Source of the DNA: Pseudobdellovibrionaceae bacterium
GTDB taxonomy: Bacteria > Bdellovibrionota > Bdellovibrionia > Bdellovibrionales > Bdellovibrionaceae
DNA: 64,000 bases
Direction of reading: 5' to 3'
NCBI GenBank assembly: GCA_019637955.1
Contig: JAHBUS010000004.1
Span: 248,001-312,000, forward strand
Shown: positions 1 to 64,000 of the stretch, in pieces
Layout of the letters: each line of letters begins with the position of its first letter
Position numbering within the stretch: position 1 is the first letter of the stretch
The notes under the pieces: model-generated
What the model was told of the DNA's origin: nothing
Seen by the model: the letters and a program-made list of their open reading frames with translations, nothing else
Databases searched by the model: none
Made by a program: the position numbers and the translations under genes

Positions 1-1
1 G

Positions 2-1177
2 GTGATTCGCGCTTTGTCCGAGGTGTTCGGCACGGCCAGCGATCAGATCTCTCACCGCTTGACCGGACCGCAAGAGGCCACCGTCGAGAATTTTCGTCGG
101 TGGGTCTCGACCGAGGTCAGCGAGCTCGCGGTCAGCCAACCTTATCCCTTCTGCTTGGCTTACGCTTGGGGCGATCGCAAAGATGAAAATTGGCGCCCCG
201 AAGAATGGGCGCTGGAGTGGAAGTACGACGGCATCCGCTCGCAAGTGATCCGGCGTGAAGACCACGTTTGGATCTGGTCTCGAGGCGAAGAGGAAATCAC
301 GGCGACCTTTCCGGAGCTCACCCAGGACTTTGCGGGCCTTGAGCCGGGCACCGTTCTGGATGGAGAGGTGGTCGTGCTTCGCGACGGCTTGGTCCAGCCT
401 TTTCAGGATTTGCAAAAAAGATTGGGCCGCAAAAAAGTCTCGGCCGCGACGTTGAAAGAGCAGCCCGCTGGATTTATCGCCTATGATTGCCTCGAGTGGA
501 AAGGCGAAGACATCCGCCAACGTCCCTTCTCCGAGCGCCGCAAAATTCTCGGCGAAGCCCTTGCGGGTTTGTCGAGTCCGCGACTCCAAGTCTCCCCGAT
601 TTTGTCGTTACCGCCCGGCTCGACACTCGACGATCTTGAAAGTCTGCGCTCCCAGTCCCGAGAAAACCGCGCCGAGGGCCTGATGCTCAAAGCTTGGGGT
701 AGTCCGTACATCGTGGGCCGTAAAATCGGCTACTGGTGGAAGCACAAAGTCGATCCCCTCACGCTCGACGCCGTTTTGATTTACGCGCAAGCCGGCACCG
801 GCCGACGGGCCAACCTTTACACCGATTACACGTTCGCCCTTTGGAAAGAAGAAGAGGGCGAACGTTTGCTCGTCCCCTTTGCCAAGGCGTACTCGGGTCT
901 CGATCAAGGCGAGATCGACGAACTCGATTCTTGGATTCGACGCCACACCGTCGAAAAATTTGGACCCGTTCGATCGTTGCGGCCCGAGCAAGTTTTCGAA
1001 CTTGGCTTCGAGGGGATTTCAAAATCCAACCGGCATAAATCTGGGATCGCCGTGCGGTTTCCGCGGATCTTGCGCTGGCGCAAAGATAAAAAACCCGCGG
1101 ATGCCGACAGCCTGGGGACGGCTCTTCAACTTCTCGACTCTGTCGCTCCCGCCCGCGAAGCCGAGGCCTCGCCATGA
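2..1177 (+). CDS. ATP-dependent DNA ligase, 5'-truncated by window edge
   Basis: Carboxy-terminal 391 residues of an ATP-dependent DNA ligase, which seals nicks through an enzyme-AMP intermediate. The frame is open to the left edge, so the amino-terminal DNA-binding part lies outside and the GTG at 2 is probably not the start. The adenylation motif EWKYDGIR is at residues 72-79, with K74 as the AMP-accepting lysine. DGEVV and WWKHK motifs follow, then an OB-fold-like tail. The stop overlaps the helicase start (ATGA). Ligases of this type are known to sit beside Lhr-like helicases and PdeM, and both follow here. Family is confident; only the start is missing. Confidence 0.93.
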   Translation: MIRALSEVFGTASDQISHRLTGPQEATVENFRRWVSTEVSELAVSQPYPFCLAYAWGDRKDENWRPEEWALEWKYDGIRSQVIRREDHVWIWSRGEEEITATFPELTQDFAGLEPGTVLDGEVVVLRDGLVQPFQDLQKRLGRKKVSAATLKEQPAGFIAYDCLEWKGEDIRQRPFSERRKILGEALAGLSSPRLQVSPILSLPPGSTLDDLESLRSQSRENRAEGLMLKAWGSPYIVGRKIGYWWKHKVDPLTLDAVLIYAQAGTGRRANLYTDYTFALWKEEEGERLLVPFAKAYSGLDQGEIDELDSWIRRHTVEKFGPVRSLRPEQVFELGFEGISKSNRHKSGIAVRFPRILRWRKDKKPADADSLGTALQLLDSVAPAREAEASP

Positions 1178-3630
1178 AGGTCAAAGCTCAAGATCCTTTG
1201 GTTCCCATCCGGAACTTTTTCAAGAACCGGGGTTGGACTCCCTTCGCTTTTCAAGAGCAGGCCTGGGAGGCGTGCGTTCGCGGCGAATCGGGATTGATTC
1301 ACGTGCCGACCGGCTCGGGCAAAACTTACGCGGCCGTGATGGGCGTCTTTGCCAAAATCATGGCGGCGCCTAAGACCAAATCTCTCAAGGCCCTTTACAT
1401 CACTCCCCTCAGAGCGCTGGCGCGCGACATCGAACTGGCGCTGCAAGAACCCATCGAGCAAGAAGGCTGGCCGGTCAAAGTCGAGTCGCGAACCGGAGAC
1501 ACCAAAGGCACGGTGAAAAAAAAGCAGTTGCAGAATCCGGCCGACTTTCTTCTGACGACGCCCGAGTCGCTCTCGGTGCTGATTTCGCAAACCGAAGCCG
1601 AGGAGATTCTCAAATCCGTTCAAGTGGTGATTCTGGATGAATGGCACGAGTTGATGTCCAGCAAACGAGGCAGCCTACTGGAGCTGAGTTTGTCTTACCT
1701 CAGGCACCTTAATCCCGAACTTCAGGTCTGGGCTTTGTCGGCCTCCATCGGAAACATCGAACAGGCCGCGCAGGTGGCGGTCGGTCCCAACGTCAAACCG
1801 GTCATCATCTCGGGCGGAAGCGACCGCAATCTCGAGATCGACGTCTTGCTTCCCGCTTCCATCGATGGTTTTCCTTGGGCCGGCCATTTGGGATTCGCGC
1901 TTCGCGACGCCCTCATTCAGACTCTGGACCGCGAAAAGTCGACGCTTATTTTTACCAACACCCGCTCCCAAGCCGAGCGTTGGTTCGAAACGCTCTCGGA
2001 GCGGGTCTCCGAAATGAAAGACGTTCTCGCGATTCATCACAGCTCGCTGAGCCGTGAAGACCGCGAGATGGTTGAAGAGGGCATTAAGAACGGCGATCTC
2101 AAATGGGTGGTTTGCACCTCCTCTTTGGATCTCGGGGTCGATTTTCAACCCGTGGAGCAAGTGGTTCAAATCGGCAGCCCCAAAATGGTGGCGCGTCTGC
2201 TTCAGCGCGCGGGACGCTCGGCCCACCGGCCGGGAGGCGTCAGCGAGCTGCTTTTTGTTCCCACCAATTCGTGGGAAATCCTGGAGATCGAAGCCGTCAA
2301 AAAGGCCCTCAAAGAAAAACAGATCGAGCCTCGATTTCCTCTGGGAAAACCGATCGATGTGCTCCTGCAGCACATGACCACGCTCGCCTGCGGTCCTGGA
2401 TTTCGTTACGACGAACTCAAAGCGGCCTTGAAAGAGACCTTTTCTTTTTCGGCGATCACACCTGACGAACTCAATTGGTGTCTTCGCTTTCTGACCCAAG
2501 GCGGAGACAGCCTCAAAAGCTACGAACAGTTTCATAAAATCACGTATGAGCCCGAAACGGGCCTCTACCGCCTGAGCAACCGCCGGCTGGCGACGATGCA
2601 CCGAATGTCGATCGGCACCATCGTGTCCCGCGAGTCCATTCAAGTGGTCTATACGAACCGAAAAAAACTCGGGTCCGTCGAAGAGGACTTTATCGCGCGC
2701 ATGAAACGCGGCGATGTCTTTCAGTTCGCCGGTAAGAAGCTCGAGCTGGTGATGATCAAAGACATGCAGGCCTACGTGCGCTCGACCGGGCGGCCCACCT
2801 CGACGATCCCGTCTTGGCTGGGAGGACGCCTCCCCTTATCGGAGACCTTGAGCGAAGCTCTTCGCGAGGTGCTCAGCCAAGGCCGCACCGAAAACGCGAA
2901 GGTCAACCAGCTGATTCAGCCCTTGCTCGAAATTCAGGCCCGACGCTCCGAGCTTCCAGGTGAGAACGAATTTCTGGTCGAAACTTGGAGCTCAAAAGAG
3001 GGCGAGCATCTTTTTGCCTATCCCTTCGAAGGGCGCATGGTTCACGAAGGCCTGGCCCAAGTCTGGGCCCACCGGTTCGCCAAGCGCGAGCCCTCGAGCT
3101 TTTCGTTCTCCATCAACGAGTACGGATTTGAGATCATGGCGCCCGTCGGTTACGCCTTTCGGCAGCTTTTCGACGATGACTTCTTCTCGACCGATCACAT
3201 CGAAGACGAGATGAGCCAGTCCTTGGAGTTCAGTGGCCTGAGCCAGCGCCACTTCCGTGAGATCGCCACCATCTCGGGACTCGTGTTCGTGGGATATCCG
3301 GGCGCCCCCAAAACCGGCCGGCAAAAGCATATCAGCGCGTCTTTGCTTTTTGACGTCTTCAAACGCTACGAGCCTGGCAATTTACTCTTGCAGCAATCTT
3401 ACAGCGAAGTTCTGAAAGGTTCGCTCGAGAGCGACCGTCTACGTCGCACGCTGGGACGACTTTCGCAAATGAAGACCGTTTGGAAGACGCTCTCCTACCC
3501 GTCGCCTTTGGCCTTTCCGTTGTTCTTGGCGATGAACGCAGGCCACCTCTCCAACGAGAGCATCGAGAAAAAAGTCGAACGTCTCAAGAAAACCTGGGAG
3601 AAGATGAATGAACATCCGCTTGGGAACTAA
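1174..3630 (+). CDS. Ligase-associated DEXH-box helicase, Lhr family
   Basis: An 818-residue superfamily 2 helicase of the Lhr type, expected to unwind DNA or RNA-DNA hybrids during repair. Walker A (PTGSGKT) lies near residue 44, the DEWH box near 154, and motif VI (QRAGRSAHR) near 343. The carboxy-terminal half is the long Lhr-specific winged-helix region. Its ATG overlaps the ligase stop and its own 3' end overlaps pdeM by 23 bases, so the three genes are translationally coupled. Length and order match the 'ligase-associated DNA damage response' cluster. The substrate in this organism is inferred. Confidence 0.95.
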   Translation: MKVKAQDPLVPIRNFFKNRGWTPFAFQEQAWEACVRGESGLIHVPTGSGKTYAAVMGVFAKIMAAPKTKSLKALYITPLRALARDIELALQEPIEQEGWPVKVESRTGDTKGTVKKKQLQNPADFLLTTPESLSVLISQTEAEEILKSVQVVILDEWHELMSSKRGSLLELSLSYLRHLNPELQVWALSASIGNIEQAAQVAVGPNVKPVIISGGSDRNLEIDVLLPASIDGFPWAGHLGFALRDALIQTLDREKSTLIFTNTRSQAERWFETLSERVSEMKDVLAIHHSSLSREDREMVEEGIKNGDLKWVVCTSSLDLGVDFQPVEQVVQIGSPKMVARLLQRAGRSAHRPGGVSELLFVPTNSWEILEIEAVKKALKEKQIEPRFPLGKPIDVLLQHMTTLACGPGFRYDELKAALKETFSFSAITPDELNWCLRFLTQGGDSLKSYEQFHKITYEPETGLYRLSNRRLATMHRMSIGTIVSRESIQVVYTNRKKLGSVEEDFIARMKRGDVFQFAGKKLELVMIKDMQAYVRSTGRPTSTIPSWLGGRLPLSETLSEALREVLSQGRTENAKVNQLIQPLLEIQARRSELPGENEFLVETWSSKEGEHLFAYPFEGRMVHEGLAQVWAHRFAKREPSSFSFSINEYGFEIMAPVGYAFRQLFDDDFFSTDHIEDEMSQSLEFSGLSQRHFREIATISGLVFVGYPGAPKTGRQKHISASLLFDVFKRYEPGNLLLQQSYSEVLKGSLESDRLRRTLGRLSQMKTVWKTLSYPSPLAFPLFLAMNAGHLSNESIEKKVERLKKTWEKMNEHPLGN

Positions 3631-4273
3631 CGACGATAGCGCGAGCGTCATCTTGGCGCCCGAAAAGGCCCTCTTTTGGCAAGAGGAGCGGGTGCTGGCG
3701 CTTTCTGACGTGCACCTCGGAAAGGCCGAGAGCTTGCAAGCCCTCGGTATCAACATTCCCAGCGGCGAGCACCGCGAAGACCTCAAACGTCTCGAACGAC
3801 TTGTCGAGCGCTTCGAACCCTTGCAGGTCTTGATTCTGGGAGATTGGATTCACAACCCAAAGTCCTGGACTCTCCCCTTACAAAAAGACTTGATGTTGTT
3901 TTTCGAGCGTCATGCGGGAACGAAGTGGACGCTCCTTCTCGGCAACCACGAACGTGGCTCAAAAAAGTACTTGGACTTACTTCCGATTGAACTCTTAGAG
4001 GGAGATTGGATTCGCGGGCCCTTTGCCTTCACTCACGGGCACGAGCGTCCACGCACCTCCCATTTTCAAATACAAGGGCACGTGCACCCCGTGATCAAGA
4101 TGCGTCATGGGCCCACCCAAGTGCGTTTGCCCTGTTTCGCGCAAAGCAAAAGCACGTTGATTTTGCCTTCGTTTGGCGGTTTAACCGGCGGATACGAGGT
4201 GGATCCGCGCGAATTCTTGCAAATTTATGCCTGCACGCCGACCTCGATTCTTCCGCTGAAACAAGGAGCTTGA
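3608..4273 (+). CDS. pdeM: Ligase-associated metallophosphoesterase PdeM
   Basis: A 221-residue calcineurin-like phosphoesterase. The metal-binding blocks occur in the usual order: SDVHLGK, LGDWIHN, GNHERG, THGHE and GHVHP. The family is annotated as the ligase-associated damage-response endonuclease. The start lies inside the helicase 3' end (23-base overlap), consistent with coupled expression. An AAGGAG sequence near its stop serves the next gene. Nuclease activity is inferred from the family; metal coordination is well supported by the motifs. Confidence 0.92.
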   Translation: MNIRLGTNDDSASVILAPEKALFWQEERVLALSDVHLGKAESLQALGINIPSGEHREDLKRLERLVERFEPLQVLILGDWIHNPKSWTLPLQKDLMLFFERHAGTKWTLLLGNHERGSKKYLDLLPIELLEGDWIRGPFAFTHGHERPRTSHFQIQGHVHPVIKMRHGPTQVRLPCFAQSKSTLILPSFGGLTGGYEVDPREFLQIYACTPTSILPLKQGA

Positions 4274-4275
4274 CC

Positions 4276-5142
4276 TTGCCCGAACTTGCCGAAGTCGAAG
4301 CCGTCCGCCGCCAGATCGTCAAACATCTGAAAGGCCGAAAAATCAAAGAGATCATCGCCGACAAGTCGGACCGCTTTCTGTTTGCCTTTGCATCGATCCC
4401 CGAGGTGACCAAGGCGCTCAAAGGAGCCCGCATTCAAGGCGCGGGACGCAAAGGAAAGTACTTTTGGCTTGAGTTGGATCGAAAGCCTTGGCCCATTTTT
4501 CACTTGGGCATGAGTGGCAACGTCGCCATCTTGGATCCCAAAAGAAAATCGGCCAAGCACGAGCACATCTGGGGCGGCGTCAAGATGTGGAGCGAAAAAG
4601 ACCTGAACGACCGCGAACGTCTTTGGTTTTGCCGGCTGCTTCTCAAAACCGACGCGGGGTACGAAGTCGCGCTCATCGATCCGCGCCGTTTCGGCCGCAT
4701 GTGGCTCGCCGATGACCCTTTCGAGAATTCCCGCATCAAGCGCCTGGGGCCTGATCCCATGCTCGATTTTCCAAAGGCCAAGGAGCTCGGCGAAAAGCTC
4801 AAGCGGCGCAAAAAGAGCATCAAGTCGGTGCTGCTGGATCAGGCTCTCTTCGCGGGGGTCGGCAACTGGCTTGCGGATGAAATTCTCTACCAAGCCCGGC
4901 TCGCGCCCCACCATTTAGCTTCGAACTTGACGCCGGCGCAGGTTCGCAAGCTTCACGCCGCGGTTCTCTCGGTCGTCAAAAAAGCCGTTTCGGTCGATGC
5001 GGACTACGAACGCTTTCCGAAAACCTGGATTTTCCACGAGCGCTGGGGAAAGAACAAAACGGCCAAGACCTCAAAAGGAAAGATCGTCCACGAAGAGATC
5101 GGTGGGCGTACGACCGCCTGGGTTCCGGGCTGGCAAAAGTAA
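4276..5142 (+). CDS. mutM: Fpg/Nei-family DNA glycosylase with a zincless finger
   Basis: A bifunctional DNA glycosylase/AP lyase for oxidised bases, 288 residues. I chose the TTG at 4276 because it gives the family's mature start (Met-Pro-Glu, with Pro as nucleophile and Glu as general acid) and follows AAGGAG by a normal distance; a longer frame opens upstream but lies inside pdeM. The H2TH helix (QALFAGVGNWLADEIL) and the catalytic Lys near residue 59-61 are present. The carboxy-terminal finger, normally four cysteines, has none, yet keeps the GGRTTAW arginine loop. This matches the 'zincless finger' variants. Fourth gene of the repair operon. Confidence 0.9.
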   Translation: MPELAEVEAVRRQIVKHLKGRKIKEIIADKSDRFLFAFASIPEVTKALKGARIQGAGRKGKYFWLELDRKPWPIFHLGMSGNVAILDPKRKSAKHEHIWGGVKMWSEKDLNDRERLWFCRLLLKTDAGYEVALIDPRRFGRMWLADDPFENSRIKRLGPDPMLDFPKAKELGEKLKRRKKSIKSVLLDQALFAGVGNWLADEILYQARLAPHHLASNLTPAQVRKLHAAVLSVVKKAVSVDADYERFPKTWIFHERWGKNKTAKTSKGKIVHEEIGGRTTAWVPGWQK

Positions 5143-5146
5143 GAGA

Positions 5147-6238
5147 TTATTCGAGCTTAAATGAAAGCTGCGGGCTTTCAGGGGCCGGCGGTTCAACTTT
5201 GCGAAAGTGCTCTCGAGACAAGTTAAAGTGAGTCTCATTCAATCCGTATTTTCTGGTGAACAGCTCAAAAAGATCCCCGAGACCTTCCGCGCGGATGCCG
5301 GTTCCATTCATGCGCGAACCAAAATTGGCATCGTTGAGCTTGCCGTCACGGATCGAGCGGACGGCATTGAGAATTTTGGATTTTCGATCGGGCGCGTGCA
5401 CCTCAAGCCACTCTTCAAAAAGAGGAGCGACGCTGAGCGGAAGACGCACGGGCGTGTAACCCGCCCAGCGCGCACCGGCCTCGCTCGCCGCCTTTAAAAT
5501 TTGCGGAAGTTCGTGATCGGTCAATCCCGGAATCAGGGGCGCGGCGTTCACACCCACCGGAACTCCGGCTTTGGCGAGCGCCTCGATGGCCTTCAGGCGC
5601 TGCGAGGGCAAAGATGTGCGAGGCTCCATCACACGGCACAACTCCGGATTGAGCGTCGTGATCGAGAGAAAGATAAAGATGCCGTCGTGCTTCGCCATCT
5701 CGGCAAAAAGGTCGAGATCCCGGACGATCAAATGGTTCTTCGTGATGATCGAAACGGGATTGCGGAACTCGAGCAGAACCTCCATGCAGGCGCGAGTGAT
5801 TTTGAGCTTGCGCTCGACCGGCTGGTAGCAGTCGGTGACGCCGCTAAAAAAAATCGGCTCACCCTCCCAAGATTTCGACAGCAGTTTTTTCCGCAAAAGA
5901 TCGGCAGCTTCATACTTCACAAAAATCTTGGACTCGAAGTCCAGGCCCGCCGAAAGATTCAGATACTCGTGCGTCGGGCGCGCATAACAATAAATGCAGC
6001 CGTGCTCACAGCCGCGATAAGGATTCGCGCTGAAAGTAAAACCGATATCGGGGCTATCATTTTGCGTGACCAAAGAACGGGAGCTGTCCGGAAGAAACTC
6101 GGTCTTTAATAAAGACAGATCCGTTTCCTCATCGATGTAGCCGAAGTTCTCGAGATCGCCTTCGGTTTGATGTTTGAGGAAGCGGCTGCTGACATTGCCT
6201 TGAGCTCCGCGTCCAACGGACTTTTTCAACGAATCCAT
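5147..6238 (-). CDS. PA0069-family radical SAM protein
   Basis: A 363-residue radical SAM protein. The cluster motif is CEHGCIYC, in the PYRGCEHGCIYCYARP block typical of the PA0069/Rv2578c family, whose reaction is not known. A TIM-barrel core follows (YQPVERKLKITRACME; TKNHL). It converges on the glycosylase gene with only four bases between the stop codons. Some family members are encoded near DNA-repair genes, but a repair role is only a guess. The ATG start gives the usual family length. Confidence 0.92.
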   Translation of the reverse strand: MDSLKKSVGRGAQGNVSSRFLKHQTEGDLENFGYIDEETDLSLLKTEFLPDSSRSLVTQNDSPDIGFTFSANPYRGCEHGCIYCYARPTHEYLNLSAGLDFESKIFVKYEAADLLRKKLLSKSWEGEPIFFSGVTDCYQPVERKLKITRACMEVLLEFRNPVSIITKNHLIVRDLDLFAEMAKHDGIFIFLSITTLNPELCRVMEPRTSLPSQRLKAIEALAKAGVPVGVNAAPLIPGLTDHELPQILKAASEAGARWAGYTPVRLPLSVAPLFEEWLEVHAPDRKSKILNAVRSIRDGKLNDANFGSRMNGTGIRAEGLGDLFELFTRKYGLNETHFNLSREHFRKVEPPAPESPQLSFKLE

Positions 6239-6293
6239 CAGGGAACGAACTTATCACGAAAGGCAAAAACCGACAAGGGCGCGGTCTTTGGGG

Positions 6294-6833
6294 CTATTTG
6301 CCCTCGGCCTTCGTAGAGAGGCGACGCAGATCCGTCGAGAGAGAATTGTCGCGGGTCTGCAAATCAAGATGGCCCTGCTGGTGCAGCAAGGTCCAGCGGT
6401 TGTTTTTCTCGAGGTGCTTTTCGAGCTCGCCCAAGAACTTCGGATCGAACGCGTAGATTTCGACGTCATCGGCGCGGTGAACCTTTTCGTCGCGCATCTC
6501 CTGAACCAGAACTTCGGGATTCTTGTAGGTGTACACCACGACCCGATTGGCGCTTTTTGTCGCCTTGTGAAGCTTACGGGCCGAAGGATTTCCGATCTCG
6601 ATCCACAGATCCGTCACGCCGTGAACGCCCAGCGCGCGCAGGGCGGGAGCCTCGGGATCCCCTAAGCCCATGGGCGAAAACTCGAGCCCCTCTTGCAAAC
6701 TCAAAGCATGCGCCAGGACCCGGCTCAAAAGGTAAGGCCCCGTTTCCGACGGATGCTGGGCCACTCGCAAATCGAGCGTTTCGTAAACTCCACGGTCGAT
6801 GTCGGAAAAATCAATTTGAAAGCGGTAGAGCAC
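6294..6833 (-). CDS. yaeQ: YaeQ family protein
   Basis: A 179-residue YaeQ-family protein. The family has a PD-(D/E)XK-like nuclease fold and was linked genetically to RfaH-like transcription effects in enterobacteria; its biochemical role is unsettled. Visible family blocks are the MLYRFQIDFSDIDRGVYE start, LRVAQHPSE, VTDLWIEIG and VVVYTYK. Last gene of a minus-strand run (thioesterase, kinase, regulator, YaeQ), starting two bases after the regulator's stop, so probably co-transcribed. Confidence 0.9.
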   Translation of the reverse strand: MLYRFQIDFSDIDRGVYETLDLRVAQHPSETGPYLLSRVLAHALSLQEGLEFSPMGLGDPEAPALRALGVHGVTDLWIEIGNPSARKLHKATKSANRVVVYTYKNPEVLVQEMRDEKVHRADDVEIYAFDPKFLGELEKHLEKNNRWTLLHQQGHLDLQTRDNSLSTDLRRLSTKAEGK

Positions 6834-6835
6834 GT

Positions 6836-7549
6836 TTAGACCAAACCGCGACGGATCGCCACGCGCGTCGCCTCGACACGGTTTGAGACGTGCAACTTTT
6901 GGTAGACGATTTTCACGTACCCGGCGACCGTCTGCGCGCTAAGCCCCATTTGTTTTGCGGCTTCAGCAACGGTCAGCCCTTTGGCGATCAGCGTGAGCGT
7001 CTCGCGTTCGCGGGGGCTGAGATCCGAAGCGACGGGCTCCGGCTTTTCGGACGGAGCTTGGAAATGGCTCAGCAGACGCCGCGCAATCGCGGGTGAGAGC
7101 GGCGGCTCGTCGCGCTTCAAACGCTTCAGCGTTTCGACGAGGAGGGCGGGGTCTTCTTCTTTGAGCAAATAACCGTGAGCGCCCGCCGACAACGCCTCAA
7201 ACAAGTAGGCGTCATCATCGTAAATCGTCACCACCACGCTTCGGGCTTGAGGCTCCTTTTCGGCGATCTGGCGGATCAAGTGAACGCCCGAGCCATCGGG
7301 AAGTCCCAGATCAACCAACGCCAAATCGAGAGGTGTCGACTTTGATTTTTGCGACAGCCATGCTTGAGACTCTTGAAGGTTGGGTTTCAAAACGACTTCG
7401 GTCTTTGGAAAAGCCGCGAGCACTGTTTGCTTGAGCGCTTCGGCCATGGCCGCTTGATCCTCGACGACGAGGCAAAGCGCAGGCGCAAAAGAGAAATCGG
7501 TGCGGTCTTGCATGGCTCTGGTATAGCTGGTTCGAGCCAGAAAGGGCAC
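6836..7549 (-). CDS. LuxR/NarL-type response regulator
   Basis: A 237-residue response regulator: receiver domain, then a LuxR helix-turn-helix. The receiver has acidic residues near its start (VVEDQ), the phospho-acceptor Asp in LALVDLGLPDGSG, and a Lys in GYLLKEED. The DNA-binding part contains LSPREREVL-like LSPRERETLTLIAKG. Two starts are possible: the GTG at 7549, directly against the kinase stop, or the ATG at 7513, which gives a more typical amino terminus. Neither has a strong ribosome site. The partner is the kinase encoded immediately upstream. Confidence 0.92.
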   Translation of the reverse strand: MPFLARTSYTRAMQDRTDFSFAPALCLVVEDQAAMAEALKQTVLAAFPKTEVVLKPNLQESQAWLSQKSKSTPLDLALVDLGLPDGSGVHLIRQIAEKEPQARSVVVTIYDDDAYLFEALSAGAHGYLLKEEDPALLVETLKRLKRDEPPLSPAIARRLLSHFQAPSEKPEPVASDLSPRERETLTLIAKGLTVAEAAKQMGLSAQTVAGYVKIVYQKLHVSNRVEATRVAIRRGLV

Positions 7550-9619
7550 CTATTTCAATGCGTAGGGAAGAATCAGCACGACCTCGGAGCCCTTCTCAAG
7601 AGCCCGCAGCTCGCAAGTCCCGCCAAGATCGTGCAGGCGCCGCCGCAAACTCCGCAGCCCATAACCTTGAGTTTCCCCGCGAACCGCTTCGGGTGAAAAC
7701 CCCCGCCCGTCGTCTCTGAGGGAAAGAATCAGAAGCTCACCCTCCTCTTTGATCTCAACGGCCAATTCGCGGGCGCCCGAGTGTCTGATGACGTTGCTGA
7801 CGACCTCGCGAAGTGCGGAGCCCAGTGTCTTGTGCTGACGGTAATCAAGTGCGCGATTTTCAAACCCCGCTTTCAAAGACCAGACGAGCCCGATGTTCGC
7901 GGGCTCAAGCCGCCGCGATGTTTCATGACGGACGTCCTCGAGAAGACGGGCCACCACGACCTGCTCGCCCGTCATGCCGCGCACGATGGACCGAATGTCC
8001 GCGATCGCGCCCTGAAGCGTCGGTCGAAGCCTTTCATCGGCCAAGGTCAGACCCGTGAGAAGACGGGCGCCCACGTCGTCATGAAGATCTTGCGCCATCC
8101 GTCGGCGCTCTTCGGCCACGCCGCGATCGTAAGCCTCCCGATTGGAATCGGCCTGCGCGATCAGGGTCACGATCTGGCGCGCGACTTCACGCGATTGCGG
8201 TGTGTAGAGAGATCGGCCTGACCACGGATAACTGAGCCGCAAAGCCGGCGCTCCGGCGACGGCCGGAATTTCAAGCGTCAATCCGTCCGTCAGGATTTCG
8301 ACCTCCCGAACGCCCGCAGGCGCCGAGGTGATTTCGAGAGGGTCGAACAGCCGCTGCAGCAGAGCCTCCCACCTGGAGGTTCGCTCTGCCGCTGAAGGCG
8401 CGAAGGCCACATGAAGCGCCGACGCCAAAAGTTCGTGCGGCTCAAGCCGGCCCCGACGGGAAAAGGCGCGCCAAATCCCGTCACGCAGAGGAAGATAAAG
8501 AAATCCCGCGACCAGCAGCGCGGCGCCCAGTGCCGGTAAACGGTCCACGCCAAGCCCAAAAACCAAAGCGGCATCCAGAAGCACCAAGATCAACGCGCCC
8601 AGAGCGTAAAATAAAAAGCGAAACGCCCATTGACCGACTTCGAACAATCGATAGCGAGTCAGCCCCGCCGCGAGCCCCAAGTAGATAATCAAAAAGAAGG
8701 CGAACGCGTAACCTTGATTCAAAGACGGAAGTCCCAGAACCAACGGCAACGTGTTGAAGACGACAAAAGCGCCCGCACCCAAGATCACCGAAAGTCCCAG
8801 CCAAGTGAGCGCGGCGCGGTCGGCGGGACGGCCTTTCGTGGCCCAGAATTGAAGACCGATCACGACGCAGATCGCGGCCATCTCCGTGACAATCATCAAG
8901 CTCACGCCGGCGGCCCCCGGTGTGAGCTGGACGTGATACAAAATCAACCAGGCGCTAAAAAAAAGGGCCTGCGCGATGGACCAGATCTTCCAGTGGGGCA
9001 GGCGCACCGGATAGACCGAAAAAAGACCCAGCATCGCGATGCCAAAACCAATGGCCCCGATGGCGTTCAGTGATTCTAGAACTCGAAATAAATCCTGAGG
9101 CAGCGCCATTTCGCGGCTGGTGTAAATCGCCGAGGGCACCGCCGAGACCAGAATTGAAAGGCCGCTCAGCGCAAACCAGGCAATCGCCAAATTTTTTGAC
9201 CGCAGCGCCCAAATCCAGCCCGAAATCAAAAGCGCTCCGAGACCAACGACGACTTGAATCCAAAAGAGCGCCGGAATCTCGCCCAACTCGCGTTCTTGCG
9301 CCGTCACTGTCGACTGGGTGCCGTCTTTCTTCGTCAGCCGCAAAGAACTCTCGGAAGCAACATCGCTCCACCGACCTTGGCGGTCGAAGAACTCATTAAA
9401 CTCCGCATGCGACTCGATTTCGCCCGGCTCGCCGCGAAGATCGCGCTCTTCAATCTCAAAACGACCGCGCGAAGACTCAACGACATCGCCGGCCTCGAAC
9501 GTCGCGGGCCAGACGCGATGCTGGAGCATCGTCTCGAGGGCAAAGGCCAAGACCAAAAATCCCACCACGAAAACGAAGGAGAACCGCAGACCCGGGCTGT
9601 TCAGAGGGCTCAACTTCAT
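7550..9619 (-). CDS. Multi-pass membrane sensor histidine kinase (HisKA_3)
   Basis: A 689-residue inner-membrane sensor kinase. An amino-terminal helix and an extracytoplasmic stretch of about 110 residues are followed by several hydrophobic segments (to about residue 390). The dimerisation box QDLHDDVGARL has the phospho-acceptor His near residue 510. The ATPase has NVIRHSG (N box), DDGRGF (G1) and GLRSLRRR. This HisKA_3 type pairs with NarL/LuxR regulators, as here. It starts two bases after the thioesterase stop. The membrane part resembles 7TM sensor kinases; the ligand is unknown. Confidence 0.92.
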   Translation of the reverse strand: MKLSPLNSPGLRFSFVFVVGFLVLAFALETMLQHRVWPATFEAGDVVESSRGRFEIEERDLRGEPGEIESHAEFNEFFDRQGRWSDVASESSLRLTKKDGTQSTVTAQERELGEIPALFWIQVVVGLGALLISGWIWALRSKNLAIAWFALSGLSILVSAVPSAIYTSREMALPQDLFRVLESLNAIGAIGFGIAMLGLFSVYPVRLPHWKIWSIAQALFFSAWLILYHVQLTPGAAGVSLMIVTEMAAICVVIGLQFWATKGRPADRAALTWLGLSVILGAGAFVVFNTLPLVLGLPSLNQGYAFAFFLIIYLGLAAGLTRYRLFEVGQWAFRFLFYALGALILVLLDAALVFGLGVDRLPALGAALLVAGFLYLPLRDGIWRAFSRRGRLEPHELLASALHVAFAPSAAERTSRWEALLQRLFDPLEITSAPAGVREVEILTDGLTLEIPAVAGAPALRLSYPWSGRSLYTPQSREVARQIVTLIAQADSNREAYDRGVAEERRRMAQDLHDDVGARLLTGLTLADERLRPTLQGAIADIRSIVRGMTGEQVVVARLLEDVRHETSRRLEPANIGLVWSLKAGFENRALDYRQHKTLGSALREVVSNVIRHSGARELAVEIKEEGELLILSLRDDGRGFSPEAVRGETQGYGLRSLRRRLHDLGGTCELRALEKGSEVVLILPYALK

Positions 9620-9621
9620 TC

Positions 9622-10362
9622 TCAGACCACGTGAAGCTTGGCGGTGAACACCGGCTTTTGATCCGCAAGACGCGCGCCTTGAAACTGAATGATTGTCAGG
9701 ACGTCGCTGTTTTCTTGTTCGGGGACGGTCTGAACCGAAATTTCATCGTTGATTTTACTTTCAGCCAAAAAATTCACCTCATAGGCGGCGAGCGTTTGTC
9801 CTTCGCGGAGGATATCGATGGGAATGGCATCCAAAATCCACTGCGCATACTTGGTGTTGTTCACGTGCCGATTGAGATCGATATCGCTATTGCGAACTTG
9901 AAAACGCGCCAGCTCCTGTGCTCCCGGTTGAAACAAAATTTTCTCGGGTTTGTGTTGAAGCTGCGATTCTCGCCGCCAGAGGTGCGCGTAAGCACTCCAG
10001 TCTTGCTCGGCCAATTTTCGCGTGTTCATGTCCATCACCGTAAATGAGCTCGTGCACTCACCGATTTGTCGGTTTTTCGTGAACAGTTGGTAGTCGCGGT
10101 GGACGAACGGGCCTTCAGGTTGACGCAGCCATGTTTTGATTTCAACAGTTTCATTCCACGCGGGCCACTCCTGCATCATCAGTTTTTGCCGGGTAAAAAC
10201 CCACCCCAAACCGGGAGCCAGCTTCACGTCGGCGTTGCGCGCATGCATCCATCCGACGTCTTGGATAAAATTTAAGATGGTGTAAAGTCCCGCGCGGCCC
10301 CGCAGATTCACGAGATACGACGTGACTTTGTACGACTCCGAAAAAACTTGTGAATCGGCCAT
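9622..10362 (-). CDS. Acyl-ACP thioesterase family protein
   Basis: A double-hotdog thioesterase of 246 residues, similar to acyl-[acyl-carrier-protein] thioesterases that release fatty acids from ACP. Family features are the YEV/YKV-like start, GWVFTRQKL, the RDYQLF strand, and the second hotdog with DIDLNRHVNNTKYAQWILD, where Asn and His form the catalytic site. I chose the ATG at 10362 because AAGGGG precedes it. It heads the operon with the kinase and regulator, so the sensor may respond to membrane or fatty-acid state; that is inference. Confidence 0.87.
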   Translation of the reverse strand: MADSQVFSESYKVTSYLVNLRGRAGLYTILNFIQDVGWMHARNADVKLAPGLGWVFTRQKLMMQEWPAWNETVEIKTWLRQPEGPFVHRDYQLFTKNRQIGECTSSFTVMDMNTRKLAEQDWSAYAHLWRRESQLQHKPEKILFQPGAQELARFQVRNSDIDLNRHVNNTKYAQWILDAIPIDILREGQTLAAYEVNFLAESKINDEISVQTVPEQENSDVLTIIQFQGARLADQKPVFTAKLHVV

Positions 10363-10413
10363 GCGGCACCCCTTGCCGCTCAGTTTTAGCATGCGCAGAG
10401 GCCACACATGAAC

Positions 10414-10803
10414 TTATTTTTGTGGAAAGTGCTCGACGTGCACGTCTCCCGTACGACCGAAGTAGGCGACGTTTTTTCCGTCCAGGTAGGCGACGTAAAA
10501 AACGCAGCCCGCCGCACCGATCTCTTTCATAAACTCAGGGTACTTGAGCTGACCCGCTTGCGACTGACGGATCGCGGCCTTGATCTTCTCCGCAGAAAAG
10601 GGGCCGTCCGAAACGAGATCCTGAAGAGAGTCTTGGGTGACGAATGAGGTCCCGTTTGCATCGTAGTACCGATGTTCATGGCGGAGAAGGTCCACCTGAT
10701 AAAAACAAACGCCCTCTCCGACGAGCGTGGCGACCACGTCCGGAAACACGATCTGACCTTTAAGGGTTTGTTCCAAAGTTTTTTCAATGATCTGCGTTCT
10801 CAT
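10414..10803 (-). CDS. DUF1398 family protein
   Basis: A 129-residue protein of the DUF1398 (YbcV-like, sometimes called phage envelope protein) family, function unknown. Family-like stretches are GQIVFPDVVATLVGEGV, YYQVDLL-like FYQVDLL, the central YYDANG, and AGCVFYVAYLDGKNVAYFGR. AAAGGAG precedes the ATG. It lies nine bases downstream of the marR-type gene and is probably co-transcribed and controlled by it. Confidence 0.82.
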   Translation of the reverse strand: MRTQIIEKTLEQTLKGQIVFPDVVATLVGEGVCFYQVDLLRHEHRYYDANGTSFVTQDSLQDLVSDGPFSAEKIKAAIRQSQAGQLKYPEFMKEIGAAGCVFYVAYLDGKNVAYFGRTGDVHVEHFPQK

Positions 10804-10812
10804 AAAACTCCT

Positions 10813-11271
10813 TTACTCCAGGGGAATGCGGGTGAGGTGGTTGAGATCGGCGGTCTTTTTGAGAAGATCCAAAAGTTGACGGCGCTCCGAGGCGCTCAGA
10901 ACCGAAAAGAACGTCTCGTCGTTTTCATCGGCATGACGAGACAGCTGCGGCACCAGAGCCCGGGCGGCGCGCGAGAGACGGATGTCTTGATAACGGCGGT
11001 CCGACGACGCCTCTTTGCGAACGACCAGGTCTTTCTCGACAAGGCGGTCGATCAGCTTCGAAACCGCACCGCGCGTGAGTCCCGTGAGCTGAGCCACCTG
11101 ACTCGGCGCCATGACCTTGTCGCCATCATACATTTCACGAAGAATCACCCATTCGGCAACCGTGACTCCGCTCCCCTCCAAACGGCGCGCAAAAGCCTGA
11201 GACACTTGGTTTGAAACCAATCTCATCCAGAACCCGACATGCTTTCTCAGATCGCTCACAGTCCCCGGCAT
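10813..11271 (-). CDS. MarR family transcriptional regulator
   Basis: A 152-residue winged-helix repressor of the MarR family. The helix-turn-helix and wing read VAQLTGLTRGAVSKLIDRL then SSDRRYQDIRLS, the classic MarR wing with its DRR motif. The ATG at 11271 is chosen over an upstream in-frame extension because it gives the usual family length and sits three bases from a 34-bp palindrome that overlaps the ribosome-binding region. Autoregulation and control of the DUF1398 gene downstream are likely. The ligand cannot be read from sequence. Confidence 0.93.
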   Translation of the reverse strand: MPGTVSDLRKHVGFWMRLVSNQVSQAFARRLEGSGVTVAEWVILREMYDGDKVMAPSQVAQLTGLTRGAVSKLIDRLVEKDLVVRKEASSDRRYQDIRLSRAARALVPQLSRHADENDETFFSVLSASERRQLLDLLKKTADLNHLTRIPLE

Positions 11272-11273
11272 GT

Positions 11274-11307
11274 CTTGATAATAGTTTACTAGGAAACTAT
11301 TATCAAG
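11274..11307 (-). promoter_or_regulatory. 34-bp palindrome, probable MarR operator
   Basis: Perfect 14-base inverted arms (CTTGATAATAGTTT at 11274-11287 and its complement at 11294-11307) flank the spacer ACTAGG. It ends three bases from the regulator's ATG and covers the ribosome-binding region, so a bound dimer could block transcription or initiation. The opposite promoter, for yjdM at 11359, is also close enough to be affected. Confidence 0.75.
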
Positions 11308-11358
11308 CGAAATTGAAACCTGTTGCCAATTGAGATAGGCTCGCGATAACTCTAGTGA

Positions 11359-11718
11359 ATGCAAGACCCGACTCAATGCCCGCAATGCCAATCCGAAAAC
11401 ATTTACGCCGACGGCAACCTCTGGGTGTGTCCAGAATGCTCCCATGAATGGAGTCCGCACCAACCGCAAGCGTCCAAAAGCGAAGCTCCCGTCGACGACG
11501 GTCTGATTCGCGATGCGAACGGCAACGTTCTGAGCGATGGAGACTCCGTCACCGTGATCAAGGAGCTAAAGATCAAAGGCTCCTCTTCAGTCGTTAAAGT
11601 CGGGACCAAGGTGAAGAACATCCGCCTGGTCGACGGTGGCGGCGGGCACGATATCGCCTGCAAAATCGAGGGGCTCGGTGCCATCAATCTGAAGTCCGAG
11701 TTCGTTCGCAAGGCCTGA
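11359..11718 (+). CDS. yjdM: Zinc ribbon protein YjdM (PhnA-like)
   Basis: A 119-residue YjdM/PhnA-type protein. The amino-terminal zinc ribbon has CPQC and CPEC pairs; the carboxy-terminal PhnA domain reads GLIRDANGNVLSDGDSV through VGTKVKNIRLVDG to the end. The family is named for an alkylphosphonate operon, but its members are usually unlinked to phosphonate genes and the role is unclear. Divergent from the marR-type gene, with the palindrome in between. Confidence 0.92.
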   Translation: MQDPTQCPQCQSENIYADGNLWVCPECSHEWSPHQPQASKSEAPVDDGLIRDANGNVLSDGDSVTVIKELKIKGSSSVVKVGTKVKNIRLVDGGGGHDIACKIEGLGAINLKSEFVRKA

Positions 11719-11721
11719 GCG

Positions 11722-12204
11722 CTAGTCCCAGGTTTGCGAGAGCTTGTCCGAGTAAAATCGAAGAGCTTTTTCGTAAGAACGGATCGAGCCGTCGCTGCTG
11801 GTCTCCAACAGCAAAAGAAGCAGCTCCTGAACCGCGCCCTCATGCTCCCCGAGGTTGTGCAAAGTCATCGCACGAAAAACTCGAAGAGCTCGGTTTTGAG
11901 GAAACTCTTCAACCGCTCGGTCCAGCAGGGCGCGCGACTTTTGATACTGACCGAGGCATCGATACGTGCTTCCCAAACCCAGCATCGCGCCCTCGCGGTC
12001 GTGCATAAGCCCGTTTGCCAGTGCGGCTTCGTAATGGGGAACCGCCTTCGACTCCTCGCCCATCGAATCGTACGTCCAGGCGGTCTGGTAATTCACATCC
12101 GGGTCGTCGGGCCGGTGCTGCAAAAGCTGATGGAGCTCTTGCAGCGCCTCTTGCGGACGGCCGTCGTGTCGAAGCTGAATCGCGTGCTCGAGAGAACTTC
12201 TCAT
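11722..12204 (-). CDS. Tetratricopeptide repeat protein
   Basis: A 160-residue helical-repeat protein with several TPR units (GRPQEALQELHQLLQHRPDDPDV; AVPHYEAALANG; QYQKSRALLDRAVEEFP). No signal peptide or catalytic domain is visible, so a protein-binding role is inferred. The ATG at 12204 lies one base after the aminopeptidase stop, which suggests translational coupling. Its 3' end is convergent with yjdM at three bases. Confidence 0.85.
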   Translation of the reverse strand: MRSSLEHAIQLRHDGRPQEALQELHQLLQHRPDDPDVNYQTAWTYDSMGEESKAVPHYEAALANGLMHDREGAMLGLGSTYRCLGQYQKSRALLDRAVEEFPQNRALRVFRAMTLHNLGEHEGAVQELLLLLLETSSDGSIRSYEKALRFYSDKLSQTWD

Positions 12205-12205
12205 C

Positions 12206-14845
12206 TTAAAACGCCGCGCGAATGCGTTGGCAACGCTCGTCCTCTTCAATGCTCTTTTTCATGGCGATCAGAAGCGAGTGATTCATTTCTTTCTCGCTCT
12301 CCAATCGCGATTTCAGCTTTCCGGAAGCCGCGCCTTCGCAGCGCAGAGGCAAGAGGCCAAAGACCACGGTGCGGACGCGCCCCTCTTCTTCGGATTTCTT
12401 GTTTTTTGCAAGGTAGTCGTAAAAGAGCGGTTCGTATTTGGCCTTCAGTTCGAGCTGCTCCAAAGGAAACAAGCCGTACATCACCGCTTGAGAATCCGCG
12501 AGACTTCTTTGCGTGTCTTTCTTGGTGAACTCTTGAATCCATTTTTCTTTGACCGAGGCCTGCGGGACCACGGCCTCCGCCGCCAAGGCCCACTTCTGTC
12601 CGCGGTCCGAAGGATCGGATTTGCGTGCGGATTCGAAGACCTCGTTCGCTTTCGGGTGCCCGAAGCGCTTCAGAAGATGGACGACGCTCCATCTGCGGTC
12701 CGGATCCAAGGGAAATTTGGCAGACACCCGACCGGATTTAAAATACTCATAGGCCTGATCCAAAGCTCGCGGACTCTCGGAAACGCTCAAGAAGCTGTCG
12801 AACCAAAACTTCTCGTCGTCGGATCCCGACTTTGATGCTTTCATGCGGGCCAGGAAATTCTCTTCCATTTTCAGTCGGAAATCGTTCTTGGCTTTGCGCT
12901 GATCCTCGGTCGTGACGGGCCAATACGAGAGGATCGCTCCGCGCCAGCTTTGAATTGTTCCCACCACTTGTCGCAGAATGATTTGGTCCGTCTCTTTGGC
13001 GAAATTATTCTCGACGGTTTCAATGTAGGCTTTCAAACTCATCTCGGACGAGCGGACCATGCGCCAGAGGTCGTTCCAAACCAACGAGCGCACCAACGCA
13101 TCGTCGAGGCCGCTCAAATTTTTCTTCAGCGAATCCAGACTCTTCGTATCGAGTTTCACGTTCACATAGGCGTGGTCGTTTTTATTCGGGTAAACCGCCG
13201 CTGGGCAGGCCCAGTCTCCGCGCAGCGTTTGCTTTTCGGGTTGGACAAAATCAGCGCGGACCGTGTCGATCGATTTGAGCGAGCCCTTTTCGTCGCCATA
13301 CAGCCCGACCTCAAAGGACTGCGGACGAAACCTGGCGCCGGTCGAGGGCGTCAACTCAAGACCGATGGACTTCAGCCGTCCCGCCTCGCAAGTCCAAGAC
13401 GCCGCGATCTGATCGGTGCCGGATTGCTTCAGCCAACGCTCGGCCCAAAACGTGAGATCTTTATCGGTCTGCGCCTGCAAGGAAGCGATAAAGTCTTTGA
13501 GCTGGGTGTTCTGATAGGCGTGGGTTTTGAAGTACTGCTGAACCCCTTTTTCAAAAGCGGCCGGCGTCATGTAGTAGCGAAGCTGCTTCATCACCGAAGC
13601 GCCTTTGTTGTAAGTGATGCCATCAAAATTGGCCATCGCCTCTTTGACGCGCGTGACGTGCGCTTCGATCGGGTGTGTGGTGGAGAGCGCATCCTCGGCG
13701 TAGGCGCCGCGCTTCGTGCCCGCCGCGAAATCCTGCCACGCCTCTTTGAATTCGGTCGCCTCGCTCAGCGCCATCGACGCCATCAAGGTCGCGAAGCTCT
13801 CGTTGAGCCAAAGATCATTCCACCATTTCATGGTCACCAAGTCGCCGAACCACATATGCGCCATCTCGTGCAACAACAGGCCTGCAACTTGACGGCGCTG
13901 ACTGCGCGTGGTTTCGGAGCGAGGCACGACGCCTTCGGTGTAGGTCACCGCCGCGACGTTCTCCATGCCGCCGGCGTTGAACTCGGGAACCACGAGCTGA
14001 TCGTACTTTTTAAACGGATAAGGGTACGCGAACGTCCGCCCAAAATAGGCCAGGCCTTGCTTGGTGATTTTGAACCACTCTTTCGTATCAAGGTACTTCG
14101 CCAAAGCCGGACGGATGAAGAGGCGGAGCGGAATGTCTTGATAGCGGTCCGTGAAGACTTTGTAGGGACCCGCATGCAAAGAGTAGATGTAAGTCGAAAT
14201 TTTGGGCGATGCCGGGAACTCCCAGATCGTGACCGGCCCCTTGGCCGTTTTTCGCGTTTCCATGACCGACGTGATCACCTGCCAATGTTTCGGGACGGCC
14301 ACTTGCATCTTGATCGTCGCGCGAAGATCCGGCTGATCGAAGCAAGGCATAAAGCGGTTGGCATCGTAAGGCTCAAACTGTGTATGGAGATAGTACTGCG
14401 AGTCTTCGGGATCTTTGAACCGGTGCAACCCATCGCCGGTCTTGGAGTATTTTTGTTTGTAGGCGATCTCCACTTTATTTTGACCTTGGATCAAGTGCGC
14501 CGATGGCAGGACGATCCAATACGGTTTCTTTGCCGAGAGATCGAGAGCGATGCCATTCACGAGAAGGTGCGTGACCGTTCCCTCAAAAAAATCCAGACGC
14601 AGGTCTTGGTCGTTTTTCGAAAGATCGAACTGAATTTTCATGGTCCCCGAGTATTCGTCGCCCGGCTGATCAAGATTGAGACTCAAGTCGTACTCGATGT
14701 TGGAGAGACGTTCGAAGCGGGACTGAGCCTCGCTCCATTGAAGGTCGGCGACGGTTTCTGGCGTCGCCATTTGTTTCGAAGCCAAGGGTGCGCTCGAACA
14801 TTGAACCAAGAACAAGGACAAAATCGCAATCCATAGACGCTTCAT
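12206..14845 (-). CDS. M1 family aminopeptidase, lipoprotein
   Basis: An 879-residue zinc aminopeptidase of the M1 (aminopeptidase N) family. A lipoprotein signal ends at LVQC (Cys16), so it is probably anchored in the envelope. The exopeptidase motif GGMEN (Gly-Gly variant of GAMEN) lies near residue 292, and zinc site HEMAH near 325 with the downstream Glu in NESFATLMA. The long carboxy-terminal region is of the ERAP1-like type. GGAGGTG precedes the ATG. The likely task is trimming peptides outside the cytoplasm. Confidence 0.95.
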   Translation of the reverse strand: MKRLWIAILSLFLVQCSSAPLASKQMATPETVADLQWSEAQSRFERLSNIEYDLSLNLDQPGDEYSGTMKIQFDLSKNDQDLRLDFFEGTVTHLLVNGIALDLSAKKPYWIVLPSAHLIQGQNKVEIAYKQKYSKTGDGLHRFKDPEDSQYYLHTQFEPYDANRFMPCFDQPDLRATIKMQVAVPKHWQVITSVMETRKTAKGPVTIWEFPASPKISTYIYSLHAGPYKVFTDRYQDIPLRLFIRPALAKYLDTKEWFKITKQGLAYFGRTFAYPYPFKKYDQLVVPEFNAGGMENVAAVTYTEGVVPRSETTRSQRRQVAGLLLHEMAHMWFGDLVTMKWWNDLWLNESFATLMASMALSEATEFKEAWQDFAAGTKRGAYAEDALSTTHPIEAHVTRVKEAMANFDGITYNKGASVMKQLRYYMTPAAFEKGVQQYFKTHAYQNTQLKDFIASLQAQTDKDLTFWAERWLKQSGTDQIAASWTCEAGRLKSIGLELTPSTGARFRPQSFEVGLYGDEKGSLKSIDTVRADFVQPEKQTLRGDWACPAAVYPNKNDHAYVNVKLDTKSLDSLKKNLSGLDDALVRSLVWNDLWRMVRSSEMSLKAYIETVENNFAKETDQIILRQVVGTIQSWRGAILSYWPVTTEDQRKAKNDFRLKMEENFLARMKASKSGSDDEKFWFDSFLSVSESPRALDQAYEYFKSGRVSAKFPLDPDRRWSVVHLLKRFGHPKANEVFESARKSDPSDRGQKWALAAEAVVPQASVKEKWIQEFTKKDTQRSLADSQAVMYGLFPLEQLELKAKYEPLFYDYLAKNKKSEEEGRVRTVVFGLLPLRCEGAASGKLKSRLESEKEMNHSLLIAMKKSIEEDERCQRIRAAF

Positions 14846-14959
14846 GCACGCACCTCCAAGTGAGTCTCGTTAGTCTCGAGTAACTTGAGCCCCGCGATCA
14901 AGCCCTGGCGCGGCGCTCGGAACGGTGCTAAACTCGCCCTTAACTAGATCGGATCTTCA

Positions 14960-16162
14960 ATGAGCTCTCCCATCCCCGCCCCTCCTCGCAGTCTTGTTTT
15001 TTTGCTGGCCGCTGCGGTCGGCATCACCGCCGCCAACCTCTACTACGCACAGCCGCTCGTCGCGATGATCAGCCATGCCCTGGGCTTGGCTCCCGAAGCC
15101 GCCGGGCTTGTCGTGACGTTCACGCAGATCGGTTACGGCCTCGGCGTCTTGATGGTCGTTCCTCTTGGCGACATGCTCGAAAACAAGAAGCTGATCTTGA
15201 CGATGATCGCCCTCACGGTTTTAGGTCTTCTCGGTTTGGCGTTTGCAACTTCCATCATTCCCTATTTTGCCGCCGCCTTCGCCACCGGACTCGGCGCATC
15301 GACCGTGCAAATCATCGTTCCTTATTCGGCGGACTTGGTTCCCGAGCACAAACGGGGCGAGATTGTCGGCAGCCTGATGAGCGGTTTGATGATCGGGATC
15401 ATGCTCTCGCGCCCGGTCGCGAGTTTTTTGACGGACCTCTTTTCGTGGCATGCGGTGTTCGTCGTCTCGGGGGCGCTGATGCTTCTGCTCGCGTTCATGC
15501 TTCATCGCGTTTTGCCTCCGCGCCGCCCAAAGCAGCAGACGCCCCTGTCTTACCCGCGCCTCTTAAAATCCATGCTCAAGCTGATGGTGACCGTCAAAGT
15601 GCTGCGCCGGCGCGCGATCTATCAGGCCTTTCTCTTCGGTGCATTCTGTCTGTTCTGGACCGCAAGTCCTTTGCTTTTGGCCGGACCTGACTTTCAGTTT
15701 TCACAAATTAAAATCGCGATTTTCGCTTTGGTCGGCGTCGCGGGAGCGGTTTCGGCACCCTTCGCGGGCCGCGCCGCCGATCGCGGCCATGGTCAAGCCG
15801 CCACGGCCCTGGCACTTCTTGGATCCTCGATCTCCTTCGGCTTGGGACTTCTATTTGAAGCGGGGTCTTTGATGGCGCTTCTGGCTCTGGTCCTCTCGGC
15901 CATCTTGCTCGATGCGGGCGTCAGTGCGAACTTGGTTCTGGGGCAACGCGCGATCTTTTCGCTCCAACCGGAACTGCGCGGACGCTTAAATGCGCTTTAC
16001 ATCGCCACGATTTTCGTCGGCGGAGCGTCGGGTTCGGCCCTTGCGGCCTGGTCTTACGCCAAAGGTGGTTGGCAGCTCACGGCACTTTGCGGATTCGCCA
16101 TGCCGATCTGTGCGTTTCTTTACTTTTTGACCGAAAGACCCCGCCTCACGCGGGGGTCTTAA
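14960..16162 (+). CDS. MFS transporter
   Basis: A 400-residue major facilitator transporter with about twelve hydrophobic segments. The start LLAAAVGITAANLYYAQPL and the following loop GDMLENKKL resemble the YgaY/NepI-like drug or nucleoside efflux group. The substrate cannot be told. The 3' end overlaps the convergent aldo/keto reductase gene by 17 bases, and a terminator-like hairpin lies in this overlap. Confidence 0.92.
   Translation: MSSPIPAPPRSLVFLLAAAVGITAANLYYAQPLVAMISHALGLAPEAAGLVVTFTQIGYGLGVLMVVPLGDMLENKKLILTMIALTVLGLLGLAFATSIIPYFAAAFATGLGASTVQIIVPYSADLVPEHKRGEIVGSLMSGLMIGIMLSRPVASFLTDLFSWHAVFVVSGALMLLLAFMLHRVLPPRRPKQQTPLSYPRLLKSMLKLMVTVKVLRRRAIYQAFLFGAFCLFWTASPLLLAGPDFQFSQIKIAIFALVGVAGAVSAPFAGRAADRGHGQAATALALLGSSISFGLGLLFEAGSLMALLALVLSAILLDAGVSANLVLGQRAIFSLQPELRGRLNALYIATIFVGGASGSALAAWSYAKGGWQLTALCGFAMPICAFLYFLTERPRLTRGS
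16134..16160. terminator. Hairpin in the 3' overlap of two convergent genes
   Basis: AAGACCCCGC (16135-16144) pairs with GCGGGGGTCTT (16150-16160), with one bulged G and a short loop. The hairpin ends in A-rich and T-rich flanks on either side, so it could act in both directions. It lies inside the coding ends of the transporter and the reductase, overlapping both stop codons. Terminator function is inferred. Confidence 0.6.
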
Positions 16163-17108
16163 GGTCGGTGGCATCGAGTTTTCCGATTTGCGTGGGCGTT
16201 AAACGTACATCCGCGGCGCCCAACACTTCATTCAGCTGCTCCAGGTTGGTCGCACTCACGATCGGCGCGGTGACGACCGGTTTGTGCAGCAGCCAAGCCA
16301 ATGACACTTGAGTCGGCGTCGCCTTCGTCTCGGCCGCCACCTCATCGAGCGCTTTCAGAAGGCGAAGGCCTTTTTCGTTGACGTAATTTTTAGCGACGCC
16401 CGAGCCGCGAACGCTCTTACCGGCATCATCGACAGATCGGTATTTTCCGGTCAGAAATCCGCTCGCGAGCGAAGAGTAAGTCAAAGCCCCGATCTGAAAC
16501 TCACGACAAACCGGTTCGAGATCTCTTTCGAAATCTTCGCGGTCGTAAAGATTGTAACGAGGCTGCAACGTCTGATACGCCGAGATTTTCTTTTCGCGGC
16601 TGACCTTTAAAGCCTCTCGCAGGCGCGCGCCCGTGTAGTTCGAGGCTCCGATCAGACGAACCTTGCCTTGTTTTTTCAATTCGTCAAAGGCAGACAGGGT
16701 CTCTTCGAGCGCGGCCGTCGGATCATCCTGATGAGCTTGATAAAGATCGATGTAATCCGTTTGGAGACGCTGAAGCGACTCTTCGACGGACTTAAAAATA
16801 TAGTCTTTGCGGAGGCCCGTTTTTCCGGGACTCATTTGCATTCCGACTTTCGTGGCGATCACGATGCGCGAACGGTTTCCACGCGACTTCATCCATTTTC
16901 CAATGATGGCTTCGGACTCTCCTCCCTGGTGACCGGGCACCCAATTGGAGTAAATATCGGCCGTGTCGATCGCGTTAAAGCCTCGGGCCACAAAGGCGTC
17001 GAGCAGTTCAAATGAACGCGCTTCATCCGCGGTCCACCCAAAAACGTTGCCGCCAAACATCAAAGGTCCGATGCGAAGATCCGAATGCGCCAAGTGGCGA
17101 AGTTCCAT
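16146..17108 (-). CDS. Aldo/keto reductase
   Basis: A 320-residue NADPH-dependent aldo/keto reductase. The catalytic tetrad is visible: Asp in FNAIDTADIYS, Tyr in DIYSNW, Lys in IATKVG and His in YQAHQDDP. The nucleotide-binding end has LIGASNY and YSSLASGFLTGKYR. I chose the ATG at 17108 because GGAGGTG precedes it closely; an upstream in-frame codon at 17138 adds ten unlike residues. The physiological carbonyl substrate is unknown. Confidence 0.94.
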   Translation of the reverse strand: MELRHLAHSDLRIGPLMFGGNVFGWTADEARSFELLDAFVARGFNAIDTADIYSNWVPGHQGGESEAIIGKWMKSRGNRSRIVIATKVGMQMSPGKTGLRKDYIFKSVEESLQRLQTDYIDLYQAHQDDPTAALEETLSAFDELKKQGKVRLIGASNYTGARLREALKVSREKKISAYQTLQPRYNLYDREDFERDLEPVCREFQIGALTYSSLASGFLTGKYRSVDDAGKSVRGSGVAKNYVNEKGLRLLKALDEVAAETKATPTQVSLAWLLHKPVVTAPIVSATNLEQLNEVLGAADVRLTPTQIGKLDATDLKTPA

Positions 17109-17268
17109 AGACACCTCCGCCGGGAATGTTCGTGGCAAGAATCCCCGCTTGTCACGCTGTAAATGAGCTTATAGCCGCTGAGCGCTGGACCTCATCTTGC
17201 AATCGCTCAACTTGAGTTCAGCAATGGACTTTCACAAAAAAAGTAACTGAAGCAAAAGGAGAAGACAC

Positions 17269-17613
17269 ATGGCAACGACGACAATGGGAACAAACACCAC
17301 GACGACCACCACGCGTTCGTACAAAAATGGACAAAACAAAACTCTTTACTGGGCGATCGGAATCGCCGTTGTCTTGGTGCTTGCAATCGCTTTTGCAATG
17401 ACAAGACCCGCCGAAGCTCCCACAGCGCCCGCTCCGACCACAACCACCACGGAGTCAACAACGACCGACACCATGATGGAAACCAATGCGGGAGCCGTCG
17501 ACAGCACTCGTGACCCCGCGGCCGTTCAACCGGTTGATCCCGCTTTGAACAACAATCAAGTTCTCGAGAACCCCTCGGATCCGAACGCGCGTCCGACGGA
17601 CACCACTCGTTAA
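17269..17613 (+). CDS. Small Thr/Pro-rich single-span membrane protein
   Basis: A 114-residue protein of no family I recognise. A Thr-rich cytoplasmic start is followed by one hydrophobic helix (LYWAIGIAVVLVLAIAFAM, about residues 25-44). The rest is a low-complexity Thr/Pro/Ala/Asn tail of about 70 residues, probably disordered and outside the cytoplasm. A good ribosome site (AAAGGAGAA) precedes the ATG and a terminator follows. The gene looks real, monocistronic and probably well expressed; its role is unknown. Confidence 0.8.
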   Translation: MATTTMGTNTTTTTTRSYKNGQNKTLYWAIGIAVVLVLAIAFAMTRPAEAPTAPAPTTTTTESTTTDTMMETNAGAVDSTRDPAAVQPVDPALNNNQVLENPSDPNARPTDTTR

Positions 17614-17640
17614 TTCATTCATTTGAAAGAATATGAAGAA

Positions 17641-18189
17641 TTAGACCGGCTCGTTGGGCCGGTCTTTTTCAATGAGTTCTTTGAGATTTTCAATCCCACG
17701 TGAAAACTCATCGGCGACCATCTTCTCGCAATCGATCATGACGACGATCAGCTTTCCGAAAAAGCCACCCTCACCGCTCATCGCCCAAGTAAAACGTGTT
17801 CCATTCATTTCGGTCTTCAGAGTGTACTCGACAAGATTGTCGGCCTTGAAAGGCCTGAGCATTTGCAGCCTGAGCTCCACCCGTTCGTTGGGAATCACTT
17901 TCAGAATTTGAATGCTGCCGGACCCCACGTCTTTGTTTCCGTCAAAGTCCATGCGTCCACCCGGCTGATCTTCGGGTCCACTGAAAGACTTTTTCATCTT
18001 GGGATCTTTGCGCTCGTAAGGCGACCACTGCGATCCCAGCTTCAGGTTGCTGATGTACGGAAATATTTTTTCGGGAGGCGCCTGAATCAGACCGCTGCGC
18101 TCATAGCGGAACCGCCCATTTCGAGTGGCGACATAGATCAGAAAAAGCGCCAGCAGGCCGCCGGCGACCAAAGCAAACGTTGCGATCAT
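17641..18189 (-). CDS. SRPBCC family protein
   Basis: A 182-residue protein with an amino-terminal hydrophobic anchor (residues 1-20) and a START/SRPBCC lipid-binding-like domain. Typical stretches are PPEKIFPYISNLKLGSQWSPYERKDP, VIPNERVELRLQMLRPF and TRFTWAMSGEG. GGGGGAG lies before the ATG. Members bind hydrophobic ligands, but no ligand can be inferred here. It follows the alcohol dehydrogenase gene by 24 bases and may be co-transcribed. Confidence 0.88.
   Translation of the reverse strand: MIATFALVAGGLLALFLIYVATRNGRFRYERSGLIQAPPEKIFPYISNLKLGSQWSPYERKDPKMKKSFSGPEDQPGGRMDFDGNKDVGSGSIQILKVIPNERVELRLQMLRPFKADNLVEYTLKTEMNGTRFTWAMSGEGGFFGKLIVVMIDCEKMVADEFSRGIENLKELIEKDRPNEPV
17643..17669 (+). 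terminator. Rho-independent terminator
   Basis: AGACCGGC (17643-17650) and GCCGGTCT (17658-17665) form a perfect 8-bp stem with a 7-base loop, followed by a T run to 17669. It ends the small Thr-rich gene. It also overlaps the last codons of the convergent SRPBCC gene, whose stop is at 17641-17643. Confidence 0.8.
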
Positions 18190-18213
18190 TGGATCTCCCC
18201 CTTCGGAAAGATC

Positions 18214-19257
18214 TTAGAGCGTCTTGCAGTCGATCACAAAGCGGTATTTCACGTCGCTTTTCACCGTGCGTTCGTAAGCCTGGTTGATCTTTTCGGCGGC
18301 AATCAGCTCAATGTCGCTCACGATGCCATGGCGACCGCAATGATCCAGCATTTCCTGCGTTTCGGCGATACCACCAATCAACGAGCCCACGATCTTTCGG
18401 CGTTCCATGATCAGCGAAAATACCGACAGGTCCAAAGGTTGATCGGACGCCCCCACCATCATCAGCGTCCCGTCCCGCTTCAGCAGACTCAGCGCTTGTC
18501 CCAAGTCGTGTTTGGCCGACACCGTATCGAGGATGTAGTCGAAGTAGCCTTGGTATTTTTCGATATTCGCGGGTTCACTGGTCAAAATAAATTGGTGCGC
18601 GCCCAGGCGCTTGGCGTCTTCGCGCTTGCCCGGAGAGTGCGAAAGAACCGACACTTCGGCGCCAAATGAAGCGGCCAACTTCACCCCCATATGACCCAAA
18701 CCGCCAAGACCCAAAATCGCCACCCGGTCCCCCTTTTTCACGCCCACATGGCGCAAAGGAGAGTAGGTCGTGATCCCGGCGCAAAGCAGAGGCGCGACGG
18801 CAGCCAGGTTCAAATTTTCAGGAACATTCAAAACAAACTTTTCGTTCACGACGATGTGAGTGGAGTACCCACCCTTGGTGTAGCCGCCTTCGTATTTGAC
18901 GGGCGCACCGTAAGTCCCGGTGAATCCGCTTTCACAGTACTGCTCCAAACCCTCTTTGCAGCTCGCGCACTGCTGACAGGAGTCCACCATGCAGCCCACC
19001 CCGACGGTCTGGCCCGCCTTGAATCTCTTGACCTGAGCGCCGACTGAACGGACCTTCCCGACAATTTCGTGGCCGGGAACGCACGGATAGGTGGTGGGTC
19101 CCCACTCCCCGCGCGCCGTATGGATATCCGAGTGGCAAATCCCGCAGAATTCGATATCGATGGCGACGTCGTGAGCTCCAGGCTCGCGTCTCTCGAAGGT
19201 AAAAGGGACCATGGGTTTGTCGGCGGCATGATTGGCAAAAGCTTTTGTTGTTGTCAT
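18214..19257 (-). CDS. NAD(P)-dependent zinc alcohol dehydrogenase
   Basis: A 347-residue zinc-dependent medium-chain dehydrogenase of the YahK/cinnamyl-alcohol type. Catalytic zinc ligands are in CGICHSD and PGHE; the structural zinc loop has four closely spaced Cys (DSCQQCASC and the later QYC). The Rossmann motif is GLGGLGHMGVK. The family reduces aldehydes with NADPH, but the substrate is not set by sequence. The carboxy terminus (VKYRFVIDCKTL) is typical. No strong ribosome site is visible. Confidence 0.94.
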   Translation of the reverse strand: MTTTKAFANHAADKPMVPFTFERREPGAHDVAIDIEFCGICHSDIHTARGEWGPTTYPCVPGHEIVGKVRSVGAQVKRFKAGQTVGVGCMVDSCQQCASCKEGLEQYCESGFTGTYGAPVKYEGGYTKGGYSTHIVVNEKFVLNVPENLNLAAVAPLLCAGITTYSPLRHVGVKKGDRVAILGLGGLGHMGVKLAASFGAEVSVLSHSPGKREDAKRLGAHQFILTSEPANIEKYQGYFDYILDTVSAKHDLGQALSLLKRDGTLMMVGASDQPLDLSVFSLIMERRKIVGSLIGGIAETQEMLDHCGRHGIVSDIELIAAEKINQAYERTVKSDVKYRFVIDCKTL

Positions 19258-19429
19258 GCCGAGAGGCTACAGAAAAGCCGGCAGGATTGCACCTCGCTCA
19301 ACGCCTTTCGGGATCGAAACCCGGCAACTCAAGTCTCAAGATTTCTTTAATTTTATGAGCGGACTGAAATGAAATTGAAATCAAATTGAAGTTGCTCTTT
19401 ACCATGGGTTCGTTTTGACTCGGAGAAGA

Positions 19430-22162
19430 GTGGAAATTGTCTACAGTCCCGTCCTCGTCATTTTGTCTGTTTTGGTGGCAATTTTCGCCTCTTACGTTGC
19501 CTTGAACCTCGCCTACAGCGTCACGCAAGCGCGCGGGCGCGCCCAAGTGGCCTGGCTTCTTTGCGGGTCGGTCGCAATGGGCGTTGGCATTTGGAGCATG
19601 CACTTTGTCGGCATGTTGGCGTTCGAAATGCCCGATATGGAGATGGCGTACGATGTCCCGTTGATGGTCCTGTCCGTCGTCGTCGCGATTTTGGGAAGCG
19701 CCCTGGCTCTGTTCGTCGTGAGCCGTCCCGTTGTCACTCTTCCGTCACTGATCGCCAGCGGGATCGCGATGGCCGCCGCCATCAGCGGCATGCACTACAT
19801 CGGAATGTATTCGATGCGCATGGAGGCCAGCATCATCTGGAATTACTACCTCGTCGCGCTCTCGATCTTCATCGCCCTGGGAGCTTCGTTCGCGGCACTG
19901 ATGATCGCGATCCGTTTGCGGCACAGCCCCGACCGTGTGTACGCGCTTTTGGTCGCGAGCATCCTCATGGGATTTGCCATTTCGGGAATGCATTACACGG
20001 GCATGATCGCGGCCACCTTCGTTCATGACCATAGCGCCGTGATCGAAGACACGGACCTTTTGGTGACCTCCGGTCTGTCGATCGCGACGATTTCAACCAC
20101 CCTGCTCATCCTCGGGATTGCCTTGATCGGCTCTGTCGGACAGCGGATGATGGCGTCTCGGCAGAAAAAAAGCGAAGCGATCCTGGGAACGAGCGAAGAG
20201 AAGTACCGCGTCCTCGTCGAAGCCGTTAAGGACTACGCCATCTTCATGTTGAATCCCAAGGGTTTCATCATGTCTTGGAACAAAGGGGCTGAGCGGCTGA
20301 CGGGCTATCAACAACAAGAGATCGTCGGCAAACACGTGTCCAAACTCTACGGAAAAGAAGACGAATTCTCAGACGTCGCCCGCCTCGAGCTGACAAAGAG
20401 CCGCGAAACGGGGCACTTTGAAGGCGAAGCCCTGCGCATGCGTAAAAACGGCACGCAGTTTTGGGCGAACATCGTTTTAGACCCCCTCTTCGATTCCAGT
20501 GGACAAGTCACTGGCTTCTCAAAAGTCTTGCGCGACATCACGCCCATGAAAAAAGCCGAGGAGCGCTCGCGCAGCCTGAACGAAGAGCTCGAGAAGCGCG
20601 TCCAAGAACGGACGCTCGAATTGCAAAAACGCGAAGCTCAACTGCGCACCATCACCAACGCCATTCCGACGCTGGTCGCTCAACTCGATGCCCAGGAACG
20701 TTTTCTGTTCGCGAACGACGCCTTTTGCGAGTGGTTTCAAAGGTCACGCGATGCGATTCAAACCTTTACCTTCCGCGATCTTCTCGGCGAAGACCGCTAT
20801 CTTGACAACAAACCCTATATCGATCGCGTCCTGAACGGCGAAACCGTTTCGTACGAAAGACTCTCGGTCAGTGGTCAGCGCCAAGCGAGCCTCAATATCA
20901 CGTTTGTTCCCGAATTTGACGACAAAAGAAACGTGTCGAGCTTTATCGTCGTGGCCGCCGACGTCTCGAATTACAAACGCATCGAAGCCGAACTCAAGAG
21001 CGCCAAAGAAGCCGCGGAGGTCGCCAACGAAACGAAGAGCGCCTTCTTGGCGAATATGAGCCACGAGATCCGCACGCCTCTCGGCGCGGTCATCGGTTTT
21101 TCGGAGCTCATGCTTGAAGGCGACCTGTCGCCTTCGGAGAAGGCCAACACCCTCGAAATCATCAAGCGAAATGGCAAATTGCTCTCGACGATCATCAACG
21201 ACATTTTGGATCTTTCCAAAGTCGAAGCGGGCCGCCTCGAGGTGGAGCGCATCGAAGTGCCTTTGATGGACTTGGTCAATGAGATCACCGTTTTGCTCAA
21301 TCTCGAAGCCTCCGGGAAAGGCGTGCAGCTGTCGGTGTCGCGCGAAGGACGGCTTCCGCGTTTGATCAAAACCGACCCCACCCGCTTGAGGCAGATCCTG
21401 TTCAATATCGTCGGCAATGCGGTCAAGTTTACCGAAAAGGGTTCGATCAACGTGACGGTCAAACTCTGCGAAGACGACGCGAATCAAGTTTGCTTTTTGG
21501 TCAAAGACACCGGAACCGGCATCGCTCCCGAACAAGCCCAGCGGTTGTTCTCGCCTTTCGTGCAAGCCGATGTCACCACCACGCGCCGCTTTGGCGGAAC
21601 GGGGCTCGGCCTTGTTCTCTCGAAAAAGCTCGCCCAGCTCCTGGGCGGAGACGTGATTCTGGCGAACAGCGCTCTTGGTGAAGGCAGCACCTTCGAGATT
21701 CGCATCCACCACGGTCAGCCCCTCGCCAGCGTCTCGGACAGCGGTGGCGGTGTCAGCAAAGTGAGTTCGGCGGCGCCAACCCTACGGCGCGACGCCAGCT
21801 TGCAGAATCACAAAATTTTGGTCGTTGATGACAGCCCCGACAATTTGGCCTTGATGAAGCGCATTTTGAACTTAGCGGGCGCCGAAGTCGACACGGCCAG
21901 CAACGGCAGTGAGGGTATTCAGCGCGCGCTCTCGGGCGACTACAGCTCGATTTTGATGGACTTGCAGATGCCCGAAATGGATGGGTACGAGGCGACGCGT
22001 GCGCTGCGATCAAAGGGGTACCGACGGCCCATCATCGCTCTCACCGCGCACGCAATGAAAGAGGAACGAAAACGCTGTCTCGAGAGTGGCTTCAACGACC
22101 ACCTGACCAAACCGGTGGACCGCGAAGCACTCATTCATATCTTATCCGAGTACCGATCTTAA
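19430..22162 (+). CDS. MHYT-PAS-PAS hybrid histidine kinase with receiver domain
   Basis: A membrane sensor of about 910 residues. The seven-helix MHYT region has three repeats (MHFVGM, MHYIGM, MHYTGM), proposed to bind a metal and sense a gas. Two PAS domains follow, joined by a coiled coil. HisKA carries NMSHEIRTPLG (His near 544), then an ATPase with DTGTGI and GTGLGL, and a carboxy-terminal receiver with its Asp in LMDLQMPEMDG (near 843). I prefer the GTG at 19430, four bases after GGAG, to the TTG at 19415. No partner lies beside it. The 3' end overlaps the DoxX-like gene by three bases. Confidence 0.93.
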   Translation: MEIVYSPVLVILSVLVAIFASYVALNLAYSVTQARGRAQVAWLLCGSVAMGVGIWSMHFVGMLAFEMPDMEMAYDVPLMVLSVVVAILGSALALFVVSRPVVTLPSLIASGIAMAAAISGMHYIGMYSMRMEASIIWNYYLVALSIFIALGASFAALMIAIRLRHSPDRVYALLVASILMGFAISGMHYTGMIAATFVHDHSAVIEDTDLLVTSGLSIATISTTLLILGIALIGSVGQRMMASRQKKSEAILGTSEEKYRVLVEAVKDYAIFMLNPKGFIMSWNKGAERLTGYQQQEIVGKHVSKLYGKEDEFSDVARLELTKSRETGHFEGEALRMRKNGTQFWANIVLDPLFDSSGQVTGFSKVLRDITPMKKAEERSRSLNEELEKRVQERTLELQKREAQLRTITNAIPTLVAQLDAQERFLFANDAFCEWFQRSRDAIQTFTFRDLLGEDRYLDNKPYIDRVLNGETVSYERLSVSGQRQASLNITFVPEFDDKRNVSSFIVVAADVSNYKRIEAELKSAKEAAEVANETKSAFLANMSHEIRTPLGAVIGFSELMLEGDLSPSEKANTLEIIKRNGKLLSTIINDILDLSKVEAGRLEVERIEVPLMDLVNEITVLLNLEASGKGVQLSVSREGRLPRLIKTDPTRLRQILFNIVGNAVKFTEKGSINVTVKLCEDDANQVCFLVKDTGTGIAPEQAQRLFSPFVQADVTTTRRFGGTGLGLVLSKKLAQLLGGDVILANSALGEGSTFEIRIHHGQPLASVSDSGGGVSKVSSAAPTLRRDASLQNHKILVVDDSPDNLALMKRILNLAGAEVDTASNGSEGIQRALSGDYSSILMDLQMPEMDGYEATRALRSKGYRRPIIALTAHAMKEERKRCLESGFNDHLTKPVDREALIHILSEYRS

Positions 22163-22554
22163 CAGACGCAGCGGCGCAGACGCGCGTCGCGAAGGTACAA
22201 GCCCAACCAGACGAAGACGGCAACGTAGACCGGAAACAACGTGTGCGAAAAGAGCGGATTGCTCACGCGCACGTGGCTGGCGATGGCGCCGCCCAAATAT
22301 CCGGTCAACAAGACCGCACCGACGATCGAAGTTCGCGGAATCGCGTAAAGCACCGTGCAGATCAACAAGATCGCGCCGACGAGGGGCATTTTTTCGATGG
22401 GCCACTCCAACGCCTTACCGGCTTCCAGTGCTTCGGGCGGAAGTTTGTCCATGAAGAACTTCATGATCGCATCAAAGAGTAAAAACGCGATGGCAAGGCC
22501 GCTCAGGATCCGCCCGGTCCACGTCATTTTTTTGGAGGTCGATTGTTCGTTCAT
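22159..22554 (-). CDS. DoxX-like membrane protein
   Basis: A 131-residue integral membrane protein with four hydrophobic segments, of the DoxX-like type (GRILSGLAIAFLLFDAIMKF; VGAILLICTVLYAIPRTSIVGAVLLTGYLGGA). Function is unknown for most members. The carboxy terminus ends with two Cys. AAGGAG precedes the ATG, which overlaps the upstream MBL-fold gene's stop (ATGA), so the two are coupled. Confidence 0.85.
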   Translation of the reverse strand: MNEQSTSKKMTWTGRILSGLAIAFLLFDAIMKFFMDKLPPEALEAGKALEWPIEKMPLVGAILLICTVLYAIPRTSIVGAVLLTGYLGGAIASHVRVSNPLFSHTLFPVYVAVFVWLGLYLRDARLRRCVC

Positions 22555-23909
22555 TTTTCAACTCCTTTTGAAGACTTTAATTTGGCCAGCTGTGCGCGCT
22601 GGTACGATCCAAAGGTACCGCTAAACAGGGCCACCACCAAAGGATCTTCAAGCAGATCGGCGTTTTTGAGCTCGTCTTCGATGTCGGCGCAAAAGACCCC
22701 GTCATTGATCCGCACGTACATCGATGTCAGAGATTCGCCAGACTGGATGGCGCCGAAGAGACGGGCCACTGGCACTTCGGTGGTCCAAGACGCCGGTTCC
22801 TGCGAAGACTGAAGAACGCACATCGAATTCGAATCCACGCGGTAGTGATAGTCTTGAACTTGACCTCGATGATCGTAAACCGAGAGGCGCCAAGAGCGGG
22901 GCTCGCGAAAATAACCCTCCTCGAACGGCCCGAGTTCCCGGTAACGCGCCGGAAGAACCTCTCGGCAATAGTGATCGACGGTTTGCATTTGCTCTTCGCT
23001 CAAAGGCTCAAAACGGAGGGCGATCTCGGCGGTGGGCGGTGCCTTGAGTTCAGGAGCGTATCGATAGTCCAAGTTTTGCTCCCCCACCGGTTGAATCCAG
23101 CTCAACGCCGTTGCCGGCCGTATTGATTCTTTTTGAAGATGAATGGACACGCCCGGATTCAGTCTCATGACTTGGGTCTGGGGAAGGATCTGACCGACCT
23201 GCTTCGCAAATCCGGCGTAGGTCACCGGAAAAAAAGCCTGATTGTACCACGACCAGTCTTCTTGTTGAAACTGGCACGAGCTGGGCACCAGAAAGCGCGG
23301 CTTGAGCCGGCGGAGCTGTTCGATCCACTCTTCGGGAAGCTCTCCCGACGCGGGCTCGGCTCTCGAGGGCGAGAGCACTTCCATCTCGCGCATGGTTTGA
23401 AAAGGCCAGAGGATCAGATCCCAAAGCCCCTCCATCTGAAGGCGTGCGAGCATATCGGGGTCGATCCACGCATCGACAACGTTCAGAACCTTCAGGCCTG
23501 AAGCTTCAATTTGAAAAATCGAATCGACGTCGGCATCCAAAGCTCTTCGCGGGGTGACGGTCAGCGAACCGATCTCATAAGGATGGTTGAGCCTCAAGGG
23601 AGTCACGCTCCGAAAGCCAAGATCCCGGATCCAATCAAAAATGTCCTCATGCACGCAGAACATGTAAATGGGCGTGTCTCGATGGAGCAAATCCAGACTC
23701 TCGAGCGAACAGTGGTCATCATGGAAATGCGAGATGAAGACGGCGTCCCATCTTTGTTTTTTGATCTCTTCCCGATCGAAACTCACTGGAGGAAATGCGT
23801 GGCAATTGCGACTAAAGGGGTTTTCAAAAATGGGATCGAAGACAACGCGCGTTCCCGCGCATTCAAAAAGGTAACCGGCATGCAGAATTCTCGACACCTG
23901 AAGGCTCAT
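22551..23909 (-). CDS. MBL-fold metallohydrolase with carboxy-terminal extension
   Basis: A 452-residue protein whose first 240 residues are a metallo-beta-lactamase fold of the UlaG-like type: FDPIFENP, metal motif SHFHDDH, and a later Asp in VVDAWIDPD. The remaining 200 residues are not a domain I can name. The substrate is unknown. It heads a coupled pair with the DoxX-like gene and is divergent from azlC, with about 55 bases between starts. Confidence 0.82.
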   Translation of the reverse strand: MSLQVSRILHAGYLFECAGTRVVFDPIFENPFSRNCHAFPPVSFDREEIKKQRWDAVFISHFHDDHCSLESLDLLHRDTPIYMFCVHEDIFDWIRDLGFRSVTPLRLNHPYEIGSLTVTPRRALDADVDSIFQIEASGLKVLNVVDAWIDPDMLARLQMEGLWDLILWPFQTMREMEVLSPSRAEPASGELPEEWIEQLRRLKPRFLVPSSCQFQQEDWSWYNQAFFPVTYAGFAKQVGQILPQTQVMRLNPGVSIHLQKESIRPATALSWIQPVGEQNLDYRYAPELKAPPTAEIALRFEPLSEEQMQTVDHYCREVLPARYRELGPFEEGYFREPRSWRLSVYDHRGQVQDYHYRVDSNSMCVLQSSQEPASWTTEVPVARLFGAIQSGESLTSMYVRINDGVFCADIEDELKNADLLEDPLVVALFSGTFGSYQRAQLAKLKSSKGVEK

Positions 23910-23964
23910 GCGTCCCTCAGCTTATCGTGTTGACGGCCCTAAAAGCACCGCTAAAATCTCCGGA

Positions 23965-24654
23965 ATGAAACCGAACGAGTATTTCTATCAGGGCTTTCGG
24001 AGCATGCTCCCCGTGACGACCGGCGCGATCCCGTTCGGTGCCGTCGTCGGCACCATGTGCGCCGAGGCCAAGCTCACCTTTGCGCAAGCGATCACGATGG
24101 ACCACCTGCTTTATGCCGGTGCCGCGCAGCTGGCCTCGGTTGAGCTGATGTCACAAAAGGCCGCGGCCCTGGTCGTCGTCGCCTCGGGATTGATCATCAA
24201 TTTGCGCTTTCTTCTTTACAGTGCGGCGATGTCCCCGCTCTTACAGAATTCCCGAACGATCACCAAGGTCGCGTGCGCCTATCTGGTGACGGACCAAAGT
24301 TACGCGGCCATGTCTGCGCATCAAGATAAACTCAAAACCCCCGCCGATTCGATTCAGTTTTACTTCGGAACCGCCGTTTGCATGCTCATCGCCTGGCACG
24401 CTTCACTCATGGCCGGGTACGCCTTCGGAAACTTCGCCCCCACAACATGGGCGCTCGATTACGCGGTTCCTTTGAGTTTTCTGGCGCTCGTTCTTCCCAC
24501 TTTAAAAAATCGAAATTACATTGCGGTCGCGCTTTTTTCATCGGTCGTGTCCGTGCTCCTCTATCAACTTCCCTACAAGCTGGGTTTGATCGTCACCGCG
24601 CTCCTTGCGATCGGCTTTGGCGCTTTTCTGACCCGAAAGAAGGACCCGCGATGA
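23965..24654 (+). CDS. azlC: AzlC family branched-chain amino acid exporter subunit
   Basis: A 229-residue membrane protein of the AzlC family, which with AzlD exports branched-chain amino acids. Family blocks are GFRSMLPVTTGAIPFGAVVG, DHLLYAGAAQLASVEL and INLRFLLYSAAMSPLL. I chose the ATG at 23965 because it gives the standard amino terminus; an upstream in-frame ATG overlaps the divergent gene. The stop overlaps azlD (ATGA). Confidence 0.94.
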   Translation: MKPNEYFYQGFRSMLPVTTGAIPFGAVVGTMCAEAKLTFAQAITMDHLLYAGAAQLASVELMSQKAAALVVVASGLIINLRFLLYSAAMSPLLQNSRTITKVACAYLVTDQSYAAMSAHQDKLKTPADSIQFYFGTAVCMLIAWHASLMAGYAFGNFAPTTWALDYAVPLSFLALVLPTLKNRNYIAVALFSSVVSVLLYQLPYKLGLIVTALLAIGFGAFLTRKKDPR

Positions 24655-24974
24655 TTCCGGCTTTTTATTTTTGGACGTGCGTGCTCGGGCTTTCGATCGG
24701 AACGTTTTTGATCCGCTATTCAATGATTGGGCTTTCGGCGCGGGTCAAAATCCCGGCGCGCACGCGCGAGTTGTTTTCGTTTATCCCCGCGGCGATACTG
24801 CCCGCGTTCCTCGTACCGGTTGTCTTTTTTCATCAAGGCAAAGTGGAATGGCTCCACGGAAAAGAGCGTCTTTTCGTCGCCGTCCTTGCCGCCGTCGTTG
24901 CCTTTTGGACCCGGAGCACATTGGCCGTGATCGCCTTTGGGCTGGCTCTTTTGTACGCCCTCACTCAGTTTTAA
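24651..24974 (+). CDS. azlD: AzlD domain-containing protein
   Basis: A 107-residue partner of AzlC with about four hydrophobic segments. Family features are the amino-terminal GLSIGTFLIRYSMIGL and the central SFIPAAILPAFLVPV. The ATG at 24651 overlaps the azlC stop; the frame is open further upstream, but that part lies inside azlC. The two subunits are expected to form one transporter in the inner membrane. Confidence 0.93.
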   Translation: MIPAFYFWTCVLGLSIGTFLIRYSMIGLSARVKIPARTRELFSFIPAAILPAFLVPVVFFHQGKVEWLHGKERLFVAVLAAVVAFWTRSTLAVIAFGLALLYALTQF

Positions 24975-25052
24975 AGTCCAAATACCCATGTCTTTTCAAA
25001 AGTTTACAAAATAACTGAGGCGTCCGATTGATTTTTCTATTCAACTGCCCGA

Positions 25053-25078
25053 TAATTAACTAATTGGTTAATTAACCA
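25053..25078 (+). promoter_or_regulatory. Overlapping AT-rich palindromes, probable ArsR-type operator
   Basis: TAATTAAC (25053-25060) and GTTAATTA (25067-25074) form an 8-base inverted repeat with a 6-base spacer. A second perfect palindrome, TGGTTAATTAACCA (25065-25078), overlaps it. The cluster lies 12 bases before the start of the ArsR-family gene, the usual place for an autoregulatory site. Confidence 0.65.
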
Positions 25079-25089
25079 GTAGGTGAAAT

Positions 25090-25467
25090 ATGCATCACGA
25101 TCATTTAAGCGCCACCTTCGCCGCCCTAGCGGACCCCACTCGCCGAGCGATGCTGGCCCGTCTGTCCCAAGGCGAAGCCAATGTCTCCGACCTGGCCAAG
25201 CCTTTTTTGAAAGAGATGAGTCTGCCCGCGATCACAAAACACCTCAAAGTTCTCGAAAAAGCGGGACTCGTCACCAAAACCAAAGAGGCGCAGTGGCGGC
25301 CTTGCAAACTCAATGGGGCTCCGCTCAAGGATGTGTCAGATTGGATGGACCACTACCGCATCTTTTGGGAAGAGAGCTTCGACCGTCTTGGCGAGTATCT
25401 AAAAACCGTGACCGCTCAGGAAAAATCGAAAGGAAAGAACCATGGCCGCAAAAAGAAAAACAAATGA
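25090..25467 (+). CDS. ArsR family winged-helix regulator
   Basis: A 125-residue ArsR-type regulator of the group that accompanies SRPBCC/AHSA1 genes. It opens with LSATFAALADPTRRAMLARLSQGEANVSDLA and has the recognition helix SLPAITKHLKVLEKAGLV. No metal-binding Cys cluster is seen, so it probably senses an organic signal or works as a simple repressor. The 3' end overlaps the next gene by 26 bases. Control through the palindromes just upstream is likely. Confidence 0.93.
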   Translation: MHHDHLSATFAALADPTRRAMLARLSQGEANVSDLAKPFLKEMSLPAITKHLKVLEKAGLVTKTKEAQWRPCKLNGAPLKDVSDWMDHYRIFWEESFDRLGEYLKTVTAQEKSKGKNHGRKKKNK

Positions 25468-26392
25468 AATCTATATCGTACGTGTTTACGACGCTCCCGT
25501 GAAAGCTGTCTGGGATGCCTGGGCCGATCCCGCCCAAGCCGCCAAGTGGTGGGGGCCTCGAGGCTTTACGATCACCACGCACAGCAAAGATCTGCGCCCC
25601 GGTGGGCATTGGTCCTACACCATGCATGGTCCCGATGGCGTGAATTACGAAAACAAAACTCTTTATCATGAAGTCGAGACCTACTCGAAGATGGTTTACG
25701 ATCACGGCGGCAACGACGACCGTCCGCCTCTCTTTCGCGTGACCGTCACTTTCAAAGAGAACAAAGGCCGCACCACCATGGAGATGACCATGGCGCTCGA
25801 CACGGCCGAAGCCGCCGAGCAGACCAAGAAATTCATCAAACAAGCCAGCGGCAATTCGACTTGGGACCGCCTGGCCGAGTTCTTGGACAAAGAAACTGCG
25901 GGTAAAGAGCGCTTCGTGATCAACCGAACCTTTCGGACGTCGCCCGAAACGATGTTCAAGATGTGGAGTGAGCCCGAGCATTTCACGAAATGGCTCCCGC
26001 CCACGGGCTTTACCATGAAGTTTCTGCGCGCCGATATCAGGCCCGGCGGCTCGACCTTCTACAAAATGCAAAATGACGATGGCAGCGTCGTCATGTTTGG
26101 CCGCACTCATTACCTCGAGATCACCAAGCCCAGCAGGCTCGTTTACACGCAAGAGTTCACGGATGAAAAAGAGAAGATCAGCCGACACCCTTTTGCGCCG
26201 CTCTGGCCGGCCTCGATGATGACCACGGTTACCATCAGCGCCGAAACCGAAAGCGAAACGCGAGTCACGGTTGAGTGGGAACCTCATGGCGATACGACCG
26301 CGGCCGAAGTGGCCGAGTTCGTCAAAGCACGCGCGGGCATGACTCAAGGCTGGACCGGATCGTTCGACAAACTCGAGGAGCTGCTCAAATGA
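25442..26392 (+). CDS. Tandem SRPBCC (AHSA1-like) protein
   Basis: A 316-residue protein made of two consecutive AHSA1-type SRPBCC domains. Unit one is at about 10-150 (PVKAVWDAWADPAQAAKWWGPRGF; the end QASGNSTWDRLAEFL). Unit two is at about 158-316 (SPETMFKMWSEPEHFTKWLPPTGF; end MTQGWTGSFDKLEELL). Most homologues have one unit, so this is a natural fusion or duplication. Function is unknown; such genes are typically controlled by the ArsR gene next to them. The stop overlaps the hydrolase start. Confidence 0.9.
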   Translation: MAAKRKTNEIYIVRVYDAPVKAVWDAWADPAQAAKWWGPRGFTITTHSKDLRPGGHWSYTMHGPDGVNYENKTLYHEVETYSKMVYDHGGNDDRPPLFRVTVTFKENKGRTTMEMTMALDTAEAAEQTKKFIKQASGNSTWDRLAEFLDKETAGKERFVINRTFRTSPETMFKMWSEPEHFTKWLPPTGFTMKFLRADIRPGGSTFYKMQNDDGSVVMFGRTHYLEITKPSRLVYTQEFTDEKEKISRHPFAPLWPASMMTTVTISAETESETRVTVEWEPHGDTTAAEVAEFVKARAGMTQGWTGSFDKLEELLK

Positions 26393-27222
26393 AATCGCTC
26401 ATTTTATTTCTCGCTATGATCGTAAGCTTTGCCGCCCGAAGCGAAAACGGCCACGCCCCCATCAATGGGATCAAAATGTACTATGAGGTGCATGGAAAGA
26501 AAGACGGAACTCCTCTGGTGCTTTTGCATGGCGGGGGCTCAACCATTGAAAGCAGTTTCGGCCGCATTTTGCCTGAACTCGCCAAAAAACACTGGATCGT
26601 CGCTGTTGAGGAGCAGGGACACGGACGCACCACGGACCGCCAAGGTCCCGTTCGTTTTGAACAAAGTGCCGATGACGTCGCCGCACTTCTGAAGCACCTC
26701 AAAATCAAAAAAGCGGACCTCTTCGGCTTTAGCAATGGCGCCAGTGTGGCCCTGCAGGTGGCCATCCGCCACCCCAAGCTTGTCCGAAAGCTCATTTTCG
26801 CCTCCTCGCTGACCAAGCGGGCCGGGACCGAGCCTCAGTTTTGGGAGTGGATTCAAAAAGGGGGCTTTGAAATCATGCCCCAGCAATTGAAAGACGACTT
26901 CCTCAAGGTCAACCCCGACCCGGCGAAGCTGCGCTCAATGGCCGAAAAAGACCGCCAGCGAATGGTGGATTTCAAGGACGTGCCCGATCAGGACGTTAAA
27001 TCCGTTCAAGCAGAAACTCTCATCATCTCGGGAGATCGTGACGTGCCGACGCTGGATCATCTTGTTGAGTTGACCAAGCTCTTTAAGAACAGCCGTCTCA
27101 TCGTTCTTCCCGGAGGCCATGGGGATTATTTGGGTGAGGTCATTGCGCCCCAAAATCCGAGAATGTTTGCGATCACCGCAGACTTGGTTTCTGACTTTCT
27201 CGCGTCTGAGAAAAAACCCTAA
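26389..27222 (+). CDS. Secreted alpha/beta hydrolase
   Basis: A 277-residue alpha/beta hydrolase with an amino-terminal signal peptide (MKSLILFLAMIVSFAARS). The oxyanion block is LLHGGGS, the nucleophile elbow GFSNGAS, the acid is in ISGDRDV and the His in PGGHGD. The substrate is unknown. The ATG at 26389 overlaps the SRPBCC stop (ATGA), placing it third in the ArsR-led operon; the signal peptide supports this start over the longer open frame. Confidence 0.92.
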   Translation: MKSLILFLAMIVSFAARSENGHAPINGIKMYYEVHGKKDGTPLVLLHGGGSTIESSFGRILPELAKKHWIVAVEEQGHGRTTDRQGPVRFEQSADDVAALLKHLKIKKADLFGFSNGASVALQVAIRHPKLVRKLIFASSLTKRAGTEPQFWEWIQKGGFEIMPQQLKDDFLKVNPDPAKLRSMAEKDRQRMVDFKDVPDQDVKSVQAETLIISGDRDVPTLDHLVELTKLFKNSRLIVLPGGHGDYLGEVIAPQNPRMFAITADLVSDFLASEKKP

Positions 27223-27282
27223 ACAGAACTCTGCTTTACTTTAAAACGGCCCTTTGTCATCCTTGGGGCACACGGAGGTCCT

Positions 27283-27669
27283 ATGAAACATGTCACGTTG
27301 GTCGTTCGCATCTTGTTGGGTCTGATTTTTGTCGCTTCGGGAATTTCATTTTTCTTGGTCACGCCTCCGCCCATGGAAGGCCCCATCGCGACGTTCTTCG
27401 CCGGCATGGCCGCGACGAAGTACTTCTTTATTCTGCTGAAAGGCACCGAGATCGTTTGTGGCCTGATGCTGCTCTCGGGTCTGTTTGTGCCCTTGGCGCT
27501 CGTGATCTTGGCACCCATCATCTTGAACATCTTTTTGGTGCACCTGTTCATCGCACCGGAGCCGATGTCGATGGTCGTCGCGGTCGTTCTGGGCCTTTTT
27601 GAGATCTACCTCGCGTTCTTCTCGCCCCAGTACAGCCCCAAGATCAAACAGCTGTTTCAAGCCCGCTAG
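27283..27669 (+). CDS. DoxX family membrane protein
   Basis: A 128-residue protein with four hydrophobic segments and the DoxX-type layout (VVRILLGLIFVASGISFF; FFILLKGTEIVCGLMLLSG). It lies 60 bases after the hydrolase gene and three bases before yjbQ, so it may belong to the same transcript. DoxX-type proteins are linked in some bacteria to redox or thiol stress, but nothing specific is visible here. Confidence 0.87.
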   Translation: MKHVTLVVRILLGLIFVASGISFFLVTPPPMEGPIATFFAGMAATKYFFILLKGTEIVCGLMLLSGLFVPLALVILAPIILNIFLVHLFIAPEPMSMVVAVVLGLFEIYLAFFSPQYSPKIKQLFQAR

Positions 27670-27672
27670 GTC

Positions 27673-28179
27673 ATGAAGCACGACTGGCTGTTGAATCCTC
27701 ACAATTGTCCGGACTTTTTGCGAAGCGAGGTGACCTCGCACCTCGAAAAGTCCGGAACGATTCATCACACCGAATATCTATATGTCAAAATTCCGAAACG
27801 CTACGCGCTCGTGAATGTGACCGAACACATCGAAGAGTGCCTTCAGCGCTCTAAAGTCGTCGACGGTTTTTGTTTTGTGAGCACGATGCACATCACGGCT
27901 GGCGTCTACGTCAATGATGCCGAAAGCGGCCTGCTGCATGACATTTCAAAGTGGATCGAAAATTTGGCGCCCTTTGGTCTTGACTACAAACACCACCAGA
28001 CTGGCGAAGACAACGCAGACGCGCATCTAAAATCCTATTTAACGAATCATGAGTTGATAGCTCCCGTGACCAAGGGGCGTTTGGACTTCGGGACTTGGCA
28101 GCAGATTTTTTATGCCGAATTCGACGGCCAGCGCGAAAAGCGGCTGCTGGTGAAAATCACCGGACTTACCGCCGATTAA
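27673..28179 (+). CDS. yjbQ: YjbQ family protein (secondary thiamine-phosphate synthase enzyme)
   Basis: A 168-residue UPF0047/YjbQ protein. Family marks are FCFVSTMHITAGVYVNDAE, the HHQTGEDNADAHLKS block with conserved His, Glu, Asp and His, and TWQQIFYAEFDG. Members can show weak thiamine-phosphate synthase activity; the true role is uncertain. It follows the DoxX gene by three bases. Confidence 0.92.
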   Translation: MKHDWLLNPHNCPDFLRSEVTSHLEKSGTIHHTEYLYVKIPKRYALVNVTEHIEECLQRSKVVDGFCFVSTMHITAGVYVNDAESGLLHDISKWIENLAPFGLDYKHHQTGEDNADAHLKSYLTNHELIAPVTKGRLDFGTWQQIFYAEFDGQREKRLLVKITGLTAD

Positions 28180-28199
28180 AAGGGTTCACCCGCGCAGCT

Positions 28200-29123
28200 C
28201 TACTGAATCGGTCGGTTCAACTCTTCGTCCGGGTTCATGGCATCGGTCTCGAGACCTTGGAGTTCCGCGCTCAGAACTAAACGTTCGATGTAAGCGTCGA
28301 TCGTCGTCGAACCTCGCACCGGGTGTTTCGCAACCTGGTACTCTTTGTAAAAGGCAATCTCGCTCATGTGCGCGTAAGACTTGGCCGAGACGCTCGAGAA
28401 ACCCTGTTCTTCAAAGTATTCAATCCACTTGTTTTGCGGAATCACGTCGATGTCGACCGGATGGCCAAGCGCCTTTGCGAACGCGCGCGCGACGTCTTGC
28501 GCCGAGTAGTCAACCGGACCTGAAAAGTCGTGAAGCTCAAAGGTGAGCTCCAACGGACGCAACATTTTTTCGGCATTGAACGCGCCCAGGTCTTCGGGGG
28601 CCGCCATCGGCATTCGGAAGTCCGCGGGAAAGAGGCTTTCAATTCGACCCGCACGCGCATTGTTGAGTTGAGAGTCCCAATTGCTCATGTAGAAACCGGC
28701 GCGAGTCACGGACATCGGGATTCCGGTGTTTCGCAGACCTTGCTCAAGCTCATACAGGACACCCAAGTCACCAATCGCACGTCCCAACTGCGCGCCTTGA
28801 GTGGATTCGAGTACGATTTTCTTAAGCCCCGAGTTGTTCACGGCTTTGATGATCGCATGTGCGGAGTTGAGTTCTTGAGACACCGAGTCTGCGGAAATTT
28901 GTCCCGGCGGGTTGAGAATAAAGGCCGAATGTCCCCGCATCAGGGCCTGCGTCAGCATCTCCACATCGTGAATATCCGCAAGGGCGACTTCGGCACCTAG
29001 ACTTCTCAGGTCGCTCCCATGGTCTGGAGAGTGTGTTATGGCAAGAACCTGCTCGCCAGCTTCAATCAGTTTCTTGAGAACAGCCGAACCAACGTGACCT
29101 GTAGCACCAAGAACAACATGCAT
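28200..29123 (-). CDS. NAD(P)H-binding (NmrA-like) protein
   Basis: A 307-residue atypical short-chain dehydrogenase of the NmrA/YtfG-like group. The Rossmann motif GATGHVG is at residues 6-12, with a loop ILNPPGQ and motif [11 protein letters not shown]; no classic YxxxK pair is evident. Such proteins act as quinone reductases or redox-sensing regulators. I chose the ATG at 29123, with GGGGAGG at normal spacing; the GTG two codons upstream has no room for a ribosome site. Confidence 0.88.
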
Positions 29124-29183
29124 GAGCACCTCCCCACCAAAAAGCCTTCAATTTTTATGCCGTTTGGGGGTAAATCACTCAAG

Positions 29184-33136
<3,953 letters not shown>

Positions 33137-33138
33137 TT

Positions 33139-33161
33139 ATCGTTGATCTTGGGATCACGAT
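33139..33161 (-). promoter_or_regulatory. Imperfect palindrome upstream of katG
   Basis: ATCGTTGATC (33139-33148) faces GATCACGAT (33153-33161) across TTGG: nine paired positions with one bulge. It lies 15 bases upstream of the katG start, where a peroxide-responsive repressor could act or an mRNA hairpin could form. No regulator gene is nearby to assign it to. Confidence 0.4.
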
Positions 33162-33201
33162 AGCCTTTCAAAGGTGACGACGAATGGAAAGTTGAGAATT
33201 C

Positions 33202-33681
33202 TTAAGATGTCGCAAATTGCTGCAAGGCCGCCTCATCCATGCGCTGCACAGTCCAATCCGTCATGGCCGTCGCGCCCACGGAGCGGTAAAACTGGAGGGC
33301 CCGCTCATTCCAATCCAAAACGGACCACTCCATGCGCCCGTAGCCGCGATCTAAACAGATTTGAGCTAAGTGTTTGAGCACGAAGCCTCCCAGGCCTCGG
33401 CTCCGGTGCGAGGGCGTGACGTAAAGGTCCTCCAGGTACAGGCCCGGTTTTGCGAGAAAGGTGGAATAACTTTTAAAGAACAGGGCGTAACCGGCCGGCT
33501 GGCCGTCGACCTCGACGATCAAAGCCTCAGCTCCGCATGGCTCTTCAAAGAGGGTGCGCCGCAGCTCGGCCTCACTCGCCAAAACCTCATGCGAAAGTTT
33601 TTCGAATGCGGCAAGCTCCTTGATAAAACCAAGTAGCGTCTTGGCGTCACTGGCCTGCGCGCCCCGAATGGAAATTTTCAC
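33202..33681 (-). CDS. GNAT family N-acetyltransferase
   Basis: A 159-residue acetyltransferase of the GNAT fold, close to the diamine acetyltransferase-like group: KISIRGAQASDAKTLLGFIKELAAFE at the start, LYLEDLYVTPSHRSRGLGGFVLKHLA for the acetyl-CoA loop, and WSVLDWNERALQFYRSVGA near the end. The start is a GTG preceded by GAGAGGTG. The acceptor could be a polyamine or a small amine; this is inferred from the family. Confidence 0.92.
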   Translation of the reverse strand: MKISIRGAQASDAKTLLGFIKELAAFEKLSHEVLASEAELRRTLFEEPCGAEALIVEVDGQPAGYALFFKSYSTFLAKPGLYLEDLYVTPSHRSRGLGGFVLKHLAQICLDRGYGRMEWSVLDWNERALQFYRSVGATAMTDWTVQRMDEAALQQFATS

Positions 33682-33723
33682 GTCCGCACCTCTCTCAATG
33701 AGAATTTTTATGAGAATTTTCTC

Positions 33724-35589
33724 CTACCAGTAAAGCGAAACACCAAGTCCCCCGCGCTCATCCACGTTCTTCTCAAAAAACGCGCGCACGTCCCAAGTTC
33801 GCTCGAGACCCCACCGGCTCTCGGCGCGCACCAGCGTTTCGCCTTTGGCATCATCGTCGACATAGTCCAAAAAACTTGCTGACAAACCCAGCTTCCAAAA
33901 GCCCGATGGCAGAGGTTCAATCCAGGTGCTGAGCCGTGGCGCGAGTCCCAAGACGCCCGAACCCTGAGCGCGCGTTTGCGCGCGGCCGTCGAGCATCAAC
34001 GCCAAGACCTGACGCGCCCACGGGCGGTACGCTTGCCCGATCCCGCCTTCGACTTTAAAGACCGTGCAATTGTTGCAGGCCAAGTTCTGGCTCTCGAAAC
34101 CCATGATGAATTTCCAGGCACGGCCCCCGTCGCCAGGAAGTCCGGTCTGCGAGAGATTCAAAGTCTCGACCGCGAAGAGTTCCAATCTTCGCACCCACAC
34201 CTTGCCCTCCGCGAAGTTGAGCGAGGTGTCGAGTGTTCGCACGCTGGAGTTGGCGGGACGTCCAAACTCGGGCGCGAGGAAATCGTAATAGCTGGTGCGA
34301 AATTCGAAGTCGGCGCCGCTCCCCCAAGTCTTGCTGTCAAAACCGCTAAGGCGCGTGAGCAAAGGGCGCTGCCCCTCGTGCGGAGGGCGAAGATCCGGGC
34401 TCTCGATCGAGCGGGGCTTGGCCGGCGGGAGCTGAAGCCGGTCGAGCAAAAGCTCGCGCTTCAACTCGGCAAAAGCCGCCGCATCTCTTTCGCTCGAGGC
34501 ACGGTACGAGTAGTAGTCAAACAGAGTTTCGATCACGGGGCCGCGCTCCTCGGCCGAAAGAGCCCGGTAACGGTCGGTGATTTTGTTTGCCATCGCCACC
34601 TCGCGAACGATGTCTCGCTGAGGGGCCGTGAGGTCACGAAAACGGCTCACCAATCGAGTTTGCCGCGAAGGCAAAAGCGTGACGGCGCTCACGAGCGGCG
34701 TGCCGTCGGTGCGCCGAGCTTGCATCAAACGGTCAAACAACGTGTACGGCAAGCCGTAAGGCAAAACCTGCGAACGCAAAGACGCGCCGGTCTGATCGCT
34801 CATGATCTGCGTCACGGCGGTCGCGCAGTTGTCGCTAAAAAAGTAATACGGAAAAAATTGGCCCATGTCCTCCCAGAGACGCGCCACCGTGTCGGCAATC
34901 TCATCGGGTGTAAGATTGAGCCGGTACTCCCACATATCGCGAAGCTCCATCTCTCCGTAGGCGTGGTTGTTGTAATAAAATTGCCGGTTGGTGAACGTGG
35001 CATTGTAACCGCCAAAAAGACCCTTGAAGGCATAGACAAAAGGATTCTCGTCGGGGGGCGTGATGGCGCCGTAGTTCACCGAGGTGTCGAGGAGGTGGGT
35101 TTGCACCTTCTCTCGGGGCAGATTGAATTTAATCAGCGGATGGCCAAAGTAACTGGCCGGATTTGAGAGATAGCCGGTCGCAAACACCAGACTGATCGAC
35201 TGGACCTCACCTTGGAACGAAAACTTCAGAAAGTCTTTGCACTCCACTGCCGGAAGCTTGGACGACTCGACGGCGCCAACAGCTTTGAGCCAGCGAAGCC
35301 TTGCGGGAAAACGGCATTGGGCGTGCTGATTGGGTTCGGACCCGACCGGCTCGCTCATGGCCTGAACCGTCCGCTCAAGCTCGGAGACGGGGTTGGTGCG
35401 GCCGTCGGGCGCGAGAAAGAAACTGGGTGAGCGCACGCGGCTCCGAACGCCGCCCCACATTGAAGACTCATACTGGACAAGCTTGTGCCAACGCGGCTCA
35501 AGGGCCCACTTCTGAATTGACGGGTTCGCAAAACTAGAGATGCCGGCCAAAGCCAGCATCCCAAAAAGAAAAAGAGCTTTTTTGCTCAT
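33724..35589 (-). CDS. DUF4105 (Lnb-like) envelope protein
   Basis: A 621-residue exported protein with signal peptide MSKKALFLFGMLALAGISSFA. It contains a DUF4105/Lnb-type papain-like region: PASYFGHPLIKFN near the putative active site and a Cys-containing FSDNCATAVTQIM. The carboxy-terminal 250 residues alternate strand-like stretches ending in SLYW, suggesting an outer-membrane beta structure. I chose the ATG at 35589 because AAGGTGG precedes it. It lies downstream of the DUF3015 gene. The role is probably envelope remodelling; biochemistry is unknown. Confidence 0.85.
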   Translation of the reverse strand: MSKKALFLFGMLALAGISSFANPSIQKWALEPRWHKLVQYESSMWGGVRSRVRSPSFFLAPDGRTNPVSELERTVQAMSEPVGSEPNQHAQCRFPARLRWLKAVGAVESSKLPAVECKDFLKFSFQGEVQSISLVFATGYLSNPASYFGHPLIKFNLPREKVQTHLLDTSVNYGAITPPDENPFVYAFKGLFGGYNATFTNRQFYYNNHAYGEMELRDMWEYRLNLTPDEIADTVARLWEDMGQFFPYYFFSDNCATAVTQIMSDQTGASLRSQVLPYGLPYTLFDRLMQARRTDGTPLVSAVTLLPSRQTRLVSRFRDLTAPQRDIVREVAMANKITDRYRALSAEERGPVIETLFDYYSYRASSERDAAAFAELKRELLLDRLQLPPAKPRSIESPDLRPPHEGQRPLLTRLSGFDSKTWGSGADFEFRTSYYDFLAPEFGRPANSSVRTLDTSLNFAEGKVWVRRLELFAVETLNLSQTGLPGDGGRAWKFIMGFESQNLACNNCTVFKVEGGIGQAYRPWARQVLALMLDGRAQTRAQGSGVLGLAPRLSTWIEPLPSGFWKLGLSASFLDYVDDDAKGETLVRAESRWGLERTWDVRAFFEKNVDERGGLGVSLYW

Positions 35590-35643
35590 ATCCACCTTGA
35601 GGCCCCACCTCGATCTGAGGGAGGCCACAGACGGAGAGCGGAT

Positions 35644-36126
35644 TTACGTCGACGAGCACTTCGCCGCGTATTTGTTTTCTGCTTTATCCATCACATTATT
35701 GAACAGCGCCTCGGTCTTTTCAAGGTTCGAGCGCTTCGAATAAGCGGGGTCTTTCACCGATTTCAGGAAGTCGGCACGCACGTCATTGACCATGGCATCG
35801 CGAACATCGATATCGCATCCCAGAATGTTCATCATCGCGGTCAAGTGCTCACCTTCGCCGACCGCCGTCTCTTCTTCGACGTTGGCGTAGTTTTCATAGA
35901 TCAATTTGCCCACCGAGGCGCCCGAACCCGAGCACTGGCTGGGAGACGACGACGAACTGGTCGTTGCGGTGGTCCCAAGGTCCCAGATCAAGTTTGAGAT
36001 GGCCGCGACCGGACCCCATTTCGGGAAGATCATGGCGCCGATACCGCACTGGGTATAAGCATTTTTCGCGAAGCTAACCGAGGGAAGGATAAGGACCAAA
36101 GCCAAGAGAGCCAAAACTGATTTCAT
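35644..36126 (-). CDS. DUF3015 family secreted protein
   Basis: A 160-residue protein with a clear signal peptide (MKSVLALLALVLILPSVSFA) followed by the DUF3015 pattern: YTQCGIGAMIF, SNLIWDLGTTATTS, a central LGCD and a short helical end. Function unknown. AAAGGAAA precedes the ATG at 36126. It is 54 bases upstream of the DUF4105 gene, a neighbour pair I have met in other Gram-negative genomes, so a shared envelope role is plausible. Confidence 0.87.
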   Translation of the reverse strand: MKSVLALLALVLILPSVSFAKNAYTQCGIGAMIFPKWGPVAAISNLIWDLGTTATTSSSSSPSQCSGSGASVGKLIYENYANVEEETAVGEGEHLTAMMNILGCDIDVRDAMVNDVRADFLKSVKDPAYSKRSNLEKTEALFNNVMDKAENKYAAKCSST

Positions 36127-36277
36127 CGATTCGTTTCCTTTCACGTCCAGTAAATTGAACCTGATTTATTTAAGGGTGCAGGAAGGTATCGGCGGTTTGT
36201 CGTAAGACATGACTGTTTTTTGTTTCTAGTCATTGGCCTAGCGACATTCTGAGACAAATCCCGCAATCTAAATCAGA

Positions 36278-37222
36278 ATGAGACGAATTAAATGGTTGCT
36301 TCTGCTGACGCTCACAATGTGCGCGACCATCAACTGCAGCTCCTTTCTTTATTTTCCGGATAAACGCGAGCTGGTGTACCGTCATAAGCTTCCGATCCAA
36401 CCGCAAGACGTGACGTTCGCGTCCGAAGACGGCACGCAATTGCATGGCTGGTACTTCGGTGCCATGAAAGCGCCTGAGCCGCGCGCGGTGATCGTGCAGT
36501 TTCACGGCAATGGCCAAAACCTAACGACGCATTTCTTGTCCCTCTACGAAGCCCCCGCCCGCGACATTGCGTATTTGGCGTTTGATTACCGTGGCTACGG
36601 TAAGTCCGAAGGCTCACCCAATCCCAAGGGCGTGATCAAAGACGGCATCGCGGCCATTCGCTGGATGCACGAAAAGCATCCCGACAAACCCATGATCATT
36701 TTTGCGCAGAGTTTGGGCGGCGCGATCGCGATCAAAGCGGTCACGCAGCTCAAGAACGAGATTCCCATCTCGCTTTTTATCGTGGACTCCTCGTTTTATG
36801 ACTACCGAGCGGCGGCGGCCACGATGTTCAAGCAGTCGTTCTTCACCTATCTCTTGCACCCGCTCGCGTGGGCGATCGTTGATAACGAAGAGTCGCCGAT
36901 CGATGATATTCCCAAAATCTCGCCCATTCCGCTGATCGTGGTTCATGGCAATAAGGACCGAATTCTGAATGAATCATTGGGCCGCAAGCTCTTTGAGCTG
37001 GCCAACGAGCCCAAGGAGTTTTGGCTGATCCCGGGAGGACAGCACACCGATTTTATGTTCCGCGAAGACGGGCGCTATGGTGACATCGTCTTTGAACGCA
37101 TCGACAAGATCGTTCATGAGTATAAAATCCCGGTGCCGCTCAAGGCCCAAAACAAAAGCCAGCGCGAACCCTCTTCGATCCCTGTCAAAGAAGAGTCTCG
37201 ACGCGACAATCGGCGCCGCTAA
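36278..37222 (+). CDS. Alpha/beta hydrolase, lipoprotein-like
   Basis: A 314-residue serine hydrolase of the BEM46/S9-like group. The amino-terminal hydrophobic segment ends in a possible lipobox (TINC), so it may be a lipoprotein. The oxyanion block is QFHGNGQN, the nucleophile elbow AQSLGGA, the Asp is in HGNKDRI and the His in GGQHTDF. The carboxy terminus is a charged tail (EESRRDNRRR) not part of the fold. The substrate is unknown. No gene is coupled to it. Confidence 0.9.
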   Translation: MRRIKWLLLLTLTMCATINCSSFLYFPDKRELVYRHKLPIQPQDVTFASEDGTQLHGWYFGAMKAPEPRAVIVQFHGNGQNLTTHFLSLYEAPARDIAYLAFDYRGYGKSEGSPNPKGVIKDGIAAIRWMHEKHPDKPMIIFAQSLGGAIAIKAVTQLKNEIPISLFIVDSSFYDYRAAAATMFKQSFFTYLLHPLAWAIVDNEESPIDDIPKISPIPLIVVHGNKDRILNESLGRKLFELANEPKEFWLIPGGQHTDFMFREDGRYGDIVFERIDKIVHEYKIPVPLKAQNKSQREPSSIPVKEESRRDNRRR

Positions 37223-37300
37223 ATCCGGCTCAAAATCAAATAAACGGACCTGAGGTCTCGAAACTGGATAAAAACAAGTTCTGGGGATTTTTGTGGCCAA

Positions 37301-37330
37301 TGCGTTACATACCATTTAGTATGTAACGCA
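37301..37330 (+). promoter_or_regulatory. 30-bp palindrome overlapping a TetR-type start codon
   Basis: TGCGTTACATAC (37301-37312) and GTATGTAACGCA (37319-37330) are perfect 12-base inverted arms around CATTTA. The last base is the A of the regulator's ATG, and no ribosome site is visible, so the transcript may be leaderless or nearly so. This is a textbook layout for TetR autorepression. Confidence 0.78.
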
Positions 37331-37977
37331 TGACGGCCAAAGCAACCCCCAAAAAACGGACCCGCAACCTTGAGCAAACTCGCAAGACGATTCTGGATGT
37401 CGCGTTCTTTGAGGTGTTCTCGAGAAGCTTTCAAGGCGTGAGCATTGATGACATCGTCGCGCGAACCAAATTGACGAAGGGCGCATTTTATCATCACTTC
37501 CCGACCAAATTGGATTTGGGCTACGCGCTCGTCGAAGAGGTCATCACCCCCATGATTTTGGACCGCTGGATATTTCCCCTCGAGGCTTTTGAGAATCCGC
37601 TCGAGGGCATTCTCGAGCAGCTGCACAATCTGATTGGCAAAGCCCAACCTGAAGAGCTCCGTCTGGGCTGCCCGTTGAACAATCTGGTGCAAGAGATGGC
37701 TCCCGTCGATGCGGGCTTTCGCACACGTCTCGAGGCCTCATTGACCTCTTGGATTGATGAGATGGACCGGCACCTCAAGCGCGGCCAAAAAAACGGCTAC
37801 CTGCGCGAGGACGTCAATACCCGCCAGGTCGCGCACTTCGTGGTGATGAGCCACGAAGGCTTTTACGGCATGCTCAAAGGGCTCAACGATCCGCGTGCGT
37901 TCGCCGCCCTTTCGAGTTCCCTTCAAATGTACTTTACGACAATCGAAGCCAAACCCACAAAAAGGAGAACCGCATGA
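37330..37977 (+). CDS. TetR family transcriptional regulator
   Basis: A 215-residue TetR repressor. The helix-turn-helix is residues about 15-60: RKTILDVAFFEVFSRSFQGVSIDDIVARTKLTKGAFYHHFPTK in family register. The carboxy-terminal ligand domain is of the short AcrR-like type and does not reveal the effector. The ATG overlaps the operator and the stop overlaps the VOC gene (ATGA). It is the first gene of a four-gene operon. Confidence 0.94.
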   Translation: MTAKATPKKRTRNLEQTRKTILDVAFFEVFSRSFQGVSIDDIVARTKLTKGAFYHHFPTKLDLGYALVEEVITPMILDRWIFPLEAFENPLEGILEQLHNLIGKAQPEELRLGCPLNNLVQEMAPVDAGFRTRLEASLTSWIDEMDRHLKRGQKNGYLREDVNTRQVAHFVVMSHEGFYGMLKGLNDPRAFAALSSSLQMYFTTIEAKPTKRRTA

Positions 37978-38459
37978 GACCCTTTATGATCAGCCTTTGG
38001 TACGACACCGAGGCCGAGCAGGCCGCAAAGTTCTACACGTCGATCTTCAAAGACGGCAAAATCCTCAGTACCAACTACTTTGGCAAAGAAGGCTTTGAGT
38101 TCCATCAAAAGCCGGCGGGTTCTGTCTTGAGCGTGGAGTTCATCGCGAATGGTCAGACCTTTATCGCCGTCAACGGCGGTCCCCACTTCAAGTTTAATGA
38201 GGCCATTTCGTTCATGGTGACCTGTGAAACCCAAAAAGAGATTGATGAGTATTGGGACAAACTCACCGCGGGCGGCGGCAAAGGCGTTCAGTGCGGCTGG
38301 CTCAAAGACAAATTCGGCATGTCTTGGCAGGTGACTCCCACGATCATGGAAAAGATCCAGAAAGCCCCGGACTCTCCCGGAAAAAGCCGGGCCATGACCG
38401 AAATGTTCAATCAGGTGAAGTTCGATATCGAAAAACTCCGCAAAGCTTTTGAAGGATGA
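37974..38459 (+). CDS. VOC family protein (PhnB/3-demethylubiquinone methyltransferase-like domain)
   Basis: A 161-residue vicinal-oxygen-chelate protein of the PhnB-like kind: MISLWYDTEAEQAAKFYTSIF at the start, the strand SVEFIANGQTFIAVNGG, CGWLKDKFGMSWQV, and the terminal MTEMFNQVKFDIEKLRKAF. Despite the domain name, no methyltransferase activity is implied. The start overlaps the TetR stop. Probably a metal-dependent enzyme or binding protein of unknown substrate. Confidence 0.92.
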   Translation: MRPFMISLWYDTEAEQAAKFYTSIFKDGKILSTNYFGKEGFEFHQKPAGSVLSVEFIANGQTFIAVNGGPHFKFNEAISFMVTCETQKEIDEYWDKLTAGGGKGVQCGWLKDKFGMSWQVTPTIMEKIQKAPDSPGKSRAMTEMFNQVKFDIEKLRKAFEG

Positions 38460-38466
38460 GGTGATT

Positions 38467-38826
38467 ATGAAACAATTTATGGCCGTTTATATCGGCACTC
38501 CCGACGCCATGAACGGAAAAAAATGGACCGCACTCCCCGAGACCGAACGCAATCAACGGATGGAGCGTGGAATGAAGGCTTGGGGCGATTGGGTGCAAAA
38601 AAACTCGAGCATCATCAAGGTGATGGGAGGCCCGCTCGGAAAAACCAAGCAGGTGAATGAGACCGGCGTTCATGACATCCGCAACAACATGACCGGTTAC
38701 ATCATCATTGAAGCAGCCAGTCACGAAGACGCGGCCAAGTTGTTTTTGGGCCATCCTCACTTTAGCATCTTTCCTGGAGACTCCGTCGAAGTGATGGAGT
38801 GCCTGCCGATCCCGGGAGCCAAATGA
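38467..38826 (+). CDS. YCII-related protein
   Basis: A 119-residue YCII-domain protein: MKQFMAVYIGTPDAM at the start and YIIIEAASHEDAAKLFLGHPHF, the strand carrying the family's conserved His. Function is unknown; such domains often accompany VOC proteins. I chose the ATG at 38467 (GGATGAGGTGA upstream) over a TTG six codons earlier. The stop overlaps the next gene (ATGA). Confidence 0.9.
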   Translation: MKQFMAVYIGTPDAMNGKKWTALPETERNQRMERGMKAWGDWVQKNSSIIKVMGGPLGKTKQVNETGVHDIRNNMTGYIIIEAASHEDAAKLFLGHPHFSIFPGDSVEVMECLPIPGAK

Positions 38827-39215
38827 ACGACACCGAAGTGATCAAAAAATTCTACACCGCGCTCAACGGGGCTGACACCTCGGGCGCGGTGGCGCTCGTG
38901 GACCCCGAGATCGAGCGCATGGAGTTTCCAGACTCGCCGACACCGAAAAATCTACGCGGTCTTGCGGCGATGTCCGAGCACATCACCGATGGTCGCAAGA
39001 CATGGGCGGAGGGCAGCTGCGCTCCTCAAGAGTTTTTCATCAACGGCGATAAGATCGTGGTCGACGTCCATGTTCACGTCCGGCAAAACGGCAAGACCGA
39101 GTGGATTGATGCGCACGTCTTCGATGCGTTTATGATGAAAAACGGGAAGATCACGCAGTTTCACTCGTTCGTAAAACGCGCCGAGGCCTTCGCCTGGGCC
39201 GGCCTCAAAAACTGA
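38823..39215 (+). CDS. SnoaL-like / NTF2-fold protein
   Basis: A 130-residue protein with the NTF2-like cone fold (IKKFYTALNGADTSGAVALVDPEIERMEFPD; KIVVDVHVHVRQNGKTEW; HVFDAFMMKNGKITQFHSF). Such proteins are small isomerases, lyases or ligand binders. The ATG overlaps the YCII stop. Last gene of the TetR operon; the four coupled genes suggest a small stress or detoxification pathway, which is inference. Confidence 0.87.
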   Translation: MNDTEVIKKFYTALNGADTSGAVALVDPEIERMEFPDSPTPKNLRGLAAMSEHITDGRKTWAEGSCAPQEFFINGDKIVVDVHVHVRQNGKTEWIDAHVFDAFMMKNGKITQFHSFVKRAEAFAWAGLKN

Positions 39216-39224
39216 CCTTTGCCA

Positions 39225-39248
39225 TTTCGACACTTATCTAAGCGTCTG
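39225..39248 (+). promoter_or_regulatory. ArsR-type operator copy 1
   Basis: TTTCGACACTTATCTAAGCGTC begins here, about 60 bases before the ArsR-type start at 39309. It shares TTTCGA..., ...TTATCTAA... and ...TC with two copies at 39705 and 39748. The inverted repeat is partly degenerate. Autoregulation is inferred. Confidence 0.6.
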
Positions 39249-39308
39249 ATTTTGCTCGCGAAGTCCCTCTTCTAGACAAAATCGGACGTCAGGTGTAAAC
39301 TTCTCTTG

Positions 39309-39608
39309 ATGTCGACGACAAAAACCGTTCGTCTAACGGACAAACAATTCGAACAGATCGCTAAGGCCCTCGCGGAGCCGCGTCGCTATCAAATTCTGAA
39401 AAAGATCGGCTCGTGCAAGAGCGAGAGCACCATGGCCTGCTCGGCCCTGCAAGAGGAGCACGAGATCAGCGCGGCCACGCTCTCACATCATATTAAAGAA
39501 CTCGAAACCGCCGGTCTCGTTGAGATCACCCGTGAAGGCAAGTTCATGCGTCTCGCGGTTCAGCGCGAAGTGCTGCACGCCTACCTTGAAAAGCTCGCTA
39601 AAATCTAA
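39309..39608 (+). CDS. ArsR family regulator
   Basis: A 99-residue winged-helix regulator: [28 protein letters not shown] at the start, recognition helix [19 protein letters not shown], and a wing of [10 protein letters not shown]. Two Cys (in GSCKSE and MACSAL) lie near the helix, but no complete metal site is obvious. I chose the ATG at 39309; a TTG lies just upstream. This regulator type commonly sits beside SDR genes, as here. Confidence 0.93.
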
Positions 39609-39704
39609 ATTGAACCAGGTTTAAGTCTCGTTCCTTCCATGATAGTTCATGGCCCATTTTGGTCACCCTCGATTCTATTCGATCTCAGATCGCATCCGTT
39701 CTCA

Positions 39705-39728
39705 TTTCGATAATTATCTAATCGTCAT
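39705..39728 (+). promoter_or_regulatory. ArsR-type operator copy 2
   Basis: TTTCGATAATTATCTAATCG, matching the core of copies 1 and 3, about 110 bases before the SDR start. It has the same orientation and a weaker inverted repeat than copy 3. Confidence 0.6.
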
Positions 39729-39747
39729 ATTGACAAACCCACTTACG

Positions 39748-39771
39748 TTTCGATACTTATCTAAGTATCGA
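39748..39771 (+). promoter_or_regulatory. ArsR-type operator copy 3 (perfect palindrome)
   Basis: TCGATACTTA (39750-39759) and TAAGTATCGA (39762-39771) are perfect 10-base arms around TC. It is the most symmetric of the three copies and lies 46 bases before the SDR start, where binding could block the promoter. The rest of the 39609-39816 gap shows no gene. Confidence 0.7.
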
Positions 39772-39816
39772 ACAAAACCCGCCGGGCAACCGGCTTTCAG
39801 AAAGTGGAGTCTTGAG

Positions 39817-40566
39817 ATGAAAAAGTTAAGTGGCAAAGTGGCGATCGTCACCGGAGCTTCTAAAGGGATCGGCGCCGCCATCGCCAAAGAGTACGCCGCC
39901 CAAGGCGCCTCGGTCGTGGTCAACTACTCGTCCAGCAAAGAAGACGCGGACAAGGTCGTCAAAGAGATCGTGGCCAAAGACGGCAAAGCCATCGCGGTCC
40001 AAGGCAGCGTGGGCAAGGCCGACGACGTGAAGCGCCTTTTTGACGAGACCAAGAAGGCGTTCGGCAAACTCGACGTCTTGGTCAACAACGCCGGCATCTA
40101 CAAATTCGGCACCATCGAAGACGTGACCGAAGAGGAGTTCCAGCGCCAGTTCAATACCAATGTTTTGGGCATCATGCTCACCACCCGCGAAGCCGTGAAG
40201 CACATCGGCCCCGAAGGCGGCAGCATCATCAACGTGAGTTCGGTGGTCAGCACGAGCCCCATGCCCGGCACCGTGATCTATGCCGCGACCAAGGGCGCTG
40301 TCGACACGATGACCATTGGTCTTGCCCGTGAACTTGCGCCCCGTAAAATCCGCGTCAACAACATCGCTCCTGGCGGCGTCAACACCGAGGGTGCGGTGAC
40401 CTTGGGCATGATCGGCAGTGACATGGAAAAAAGCATCGTGGCGCAAACGCCGCTTGGCCGCATCGGTCAGCCCCAAGACATTGCCAAAATCGCTTTGTTC
40501 TTAGCCTCGGACGACTCCGGCTGGATGACCGGTGAGCGTTTGCAAGGTTCGGGAGGGCTTCGCTAA
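39817..40566 (+). CDS. SDR family oxidoreductase
   Basis: A 249-residue classical short-chain dehydrogenase. Cofactor loop GASKGIG is at about 13-19, NNAG near 92, catalytic Ser in NVSSVVS, and YAATK for the Tyr-Lys pair. The end (GWMTGERLQGSGGL) is the usual family tail. It resembles 3-ketoacyl reductase-like enzymes, but the substrate is unknown. I chose the ATG at 39817, preceded by GGAG; the longer open frame runs through the operators. Confidence 0.94.
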   Translation: MKKLSGKVAIVTGASKGIGAAIAKEYAAQGASVVVNYSSSKEDADKVVKEIVAKDGKAIAVQGSVGKADDVKRLFDETKKAFGKLDVLVNNAGIYKFGTIEDVTEEEFQRQFNTNVLGIMLTTREAVKHIGPEGGSIINVSSVVSTSPMPGTVIYAATKGAVDTMTIGLARELAPRKIRVNNIAPGGVNTEGAVTLGMIGSDMEKSIVAQTPLGRIGQPQDIAKIALFLASDDSGWMTGERLQGSGGLR

Positions 40567-40697
40567 TGGAGCACTTCAGCCCCGAACACCTCGCCGTGTT
40601 TCTGTTGGCTGGATTCTCTGGCCTGGATTTCTTGCAGCGCGGGGTCAACCGACTCCGCGCCTTGGTCGAACAGTTCAAATTCATTTCTCACGGCTGA
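40566..40697 (+). CDS. Small coupled ORF after the SDR gene
   Basis: An ATG overlaps the SDR stop (TAATG) and opens 43 codons with G/C-ending codon use like the surrounding genes. The product starts MEHFSPEHLAVFLLAGFSG, which faintly recalls the first helix of a LysR-type protein, and ends FKFISHG. It could be a real small protein or the remnant of a lost gene. No family is recognised. Confidence 0.3.
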   Translation: MEHFSPEHLAVFLLAGFSGLDFLQRGVNRLRALVEQFKFISHG

Positions 40698-40773
40698 AGA
40701 TCATCGTCAGCCGCATGGACGCTGGCGAAACTAAAGCCTTGTTTGCGCTCATTTTCCGCATCATATTCAGGTC

Positions 40774-42585
40774 ATGACTGATGCCGCTCATGATCCCCAA
40801 CACCTCGTTCAGGTTGTCACCCTTTTGACCGCCGCCGTTGTGGCGGTTCCTCTTTTTCGCAAGCTCGGGCTGGGCTCGGTGCTGGGCTATCTGTGTGCCG
40901 GACTGATCATTGGCCCTTTCGGCATCGGACTCTTTACGGGCTCGCAGGCCATTCTTCACGTGGCCGAGCTTGGTGTGGTGATGTTCTTGTTCGTCATCGG
41001 GCTCGAGATGAAGCCGTCTCACCTTTGGAGTCTTCGCAAAGAGATCTTCGGCTTGGGCGCCTTGCAGATTTTGGTCAGCGCCTTTGCGCTGACGGGCATC
41101 GGGATGCTCTTTGGGTTCTCGGTCCCGGTTTCGTTTATTTCGGGAATGGGCTTTGTCCTGACATCGACCGCGATCGTCATGCAGCTTTTGGGCGAACGCG
41201 GCGACATCGGCTTGCCGCGCGGGCAGGCCATGGTTTCGATTCTTCTTTTCGAAGACCTCTTGATCGTTCCATTGCTGGCGATCGTGACGATTCTCTCTCC
41301 GGTCACGACAGGTCATAATGGGTTCAATTGGATCTCGGCCGCAACGGCCATCGGCGCGGTGGCGGCGGTCATCGCCGGAGGCATCTGGCTGCTCAATCCG
41401 CTGTTCAGAATCTTGGCCAATGCCCGGGCCCGCGAAGTCTTAACGGCCGCGGCTCTCTTGGTGGTGCTCGGCACGGCTTTGTTGATGCAGGCGAGCGGTC
41501 TTTCGATGGCAATGGGCGCGTTCTTAGCGGGCGTGCTGCTGGCGGAATCTTCGTTCCGTCACCAGATTGAAGCCGACATCGAACCGTTCCGCGGGATTTT
41601 GCTCGGTCTTTTCTTTATTGGCGTCGGGATGTCTCTGGATCTGAAACTGGTCTCCTCAAACTTGTCGCTCATCTTTGGCGGCGTCGTCGCCATGATGATT
41701 GGCAAAGCAGTCTGCATTTATTTTGTCGCCCGCCTCACCAAAACCAAGCACCACGATGCCCTGGACCGCGCCCTCATGATGGCCCAAGGTGGAGAATTCG
41801 CCTTCGTTCTTTTTGCCGCCGCCGCGCAGGCCGGCGTGATCTCGGGCGAAGTGAACGCCAATATGACCGCGATCGTGGTGCTCTCGATGGTCTTCACCCC
41901 TCTCGTCAACGCCGCCGCCAAAAAAGTTCTGCCGGCCCCCAAAGCCTCCACCGATGGTCTCGAAGTCGCCACCAACCGCTCGGCCCGCGCGCTGATGATC
42001 GGCTTTGGCCGCTTCGGCCAAGTCGTGAGCCAGCTTTTACTCGCCCGCGATCTCGACGTGACGATCATCGATTCGGACCCCGAGCGCATTCGCAACGCCC
42101 GCGAATTCGGTTTCAAAATTTACTACGGTGATGGTTCCCGTTTGGATGTCTTAAGGGCGTCCGGCGCCGAGCACGCCTGCTTGATCGCCGTTTGCGTTGA
42201 CGACAAGAAAACGTCGTCTCATATCGTCGAGCTTCTGAAGAATGAGTTTCCCGAAGCCAAAGTCATCGTTCGGGCTTACGACCGCATTCACGCACGCGAG
42301 TTGGTCTTGAAAGGCGTCGACTACCAAATCCGCGAAACTTTTTATTCGGCCATGCGCTTTGGTGAGCAAGCGCTGCGAGAAATGGAGATCCCCGAAACCG
42401 AAATCGAATCGATCGTCGAAGACATCCGCGAGCGCGACAAACAGCGCTTCGAGCTCGAGATCGCCGCCGGCACCACCGAAGCGGGCCGCTCGCTCATGCG
42501 CGGCAATATTCCCAAGCCTGCACCTTTGATTGAGCCGAAACGTGCAACGAAGATCCTGAACCCCGAAAGCATTCAGAGCACGTGA
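40774..42585 (+). CDS. CPA2-type cation:proton antiporter with RCK domain (KefB-like)
   Basis: A 603-residue monovalent cation:proton antiporter-2 protein. About twelve hydrophobic segments (to residue 390) include the ion-site region FVLTSTAIVMQLLGERG and LFEDLLIVPLLA. A cytoplasmic TrkA-N domain follows (LMIGFGRFGQVVSQLLL; IDSDPERI; YYGDGSRLDVL). This resembles KefB/KefC-type potassium efflux systems, but no ancillary KefF/G is adjacent, so the ion and gating ligand are inferred. The 3' end is convergent with the helicase IV gene. Confidence 0.93.
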   Translation: MTDAAHDPQHLVQVVTLLTAAVVAVPLFRKLGLGSVLGYLCAGLIIGPFGIGLFTGSQAILHVAELGVVMFLFVIGLEMKPSHLWSLRKEIFGLGALQILVSAFALTGIGMLFGFSVPVSFISGMGFVLTSTAIVMQLLGERGDIGLPRGQAMVSILLFEDLLIVPLLAIVTILSPVTTGHNGFNWISAATAIGAVAAVIAGGIWLLNPLFRILANARAREVLTAAALLVVLGTALLMQASGLSMAMGAFLAGVLLAESSFRHQIEADIEPFRGILLGLFFIGVGMSLDLKLVSSNLSLIFGGVVAMMIGKAVCIYFVARLTKTKHHDALDRALMMAQGGEFAFVLFAAAAQAGVISGEVNANMTAIVVLSMVFTPLVNAAAKKVLPAPKASTDGLEVATNRSARALMIGFGRFGQVVSQLLLARDLDVTIIDSDPERIRNAREFGFKIYYGDGSRLDVLRASGAEHACLIAVCVDDKKTSSHIVELLKNEFPEAKVIVRAYDRIHARELVLKGVDYQIRETFYSAMRFGEQALREMEIPETEIESIVEDIRERDKQRFELEIAAGTTEAGRSLMRGNIPKPAPLIEPKRATKILNPESIQST

Positions 42586-42595
42586 GCCTGACGGG

Positions 42596-43468
42596 TCAAA
42601 AGCCGTTGAGTTCAACAAGCTCTTTGAGTTCATCCCAGAAAATCGAATTGGGGTCATCGCTCGGCGAGACGAAATAAACGTTTTGCCGGGCGCGCGTGAT
42701 CGCGACGTACATCAGCCGCCGCTCCTCCGCGAACGGATAGGTCTCGGCTTTGGACTTGAGCATCTCAAACACGAAGTGGTCTTCCATTTCGGACGGAAAC
42801 TTGCGGCGCCCACCCTCCGGAAACACGATAAACACATGCTGGGCCTCCAGGCCTTTCGAGGCATGAATGGTCATCATCGAGATCGGCCGTGGGCACTTCA
42901 GACGCTTGAGAGGCTTGCGCGAGCGGTCCAGCTCAAACATATCTAAGAACTCGGAGGCGATGATTGGTCCGTCCTCATTGTAGCGGTAGAGGATCAAGAT
43001 CGACTCTTTTGCGGGGATCGTCTCGATCTTGGCACGAAGACCCGCCAAGGTCAGAAAGCCCACGTCCGAAGAATCAAAGCTCTCGCACCCCGAGCGCACG
43101 TCTTTTTGGATCTGGCTCTTGTTCTTGGATATGAACTGCTTTCCCAGCTCAACCACTTTGGGATGCGACCTGAAGTTGGCGTTGAGCGGCTGAAGGCTCA
43201 CGCCTTGATAGCGATCGGCATAGTCCGAGAGGATCATCACATCACTGCCGTTAAAGCCATAAATCGATTGCCAGTCATCACCAACGCTAAGGAACGAGGC
43301 CTGCGGGTTGTCGGCAAAGACTTGGTCCAAAAGCCGAAGTGCCAAATTGGACGTGTCCTGAAACTCGTCCACGATGATGTAATCATACGAGCGGCCCGTC
43401 CCCGCTTGGTACTTCTTGATGGCGTCGATGATCATGTCATTGAAGTCCATCTTGTTCTCTTGCTGCAC
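42596..43468 (-). CDS. Helicase IV-like protein, carboxy-terminal part after an in-frame TAG
   Basis: This 290-residue frame continues, in the same reading frame, the gene that stops at 43568. It carries Walker B (IIVDEFQDTS), motif III (SVGDDWQSIYGFNG), NANFRSHP, TIHASKGLEAQHVF and motif VI (RLMYVAITRARQNVYF). The GTG at 43468 is only a nominal start. The 33 codons between it and the TAG encode family-like sequence (GLTVGEIKHRYPHPRYLLF), so the two parts are one broken or recoded gene. Alone it lacks the ATP-binding loop. Confidence 0.75.
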   Translation of the reverse strand: MQQENKMDFNDMIIDAIKKYQAGTGRSYDYIIVDEFQDTSNLALRLLDQVFADNPQASFLSVGDDWQSIYGFNGSDVMILSDYADRYQGVSLQPLNANFRSHPKVVELGKQFISKNKSQIQKDVRSGCESFDSSDVGFLTLAGLRAKIETIPAKESILILYRYNEDGPIIASEFLDMFELDRSRKPLKRLKCPRPISMMTIHASKGLEAQHVFIVFPEGGRRKFPSEMEDHFVFEMLKSKAETYPFAEERRLMYVAITRARQNVYFVSPSDDPNSIFWDELKELVELNGF

Positions 43469-43567
43469 AAGCCGGTTATAGTGCTCAAGAAACCGCTCAA
43501 AGACTTCAAGAAAAAGAAGGTACCGAGGATGGGGGTATCGATGCTTGATCTCACCGACCGTGAGACC

Positions 43568-43570
43568 CTA
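43568..43570 (-). other. In-frame amber codon interrupting the helicase gene
   Basis: On the minus strand the context is AAG CTC TAG GGT CTC ACG, and the frame continues unbroken on both sides to 44932 and 42596. One base change from AAG or CAG would explain it. TAG ends other genes here (sensor kinase at 7550, DoxX at 27669), so it is normally a stop in this organism. Confidence 0.85.
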
Positions 43571-44932
43571 GAGCTTGAACATCTGGTAAAATTTGACAAA
43601 GACCCGGCCAAACTCACGAGAGATTTTCTGGTAGAGATCCAAACTCGACGAGTCCGCCTTGAGGTCGATCTTGTTTTTCTTGAAGACTTCGGTCAAATAC
43701 TCCGCGGTCCCTTGCGCGTTTAAAAGGTAGCTGTAGGTCTCAACCAGCCGGGTCTTTTGCTTGGCGTGCAGTTCGCGCTTCCAGCGCATGCCGTCCATGT
43801 ACTTCTGAGGATCTTTAAAGTACTTCGGCGGGCGTCCATCATTGGTGATCGCGAAATGCTCAAGATAAATGTCGTGATCGATGAGATAAAAGTCAGGCTC
43901 ATATCCAGGGTCTGTCGGATAAGGCCGCTCATACTCATACTTAATGTCGTGCAGGTACATGAAATCGGCGATGTAGCGCTCGTCGATACTTCGAACATAC
44001 TCGCCCTTGAGGGTCCTCAGGCCTCGGCGGGCTTTCACCTCACCAAACCGGTCGGGCGTCTCGATCAGTTTGGCATTGAGCTTACGCAGATCTTCACGAA
44101 GCTCGTCGATGTTCTCGTAAAAGATCATCGGCTTCAGCGCCGTAAAGAATCGTTCATAAAAGTCGTAGAAGACTTTAAAGAGACGGTTGTCGCTCAAGGT
44201 TTGGACGAGGGCCTTCATGATGAAGCTCTCGAGCTCCTTTTGCCGGTCGTCAAAAAGCTTTCGATGCCGAGAACGTGCAACCTGCAGAGCAAACGAGTGA
44301 ATCGTGCGGGCCTCAATGCCGGGAACCGTGACCGAGATCTTTTCGACCAAGTCCTGAGCCGACTTGCGCGAAAAGCTCAACAGCAAGATCCTCGAAGGGT
44401 CGATTTTCTTCTCGTGAACCAAATAGCGAACTTTGAAGTCGATCACACGGGTTTTGCCTGAGCCGGCCCCCGCCACGACGAGGTTTCGATCATCATCACT
44501 TAGAGCCGCGAAGGCCTGCTCCTCGGTCAAGAGCGGGCGTCCTTGCGCATCTTGAAAAATCGCGCGGGCCCGTCTTTGCTCGCGCCGCATGTAATCTTGA
44601 TTGAGTTGATGGCGTAAACTCGGCATTTCACGCGCGAAAGCCTCGATCTCTGCCAAAAGTTCGCGCTGCTGTCTTCGAACCGAAAGACTTTTGACCGCCT
44701 CGACCTGACCACGGATCTTTTCGAGTTTTTCGGCGAGCTTGGCGTAACGTGAGAACCGAAAGTACCTCGAGCTGTCTGACAGGAGCGCGCGGATGTCCAG
44801 ATAATGCGTGCGCAGCTCACTCAGTAATGCCAGCAAGCGGACACGCGCGCGCAACTCCTTGGCGACCTGAATGCCCACAAGCAAAAGCACGGCAACAAAA
44901 ACAAAGAGAGCCAGAGCCCAAACTAATTTCAT
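43568..44932 (-). CDS. Helicase IV-like protein, amino-terminal part ending at an in-frame TAG
   Basis: A 454-residue part of a UvrD-family helicase close to DNA helicase IV. It starts with a hydrophobic helix (WALALFVFVAVLLLVGI), unusual for a helicase, then a coiled stretch. Walker A GAGSGKT is at residues 155-161, then LLLSFSRKSAQDL and ARTIHSFAL. An inserted nuclease-like segment has YEPDFYLIDHDIYLEHFA. It ends at TAG (43568-43570), before Walker B. With the downstream part the protein would be about 778 residues, a normal length. Confidence 0.8.
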   Translation of the reverse strand: MKLVWALALFVFVAVLLLVGIQVAKELRARVRLLALLSELRTHYLDIRALLSDSSRYFRFSRYAKLAEKLEKIRGQVEAVKSLSVRRQQRELLAEIEAFAREMPSLRHQLNQDYMRREQRRARAIFQDAQGRPLLTEEQAFAALSDDDRNLVVAGAGSGKTRVIDFKVRYLVHEKKIDPSRILLLSFSRKSAQDLVEKISVTVPGIEARTIHSFALQVARSRHRKLFDDRQKELESFIMKALVQTLSDNRLFKVFYDFYERFFTALKPMIFYENIDELREDLRKLNAKLIETPDRFGEVKARRGLRTLKGEYVRSIDERYIADFMYLHDIKYEYERPYPTDPGYEPDFYLIDHDIYLEHFAITNDGRPPKYFKDPQKYMDGMRWKRELHAKQKTRLVETYSYLLNAQGTAEYLTEVFKKNKIDLKADSSSLDLYQKISREFGRVFVKFYQMFKL

Positions 44933-45040
44933 TCGTGAGACACGTTACCGCGTTCGGAAAAGAGAGTCTAAGAAAAGTACGGTGGCGTCTCTTTTATAAA
45001 GTTTGTCCGTATATCGGCCGGACATATGTCTAAGACTGAA

Positions 45041-45355
45041 TTAACGGCAGAAGATCTGGTACAAAGACTTCATCAGCTTAACCACCCGCTGATCCGCAAT
45101 CTTGTAGTAGACCTGCTTGCCATCACGCCGGGCCTCCACGAGACCCTCCATCTTCATGGCTTTTAAGAACTGCGAGACCGACGATTGCGAAGCGCCGCAG
45201 GCCTGCTCAAGATCACCCACTGACAATTCACCCTCCGCCAAAGCACACAGAATCAGCAGCCGTGGAGGGTGCGAGAGATGTTTTAATAAAGAGGCCACGC
45301 CCTCGCTCTTCTGTCTCAAATCGGAAAGGGCCTGGCCCTGAACTTGACTTTTCAT
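45041..45355 (-). CDS. ArsR/BigR-type sulfide-responsive repressor
   Basis: A 104-residue ArsR regulator resembling BigR/SqrR/YgaV: VASLLKHLSHPPRLLILCALAEGELSVGDLEQACGASQSSVSQFLKAM. Two Cys (in ILCALA and QACGAS) and one at the carboxy terminus (IFCR) could form the persulfide-sensing disulfide known in this group. No ribosome site is visible before the ATG, which lies six bases from the palindrome. It is divergent from the rhodanese operon it probably controls. Confidence 0.9.
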   Translation of the reverse strand: MKSQVQGQALSDLRQKSEGVASLLKHLSHPPRLLILCALAEGELSVGDLEQACGASQSSVSQFLKAMKMEGLVEARRDGKQVYYKIADQRVVKLMKSLYQIFCR

Positions 45356-45360
45356 ATTAA

Positions 45361-45382
45361 TATATTATTATATCATAATATA
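45361..45382. promoter_or_regulatory. AT-rich palindrome, probable BigR box
   Basis: TATATTAT (45361-45368) and ATAATATA (45375-45382) form perfect 8-base arms around TATATC. It lies between the divergent repressor (start 45355) and the rhodanese gene (start 45408), within the only AT-only stretch nearby. BigR operators are known to be AT-rich palindromes. Confidence 0.72.
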
Positions 45383-45407
45383 AAGATCAAGCCCGAAAGG
45401 AGAAAAG

Positions 45408-45770
45408 ATGTCCGAAAAACCCTTGTTCACCGTTCAAATCAACGAGGGCGTCCCCGAGATCACGCCCGAACAGCTTTTTTCTCATCTCGGGCAGGTCACC
45501 TTGATTGATGTTCGAAGGCCTGATGAGTACAGCGGGGAGCTTTCGCACATCCAAGGCGCACGCCTCGTCACTCTCGGTCCTGATCTGGACACCTTTCTTG
45601 ATCTGCATGACAAAAATGACCACGTGGTCTTTATCTGCCGCAGCGGCGCTCGCTCGGGACGCGCCACGGTGGCCAGCCGTGAGCGGGGTTACACCAACAC
45701 CTTCAATCTTCAAGGTGGCATGCTTCTCTGGAACCAAAAGCAACTCCCGACGGCGGGAGGCCGGTCATGA
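45408..45770 (+). CDS. Rhodanese-like domain protein
   Basis: A single-domain sulfurtransferase of 120 residues. The active loop is FICRSGARSG, with the Cys that carries the persulfide; VTLIDVRRPDEYSGE is the upstream family block. AAAGGAGAA precedes the ATG. The stop overlaps the YeeE gene (ATGA). First gene of the sulfur operon; it probably moves persulfide sulfur between thiols. Confidence 0.94.
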   Translation: MSEKPLFTVQINEGVPEITPEQLFSHLGQVTLIDVRRPDEYSGELSHIQGARLVTLGPDLDTFLDLHDKNDHVVFICRSGARSGRATVASRERGYTNTFNLQGGMLLWNQKQLPTAGGRS

Positions 45771-46192
45771 ATTCAGTGGCAACTCCCCTTCTCGGCGGCG
45801 CTCTGATTGGCCTGGCCGTCACGTTGATGCTTTTGTTTAACGGCCGCGTCACCGGGATCAGCGGGATTCTTTACTCTTCACTGAGCCGCCCCACTCAGGA
45901 GGGCCTGTGGCGCTGGCTCTTTCTGGCCGGACTGCTGGCTGGAGGAGCGTCGGTGCAGATCTTGCGCCCCGAGCTTTTGATCAATCTTTCAGATCGAAAC
46001 ATGACGGCCATCATATTGGCCGGTCTGCTCGTGGGTTATGGAACAGTCATGGGAAGCGGATGCACAAGTGGTCATGGAATCTGCGGTCTGAGCCGCCTGT
46101 CGGTGAGGTCTTTGGCTGCAACCGTCACCTTTATGCTCTTTGGATTTATCGCCGCACAAGTTTTCGTTTATCTGATCGGAGCATTCGCATGA
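45767..46192 (+). CDS. YeeE/YedE family sulfur transporter, first half
   Basis: A 141-residue membrane protein of the half-length YeeE/YedE type, with about four hydrophobic segments. The motif GSGCTSGHGICGLSRLS, with two Cys, is typical of the thiosulfate-transporter family. The second half is encoded by the next gene, which it overlaps (ATGA). Together they should form one pore. Confidence 0.93.
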   Translation: MNSVATPLLGGALIGLAVTLMLLFNGRVTGISGILYSSLSRPTQEGLWRWLFLAGLLAGGASVQILRPELLINLSDRNMTAIILAGLLVGYGTVMGSGCTSGHGICGLSRLSVRSLAATVTFMLFGFIAAQVFVYLIGAFA

Positions 46193-46629
46193 AGTACCGA
46201 CGTTACCAGAATCTGACGGCCTTGATTGTGGGCTTGCTCTTTGCCGCGGGCCTTGCGGTCTCGGGCATGACTCAGCCGCAAAAAATCATCAACTTTCTAA
46301 CGCTGGGACCTGACTGGGACCCTTCACTTTTGTTCGTGATGATTGGGGCTTTGGGTGTTCATCTCGTGACGTATCCGCTCATCCGTCGAAGGCGCTCACC
46401 CCTGCTGGATACCATGTGGCACGTGCCGACCCGCCAAGACTTGAGCCCTCGCCTCATTGGGGGTTCGGCCCTGTTCGGGTTGGGCTGGGGCCTGGCGGGT
46501 TATTGCCCGGGACCGGCCGTGACCTCGCTCGCCTCGGGCGATTTGCGAGCGTTGGCTTTTGTCTTCGCGATGGTGACCGGCATGCTGCTGTTCAAAAAAA
46601 CCGAGCCTTTGATGAAGTTGAAGGGCTGA
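46189..46629 (+). CDS. DUF6691 / YeeE-YedE family protein, second half
   Basis: A 146-residue membrane partner with about four hydrophobic segments. GLAVSGMTQPQKIINFL and GLAGYCPGPAVTS, with a conserved Cys, mark the carboxy-terminal half of YeeE/YedE. The ATG at 46189 overlaps the previous stop. The product completes the sulfur-compound transporter. Confidence 0.92.
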   Translation: MKYRRYQNLTALIVGLLFAAGLAVSGMTQPQKIINFLTLGPDWDPSLLFVMIGALGVHLVTYPLIRRRRSPLLDTMWHVPTRQDLSPRLIGGSALFGLGWGLAGYCPGPAVTSLASGDLRALAFVFAMVTGMLLFKKTEPLMKLKG

Positions 46630-46630
46630 T

Positions 46631-47431
46631 ATGAGCTTGTTGGGATTTGCCGCGAGTTTTTTGATGGGCATCATCCTCGGCCTGGTGGGCGGAGGGGGCT
46701 CGATCTTAACGGTCCCGATCTTGGTGTACCTCTTTGCGCTCGCGCCGAGTGTCGCAACGGGGCATTCACTCTTTGTCGTTGGCTTGACGGCCCTGGTCGG
46801 TGCCGCGCTGGCTTTGCGACGAGGGCAAATCGACTTGGCCGCGAGCCTGGCCTTTGTCTTTCCGAGTGTTCTTGGGGTGAACATTTCGCGCGGCCTCATC
46901 GTCCCGAGTTTGCCCCCCGTGATTGCTCAGATCGGCACCTTTGTCGTCACCAAAGAAATTTTGATCATGCTGGTCTTCTCCGTGATGATGATCGCGGCCT
47001 CGACTTCGATGATCCGGCGCCGCGCGCACGCGTCGGCACTTCGGGTTTCGGCCTTGGTGCGCATGCTGATGATGGCTTTCTTGGGTCTGATCGTCGGGTT
47101 GATCGCCGGATTCGTTGGCGCGGGCGGCGGTTTCTTGATTATCCCCGCGCTCGTCTTCGTGGCTGGTCTCTCGATGCGATTGGCGGTCGGAAGCTCACTC
47201 ATGGTCATCGCGATTCAATCGCTCTTTGGATTTGCCAATGATGTCTCCCGCGGCGCCCGGATCGATTGGACTCTCTTGCTGACGGTCGCGTCCTTCGCGG
47301 TCGTGGGCATTCTGGCGGGGTCCGCCTCTTCGGCGCAAATCAATGAACAAAAACTCAAAACGGGCTTTGGCTGGTTCGTGCTGGTGATCGGCCTCACGAT
47401 TTTGGCCGAACAGATTTACCACGCCATTTAG
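46631..47431 (+). CDS. TauE/SafE family sulfite exporter
   Basis: A 266-residue membrane protein with eight or nine hydrophobic segments: FLMGIILGLVGGGGSILTVPILVYL at the start and GLIAGFVGAGGGFLIIPALV in the second repeat, the two TauE/SafE signatures. It starts one base after the previous stop. In this operon it probably exports sulfite made by the persulfide dioxygenase that follows. Confidence 0.95.
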   Translation: MSLLGFAASFLMGIILGLVGGGGSILTVPILVYLFALAPSVATGHSLFVVGLTALVGAALALRRGQIDLAASLAFVFPSVLGVNISRGLIVPSLPPVIAQIGTFVVTKEILIMLVFSVMMIAASTSMIRRRAHASALRVSALVRMLMMAFLGLIVGLIAGFVGAGGGFLIIPALVFVAGLSMRLAVGSSLMVIAIQSLFGFANDVSRGARIDWTLLLTVASFAVVGILAGSASSAQINEQKLKTGFGWFVLVIGLTILAEQIYHAI

Positions 47432-47447
47432 CTCAAAGGAGAATCGT

Positions 47448-48305
47448 ATGGTTCAAATTCAAGAGTTCTTCGATAAAAATACGTGGACGCTGACCTATGT
47501 CGTCTGGGACGACGCCAGCAAAGACGCTCTCGTCATTGATCCTGTCATGGATTACGATCAGGCCGCGTCCAAAACTAGCGAGGAGTCCGCCCAGGCGGTG
47601 ACTGATTTCTTGCGCGGACACAACCTGAAGCTTCATCTGATTCTCGAAACGCACGCCCATGCCGATCATTTGAGCGGATCTCAGATCATCAAGCGCGCGT
47701 TTCCAAGCGCGATGATCGCCATAGGCGAAAAGATCACGAAGGTTCAGGAGGTCTTCAAAGGAGTCTTTGGACTCCCCGATGACTTTAAAACGGACGGCTC
47801 TCAGTTTGATCGGCTGCTCAAAGATGGCGAGGAGTTCCGAGCAGGTTCGCTAAAAGTCAAAACGATCTTCACGCCCGGTCACACGCCGGCGTGCGCCTCC
47901 TACTTGATCGACGGAAACGTGTTCGTGGGCGATGCTTTGTTCATGCCCGACTACGGCACGGGCCGCTGCGACTTTCCTGAAGGCAGCGCGAAGGACCTTT
48001 ACCAATCGATCCATGGCCGTCTTTACGAGCTTCCCGAAGACACCAAGGTCTACACGGGCCATGATTACATGCCGAACGGCCGCCCGCTGAAATACATGGC
48101 GACCATCGCCGAAGAAAAACGCGAGAACATCCAGCTCAAGGCCCAAACCACCTTGGACGAGTTCTTGAAGTTTCGCACCGAGCGCGACCGCACGCTCGCG
48201 GCGCCGAAACTCTTGCTTCCCTCTATCCAGGTGAACATTGATGCAGGCCACCTGCCGGCGCCCGATCAAGCCGGCAAAAGATACCTGCGCATCCCCATTC
48301 GTTAA
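47448..48305 (+). CDS. Persulfide dioxygenase-like MBL-fold protein
   Basis: A 285-residue metallo-beta-lactamase-fold protein of the ETHE1/Blh group, which oxidises glutathione persulfide to sulfite with non-haem iron. Metal residues are in ETHAHADHLSG, TPGHTPACASY and FVGDALFMPDYGTGRCDFP, the last being an ETHE1/Blh hallmark. YTGHDYMP supplies another His. AAAGGAGAA precedes the ATG. The operon context supports the assignment strongly. Confidence 0.94.
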   Translation: MVQIQEFFDKNTWTLTYVVWDDASKDALVIDPVMDYDQAASKTSEESAQAVTDFLRGHNLKLHLILETHAHADHLSGSQIIKRAFPSAMIAIGEKITKVQEVFKGVFGLPDDFKTDGSQFDRLLKDGEEFRAGSLKVKTIFTPGHTPACASYLIDGNVFVGDALFMPDYGTGRCDFPEGSAKDLYQSIHGRLYELPEDTKVYTGHDYMPNGRPLKYMATIAEEKRENIQLKAQTTLDEFLKFRTERDRTLAAPKLLLPSIQVNIDAGHLPAPDQAGKRYLRIPIR

Positions 48306-48328
48306 CCAACCAACAAAAGGAGTCATCA

Positions 48329-48523
48329 ATGAAAGCAAATGAAGGAAAATGGGACCGCATCGCGCGCGTGATCGTGGGCTTGGGCCTGCTCTCACTCACC
48401 GTACTGGGACCTCAGACACTCTGGGGATTGGTGGGACTTGTCCCGCTCATCACCGGAATCGTGGGGTTTTGCCCGCTCTATAAAGTCTTTGGCCTCAGCA
48501 CGTGTCCCCTCTCGTCACGCTGA
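48329..48523 (+). CDS. DUF2892 small membrane protein
   Basis: A 64-residue protein with two hydrophobic helices. DUF2892 is also found fused to rhodanese (YgaP); the carboxy-terminal block GFCPLYKVFGLSTCPL with two Cys is the family mark. AAAAGGAG precedes the ATG. Last gene of the sulfur operon, probably an inner-membrane helper of sulfur handling. Confidence 0.93.
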   Translation: MKANEGKWDRIARVIVGLGLLSLTVLGPQTLWGLVGLVPLITGIVGFCPLYKVFGLSTCPLSSR

Positions 48524-48539
48524 GAGCCACTCTTGCCGG

Positions 48540-48884
48540 CTATTTCTTGGGCCCGTGCGCCGATCTGCCCGGGGGCGCGGGCTTGCTAAATTTTTCGGGA
48601 CGCAAGATTTCGATGTCTTGAGAATAGGTGATGACCGAAAAATGATCGAAGTACTTCTCGGCGATGTGCTCCATGATTTTCAGCGCGATTTTCGATTCGA
48701 CAACACATTCAATCTTTACTTTATTGCCGGGCACCTCTCCGGTGTTGAGATTTCGATCTCCCTCACCCGAAACCTCGGTGCTCGTCACGCCTGAGGATCC
48801 GAGAACCCGAATCTCGGCTTTGATTTGCTTGGCCAAGATCGGCTCGGCGATGATCGTCACCAGCTTAAACTTTTGAATCGTCAT
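48540..48884 (-). CDS. sbtB: SbtB-like PII-family regulator
   Basis: A 114-residue PII-like signal protein. The ferredoxin-like core KLVTIIAEPILAKQIKAEIR and the T-loop region SSGVTSTEVSGEGD match the SbtB type rather than GlnB, with the strand KIECVVESKIALKIMEHIAEKYF following. SbtB proteins bind adenyl nucleotides and gate the transporter SbtA. I chose the ATG at 48884 because GGGAGG lies at normal spacing; it overlaps the sbtA stop by one base (TGATG). Confidence 0.88.
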   Translation of the reverse strand: MTIQKFKLVTIIAEPILAKQIKAEIRVLGSSGVTSTEVSGEGDRNLNTGEVPGNKVKIECVVESKIALKIMEHIAEKYFDHFSVITYSQDIEILRPEKFSKPAPPGRSAHGPKK

Positions 48885-49879
48885 CACAACCCTCCCGCCA
48901 GTCCACTGGCGATCGCGTAGTAAAGTGGAATCCCGGCCAATAAGTTAAACGGAAACGTCACGACAAGCGAGGCGGTCAAAGAATAAGCCGGATTGGCCTC
49001 GGGCAGCGTCATGCGCACGGCGGGCGGGGCCGCGATGTAGGAGGCACTGGCCGCCATAGCACCCAGCACGCAGGCGCCCCCCACCGAAAGACCCGCCCAT
49101 TCGCCCAAGAGGACCCCCAAAGTTCCGTGCAGGATCGGAATGAGGATCCCCAACGTCACGATGCGGCCACCCGTGCGCTTGAGATCTTTGAGGCGCTCAC
49201 CCGCGACGAGGCCCATTTCAAGAAGAAACAAAACCAAGGCCCCTTTGAATCCGCTCTCAAAAAACGGCTTGATGGGTTCGTAATTCTTCTCTCCAATCAA
49301 AAAGCCGATCACCAGCCCACCCACGAGCAAGAGCAGGGACCGCGATGTCAGAATCTCGTGCAGCACGGAGGGTGAGCTCCCTTGACCGGCGGTGCCGGCC
49401 TTGCTTCGAACCCGGTGAAGGGCTCCGATGCCAAGCGCGACGTGAATTCCCGGACTCTCCAGCAAGGTGAGTAGTGTCGGCAGAAAGCCTTCAATTTGAC
49501 CACCCGCGGAGGCCACGAACTGAGTGGCGGCGATGAACGTCACGGCCGAGACAGAGCCGTAGTGAGCAGCGATGCCTGCCGCATCGATCGGATTGAACTG
49601 ACCCAGCTTTCGAAACGCCAGGTAGGCCGTCACGGGCGTTAGAACCCCTAAGAATAAAGTGACGAGCGCGGGCCAGGCGATCTCTTGAAACGTGGTTAAG
49701 GAGAGTTCGACCCCGCCCTTTAAGCCGAGCGCCAAAAGCAGGTAGATCGAAAGACTCGTGTAAAGATCTTTCGGAAGGGACAGCTCACTGCGGATCACCT
49801 TCGCAAAAATCCCGAGCACGAATGCCAGGACCAGGGGCGAGAGCAGATTCATTTTGAACAATTCGTAAGGAGTCATCAT
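48884..49879 (-). CDS. sbtA: SbtA-type sodium-dependent bicarbonate transporter
   Basis: A 331-residue integral membrane protein with about ten hydrophobic segments, of the SbtA (DUF897) family. Family marks are LLALGLKGGVELS, HYGSVSAVTFIAA and a late GAMAASASYIAAPPAVR. SbtA imports bicarbonate with sodium and is inhibited by SbtB, encoded directly downstream. The LysR gene is divergent. The amino terminus is slightly long; a Met at residue 10 is an alternative start. Confidence 0.93.
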   Translation of the reverse strand: MMTPYELFKMNLLSPLVLAFVLGIFAKVIRSELSLPKDLYTSLSIYLLLALGLKGGVELSLTTFQEIAWPALVTLFLGVLTPVTAYLAFRKLGQFNPIDAAGIAAHYGSVSAVTFIAATQFVASAGGQIEGFLPTLLTLLESPGIHVALGIGALHRVRSKAGTAGQGSSPSVLHEILTSRSLLLLVGGLVIGFLIGEKNYEPIKPFFESGFKGALVLFLLEMGLVAGERLKDLKRTGGRIVTLGILIPILHGTLGVLLGEWAGLSVGGACVLGAMAASASYIAAPPAVRMTLPEANPAYSLTASLVVTFPFNLLAGIPLYYAIASGLAGGL

Positions 49880-49963
49880 GGGGCGAGTATGGACCGACTT
49901 TGCTCTTAATATAAAATAGATAAAATATTCGTTTTTCGCCTATTTAATGTATAACCTAAACCT
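49880..49963. promoter_or_regulatory. AT-rich divergent promoter region of sbtA and lysR
   Basis: 84 bases between divergent starts, clearly richer in A and T than the flanks (TATAAAATAGATAAAATATT, then a T run). AAATAG and CTATTT occur as widely spaced inverted hexamers. LysR regulators usually bind such divergent regions; the exact site is not clear. Confidence 0.45.
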
Positions 49964-50854
49964 GTGCAGAGATTGAACCACCATCACCTCTTTATCTTTT
50001 GGGTCTTTAGCAAGACTTTGAGTTTCACGGGCGCCGCCCGTGAGCTGTCGATCGCGCAGTCCGCCGTGACCTCACAGATCAAACAACTCGAGGAGTCGTT
50101 GGGCCTGAGCCTGGTTGACCGGACCCAGAAACGCCACCCCGAACTCACGAGCGAAGGCCGACGGGTTCTGGACTATGCCCATTCCATTTTTGAAACCAGC
50201 CAAGAGCTTTTGAAGTGGGCCACCAAGGGCGAAGCTCCCGAAGCGAGCCGCCTTCGGGTGGGGGCGATTTCAGGTCTTTCGCGAAACTTGCAGTACGAGT
50301 TTCTCAAACCCGTGGTCGGTGATGCCGATGTTCATCTTGAAATCACGACGGGCGATCAAGAAAATCTGATCCGGCACCTCAAAGACCACTCTTTGGACGT
50401 GGTCTTGTCCTCGTACAACGTGAGGTCTGACGGGAAGGTTTCGTTCTACTCTCATGTTTTGACCTCTTCACCCGTGATTTTCGTCACCAAACAAAAGCGC
50501 GGTTCCAAAAAAGCAGCGAGTCTTCGCGAGTGCTTGGCCGAGAGCCCTCTTTATCTCCCCGGTTCAGGATTTGAGGTTCGGCCCGAATTGGACGCTTATC
50601 TCGAGCAGCTGAAAACCCCGTTTCAGGTCGCGGGCCAAATTGATGACATCGCTCTTCTGCGAATTTTTGCCTTGAGATCCGGCGCCGTCGTTGCGCTCCC
50701 GCAGGCCGGTGTCCAAAACGACATCAACAAAGATGATCTTCGCGTCATCGCCAAGGCGGGCACGGTCGAGCAGCGTTTTTACGCCATTACCCGGCAAAAG
50801 CGCGTTCCGCACAAAATCATCGAAACGCTCATCACGCAGATGCGACAGAATTAG
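49964..50854 (+). CDS. LysR family regulator
   Basis: A 296-residue LysR regulator with an NhaR-like start (NHHHLFIFWVFSKTLSFTGAARELSIAQSAVTSQIKQLEESLG), then the periplasmic-binding-like effector domain. The start is a GTG; no ribosome site is visible. Its position opposite sbtA suggests that it activates or represses bicarbonate uptake. NhaR-type regulators respond to sodium in E. coli, so sodium or carbon signals are both possible. Confidence 0.92.
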   Translation: MQRLNHHHLFIFWVFSKTLSFTGAARELSIAQSAVTSQIKQLEESLGLSLVDRTQKRHPELTSEGRRVLDYAHSIFETSQELLKWATKGEAPEASRLRVGAISGLSRNLQYEFLKPVVGDADVHLEITTGDQENLIRHLKDHSLDVVLSSYNVRSDGKVSFYSHVLTSSPVIFVTKQKRGSKKAASLRECLAESPLYLPGSGFEVRPELDAYLEQLKTPFQVAGQIDDIALLRIFALRSGAVVALPQAGVQNDINKDDLRVIAKAGTVEQRFYAITRQKRVPHKIIETLITQMRQN

Positions 50855-50885
50855 AGTCAGAAAATGACGGCTTCTTTTCGAGAGC

Positions 50886-50905
50886 GCGGGGGTCAAGACC
50901 CCCGC
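50886..50905. terminator. Hairpin between convergent lysR and PepSY genes
   Basis: GCGGGGGTC (50886-50894) and GACCCCCGC (50897-50905) pair perfectly around AA, so the working loop is about four to six bases. No T run follows on either strand. It lies between the two stop codons, so bidirectional termination is likely. Confidence 0.6.
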
Positions 50906-50913
50906 TGCGTGAA

Positions 50914-51174
50914 TTACTTTTTCTTGGCGACGCTGCCGTCCACGGGGTTGAAGTAGATCTCAACTTGTTGACCGCTCTTGTCGGTTCCGTAGATTTCGTA
51001 GCAGCTTCCGGGCTGCTTGAACTTTTCGATCTTGTAGCCTTCGCTTTCGACTTTCTTTTTAAAATCTTCGACCTTCATCCATTTGCTTTTAGGCTCATCG
51101 GTGCAGCTTTTCTTGGCCAAAGCCGGGACGCTGAGCAAAAGCGGCAAAGCGGTCAGGATCGAGATGAGTTTCAT
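50914..51174 (-). CDS. PepSY domain secreted protein
   Basis: An 86-residue exported protein: signal peptide MKLISILTALPLLLSVPALA, then one PepSY-like unit (MKVEDFKKKVESEGYKIEKFK; CYEIYGTDKSGQQVEIYFNPVDGSV). AAGGAG precedes the ATG at 51174. Proteins of this kind often lie next to cytochrome b561 genes, as here (divergent), which suggests a role in periplasmic electron transfer; that link is inference. Confidence 0.87.
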   Translation of the reverse strand: MKLISILTALPLLLSVPALAKKSCTDEPKSKWMKVEDFKKKVESEGYKIEKFKQPGSCYEIYGTDKSGQQVEIYFNPVDGSVAKKK

Positions 51175-51350
51175 AAAACACTCCTTGGTTAAATCGGGCG
51201 TTGTTGCCCAGCTTTGAAGATGGGCCCGATCGCTCATTTTTACCATTGGGCGCATGACCTAAGGGCTTGTTTTGACTTGGCATTGGGCATTTGCCCCATG
51301 GCCAAAACCATGCCCCGTCCCCATGATGTGTTCAGATCAAAGGAGGCCTC

Positions 51351-52061
51351 ATGGCTCAAGCAAAGGTTTACGACTTACCCACCCGGCTCTTTCACTGGCT
51401 TTTTGCCGGATTGTTCGTGGCGGCTTACGCGATTGCGCAGCTCACCGATGATGACTCGCCTTGGTTTACGCAGCACATGCTTTTGGGGCTGATCTTGTTT
51501 GTGACCACGCTGTTGCGGGTTGTATGGGGGCTCATCGGGTCTCGCTACGCGCGGTTTTCTTCGCTGCCGCTTCAGCCTTCAAAACTGGTGGCGTACTTTC
51601 AAGAGATTTTAAGCACCAAGGGCCGCGCCTACTTTGCGCACAACCCCGCCTCGGCCTGGGCCGCGGTGGTGATGATGGCTCTCGCACTGGGACTTGGCGT
51701 GACCGGCTACCTGATGGCCTCCGGGCAAAAAGAGACCTTCGAAGATCTTCATGAGTTGATGGCCAACGCGTTTGCCTTCACCGTCGTGGCGCACGTGGCG
51801 GGCGTTGTTCTTCACAGCCTCAGGCACCGTGACGGCATTGCGATGAGCATGATTCACGGAAACAAAACGCCGGCGGCCGGAGCCGCTCCGATCAAGAGCT
51901 CGCACCGGCTGGCGGCGATGGTGATGGCCGGAACGATCGGACTCTTTGCCTTTCACATTTACAAGAATTACGATCCGGCTCAAAGAACAACCCAGGTCTT
52001 CGGTCTCAAACTTTTCTTGGGCGAAAATGAAGCCAATGAACACGAAGACGACAACGATTAG
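51351..52061 (+). CDS. Cytochrome b561-type membrane protein
   Basis: A 236-residue diheme cytochrome b561/hydrogenase b-type protein with four main hydrophobic segments. Haem-ligand His candidates are in RLFHWLF, FTQHMLL, DLHELMA and VLHSLRH. The tail is very acidic (NEANEHEDDND) and may bind metal. AAAGGAGG precedes the ATG. It probably moves electrons across the membrane; the partner may be the PepSY protein. Confidence 0.92.
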   Translation: MAQAKVYDLPTRLFHWLFAGLFVAAYAIAQLTDDDSPWFTQHMLLGLILFVTTLLRVVWGLIGSRYARFSSLPLQPSKLVAYFQEILSTKGRAYFAHNPASAWAAVVMMALALGLGVTGYLMASGQKETFEDLHELMANAFAFTVVAHVAGVVLHSLRHRDGIAMSMIHGNKTPAAGAAPIKSSHRLAAMVMAGTIGLFAFHIYKNYDPAQRTTQVFGLKLFLGENEANEHEDDND

Positions 52062-52073
52062 AGAGGCGCAAGC

Positions 52074-52586
52074 ATGAACACCCGAGAACGCTGGGTTCTG
52101 ATCATCATCCTGCTGGGAACAGCCCTTATCGTGGGCGCTGATCTTTTTACGGACTCGAGCGAAGGTCTTCGCTGGGGGCACTTGGCCGCCGAGGGCTTGG
52201 TGGCCGTCATGGCTTTAGTGGGCGTTGGATTCTTGCTGCGAGGTTCCTTCGCGCTCAAGCGCTCGCTGGCGGCTGAAGTTTTAAAGTCGAGCAGTTTGCA
52301 GGCCGAGGCCGATCAATGGCGAACTCAGGCCAAGGCGCACATCGAAGGTCTTTCACAAGAGATCGAGCGGCAGCTCTCGTCTTGGAAGCTGACGGCGTCT
52401 GAGAAAGAAGTTGCCTTTTTACTTTTGAAGGGCCTGAGTCTTAAAGAAATCGCCGAGGTCCGCCAAACCTCAGAAAAAACCGCGCGAGCGCAGTCCACCG
52501 CGGTCTACGAGAAATCAGGCCTCTCGGGCCGCTCCGAGCTGGCCGCATTTTTTCTTGAGGATCTCTTGGGCCCACGCGGTCCTTGA
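52074..52586 (+). CDS. Membrane-tethered LuxR-type regulator
   Basis: A 170-residue protein with two amino-terminal hydrophobic helices (WVLIIILLGTALIVGADLF and a second at about 40-60), a coiled stretch, and a carboxy-terminal LuxR helix-turn-helix (LTASEKEVAFLLLKGLSLKEIAEVRQTSEKTARAQS). No receiver domain is present. The layout suggests a regulator that binds DNA from the membrane. It follows the cytochrome gene by 12 bases and is probably co-transcribed, so it may read membrane redox state. Confidence 0.88.
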   Translation: MNTRERWVLIIILLGTALIVGADLFTDSSEGLRWGHLAAEGLVAVMALVGVGFLLRGSFALKRSLAAEVLKSSSLQAEADQWRTQAKAHIEGLSQEIERQLSSWKLTASEKEVAFLLLKGLSLKEIAEVRQTSEKTARAQSTAVYEKSGLSGRSELAAFFLEDLLGPRGP

Positions 52587-52617
52587 TTTATCGCCGCAAC
52601 GAGAGGAGTTTCTTGAT

Positions 52618-53319
52618 ATGAACGCAGCTTCCATGCCTCCCGAATCTCATCGATCTGAACATATTGGCTGGCTTCGCGCGGCGGTCCTTGGCGCCAATGA
52701 CGGCATTGTTTCGACCGCAAGCTTGATTGTTGGTGTGGCCGCAGCGAACTCCTCCCATCAAAACATCTTGCTCACCGGAATCGCCGGACTTGTGGCCGGC
52801 GCGATGTCGATGGCCGCAGGAGAATATGTTTCAGTCAGCTCACAGGCCGACACCGAGACTGCCGACCTGGCCCGCGAGAAGGCCGAGCTGGCGACAAATG
52901 TGGAATTTGAACGCGCCGAACTGGCACAGATTTACGTTGACCGGGGGCTTGAACCTGAACTCGCCTCCAAAGTTGCCGAACAACTCATGGCTCATGATGC
53001 CCTCGGCGCCCACGCCCGAGATGAGCTGGGAATCACAGAAGCTTTGAGTGCGCGTCCGATCCAGGCCTCACTGGCGTCGGCGGGCGCATTTTCTGTTGGC
53101 GCCGTTCTGCCCTTGCTCATGGTCCTTGTGGCTTCACCTCAAAACGTGATCGCCGTTGTCTCCGTCGCCTCACTGATTTTCTTGATGGCCCTTGGCGTTT
53201 TGGCCGCTCGCGTGGGCGGCGCAAATATTTGGAAGGGCGCCTGGAGAGTGGGTTTCTGGGGCGCCCTGGCGATGGCCATCACCGCGGGGATCGGCACCTT
53301 GTTTGGAACCGTGGCGTGA
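52618..53319 (+). CDS. VIT1/CCC1 family membrane protein
   Basis: A 233-residue VIT-type transporter, probably for iron or manganese. Marks are HIGWLRAAVLGANDGIVSTASLIVGV, AGAMSMAAGEYVSVSSQ, and a charged cytoplasmic helix (ETADLAREKAELATNVEFE) that holds the metal-binding Glu residues. About five hydrophobic segments. GAGAGGAG precedes the ATG. The end overlaps the next gene (GTGA). Confidence 0.92.
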   Translation: MNAASMPPESHRSEHIGWLRAAVLGANDGIVSTASLIVGVAAANSSHQNILLTGIAGLVAGAMSMAAGEYVSVSSQADTETADLAREKAELATNVEFERAELAQIYVDRGLEPELASKVAEQLMAHDALGAHARDELGITEALSARPIQASLASAGAFSVGAVLPLLMVLVASPQNVIAVVSVASLIFLMALGVLAARVGGANIWKGAWRVGFWGALAMAITAGIGTLFGTVA

Positions 53320-54164
53320 GCGGGGCTTTGCAATCGTGGCTCAAGCCGGGCTTGATCTTGAGCGTCCTTGCGCTTCTCACCTGGCTCGCACCGGCGTCTC
53401 CACTCGATCCTTGGAACTTATTGAGTCCCCAAAAAATCGCCACGATGATTTTAGCCCTTGCCGTGATTCAAGCCTTTGGCGCCGGGATGGTTCAATACCT
53501 GGGAGCACGAACGGGATCTCTCGTGACGGGTTTCTTTGGCGGGTTGATTTCAAGCACGGCCACGATCGCCTCCCTCGCCAAAAAAAGTAAAGCCGCCACA
53601 ATTTCCGGTTCTGGAGAAATGCTCACCTTTCTTTCGGCGACGGGGGCGATGTTGATCGAGGGACTCGCGTTAGTGGCCACAGGAACGACAGATCTTCGCC
53701 TTTCGAACCTTGTCATCTTCATCGGGCCGCTCCTCGCGACCGCCTGGATGATTGTGATCGAATTTCGCGCGCACGACGATCGAAGGAGTTCTTCGACCCA
53801 ATCCACTTTTCAGATTCTGCCGGTTCTCAAGCTGGCTCTCCTCATCGTCGTGATTCTTTCAGCGTCTCAGATTTTTCAAAGAATTTTTGGACAAAATGGA
53901 CTGCTCGTTCTGACATCACTGGTGTCCTTGTTTGAAATCCACGGATCCGTGATTGCCAATGTCCAGATGCACGAGGCGGGCCTCGTCTCTGCCCAATTTC
54001 TTTGCAGCCTTTTAGCCGTCTCTATTGTCGCCTCCTACCTATCAAAGATTTTTTTAATCACGACACTTGGAAGCGCCCGGCTTCGATCCCAGGCTTTGTG
54101 GCGGACGTTTTACCTGTTTTGTTCACTTGGGATCAGCTGGCTCGCGGCCATGAGCCTTGGATAG
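53316..54164 (+). CDS. DUF4010 (MgtC-related) membrane protein
   Basis: A 282-residue protein with about eight hydrophobic segments that fits DUF4010 of the MgtC/SapB group: LAVIQAFGAGMVQYLGARTGSLVTGFFGGLISSTATIASLA is the family block. The GTG at 53316 overlaps the VIT stop (GTGA); a longer frame upstream lies inside the VIT gene. Coupling suggests a joint metal-homeostasis role. The transport activity of DUF4010 proteins is unproven. Confidence 0.85.
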   Translation: MSGALQSWLKPGLILSVLALLTWLAPASPLDPWNLLSPQKIATMILALAVIQAFGAGMVQYLGARTGSLVTGFFGGLISSTATIASLAKKSKAATISGSGEMLTFLSATGAMLIEGLALVATGTTDLRLSNLVIFIGPLLATAWMIVIEFRAHDDRRSSSTQSTFQILPVLKLALLIVVILSASQIFQRIFGQNGLLVLTSLVSLFEIHGSVIANVQMHEAGLVSAQFLCSLLAVSIVASYLSKIFLITTLGSARLRSQALWRTFYLFCSLGISWLAAMSLG

Positions 54165-54173
54165 GAAAAACTG

Positions 54174-55616
54174 ATGAAGACATCTGTGCCTGAACACAAT
54201 CGAACGGCTCCCATTGGACGCCTTGAATCTCTCGCCGCCGCGGTCACCAATTGGGCCGAGCGCTGGTTTCCGGATTCGTACATCTTCGCGGTTCTTGCCG
54301 TGGTGATCGTCACGGGAGGCTGTCTTTTGGCTGGTGTTACACCCAAGGCCATCGCCAGCGCGTTCGGTGAAGGCTACTGGAGTTTGATCACCTTCACGAT
54401 GCAAATGGCTGTCGTCGTGATCTCGGGCTACGTGGTGGCCTCATCGCCCCCGGCCGGCAAGCTCATCGACGGGCTCGCAAAGATTCCCAAATCTGAAAAG
54501 GGCGCCGTTGCCTACATTGCGCTCTTTACGATCATCGCTTCGCTTTTTAACTGGGCGTTCAGTTTGGTGTTCGGTGGTCTTTACGTGCGCGCGCTTGCTC
54601 GCCGCACGGATCTGCGCATGGACTACCGTGCGGCGGGTGCCGCCGGTTATTTGGGATTGGGTGCGACCTGGGCGCTGGGCCTTAGCTCCTCAGCGGCGCA
54701 GCTGCAAGCCAATGTCGAGAGCATTCCGAAGAGCTTGCTCCCGATCACGGGCGTGATTCCTTTTCGGGAGACGATCTTTTTGCCGCAGTCGTTGGTGATG
54801 ATCGTGGTGCTCACGGTGGTGTCAGTGGCGATCGCCTATTGGTCGGCTCCGGGCAAGGAGCGCTCCGTCACCGCTTCGGAAATGGGCATCGATGTCATGA
54901 ACGACGGGCATGACATCGTGGAAAAACCGCAAAAACCCAGCGAGTGGCTCGAGTACTCCCCGCTGCTCACGATCTTTATCGTGATCTTGGGTTTTTGGTG
55001 GTTGGCCGAAGAGCTGTTGCAGAAAGACCTGATCCTCGCGATCTCGAACTTAAACACCTACAACTTTTTGTTCTTGATGCTCGGGATGCTCCTCACCTGG
55101 AGACCTAAACGCTTCTTGCACTCGGTGAGTAGAGCGGTGCCTTCAGTCGCGGGCATCCTGATCCAGTTCCCGATCTACGGAAGCATCGCGTACATCCTGA
55201 CCAAAGCGCCTTCGGCAGATGGGCAGCCGATCTCGCACCACATCTCGGATTTTTTTGTCTCGATCTCAACGCGCGATACGTACTCGGCGCTCATGGGCAT
55301 TTACTCGGCCGTGCTGGGATTCTTTATCCCCTCGGGTGGAGGCAAGTGGATCATCGAAGCTCCCTACTTGATGCAAGCCTCGAACGAACTCAAAGTGCAC
55401 CTGGGCTGGACCGTGATGGTCTACAATGCGGCCGAGGCTCTGCCAAACCTGATCAACCCGTTCTTCATGATGGCTTTGATTGGTGTTCTGGGGCTCAAGG
55501 CCCGGGACATAGTCGGATACACGGTGACCCAGCTGATCGTGCACGCGCCGCTCGTGATCTTTATGCTCTGGGCGCTGGGCGAAACTCTAGCTTACCACCC
55601 ACCCGTGATGCCCTAA
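54174..55616 (+). CDS. atoE: Short-chain fatty acid transporter AtoE family
   Basis: A 480-residue permease of the AtoE (TIGR00366) family with about eleven hydrophobic segments. Family blocks are WFPDSYIFAVLAVVIV, RTDLRMDYRAAGAAGYLGLGATWALGLSSSAAQLQAN, and FIPSGGGKWIIEAPYLM. It is expected to import short-chain fatty acids such as butyrate. No acetoacetate-CoA transferase genes lie beside it. AGGAAAAA precedes the ATG. Confidence 0.94.
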   Translation: MKTSVPEHNRTAPIGRLESLAAAVTNWAERWFPDSYIFAVLAVVIVTGGCLLAGVTPKAIASAFGEGYWSLITFTMQMAVVVISGYVVASSPPAGKLIDGLAKIPKSEKGAVAYIALFTIIASLFNWAFSLVFGGLYVRALARRTDLRMDYRAAGAAGYLGLGATWALGLSSSAAQLQANVESIPKSLLPITGVIPFRETIFLPQSLVMIVVLTVVSVAIAYWSAPGKERSVTASEMGIDVMNDGHDIVEKPQKPSEWLEYSPLLTIFIVILGFWWLAEELLQKDLILAISNLNTYNFLFLMLGMLLTWRPKRFLHSVSRAVPSVAGILIQFPIYGSIAYILTKAPSADGQPISHHISDFFVSISTRDTYSALMGIYSAVLGFFIPSGGGKWIIEAPYLMQASNELKVHLGWTVMVYNAAEALPNLINPFFMMALIGVLGLKARDIVGYTVTQLIVHAPLVIFMLWALGETLAYHPPVMP

Positions 55617-55643
55617 CGAGCACCGGGTGCTAAAGTAACGGAT

Positions 55644-56939
55644 ATGCAAAACAATCCGTATATCGCCATGCTCTATGGTCCCAACAAGGACCTCGCCATC
55701 CAAAAAATGATGTCGGTCAACGCCGAGTGGGCGGGGCTCGTAAATCATCACGCCTTCAGTGATCGCTACTGGGGAAAAACCTGGGGGAAAGACAACTACG
55801 CGATGACGGATAAAGAAGTGATCACGCTAAGCGCGCTGATCTCTTCAGGCTTGGCAAATCAAACAGCTCTGCACATCCATGGTTTTCTTGGCAGCGGCGG
55901 TACACTCAAAGAACTTGCGGCATTAATGCACGCGGCGTGGAGACCTCGCGGCTCTACAATCGATCCTCAATTTATTGACCGTATGGCGGGAGAGCTTGCG
56001 GCTTATCCAGGTGTTGAGCAGTTTATCAGTGATGTTCGCAGCAACGATCTCCCACTTTCGGGCTTAGATGTGAAATCGCCACTTGTGGGCTTTACACGAC
56101 TGCAGCTATCCGAGCTCGCCTCCGCAATTTCCGCAGGCAAGTCAGAATGGCCTCAGCTAACCAATCTCATGAAGCAGGCCCAAGACCGCGGCGCGACCGT
56201 AGTCGAAATTGAGTTGATCCTTCGCCACGCCGAAATCTACTTGGGAGAATCGGCAGCCATCGAAGGAGCGCAGGCTTGGAACGAGATCACCACGACGAAC
56301 GATGGCGATCTCAAGCGCATGTACATCGATAATGTGCACGCCTACTTCGCAGACAAGCAGTTCTATGAATGGCTGCCCGCTGCCGAAGAAGATCCTGCAT
56401 TTAAGCCTCTTTTCGATATGACACTTGCTCTAGCCTCTGCGCGCGCCGAGAAGGTTGAAACTAACATCGAAGAGTACATCAGTCTCAACCGCGGGATCAC
56501 AGAAAAGGACTACAACAAGCTCGCCTTCGTCGTTGTGAAGGCGACGCGGTACCGTCCAGGCCTACTGGTCGTAGTTAAAGAATTCTTAGAAAAGATGGCT
56601 GATGATAAATCCAAATCTGCCAAGGTTCGCACCGCCGCGAGCAATGTCTTGGCGTTAACTGAAACCATTGCTCAGGACCCCGTTCGATTGACTTATGGCC
56701 ACATCGACCGCTTTTCACTTGGCGAGATCGTTGCTTTGGCTACCGTATTCGCGAACGGACATACTCACCAAAACGAATTCCAGTCGGAGCTAAAGCGCGC
56801 CATTGAACGCGGCCTTGATGATGCCACATTTCAACGTCTCGCTAACCGAGCCACTCGTATTGTTGGTTATCCAGTTGCTATGAATGCCTATATTGCCTAT
56901 GAACAAGCCAAGAAAATTTTTAAAGTTGACCGTATTTGA
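55644..56939 (+). CDS. Cysteine-free protein resembling repeated CMD/AhpD domains
   Basis: A 431-residue mostly helical protein. Residues about 55-115 (TDKEVITLSALISSGLANQTALHIHGFLGSGG in CMD register) and about 350-425 (FSLGEIVALATVFANGHT; IVGYPVAMNAYIAYE) look like carboxymuconolactone-decarboxylase/AhpD units. Two weaker copies may lie between. No Cys occurs anywhere, so the CxxC redox pair of AhpD is absent. Function is unknown. It lies just after the transporter at the edge of the accessory region, with more mixed codons towards its end. Confidence 0.72.
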   Translation: MQNNPYIAMLYGPNKDLAIQKMMSVNAEWAGLVNHHAFSDRYWGKTWGKDNYAMTDKEVITLSALISSGLANQTALHIHGFLGSGGTLKELAALMHAAWRPRGSTIDPQFIDRMAGELAAYPGVEQFISDVRSNDLPLSGLDVKSPLVGFTRLQLSELASAISAGKSEWPQLTNLMKQAQDRGATVVEIELILRHAEIYLGESAAIEGAQAWNEITTTNDGDLKRMYIDNVHAYFADKQFYEWLPAAEEDPAFKPLFDMTLALASARAEKVETNIEEYISLNRGITEKDYNKLAFVVVKATRYRPGLLVVVKEFLEKMADDKSKSAKVRTAASNVLALTETIAQDPVRLTYGHIDRFSLGEIVALATVFANGHTHQNEFQSELKRAIERGLDDATFQRLANRATRIVGYPVAMNAYIAYEQAKKIFKVDRI

Positions 56940-56969
56940 GCACATTCAATTTTATAGATAATTTGAAGG

Positions 56970-57131
56970 TTAAACATATTTAAGAAGCCCCTCTGCTCCG
57001 GATCCGTAGAATGCAAGAGAAATCCCCAGCAGGAAGAGTCCGATCTTCACTAGCAACGCATTAAGTGCGGAACTCAGTTCTGAAATGGAAAATCCAATAA
57101 AATTGTTACGTATTCTTCTGGCTTGATTCAA
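56970..57131 (-). CDS. Small membrane ORF, probably the shifted end of the upstream gene
   Basis: From the TTG at 57131 this frame encodes 53 residues: NNFIGFSISELSSALNALLVKIGLFLLGISLAFYGSG in family-like membrane style, with one hydrophobic helix. It overlaps the 3' end of the next gene and joins it if one T is removed from the T7 run at 57130-57136 (read on the minus strand). It is either a frameshifted carboxy terminus or a separate small protein. Confidence 0.4.
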   Translation of the reverse strand: MNQARRIRNNFIGFSISELSSALNALLVKIGLFLLGISLAFYGSGAEGLLKYV

Positions 57132-57654
57132 AAAAAGTTAAAAAGCTCTCGTCGCACGACTTTCTCCAAAAAAAGTCTACTTCTGCAAAAACTGTGGGAA
57201 CAAAAGCAGTCAGAATTCCCAACATACGTAACCAAGGCGTCCTAACTATTATCTCCCAGATTATGGATATGGATATGGAGACGAACTCGAACTTAGTTAT
57301 GCCCACCCGTTGTCGTAGCTCATGGAATAATGCTAACTTTTCAAATTTTGCTGCTTCCTCGAAGTTTCCAATTTCTCTGTACAGTTTTCCGACACTCCGA
57401 TTTGCATTGTTCGACTCAACCGCAAACCCATTTTCTTTCCAATAGACTGCTACGCTATTTGCTAGCTTGATCTGATACTCGAGCTCAGATCGGTTCGTAA
57501 ATATCTTTAGACCCTTTCGGTGCTCAAAAAAAATTGAGAGACACCCGCCAACATCAATCCAAAATCGGCCGTTCCTCCTCCAGTAAATCGAATAGAGAAA
57601 ATTTTCTGAACAATCAGGGATCCAATATCTAATGGAAAATCCATCACCGGACAA
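57106..57654 (-). CDS. Hypothetical AT-rich membrane protein, possibly frameshifted
   Basis: A 182-residue frame of no recognised family, A/T-richer than the core genes. The middle has a TPR-like helix pair (ANRSVGKLYREIGNFEEAAKFEKLALFHELR), then a hydrophobic helix (MLGILTAFVPTVFAEV). The only start available is TTG at 57654, after a stop five codons upstream, so the 5' end may also be damaged. The stop comes nine codons after a T7 run; a second frame carries the likely continuation. Confidence 0.45.
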   Translation of the reverse strand: MSGDGFSIRYWIPDCSENFLYSIYWRRNGRFWIDVGGCLSIFFEHRKGLKIFTNRSELEYQIKLANSVAVYWKENGFAVESNNANRSVGKLYREIGNFEEAAKFEKLALFHELRQRVGITKFEFVSISISIIWEIIVRTPWLRMLGILTAFVPTVFAEVDFFWRKSCDESFLTFFESSQKNT

Positions 57655-57674
57655 GGCCTTGAGATCATCTTAGC

Positions 57675-57706
57675 CGCCTTCGACGGGATGAAGTCGAAGG
57701 CGTTTT
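57675..57706 (+). terminator. Hairpin with T run, terminator-like
   Basis: CGCCTTCGAC (57675-57684) and GTCGAAGGCG (57693-57702) form a perfect 10-base stem with an 8-base loop, followed by TTTT. No plus-strand gene ends directly before it, so it may be left from a lost gene or shield the island's operon from outside transcription. Confidence 0.5.
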
Positions 57707-57825
57707 ACGAAAGGGCACGGCAAAGCCGAAGTCGATCATTCAAAGAGGACTACATCGAAAAGTGGATTAGTAGGGCAGACGATAGTGAGCTGGAGAGCGT
57801 GTTCAGCCTACTTTTTCAGCCATAA
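57688..57825 (+). CDS. Short ORF, possible gene remnant
   Basis: A 45-codon frame (MKSKAFYERARQSRSRSF at the start, SELESVFSLLFQP at the end) with reasonable codon use; the open frame extends about 30 codons further upstream without a start. No ribosome site, and a terminator-like hairpin overlaps its 5' end. It could be the carboxy-terminal remnant of a gene cut by insertion of neighbouring DNA. No family recognised. Confidence 0.25.
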   Translation: MKSKAFYERARQSRSRSFKEDYIEKWISRADDSELESVFSLLFQP

Positions 57826-57848
57826 TTCCAAAATAAGTCGTTGTATTT

Positions 57849-57878
57849 TATATAATATATTAGATAATATATTATATA
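57849..57878 (+). promoter_or_regulatory. Perfect 30-bp AT palindrome at the RHH gene start
   Basis: Arms of 14 bases (TATATAATATATTA-like, 57849-57862 and 57865-57878) mirror each other around GA. Every position pairs except the central two. The last base is the A of the ATG, leaving no space for a ribosome site. Ribbon-helix-helix proteins typically bind such AT repeats, so autorepression is likely. Confidence 0.7.
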
Positions 57879-58075
57879 TGGCGATCTCAAAACCAAAGTC
57901 TTCATTCAAGACGAAGAAAAAGGATCGGATTGAATACCGAACCGTTAGCTATCGTCTGCCGGTAAAATTGCTGGATGCCCTAGATAAACACGTTAATAAT
58001 GACAACAGCGCCTGCAGCCTCGTCACACAGATGATGGAATGGGCTCTCGGCGATCTCGAAAGGCAAAAGAAATGA
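57878..58075 (+). CDS. Ribbon-helix-helix-like small protein
   Basis: A 65-residue basic protein. The second half (YRTVSYRLPVKLLDALDKHV, then a helix SLVTQMMEWALGDL) fits a ribbon-helix-helix DNA-binding fold: a strand followed by two helices. I chose the ATG at 57878, the only ATG that gives a compact domain; a longer frame starts at 57785. It overlaps the next gene's start (ATGA), so the two products are made together. Confidence 0.65.
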   Translation: MAISKPKSSFKTKKKDRIEYRTVSYRLPVKLLDALDKHVNNDNSACSLVTQMMEWALGDLERQKK

Positions 58076-58689
58076 GCAATTCGAGACCCTCTGCTGTTTG
58101 CTACGTGCGAAGTGATGAATGGCGCGATCTTCGCGAAATGCAAATCGCCGCAATTCATACATACGCTCGAGAAAATCACATAAGCCATCTTGAAACTTTT
58201 GAAGACGTGAACGACGACGGCGCCCCGTCACTTTGCACTGCCCTAACATTCGCGAAGCAACGCCGAGTAGACTTCTTCATCCTCTGGCGTCTGGATCGTG
58301 CAGGAGAGTGTGGGAGGTCCATTGAGAAAGTTGTCGAGATGGCTTCGGACCTTTGCGCCTCGGAGGTGAGATTTGTCTGCCTTCAGGATCATCTCGACTC
58401 TGAGCAGTCGGCCAAGGTCTTCCTGAGATTCCTGGTTCAAGCCGTCGCGCACGCAGCCCGTCTTATTAAAGGAGAACGCGTAAGCCATGCACTGAAAACG
58501 GCACGAGCGCTTGGAGAACCAGTTGGACGACCTTCATCCCGGGACGACGAACAAATACTTGAACTACGACGACAGGGTCACTCGCTACGCGAGATCGCCC
58601 TGCAGACTGGAGTGTCTATCTGGGCGGTCCAACGAGCCATCAAGCGATGGGCTGACGCCCAGGACGAAGGTCCAAACGCGGCACGTTAG
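58072..58689 (+). CDS. Degenerate serine recombinase family protein
   Basis: A 205-residue resolvase-like protein. The amino-terminal YVRSDEWRDLREMQ corresponds to the serine-recombinase start, but Arg and Ser are adjacent instead of one residue apart. LWRLDRAGECGRS stands where LDRLSRS is usual. Later blocks (FVCLQDHLDSEQSAKVFLRFL; LIKGERVSHALKTARALGEPVGRP) and a carboxy-terminal helix-turn-helix (HSLREIALQTGVSIWAVQRAI) are conserved. Either a divergent recombinase or a DNA-binding relic; it lies between the RHH gene and CBASS. Confidence 0.72.
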   Translation: MSNSRPSAVCYVRSDEWRDLREMQIAAIHTYARENHISHLETFEDVNDDGAPSLCTALTFAKQRRVDFFILWRLDRAGECGRSIEKVVEMASDLCASEVRFVCLQDHLDSEQSAKVFLRFLVQAVAHAARLIKGERVSHALKTARALGEPVGRPSSRDDEQILELRRQGHSLREIALQTGVSIWAVQRAIKRWADAQDEGPNAAR

Positions 58690-58795
58690 TTTCTGTTTTT
58701 TGTAACGCGGGCTTGCACTCTTTCGCATATTGGTGGTGAAATTATCTCGACTAGACGAACGTCGACTCGAAATTTCTGTCGCAAGGAGGCACAGG

Positions 58796-59965
58796 ATGTT
58801 CGGCGAAAGCACCACAACCCTTAGTTTTTCAACCGTTCCGAGCCACTACCGAGAGTTCAGCGACGATTTGCTCCTCGCTCAGATATGTCAGACGATTGGG
58901 CTGCCGAAGCACATGCACGACGACGCTGTCTCACGATATGAGGCTGTCGGAAAATGGCTCGCCGCAGATCCGCTTCTCCGCACGGCGAAGGTCCGGATCT
59001 ACCCGCAGGGCTCTTTGGCGATCGGAACAACCAATCGCCCCCTGAAGTTTGCCGAGTTCGACCTCGACGCCGTCGGCGAATGCGACCTCGATGTCGGGCC
59101 CCTTGAGATGCTCAACATCTACGAAGCTCGTCTCCGCGCAAACGCGACCTATGACCGAATCCTCGAACGGAAAAACCGCTGCCTCCGTCTCAATTATAAG
59201 AACAACTTCCACATCGACGTTCTCCCCGCGAAACCGAACTTCGATCTCCCGCACGGGTGCGTCCTGGTGCCCGATCGCGAACTGAAATGCTGGAAACACT
59301 CGGCGCCTAAAGGCTTTGCCCACTGGATTCAGGGGCGCTATCGGATCACGTTGGTCAAAAATTTTAGCGAGGTCCGCGATTATGTCGAACCCGCACCCGG
59401 CCATCAAGAACAGAAGGAAAAGTTCGTCCTTCAACTGGTGATCCAACTCATCAAGCGCGCCCGCGATGTCGAGTTCGAGGATCGCTGCGAACTTGCACCC
59501 GTGAGTATCGTTCTGACGACTTTGGCAGGCGAGCTTTACCATGGGGAGGTCACGGTCGCGAGCGCGGTCTCCAACTTCCTGCTTCGCCTACAGCACAAAA
59601 TTAAAATTGAAGGAATTCGCGGACCGTTAAAGGTTCACAACCCGGCAAACCAGCACGAGTTGTTAAGCGAACGTTGGGAGAAAAATCCCGAGGCATACGA
59701 AGCATTCTTGGTTTGGGTGCATGACTTCGCCGAAGTGTGGGAAACCTTCATCGAGTCGAAGGGTATTCACGCCAAGGCGAGAATTTTGGAAAGCCTCTTT
59801 GGTGATCCCGTGAAGGGCGTCGTACTCGACGAAGTGAAACGCTTTGAGGCTGCTCGAGCCACAAGCTCACTCCACGTCGCGGGTTCAGGCAGCCTCATCA
59901 TCGGATCTTCGGCGGCCGCTGGTCTGCGCCCCGTCCAAAAGAACACCTTCTTCGGTGACTTATGA
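58796..59965 (+). CDS. CBASS CD-NTase (cGAS/DncV-like nucleotidyltransferase)
   Basis: A 389-residue nucleotidyltransferase that should make a cyclic di- or trinucleotide alarm signal upon phage infection. The catalytic block is PQGSLAIGT (GS at 72-73), FDLD gives D89 and D91, and HIDVLP gives D141: a complete metal triad. The carboxy terminus is NTFFGDL. I chose the ATG at 58796, six bases after AAGGAGG; an upstream open frame has no such site. It overlaps the E2 gene (ATGA). Product and clade cannot be fixed by eye. Confidence 0.92.
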   Translation: MFGESTTTLSFSTVPSHYREFSDDLLLAQICQTIGLPKHMHDDAVSRYEAVGKWLAADPLLRTAKVRIYPQGSLAIGTTNRPLKFAEFDLDAVGECDLDVGPLEMLNIYEARLRANATYDRILERKNRCLRLNYKNNFHIDVLPAKPNFDLPHGCVLVPDRELKCWKHSAPKGFAHWIQGRYRITLVKNFSEVRDYVEPAPGHQEQKEKFVLQLVIQLIKRARDVEFEDRCELAPVSIVLTTLAGELYHGEVTVASAVSNFLLRLQHKIKIEGIRGPLKVHNPANQHELLSERWEKNPEAYEAFLVWVHDFAEVWETFIESKGIHAKARILESLFGDPVKGVVLDEVKRFEAARATSSLHVAGSGSLIIGSSAAAGLRPVQKNTFFGDL

Positions 59966-60402
59966 GCGGACCGGCACATCAACCCAGACGACGCGTTCCG
60001 GCTGCAATGCAGGCGCTGACCATGAAACAGAAGTGGCCGTCCCTCAAAATGTGCTCTCTGAAAGCGGGAAAAATCATCTGGCGGGGAAAAATTCAGCCGA
60101 CGCCGATCAGCCAAGAGTATGAGGTCGAGTTTCGTTTTCGCATGAACGAAGCTCCCGTCATCAAAGTGCTATCGCCCAAGTTGGAGTTGGCGAAAGGTGC
60201 AGAAAAGCTCCCGCACGTTTACGAAGGCGATCATCTTTGTCTGTATTACCCCCGCTTCCGGGAATGGACGAGCGCTAAACAGGTCGCCGATACGCTCGTT
60301 CCTTGGACCTGTCTCTGGCTCTTTCATTACGAGATCTGGGTTCTGACCGGAGAATGGCATGGCGGCGGGAAGCATCCGTCCGTGGGGCGCCGTAATGAAT
60401 AA
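59962..60402 (+). CDS. CBASS E2-like conjugation protein (type II-short)
   Basis: A 146-residue protein with the pattern of the prokaryotic E2-like family of short type II CBASS: YEVEFRFRMNEAPVIKVLSPKL, LCLYYPRFREW, LVPWTCLWLFHYEIW and TGEWHGGGKHPS. Cys117 in PWTCLW is the candidate thioester residue. There is no E1/JAB gene, which is what makes it 'short'. In this system E2 is known to bind and modify the CD-NTase carboxy terminus. Start and stop overlap both neighbours. Confidence 0.85.
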   Translation: MSGPAHQPRRRVPAAMQALTMKQKWPSLKMCSLKAGKIIWRGKIQPTPISQEYEVEFRFRMNEAPVIKVLSPKLELAKGAEKLPHVYEGDHLCLYYPRFREWTSAKQVADTLVPWTCLWLFHYEIWVLTGEWHGGGKHPSVGRRNE

Positions 60403-61537
60403 GAGAAAATCACGGAAGCCCATCAGCGAGAAAACTAAAATCAAGCTTTGGATGCGGGCAGGAGGACGTTGCCAATATGAGGGCTGCAACGCGCCTCTCT
60501 GGCAAGACGACGTTACTATGACCAAAATGAACAAGGCCTATCTGGCCCACATCGTCGCGGATAGTCCGCGCGGAAAACGCGGACATAAGGTGCTGTCGCG
60601 GAAGCTGGCTACCGATTTCAATAACCTCATGCTCCTCTGCGATACGCACCATCGACTTATTGACGTCGAAGCACCCGAAGCCCACTCCGTCGACCGCCTG
60701 GCCCAGATGAAAGAGATCCATGAACAAAGGATCGAGGCCCAGACGAGCGTCCATTTCGACAGAAAAACCGAGATCCTTCTTTATGGAGCCAATATCGGTG
60801 CGCAAGCCGCTCCGCTTTCCTACTCAAAAGCCGCCTTGGCCATTTCTCCTCATCGTTACCCTGTGAGTCCTGCCGGGATCTCGTTGAGCATGAAAAACAG
60901 TTCGTTCCGTGAAACCGATGATACATTTTGGGCACTAGAAAAAGAGAATCTCCAGCGCCTCTTTGACCAGCGTGTTCGCCCCCTGGTCATCGACGGCACC
61001 ATCAAGCACCTTTCGGTGTTCGGCCTGGCTCCGCAGCCCTTATTGGTTTTACTTGGCTCTCTAATCACCGACATCAACGAAGCTGATGTCTTTCAACTTC
61101 ACCGAGAACCATCGGGCTGGAATTGGCCAGACATCAAAGCAACCAAGGCTTTTACAGTTGAAGAGCCAACGGCCTTCAACAAACCACCCGCCCTCGTTCT
61201 GTCTCTGAGCGCGGACATTGCCGATCAACGCATCTCTGACGCCTTGGGTGAAGGCAACTACTCGCTGTGGAAAGTAACGACGCAAGCTCCTCACATTGAT
61301 TTTTTGAAAAGCCCTGAACAGCTTCGACATTTTCGCTCCCTCATGCGGACTCTGCTAAACAAAATAAAGATGAAACACGGCGAGGGCCACCATATCCATC
61401 TGTTCCCGGCCGCGCCGGTCGCTGTCTGCGTTGAGCTTGGACGAGTAAGGATGCCGAAAGCAGATCTGCCTTTCAGAATTTACGACCAGCTTTGGAAGGG
61501 TCAAAAGACCGGATTTTTTCCGGCCCTGGATCTATGA
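60395..61537 (+). CDS. cap5: Cap5-type HNH-SAVED CBASS effector
   Basis: A 380-residue effector. The amino-terminal HNH nuclease has zinc Cys (RCQYEGC, 26 and 31; LCDTHH at 81-86) and AHIVADSPRG with the catalytic His52. A SAVED domain follows from about 165 (HLSVFGLAPQPLLVLLGSLI; HHIHLFPAAPVAVCVELGR), which senses the cyclic nucleotide and triggers DNA degradation. The ATG at 60395 overlaps the E2 3' end by eight bases; an upstream in-frame ATG (60359) is possible. Length is normal for Cap5. Confidence 0.93.
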   Translation: MNKRKSRKPISEKTKIKLWMRAGGRCQYEGCNAPLWQDDVTMTKMNKAYLAHIVADSPRGKRGHKVLSRKLATDFNNLMLLCDTHHRLIDVEAPEAHSVDRLAQMKEIHEQRIEAQTSVHFDRKTEILLYGANIGAQAAPLSYSKAALAISPHRYPVSPAGISLSMKNSSFRETDDTFWALEKENLQRLFDQRVRPLVIDGTIKHLSVFGLAPQPLLVLLGSLITDINEADVFQLHREPSGWNWPDIKATKAFTVEEPTAFNKPPALVLSLSADIADQRISDALGEGNYSLWKVTTQAPHIDFLKSPEQLRHFRSLMRTLLNKIKMKHGEGHHIHLFPAAPVAVCVELGRVRMPKADLPFRIYDQLWKGQKTGFFPALDL

Positions 61538-61565
61538 AAATTTGAATCAACCAAGGAGGAAGCCC

Positions 61566-61769
61566 ATGGCAAAATATAACCGAAATAGCGGCAACGCGTG
61601 GACGACAGGTGAGGTTAAACAAGTCAGAGACCTTGCCAAGCAAAACACGCCGACAAGAGTTATCGGCCTGAAGCTGGGCCGAACGGAGGACGCCGTGCGT
61701 ACTCGCGCTTCTCAAGAGGGTATTTCGCTGAAACCCACCAATCAAAGCCCTTATAACAGGAAGAAGTAA
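61566..61769 (+). CDS. Small SANT/HTH-like protein downstream of CBASS
   Basis: A 67-residue basic protein: MAKYNRNSGNAWTTGEVKQV, then ARQ-like LAKQNTPTRVIGLKLGRTEDAVRTRASQEGISLKP, a three-helix SANT/Myb-like DNA-binding pattern. The end is YNRKK. A strong ribosome site (AAGGAGG) and 28 bases to cap5 suggest operon membership. I recall similar short proteins annotated only as hypothetical. Its stop overlaps the next gene (TAATG). Function unknown, probably regulatory. Confidence 0.8.
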   Translation: MAKYNRNSGNAWTTGEVKQVRDLAKQNTPTRVIGLKLGRTEDAVRTRASQEGISLKPTNQSPYNRKK

Positions 61770-62617
61770 TGACCGACCTCCCTGAGCATGAAGTGGGCAA
61801 GGAACAGGTAAAGCGAGAGTTAGACGCTGCCCTTTCGGGAGGCAGCGGCCCGAAGCTTGCCCGGTTCGCGCTCGCTGTCCTTAGCGGCGCAGTTCCCTAT
61901 GCCGGAGGCCTAATAGGCGCCGCCGGAGGCGCCTGGTCTGAGAAGGAAAATGAACGTTTTCAGCGCATCCTCAAGGCCTGGTTAAAACTTCAAGAGGACG
62001 AGATTAAAGAAATTGGTCAAACCCTTGTGGAAGTGATGGCCCGTCTCGATCAGCAAGACGAAAAGGTTCAACTGCGAATCGAGAGCGCCGAATACATGAA
62101 GATACTGAAGAAGTGTTTTCGTGACTGGTCGGCCGCCGAAAGTGAAGAGAAGCGCATCTTGATCCGAAACCTCTTAGTCAACGCCGCCTCGCCGGGAATC
62201 ACCCCTGACGATATCATTCGGTTGTTCATTGAATGGATTGGCCGATACAGCGAACTACACTTCAAAGTCATTCGTGCTGTTTATAACCATGACGGCATTA
62301 CAAGGGCTGAAATCTGGGAACAGATACATGGTAATAACGTAAGCGAAAACTCTGCCGAGGCGGACCTCTTCAAAATCATCATCCATGATTTAAGCGTTGG
62401 CCACATCATCCGTCAGCATCGTGAAGTCGATTACAATGGGAACTTTGTCAGGCAGCCCCCAAAACGGGCACCAAAAGGCTCCGGTCGATCTTCAACTTAT
62501 ACTTCCGCCTTCGACGGAGAGAAACAATACGAGCTGACTGGCCTTGGACAACAATTCGTTCATTACACGATGGACGAGGTCATCACGAAGATTGCGGGCG
62601 GCAAAGCTAGTCTTTAG
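61769..62617 (+). CDS. Hypothetical protein with glycine-rich hydrophobic segment
   Basis: A 282-residue protein with no domain name I can give. Residues about 30-56 (LARFALAVLSGAVPYAGGLIGAAGG) form a Gly/Ala-rich hydrophobic hairpin like those of membrane-inserting effectors. Residues about 60-130 are charged helices (MARLDQQDEKVQLRIESAEYMK). The rest includes a winged-helix-like HDGITRAEIWEQI. It starts on the last base of the previous gene. Effector, antitoxin or regulator are all possible; its position after Cap5 makes defence likely. Confidence 0.8.
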   Translation: MTDLPEHEVGKEQVKRELDAALSGGSGPKLARFALAVLSGAVPYAGGLIGAAGGAWSEKENERFQRILKAWLKLQEDEIKEIGQTLVEVMARLDQQDEKVQLRIESAEYMKILKKCFRDWSAAESEEKRILIRNLLVNAASPGITPDDIIRLFIEWIGRYSELHFKVIRAVYNHDGITRAEIWEQIHGNNVSENSAEADLFKIIIHDLSVGHIIRQHREVDYNGNFVRQPPKRAPKGSGRSSTYTSAFDGEKQYELTGLGQQFVHYTMDEVITKIAGGKASL

Positions 62618-62711
62618 TTTGTAACAAACGGTGTTCCGGAATGCCGTGAACCACCAACGAAGCTTGTCCCGCCGGCCAAAAGCGCAAGGTTTGATCGAAT
62701 TCAAACTGAAA

Positions 62712-63467
62712 CTATTGTTGTGGCCGAACGTTACCAAAAGCTGTGAGTAACTCATTGTACATCTGATCGACAACCAAATCTTTTCCACCATCGTTGACTC
62801 TATTCACAAGCTCTCCGACTGGAATTTCGCCCTGATTCAACAAATGCACATGTTGGTATGCCTGACCACGCTCCCGAGAAATAAACGCTTTGAGGTAGTC
62901 AAAATCGAGATCCGATGGGCACCATTCAGTTCCGGCTCCGCGAATAACGAATTTGACGACACTTTCCACCGCGTATCGGAAATCTTCAAATCCCGCCGTG
63001 CTGCTTCCGGGACTATAAAAAATTGGCGAAATGTCGTGCTTGCCAAAATACTCTCCGCGAACCCTCGAAATAATAAGCCGGAAATAGGATTTCAAAAACA
63101 TTCGCTCAAATGTTTCATCGTCACTATCGAAATTCATGTCGGCACCGGGACCAAACCTAAGAACGCGCCCTCGCCAGTTCGTTTCCAACCGACTTTCCAT
63201 CTTATCAATTCTGTTACTACCCCTCAGGGCTTCCAGGCTTAAGAACGGGTCGACAAACGTTTGATCAAGACTCAACCCCTTTCGCATCAGAAAGTCGCGC
63301 AAATCATCTTCGCGATCCAAACTCAGGCCTACAACCACAACAGACCGTCTTTTGCGAATTTCCTTATCGTGAAAGTTCTGAGGATCAACCATGATCTCAA
63401 AGCCTGAACTGATATTGTTGCTCTGAAGGAATTTTGTCATTTCGGCCAAAATTGTAGACCGTCTCAT
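62712..63467 (-). CDS. Hypothetical protein coupled to an AbiGi-like gene
   Basis: A 251-residue soluble protein of no recognised family. The start reads MRRSTILAEMTKFLQSNN; a middle part has VVVVGLSLDREDDLRDFL and FLSLEALRGSNRIDKMESRLE. No signal or membrane segment. It overlaps the AbiGi-like stop (TAATG), so the two form an operon facing the CBASS genes. By position it may be the toxin or partner of the AbiGi-like protein; this is inference only. Confidence 0.65.
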   Translation of the reverse strand: MRRSTILAEMTKFLQSNNISSGFEIMVDPQNFHDKEIRKRRSVVVVGLSLDREDDLRDFLMRKGLSLDQTFVDPFLSLEALRGSNRIDKMESRLETNWRGRVLRFGPGADMNFDSDDETFERMFLKSYFRLIISRVRGEYFGKHDISPIFYSPGSSTAGFEDFRYAVESVVKFVIRGAGTEWCPSDLDFDYLKAFISRERGQAYQHVHLLNQGEIPVGELVNRVNDGGKDLVVDQMYNELLTAFGNVRPQQ

Positions 63468-64000
63468 TACTGCTCCCCAAGTGAGGACTCGCCTCTCGAT
63501 CTCAGCCTATACATATCTTTTGCTGTTATTAGCCCCACTCCATGGCGAACAAGGGCTCGGAGTTTCGGAAACTTATCAGACAAGAAGGATCTTTCCGGGA
63601 CCAGAATGTATGCAAGATCATCAAGCGTGATTTTGATTTCTTCGACGGCTCGCCACTCACGTTCTTCATATATTGACTCGAATAGCTCCGAATTGTCGGT
63701 CGGATCAATTCTGCCGACTGGGCCAAGTCGAGTTGGAATTTTCACGAAGTCCGCTAACCTGACATCACGCTCAAATAACTCCCAGAAACGCTTCGTTTCC
63801 CCTTCACGCCTGAGTATCGCTTCGTCAATGTGGGGATAGTAAAGAACCGGCTTCAGCTTATCAAAAAAGGGGCTTTCATTGACCTTGCCTCTCTTGACAC
63901 CAATTCCGATATCCCCATACTTGCTCATGTGAATCGGAAGACTTCCAATCGGAATATCGCAAAAGCATAGTGCCTTAGGCTCACTAACGAAATACTCTTC
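63467..64000 (-). CDS. AbiGi-like abortive infection protein, 5'-truncated by window edge
   Basis: The frame stays open from the stop at 63467 to the right edge, giving 177 residues without a start. The edge part reads ALCFCDIPIGSLPIHMSKYG, then GIGVKRGKVN, PVLYYPH, and late EEREWRAVEEIKI: the block order of the AbiGi family, the antitoxin-like partner in the AbiG abortive-infection system. A Met at 63928 is internal. The coupled downstream gene is not AbiGii by eye. Confidence 0.6.
   Translation of the reverse strand, partial: EEYFVSEPKALCFCDIPIGSLPIHMSKYGDIGIGVKRGKVNESPFFDKLKPVLYYPHIDEAILRREGETKRFWELFERDVRLADFVKIPTRLGPVGRIDPTDNSELFESIYEEREWRAVEEIKITLDDLAYILVPERSFLSDKFPKLRALVRHGVGLITAKDMYRLRSRGESSLGEQ

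Follow-up and report, generated by a model that had tools for sequence, protein, structure and literature searches.

A ribbon-helix-helix protein and a catalytically degenerate serine recombinase homologue upstream of a CBASS operon: a possible immunity regulator built from a mobile-DNA enzyme

Among the described regulators of antiphage operons, CapH-CapP consists of an XRE protein and a peptidase. In other cases a palindrome close to the operon is the site of recognition: CapW binds palindromes over the -10 element of CBASS promoters (PMC9122588), and CapS, which together with CapK makes up a two-gene module lying ahead of immune operons, binds palindromes as well (PMC13373217). RptR is the first ORF of a phage defence island, an autorepressor acting on palindromes in its own promoter, and the paper on it puts known regulators at few of the antiphage systems (PMC12255303). 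It is far from settled how cells keep costly antiphage systems switched off, a question on which the pair of genes described below touches. As for recombinases, the PinQ paper has them often beside antiphage genes, with their function unknown (PMC12529663), and in Tn3 the resolvase bound at res autoregulates both tnpR and tnpA (PMC7157771). A review of recruited mobile-element genes counts XRE and RHH proteins among the transcription factors so acquired and, in its available part, has serine recombinases only as active enzymes (PMC8987985). The words 'recombinase' and 'resolvase' are absent from the main text of PMC9122588 and of PMC13373217, and a literature search, with many subscription papers outside its reach, found no dead serine recombinase reported to regulate CBASS or Pycsar.

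The locus lies in a 64,000-nt stretch of DNA, referred to here as the window, on contig C9 of a 3.77 Mb genome (Table 1). A preliminary description had read in it a 30-bp palindrome ending on the ATG of a ribbon-helix-helix (RHH) gene, which overlaps a resolvase-like gene, the pair standing directly upstream of CBASS, and this anatomy is confirmed. The repeat ends on the A that opens the RHH start codon, ATG (57878-57880), the RHH stop and the ATG of the second gene, here called dRec, share 4 bp (58072-58075), and the cyclase begins 106 bp past dRec, with the E2 and HNH-SAVED genes next. A CBASS operon with both cyclase and effector is predicted from family matches, the PADLOC E-values being 2.3e-88 for the cyclase, 1e-47 for the E2-like protein and 1.3e-146 for the HNH-SAVED protein (the query for the last began at codon 2, 60398). 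Promoter-like sites at the locus are no commoner than chance (1 observed, 2.5 expected), and the gene flanking the locus on the left, sought in 29 genomes with an empty-site comparison in view, turned up in a single one, namely the window's own. Further out, an open frame with a stop and no clear start of its own (57640-57825) is perhaps the 3' remnant of a lost gene, and a 182-aa frame (57106-57654, minus strand) weakly resembles a type II restriction enzyme (PADLOC E 1.9e-4). Beyond CBASS, an AbiGi-like gene (Pfam E 7.4e-5) adjoins a 251-aa unknown (62712-64000, minus strand), a possible abortive infection pair.

Table 1. Features of the locus (positions in the window)
Feature	Position	Strand	Basis or note
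Inverted repeat rich in AT (14+2+14 bp, GA as core)	57849..57878		putative operator
RHH (CopG/Arc-type) protein, 65 aa	57878..58075	+	profile matches
dRec, catalytically degenerate small serine recombinase homologue, C-terminal HTH, 205 aa	58072..58689	+	Pfam, alignment, AF2
CBASS oligonucleotide cyclase (SMODS/DncV-like)	58796..59965	+	Pfam/PADLOC
CBASS E2-like protein	59962..60402	+	PADLOC
CBASS HNH-SAVED effector	60395..61537	+	Pfam/PADLOC

As a single sequence the RHH protein has no match in Pfam, NCBIfam or PADLOC and one weak match in PHROG (E 0.094), and a search of plasmid sequences with it gave none. A profile of eight RHH proteins from beside recombinases matches 2kel (4.2e-6), CopG (9e-5) and Mnt (0.0079), such that the strand-helix-helix assignment, and with it the ribbon-helix-helix identity first proposed, is accepted; Arc is matched weakly (0.02-0.4). 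The AF2 model is of low confidence (pLDDT 63), and a PDB fold search with this weak model gave no match.

The second protein, dRec, matches PF00239 (Resolvase) with an E-value of 1.4e-13 and HTH_7 with one of 2.2e-5. Its AF2 model has a mean pLDDT of 76, rising to 91-98 in the HTH blocks and falling to 54 in the active-site insertion block; its best PDB matches by Foldseek are Sin (2r0q) and gamma-delta/Tn3 resolvase, and the top ten are all serine recombinases (TM 0.31-0.40, rmsd 12-17 Å, over the whole chain). A resolvase fold with a C-terminal HTH is, therefore, indicated by Pfam, model and fold search alike. In a type II toxin-antitoxin system an RHH antitoxin would have a toxin gene next to it; domain-family searches, including Pfam and PADLOC, gave no toxin family match for dRec.

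The active site is another matter. It was compared in an alignment of 95 rows, made up of 92 canonical recombinases and three degenerate ones, these being dRec and its homologues in two other genomes, G122 and G081; the active-site columns are presumably those of S10, R45, R68 and R71. The nucleophile column holds Ser in 92/92 canonical rows, and Asp, Ala and Gly in the window, G122 and G081, respectively. The arginine of R[PA], present in 91/92, is missing in the window, retained in G122 and replaced by Phe in G081; that of DR, present in 92/92, is Arg, Arg and Lys. The second Arg of DRxxRS (92/92) is shifted by 3 residues in the window and in G122, where the motif carries a common 3-residue insertion, and is Asn in G081, and the conserved Glu (90/92) is Ala, Arg and Ser. 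What dRec keeps is the first Arg, the DR arginine and a conserved Gln; it has neither the catalytic serine of Y-x-R-x-S nor an arginine set with the spacing of DRxxRS. The Ser region (YVRSDE) and the LDRLSRS motif, which here reads LDRAGECGRS, are thus altered as first supposed, and the alignment, proposed at that time for locating the nucleophile, puts Asp in the invariant Ser column and places no normal Ser/Arg set in the protein. Judged by its sequence, dRec would be a catalytically dead recombinase. It might be held instead that dRec is a working recombinase which moves or inverts the island by a shifted nucleophile, S14, since in the window a Ser stands one residue before the usual position and the first Arg and the conserved Gln are retained. 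This is highly improbable: in G122 the neighbouring Ser has changed sides (YIRYAS), G081 has none (YIRIGN), and dRec lacks one Arg and has another out of place.

The inverted repeat was at first called perfect, which is true of its arms (57849-57862 and 57865-57878, 14/14 complementary) but not of the 2-nt core, GA, which is asymmetric. Among inverted repeats with spacers of up to 4, no other in the window has perfect arms as long. Arms of 14 nt (spacer up to 2) arose in 0/5000 dinucleotide shuffles of 57780-57980, in 0/5000 of 57826-57900, in 2/5000 of the 54 bp at 57826-57879, which are 87% AT, and in 0/100 shuffles of the whole window. The next in length among the window's perfect inverted repeats, at 39749-39772, has 11-nt arms and a 2-nt core; a 12-bp inverted repeat at 57774-57785/57949-57960 was considered as a second operator and set aside as likely chance. 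Serine recombinase crossover sites are built from two half-sites around a 2-bp core, an architecture which the 14+2+14 palindrome resembles. The site is, however, single-copy in the window's genome with up to 3 mismatches allowed, and hence there is no partner site for recombination.

Relatives of dRec were sought in the class (143 genomes) and the phylum (368 genomes), and 110 distinct ORFs out of a larger phylum match set were examined and sorted by eye. The canonical motif is present in 98, three are degenerate yet intact, and the other nine comprise two with a variant motif that still has Ser (L105, L132), five without the N-terminal motif (truncated, at a contig end or split) and two that are not recombinases. 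Among the matches listed for the 368 genomes, the intact degenerate homologues besides the window's are G122, at 40% identity, and G081, reached via a three-row profile that includes G122. In a tree of 99 sequences the three lie on one side of a branch with an SH-aLRT of 98; the branch to G081 is very long (4.41), such that long-branch attraction may contribute to the grouping. Over the 45 HTH positions the nearest sequences to the window are G122 (28/45) and G081 (26/45), and those nearest to G081 are the window (26/45) and then one canonical protein (24/45), so close a second that the placement of G081 is less clear. Searched with dRec as a single query, cellular genome contigs in a pattern scan reaching beyond the phylum yielded no close orthologue; a two-row alignment found one match among genome contigs, the G122 locus (CANEZP010000004.1). 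Viral contigs yielded none. Phage and plasmid matches are all below 60% identity, those listed being below 40% and annotated mostly as recombinases. The relatives of the window's genome include a Bdellovibrionaceae MAG. The window's genome also has a truncated canonical recombinase (L029, at the end of contig C13), near-identical to one in a genome of another family (L027, genome G038), with tree branches of 0.034 and 0.011, which points to recent movement.

The manner in which the three degenerate proteins differ from one another bears on whether dRec has a function at all. Pairwise identity among them is 0.32, 0.18 and 0.17 in the catalytic domain and 0.62, 0.58 and 0.51 in the HTH, whereas the means for canonical pairs (n=3828) are 0.41 and 0.34, the order being reversed; an excess of HTH over catalytic identity as great as in the degenerate pairs is met in 1, 0 and 0 of the 3828. 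The degenerate members belong to different families. The stronger constraint on the HTH is the pattern expected if DNA binding were under selection and catalysis were not. The alternative, that dRec is a functionless, decaying relic of a mobile-element recombinase which came to lie next to CBASS by an accident of cargo, has in its favour the degenerate active site, the single occurrence of dRec among the genomes with this cyclase and the commonness in the phylum of modules with varied cargo (see below). It is nonetheless rather unlikely, given ORFs intact in three genomes, the HTH identity retained across families, an insertion common to two of the proteins and the position of one of them before the only PycC found.

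That PycC gene, detected in 1 of 368 genomes, is in G081, where the order is a divergent RHH gene, the dRec homologue, a 128-bp gap, PycC (E 5.5e-79) and PycTM (5e-24). This locus lacks a compact palindrome; all it offers is a pair of 10-nt arms separated by 38 nt, together with a 13-nt direct repeat. The G122 locus runs from a divergent XRE gene through a palindrome at the promoter (32 bp, 16+16 with a single mismatch, ending 19 bp ahead of the ATG) to the dRec homologue, a 100-bp gap and a two-gene operon. The operon has no defence family match and, standing behind a dead recombinase, is a candidate new immune system; at L054:7741-9646 it reads as a SAP-like protein (E 8.5e-4) followed by a 346-aa frame. 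A CBASS or Pycsar cyclase is present in the locus of 2/3 degenerate proteins vs 0/58 canonical ones (Fisher p 0.0016), the 58 being those of the 98 examined that have a downstream gene, searched with a 16-member cyclase profile and a PycC query. The comparison does not draw on a PADLOC scan of 101 downstream proteins, in which the best 25 of 35 matching families were taken and defence cargo behind canonical recombinases is undercounted. Among the 15 genomes with this CBASS cyclase family a recombinase-like gene stands upstream only in the window's, and any regulation of CBASS by dRec is therefore no general rule across the phylum. The strongest CBASS cyclase that the phylum search gave, in G208, has a canonical serine recombinase (L154:23-634) on its 3' side.

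Of 105 small serine recombinases of the phylum, 26 have an RHH gene within 400 bp, a frequency from which the pairing is taken to be ancestral; 25 are divergent, and the same strand is shared only in the window. Of 101 proteins encoded behind canonical recombinases, 31 have HTH_3 (XRE), with varied cargo next. A divergent RHH gene, an intact recombinase, XRE and variable cargo make up a recurrent module (for example L036, L038, L039, L046, L053, L130), and three RHH-recombinase-XRE loci carry DUF4268/PDC-S11 cargo. Probably, the window pair descends from a mobile module of this kind.

The autorepressor that binds the operator could also be the RHH protein by itself, on the pattern of RHH antitoxin or plasmid operons, with dRec an accessory or a passenger. 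The RHH gene begins at the palindrome, RHH proteins commonly accompany these recombinases, and the overlap of the two ORFs suggests translational coupling. Against this, G122 combines a palindrome with dRec where no RHH gene was found nearby and an XRE gene takes its place, and the HTH is the best conserved part of dRec. Moreover, palindromes of 30-32 bp also stand just before the start of canonical recombinases (L133, L034, L082), and long palindromes are uncorrelated with RHH pairing (22 paired vs 76 unpaired, Mann-Whitney p 0.88; the window's own was left out because it is upstream of RHH and more than 150 bp from the recombinase start). This absence of any tracking of RHH favours, without proving, the recombinase as binder, and the RHH protein acting alone is an unlikely, if serious, alternative. 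The L082 palindrome (upstream of 5851, minus strand, 14+3+14) has the core CAATACAACGTATTG and belongs to the genome of the Pycsar locus; the same core stands before another canonical recombinase, L125.

The preliminary description had left the pair as either a regulator module or an unusual mobility enzyme. The latter is not sustained, there being no nucleophile position common to the three degenerate proteins and active-site Arg residues being lost or displaced. Established by computation are the anatomy of the locus, the loss of catalytic residues, the HTH constraint, the uniqueness of the operon-start palindrome and the recurrence before Pycsar, and the last four argue indirectly for a regulator module. 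The favoured reading, with a probability of about 0.55, is that the RHH-dRec pair would control transcription of the CBASS operon behind it, as a local module that also regulates itself. With its strand-exchange chemistry apparently lost and its fold and HTH retained, dRec would bind DNA as a non-cutting dimer; by analogy, a resolvase that lost catalysis but retained binding would leave a repressor. The palindrome would be the operator, bound by dRec, by RHH or by both, and its occupation would presumably shut the promoter rather than activate it. CBASS, into which transcription would read through across the 106-bp gap, would be low as a result. By the same kind of analogy, the pair may keep CBASS low until infection, some infection or damage signal relieving the repression. 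Taken together, the three loci are best read as the domestication of a serine recombinase, which, partnered by an RHH (or XRE) protein, would regulate antiphage operons and its own expression with them. In other words, the pair is most likely an immunity switch built from a mobile-DNA enzyme. A more elaborate and quite improbable variant is that dRec and its crossover-like operator are bait: the active serine recombinase of an invading phage or plasmid would compete with dRec for the operator or associate with it, the repressor complex would be released, and CBASS or Pycsar would be turned on; were that so, the mobility machinery of invaders would arm immunity. If the domestication reading is true, there is a route by which the enzyme of a mobile element becomes the switch of its own immune cargo, and 'recombinase' genes beside defence operons need an active-site check before they are labelled as mobility genes.

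Set beside the small serine recombinases (Sin, gamma-delta/Tn3 resolvase, Gin-type invertases), dRec has the same domain order and fold but differs in its replaced Ser, one missing Arg, a changed Arg spacing and a single genomic site. The autoregulation of Tn3 resolvase via res is a precedent for the role proposed (PMC7157771). RptR, as far as its accessible description extends, is like the window pair a first-ORF autorepressor with palindromes; it is, however, an all-helical protein acting on short 6-bp palindromes and has no recombinase (PMC12255303). Like the window pair, CapW and CapK-CapS are encoded just upstream of an immune operon and have a promoter palindrome (PMC9122588, PMC13373217), and CapK-CapS is also a two-gene module, as is the RHH-dRec pair (PMC13373217). 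The RHH protein and dRec have no match to a WYL domain, to XRE with peptidase or to kinase with STAS-wHTH, and so do not belong with CapW, CapH-CapP or CapK-CapS: in place of the WYL, STAS or kinase components of CapW and CapK-CapS, the window has an RHH protein with a serine recombinase that is dead by its sequence. The modules of the phylum likewise set an RHH gene beside a small serine recombinase, but there the recombinases are catalytically intact, the RHH gene is divergent and XRE is often next. The novelty of the window pair is, therefore, lost catalysis combined with immune cargo, and the pairing of RHH and recombinase is not itself new.

Follow-up and report, generated by a model that had tools for sequence, protein, structure and literature searches.

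Two genes behind a type II-short CBASS operon of a Pseudobdellovibrionaceae bacterium, a 67-aa helix-turn-helix gene and a 282-aa orphan gene, do not travel together

Small or paired regulators described at defence operons include CapH/CapP, CapW and CapK/CapS (PMC13373217), and RptR, which has 79 aa (PMC12255303). On the effector side, Abi-alpha (DUF4393; PFAM ID: PF14337) is a single-gene abortive infection system from an Enterococcus prophage (PMC6356687). Type II-short CBASS operons with the gene order CD-NTase, E2 and Cap5 are found on Sinorhizobium and Agrobacterium plasmids, and these operons end at cap5.

We analysed 64 000 nucleotides of a contig from a Pseudobdellovibrionaceae bacterium (the whole of this stretch is the window, to which all unprefixed positions refer). 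The system in the window is a type II-short CBASS: PADLOC and Pfam identify its genes, as the preliminary description of this DNA had named them, as those for a CD-NTase, an E2-like protein and Cap5 (Table 1). It has the same gene order as the plasmid operons (∼44% identity in Cap5), but these carry neither of the two genes that follow cap5 here. The layout of the two genes is as had been reported: an ORF for 67 aa and one for 282 aa lie behind cap5, the start of the second overlapping the stop of the first (TAATG, shared position 61769), and the gap between the end of the cap5 stop (61537) and the first ATG (61566) is 28 nt and holds the strong ribosome-binding site claimed for it. Both ORFs are real genes, since they have homologues at 57–72% identity (67 aa) and 58–65% identity (282 aa), and purifying selection is seen among the 282-aa homologues (pN ∼0.3 against a saturated pS).

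Table 1. The CBASS genes, the two genes behind them and their features (positions in the window)
Feature	Position	Strand	Basis
CD-NTase, CBASS nucleotide cyclase	58730..59965	+	PADLOC Cyclase 2.6e-88; Pfam SMODS 2.9e-9
E2-like protein, type II-short CBASS	59962..60402	+	PADLOC E2 1e-47
Cap5, HNH-SAVED endonuclease effector	60359..61537	+	PADLOC 1.4e-146; Pfam SAVED 2.6e-45
AAGGAGG ribosome-binding site	61553..61559	+	Sequence reading; 6 nt before first ATG
67-aa predicted Myb/GcrA-type helix-turn-helix protein, near-invariant tail SLKPTNQSPY	61566..61769	+	AlphaFold, fold matches, 25-sequence alignment
282-aa orphan protein: putative glycine-zipper hydrophobic hairpin, helical middle, probable C-terminal winged helix	61769..62617	+	Six-member alignment, hydropathy
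Putative hydrophobic hairpin, conserved, residues 33–55, G46xxxG50xxxG54 zipper	61865..61933	+	Alignment, hydropathy
Predicted winged-helix-like C-terminal domain, residues 162–274, ends YELTxLGQQFVHY	62252..62590	+	Conserved pattern, low-confidence secondary structure

Because plus-strand promoter- or terminator-like sites were absent from 58500–63000 in a consensus scan, cap5 and the two genes are likely to lie on one transcript; the two genes would be translationally coupled to each other and probably co-transcribed with the CBASS operon. Such a layout could mean that both are CBASS accessories, the helix-turn-helix protein adjusting expression of the operon and the 282-aa protein acting as a second effector for the same cyclic nucleotide or as a modifier of Cap5. 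We regard this as unlikely: the common strand, the tight spacing and the result of the scan agree with it, as does the fact that the 67-aa gene leads two other CBASS operons after a divergent CapH/CapP pair (loci L072 and L006, see below), but no nucleotide-binding domain was found in either protein, both genes are missing behind cap5 in five related Cap5 operons, and the other 282-aa loci are without CBASS.

Neither protein is a known CBASS component, as had been stated: the 67-aa protein has no match in Pfam (E 1), NCBIfam or PADLOC, and the 282-aa protein has none above cut-off in these libraries. For the smaller protein, the HTH part is matched by PHROG 323 (D5-like regulator, 4e-10), and an alignment of 25 sequences shows W12, TPT (28–30), R39 and the tail SL.P.NQ.PY to be invariant. 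The AlphaFold model has helices at residues 14–25, 30–37 and 41–51 (pLDDT 78 overall, ∼89 in the core), and among solved structures it comes closest to the GcrA DNA-binding domain and Myb repeats. The best-ranked is the DNA-binding domain of Caulobacter GcrA (rmsd 2.5 over 48 residues for PDB 5yiu and 0.9 over 44 for 5yiv; 23–25% identity) with a Z score of 7.2, a value below the 8 under which a match can be a common arrangement of helices, and the c-Myb and Cdc5 repeats are tied with it (Z 5.7–7). The top sequence-profile matches, though weak, are the SANT domain of DNAJC1 and the Myb domain of DMTF1. With a three-helix fold, a tryptophan in the first helix (W12) and Myb/SANT structure matches, the protein is by prediction a DNA-binding-type HTH protein of the Myb/SANT-like kind, and the earlier SANT/HTH-like label is retained. 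It differs from GcrA in lacking a Pfam match and in having the conserved tail SLKPTNQSPY after its HTH; GcrA is also longer than this one-domain protein.

Like CapH/CapP, CapW, CapK/CapS and RptR, the 67-aa protein is a small protein, predicted to bind DNA, that is encoded with a defence operon. In contrast to these regulators, its gene stands here behind the operon, and most of its relatives have no defence neighbour. Neither CapS (STAS-wHTH) nor RptR is among the PDB profile matches of the 67-aa protein; RptR, a four-helix repressor, does not fit as its identity, and the same applies to SrpA, which is XRE-type.

The 67-aa family was found in 55 IMG/VR loci, which represent 23 distinct contexts; in many of these cases the gene stands by itself within the tail region of a Pseudomonas-type prophage (L003, L016–L043, L073–L099). 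The family is also present in Pseudomonas phage records and on rhizobial plasmids, where the plasmid neighbours are ordinary. In the window's own phylum the protein was found in three of 291 genomes, adjoining defence genes in all three, which is suggestive of a tie to defence operons within this phylum, for a small sample of three genomes to which the window was not drawn independently. In our reading, temperate phages are the main carriers of the family, which is at times parked beside defence operons; the protein most likely acts as a small local transcription regulator and may tune expression in the island.

Several of its loci can be described individually. In contig 4 of genome G305 (same phylum; L072:1981–5231) a divergent CapH/CapP pair is directly followed by a type I CBASS (CD-NTase, 2TM effector) that the 67-aa HTH gene opens; a gene for a type I restriction methylase adjoins. 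In contig 64 of genome G125, the third carrier in this phylum (L071:5152–11067), the 67-aa gene lies between a locus for multiubiquitin/E2, E1-like and DUF6527 proteins and an AccI-type restriction-modification pair. On plasmid 1 of Polaromonas sp. JS666 (L006:4650–9803) the gene of a divergent relative overlaps that of TRIP13 and heads a type III CBASS (TRIP13, HORMA, cyclase and NucC), which stands behind divergent HTH and ImmA/IrrE genes. An IMG/VR locus (L038:4671–11245) has a row of genes for a WYL regulator, a small hydrolase, the 67-aa HTH protein, an SNF2/NOV_C helicase and an AAA ATPase; this row is possibly a DISARM-like or unnamed defence locus.

The 282-aa family is rare and scattered. 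A pattern scan of ∼85 000 species genomes gave four relatives (a planctomycete, an Omnitrophota bin, an acidobacterium and Melioribacter) at 59–65% best-segment identity, and a profile search added one acidobacterial relative at 41% and one broken fragment. The family considered here therefore consists of six intact members, the window's protein and five relatives at 41–65% identity, several of which come from fragmentary bins, where contigs may have been wrongly assigned. We found no relatives in plasmids, phages or IMG/VR, and none in 369 genomes of the window's own phylum except the window's own. The Pfam hints on these proteins (TerB, DHH_CID, RelB and others) are under cut-off and differ between homologues, and were set aside; weak profile matches at L047, L048 and L054 were discarded, the ORFs seen at L047 and L054 being ordinary genes.

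A Gly/Ala-rich segment is the most hydrophobic stretch of the 282-aa protein (best 19-residue window 33–51). All six intact members have A-L-x4-G-x2-P-x2-GG in common, and small residues occupy positions 46, 50 and 54. The hydrophobic hairpin noted in the preliminary description is thus a segment conserved across the whole family, as judged from the alignment; hydropathy at the site (KD19 1.6–1.9 in the six members) is modest for a transmembrane helix. The helical middle is strongly conserved, and the C-terminal part probably folds as a winged helix. An AlphaFold model built from five sequences reached a pLDDT of only 48 and was excluded from the fold search, so that hairpin and winged helix are both read from sequence alone. 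The earlier division into a DNA-binding regulator and a membrane effector holds as far as the predicted HTH fold and the hairpin go, but the split into two roles is too simple, since the 282-aa protein probably has a winged helix of its own.

Three of the five relatives' loci have defence-type genes near the 282-aa gene: in L008 it is separated by 345 bp from an upstream AIPR gene; in L009 a Mom-like gene is upstream and a PDC-S18 gene (2e-131) is ∼3 kb downstream, not adjacent; in L010 a trypsin-like gene of PDC-S45 type (1e-24) adjoins. L007 is a short contig without a defence neighbour, L045 has non-defence genes around the 282-aa gene, and CBASS was found at none of the five loci. The window itself was picked for its CBASS and is not an independent count of defence context. 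With CBASS and an AbiGi-like gene in the window and defence-type neighbours at three of five other loci, the defence setting proposed earlier is supported. As a control, PADLOC was run on 46 ORFs from seven other stretches of the window's genome, which represent that genome and not those of the 282-aa relatives; all matches were generic (best 2.4e-36).

These contexts also bear on the view that the two genes are passengers, cargo that landed by chance behind cap5 in a mobile island and has no defence role. The 67-aa gene is mostly a lone phage tail-region gene or a lone plasmid gene among ordinary neighbours, and the 282-aa relative in L045 sits among non-defence genes, much as this view would predict; purifying selection, which is strong in the 282-aa family, and this family's repeated defence-type neighbours, of a kind rare in the control stretches, argue against it, and we consider it distinctly unlikely.

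Abi-alpha and the 282-aa protein share a similar size, a helical middle and a C-terminal YxxTxxGxxFV motif. Comparison with PF14337, however, gave no match for the window's protein in the Pfam search and a sub-threshold one for the L007 relative (E 0.15; 12.5 bits, against a Pfam cut-off of 29 bits), and a comparison of the two profiles, built from six and three sequences, gave a probability of 19% over 21 columns only. Membership of the 282-aa protein in the Abi-alpha family is therefore unsupported. The tyrosine recombinase gene of L010 and the DUF2188 ORF of L007 had suggested an origin as an integron cassette, which was rejected: two scans found no attC sites beside the 282-aa genes of the window and L007–L010.

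The preliminary description had proposed that the two genes form a candidate defence module, as a second arm of the operon or a stand-alone system. Their distributions do not support this. The closest 282-aa relatives come from four genomes or bins (draft assemblies, in which absence is not proof), none of which has a relative of the 67-aa protein; the 282-aa gene and the window's CBASS proteins are absent from all 55 IMG/VR loci carrying the 67-aa family, and the 282-aa gene was not found in the phage and plasmid records that carry this family. The 67-aa protein, alone, heads two unrelated CBASS operons (L072 and L006). A conserved two-gene module is rejected, given the four 282-aa genomes without a 67-aa relative and the Cap5 relatives without either gene; since the genes fail to travel together, the pair should not be recorded as a single new system. 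In the window the two may still have a local and recent partnership. Homologues standing mostly alone had been named as the outcome that would count against the proposal; this is what we found for the 67-aa gene and, in part, for the 282-aa gene, which is never with the 67-aa gene but lies near defence-type genes at the three loci above.

A related reading is a true two-gene module for defence or of toxin-antitoxin-like type. As is common in TA pairs, the 282-aa protein would be a membrane toxin, and the 67-aa HTH protein would repress or neutralise it. The TAATG coupling and the order, small HTH gene then effector gene, speak for it, and other small ORFs directly precede the 282-aa gene elsewhere (DUF2188, 82 aa, in L007; an unassigned ORF for 83 aa in L008), so the gene may usually have a small partner before it, of a family that changes. 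In L009 and L010, however, the position immediately upstream is not taken by a small ORF of this kind, and together with the separate distributions of the two genes this leaves such a module quite unlikely.

The explanation that we prefer, and hold with middling confidence, is that two independently mobile genes, not an ancient pair, joined the 3′ end of the CBASS operon in a defence island, the 67-aa gene encoding a regulator and the 282-aa gene a single-gene membrane effector of abortive-infection type. The 282-aa protein would then most likely be the effector of a rare, widely scattered orphan family: its helical and winged-helix C-terminal part would sense infection or keep the protein inactive, and its N-terminal glycine-zipper hairpin would then insert into, or oligomerise at, the inner membrane, killing the cell and giving an anti-phage effect. 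In outline this putative mechanism resembles that of Abi-alpha, a family in which membership of the 282-aa protein is unsupported (see above). A more specific version, in which the 282-aa protein is a zipper-hairpin effector controlled by its winged helix and the 67-aa protein is also a portable regulator of CBASS, ubiquitin-like and restriction loci, borrowed by temperate phages, is tentative and, taken as a whole, doubtful. Should phage protection by the 282-aa protein be real, the protein would represent an undescribed effector family missed by current defence-finding libraries; should the 67-aa protein control the operons beside it, this would make it a plug-in regulator that passes between phages and the immunity of their hosts.

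The GC content is mostly 54–58% in sampled stretches of the genome and ∼46% from ∼56.5 kb of the window onwards, continuing past the window end (L060), the CBASS stretch excepted. From this drop, the CBASS operon appears to be placed in a horizontally acquired low-GC island. A resolvase-type recombinase gene is found at 58039–58689, just upstream of CBASS; the apparent island carries CBASS, this recombinase gene and Abi-like genes. The latter are downstream of the 282-aa gene on the minus strand: an AbiGi-like gene (63470–63928), barely over the Pfam cut-off, is adjoined by a gene for 251 aa without a family match (62712–63467), and the two are perhaps an AbiG-type pair that extends beyond the window end (62712–64000).
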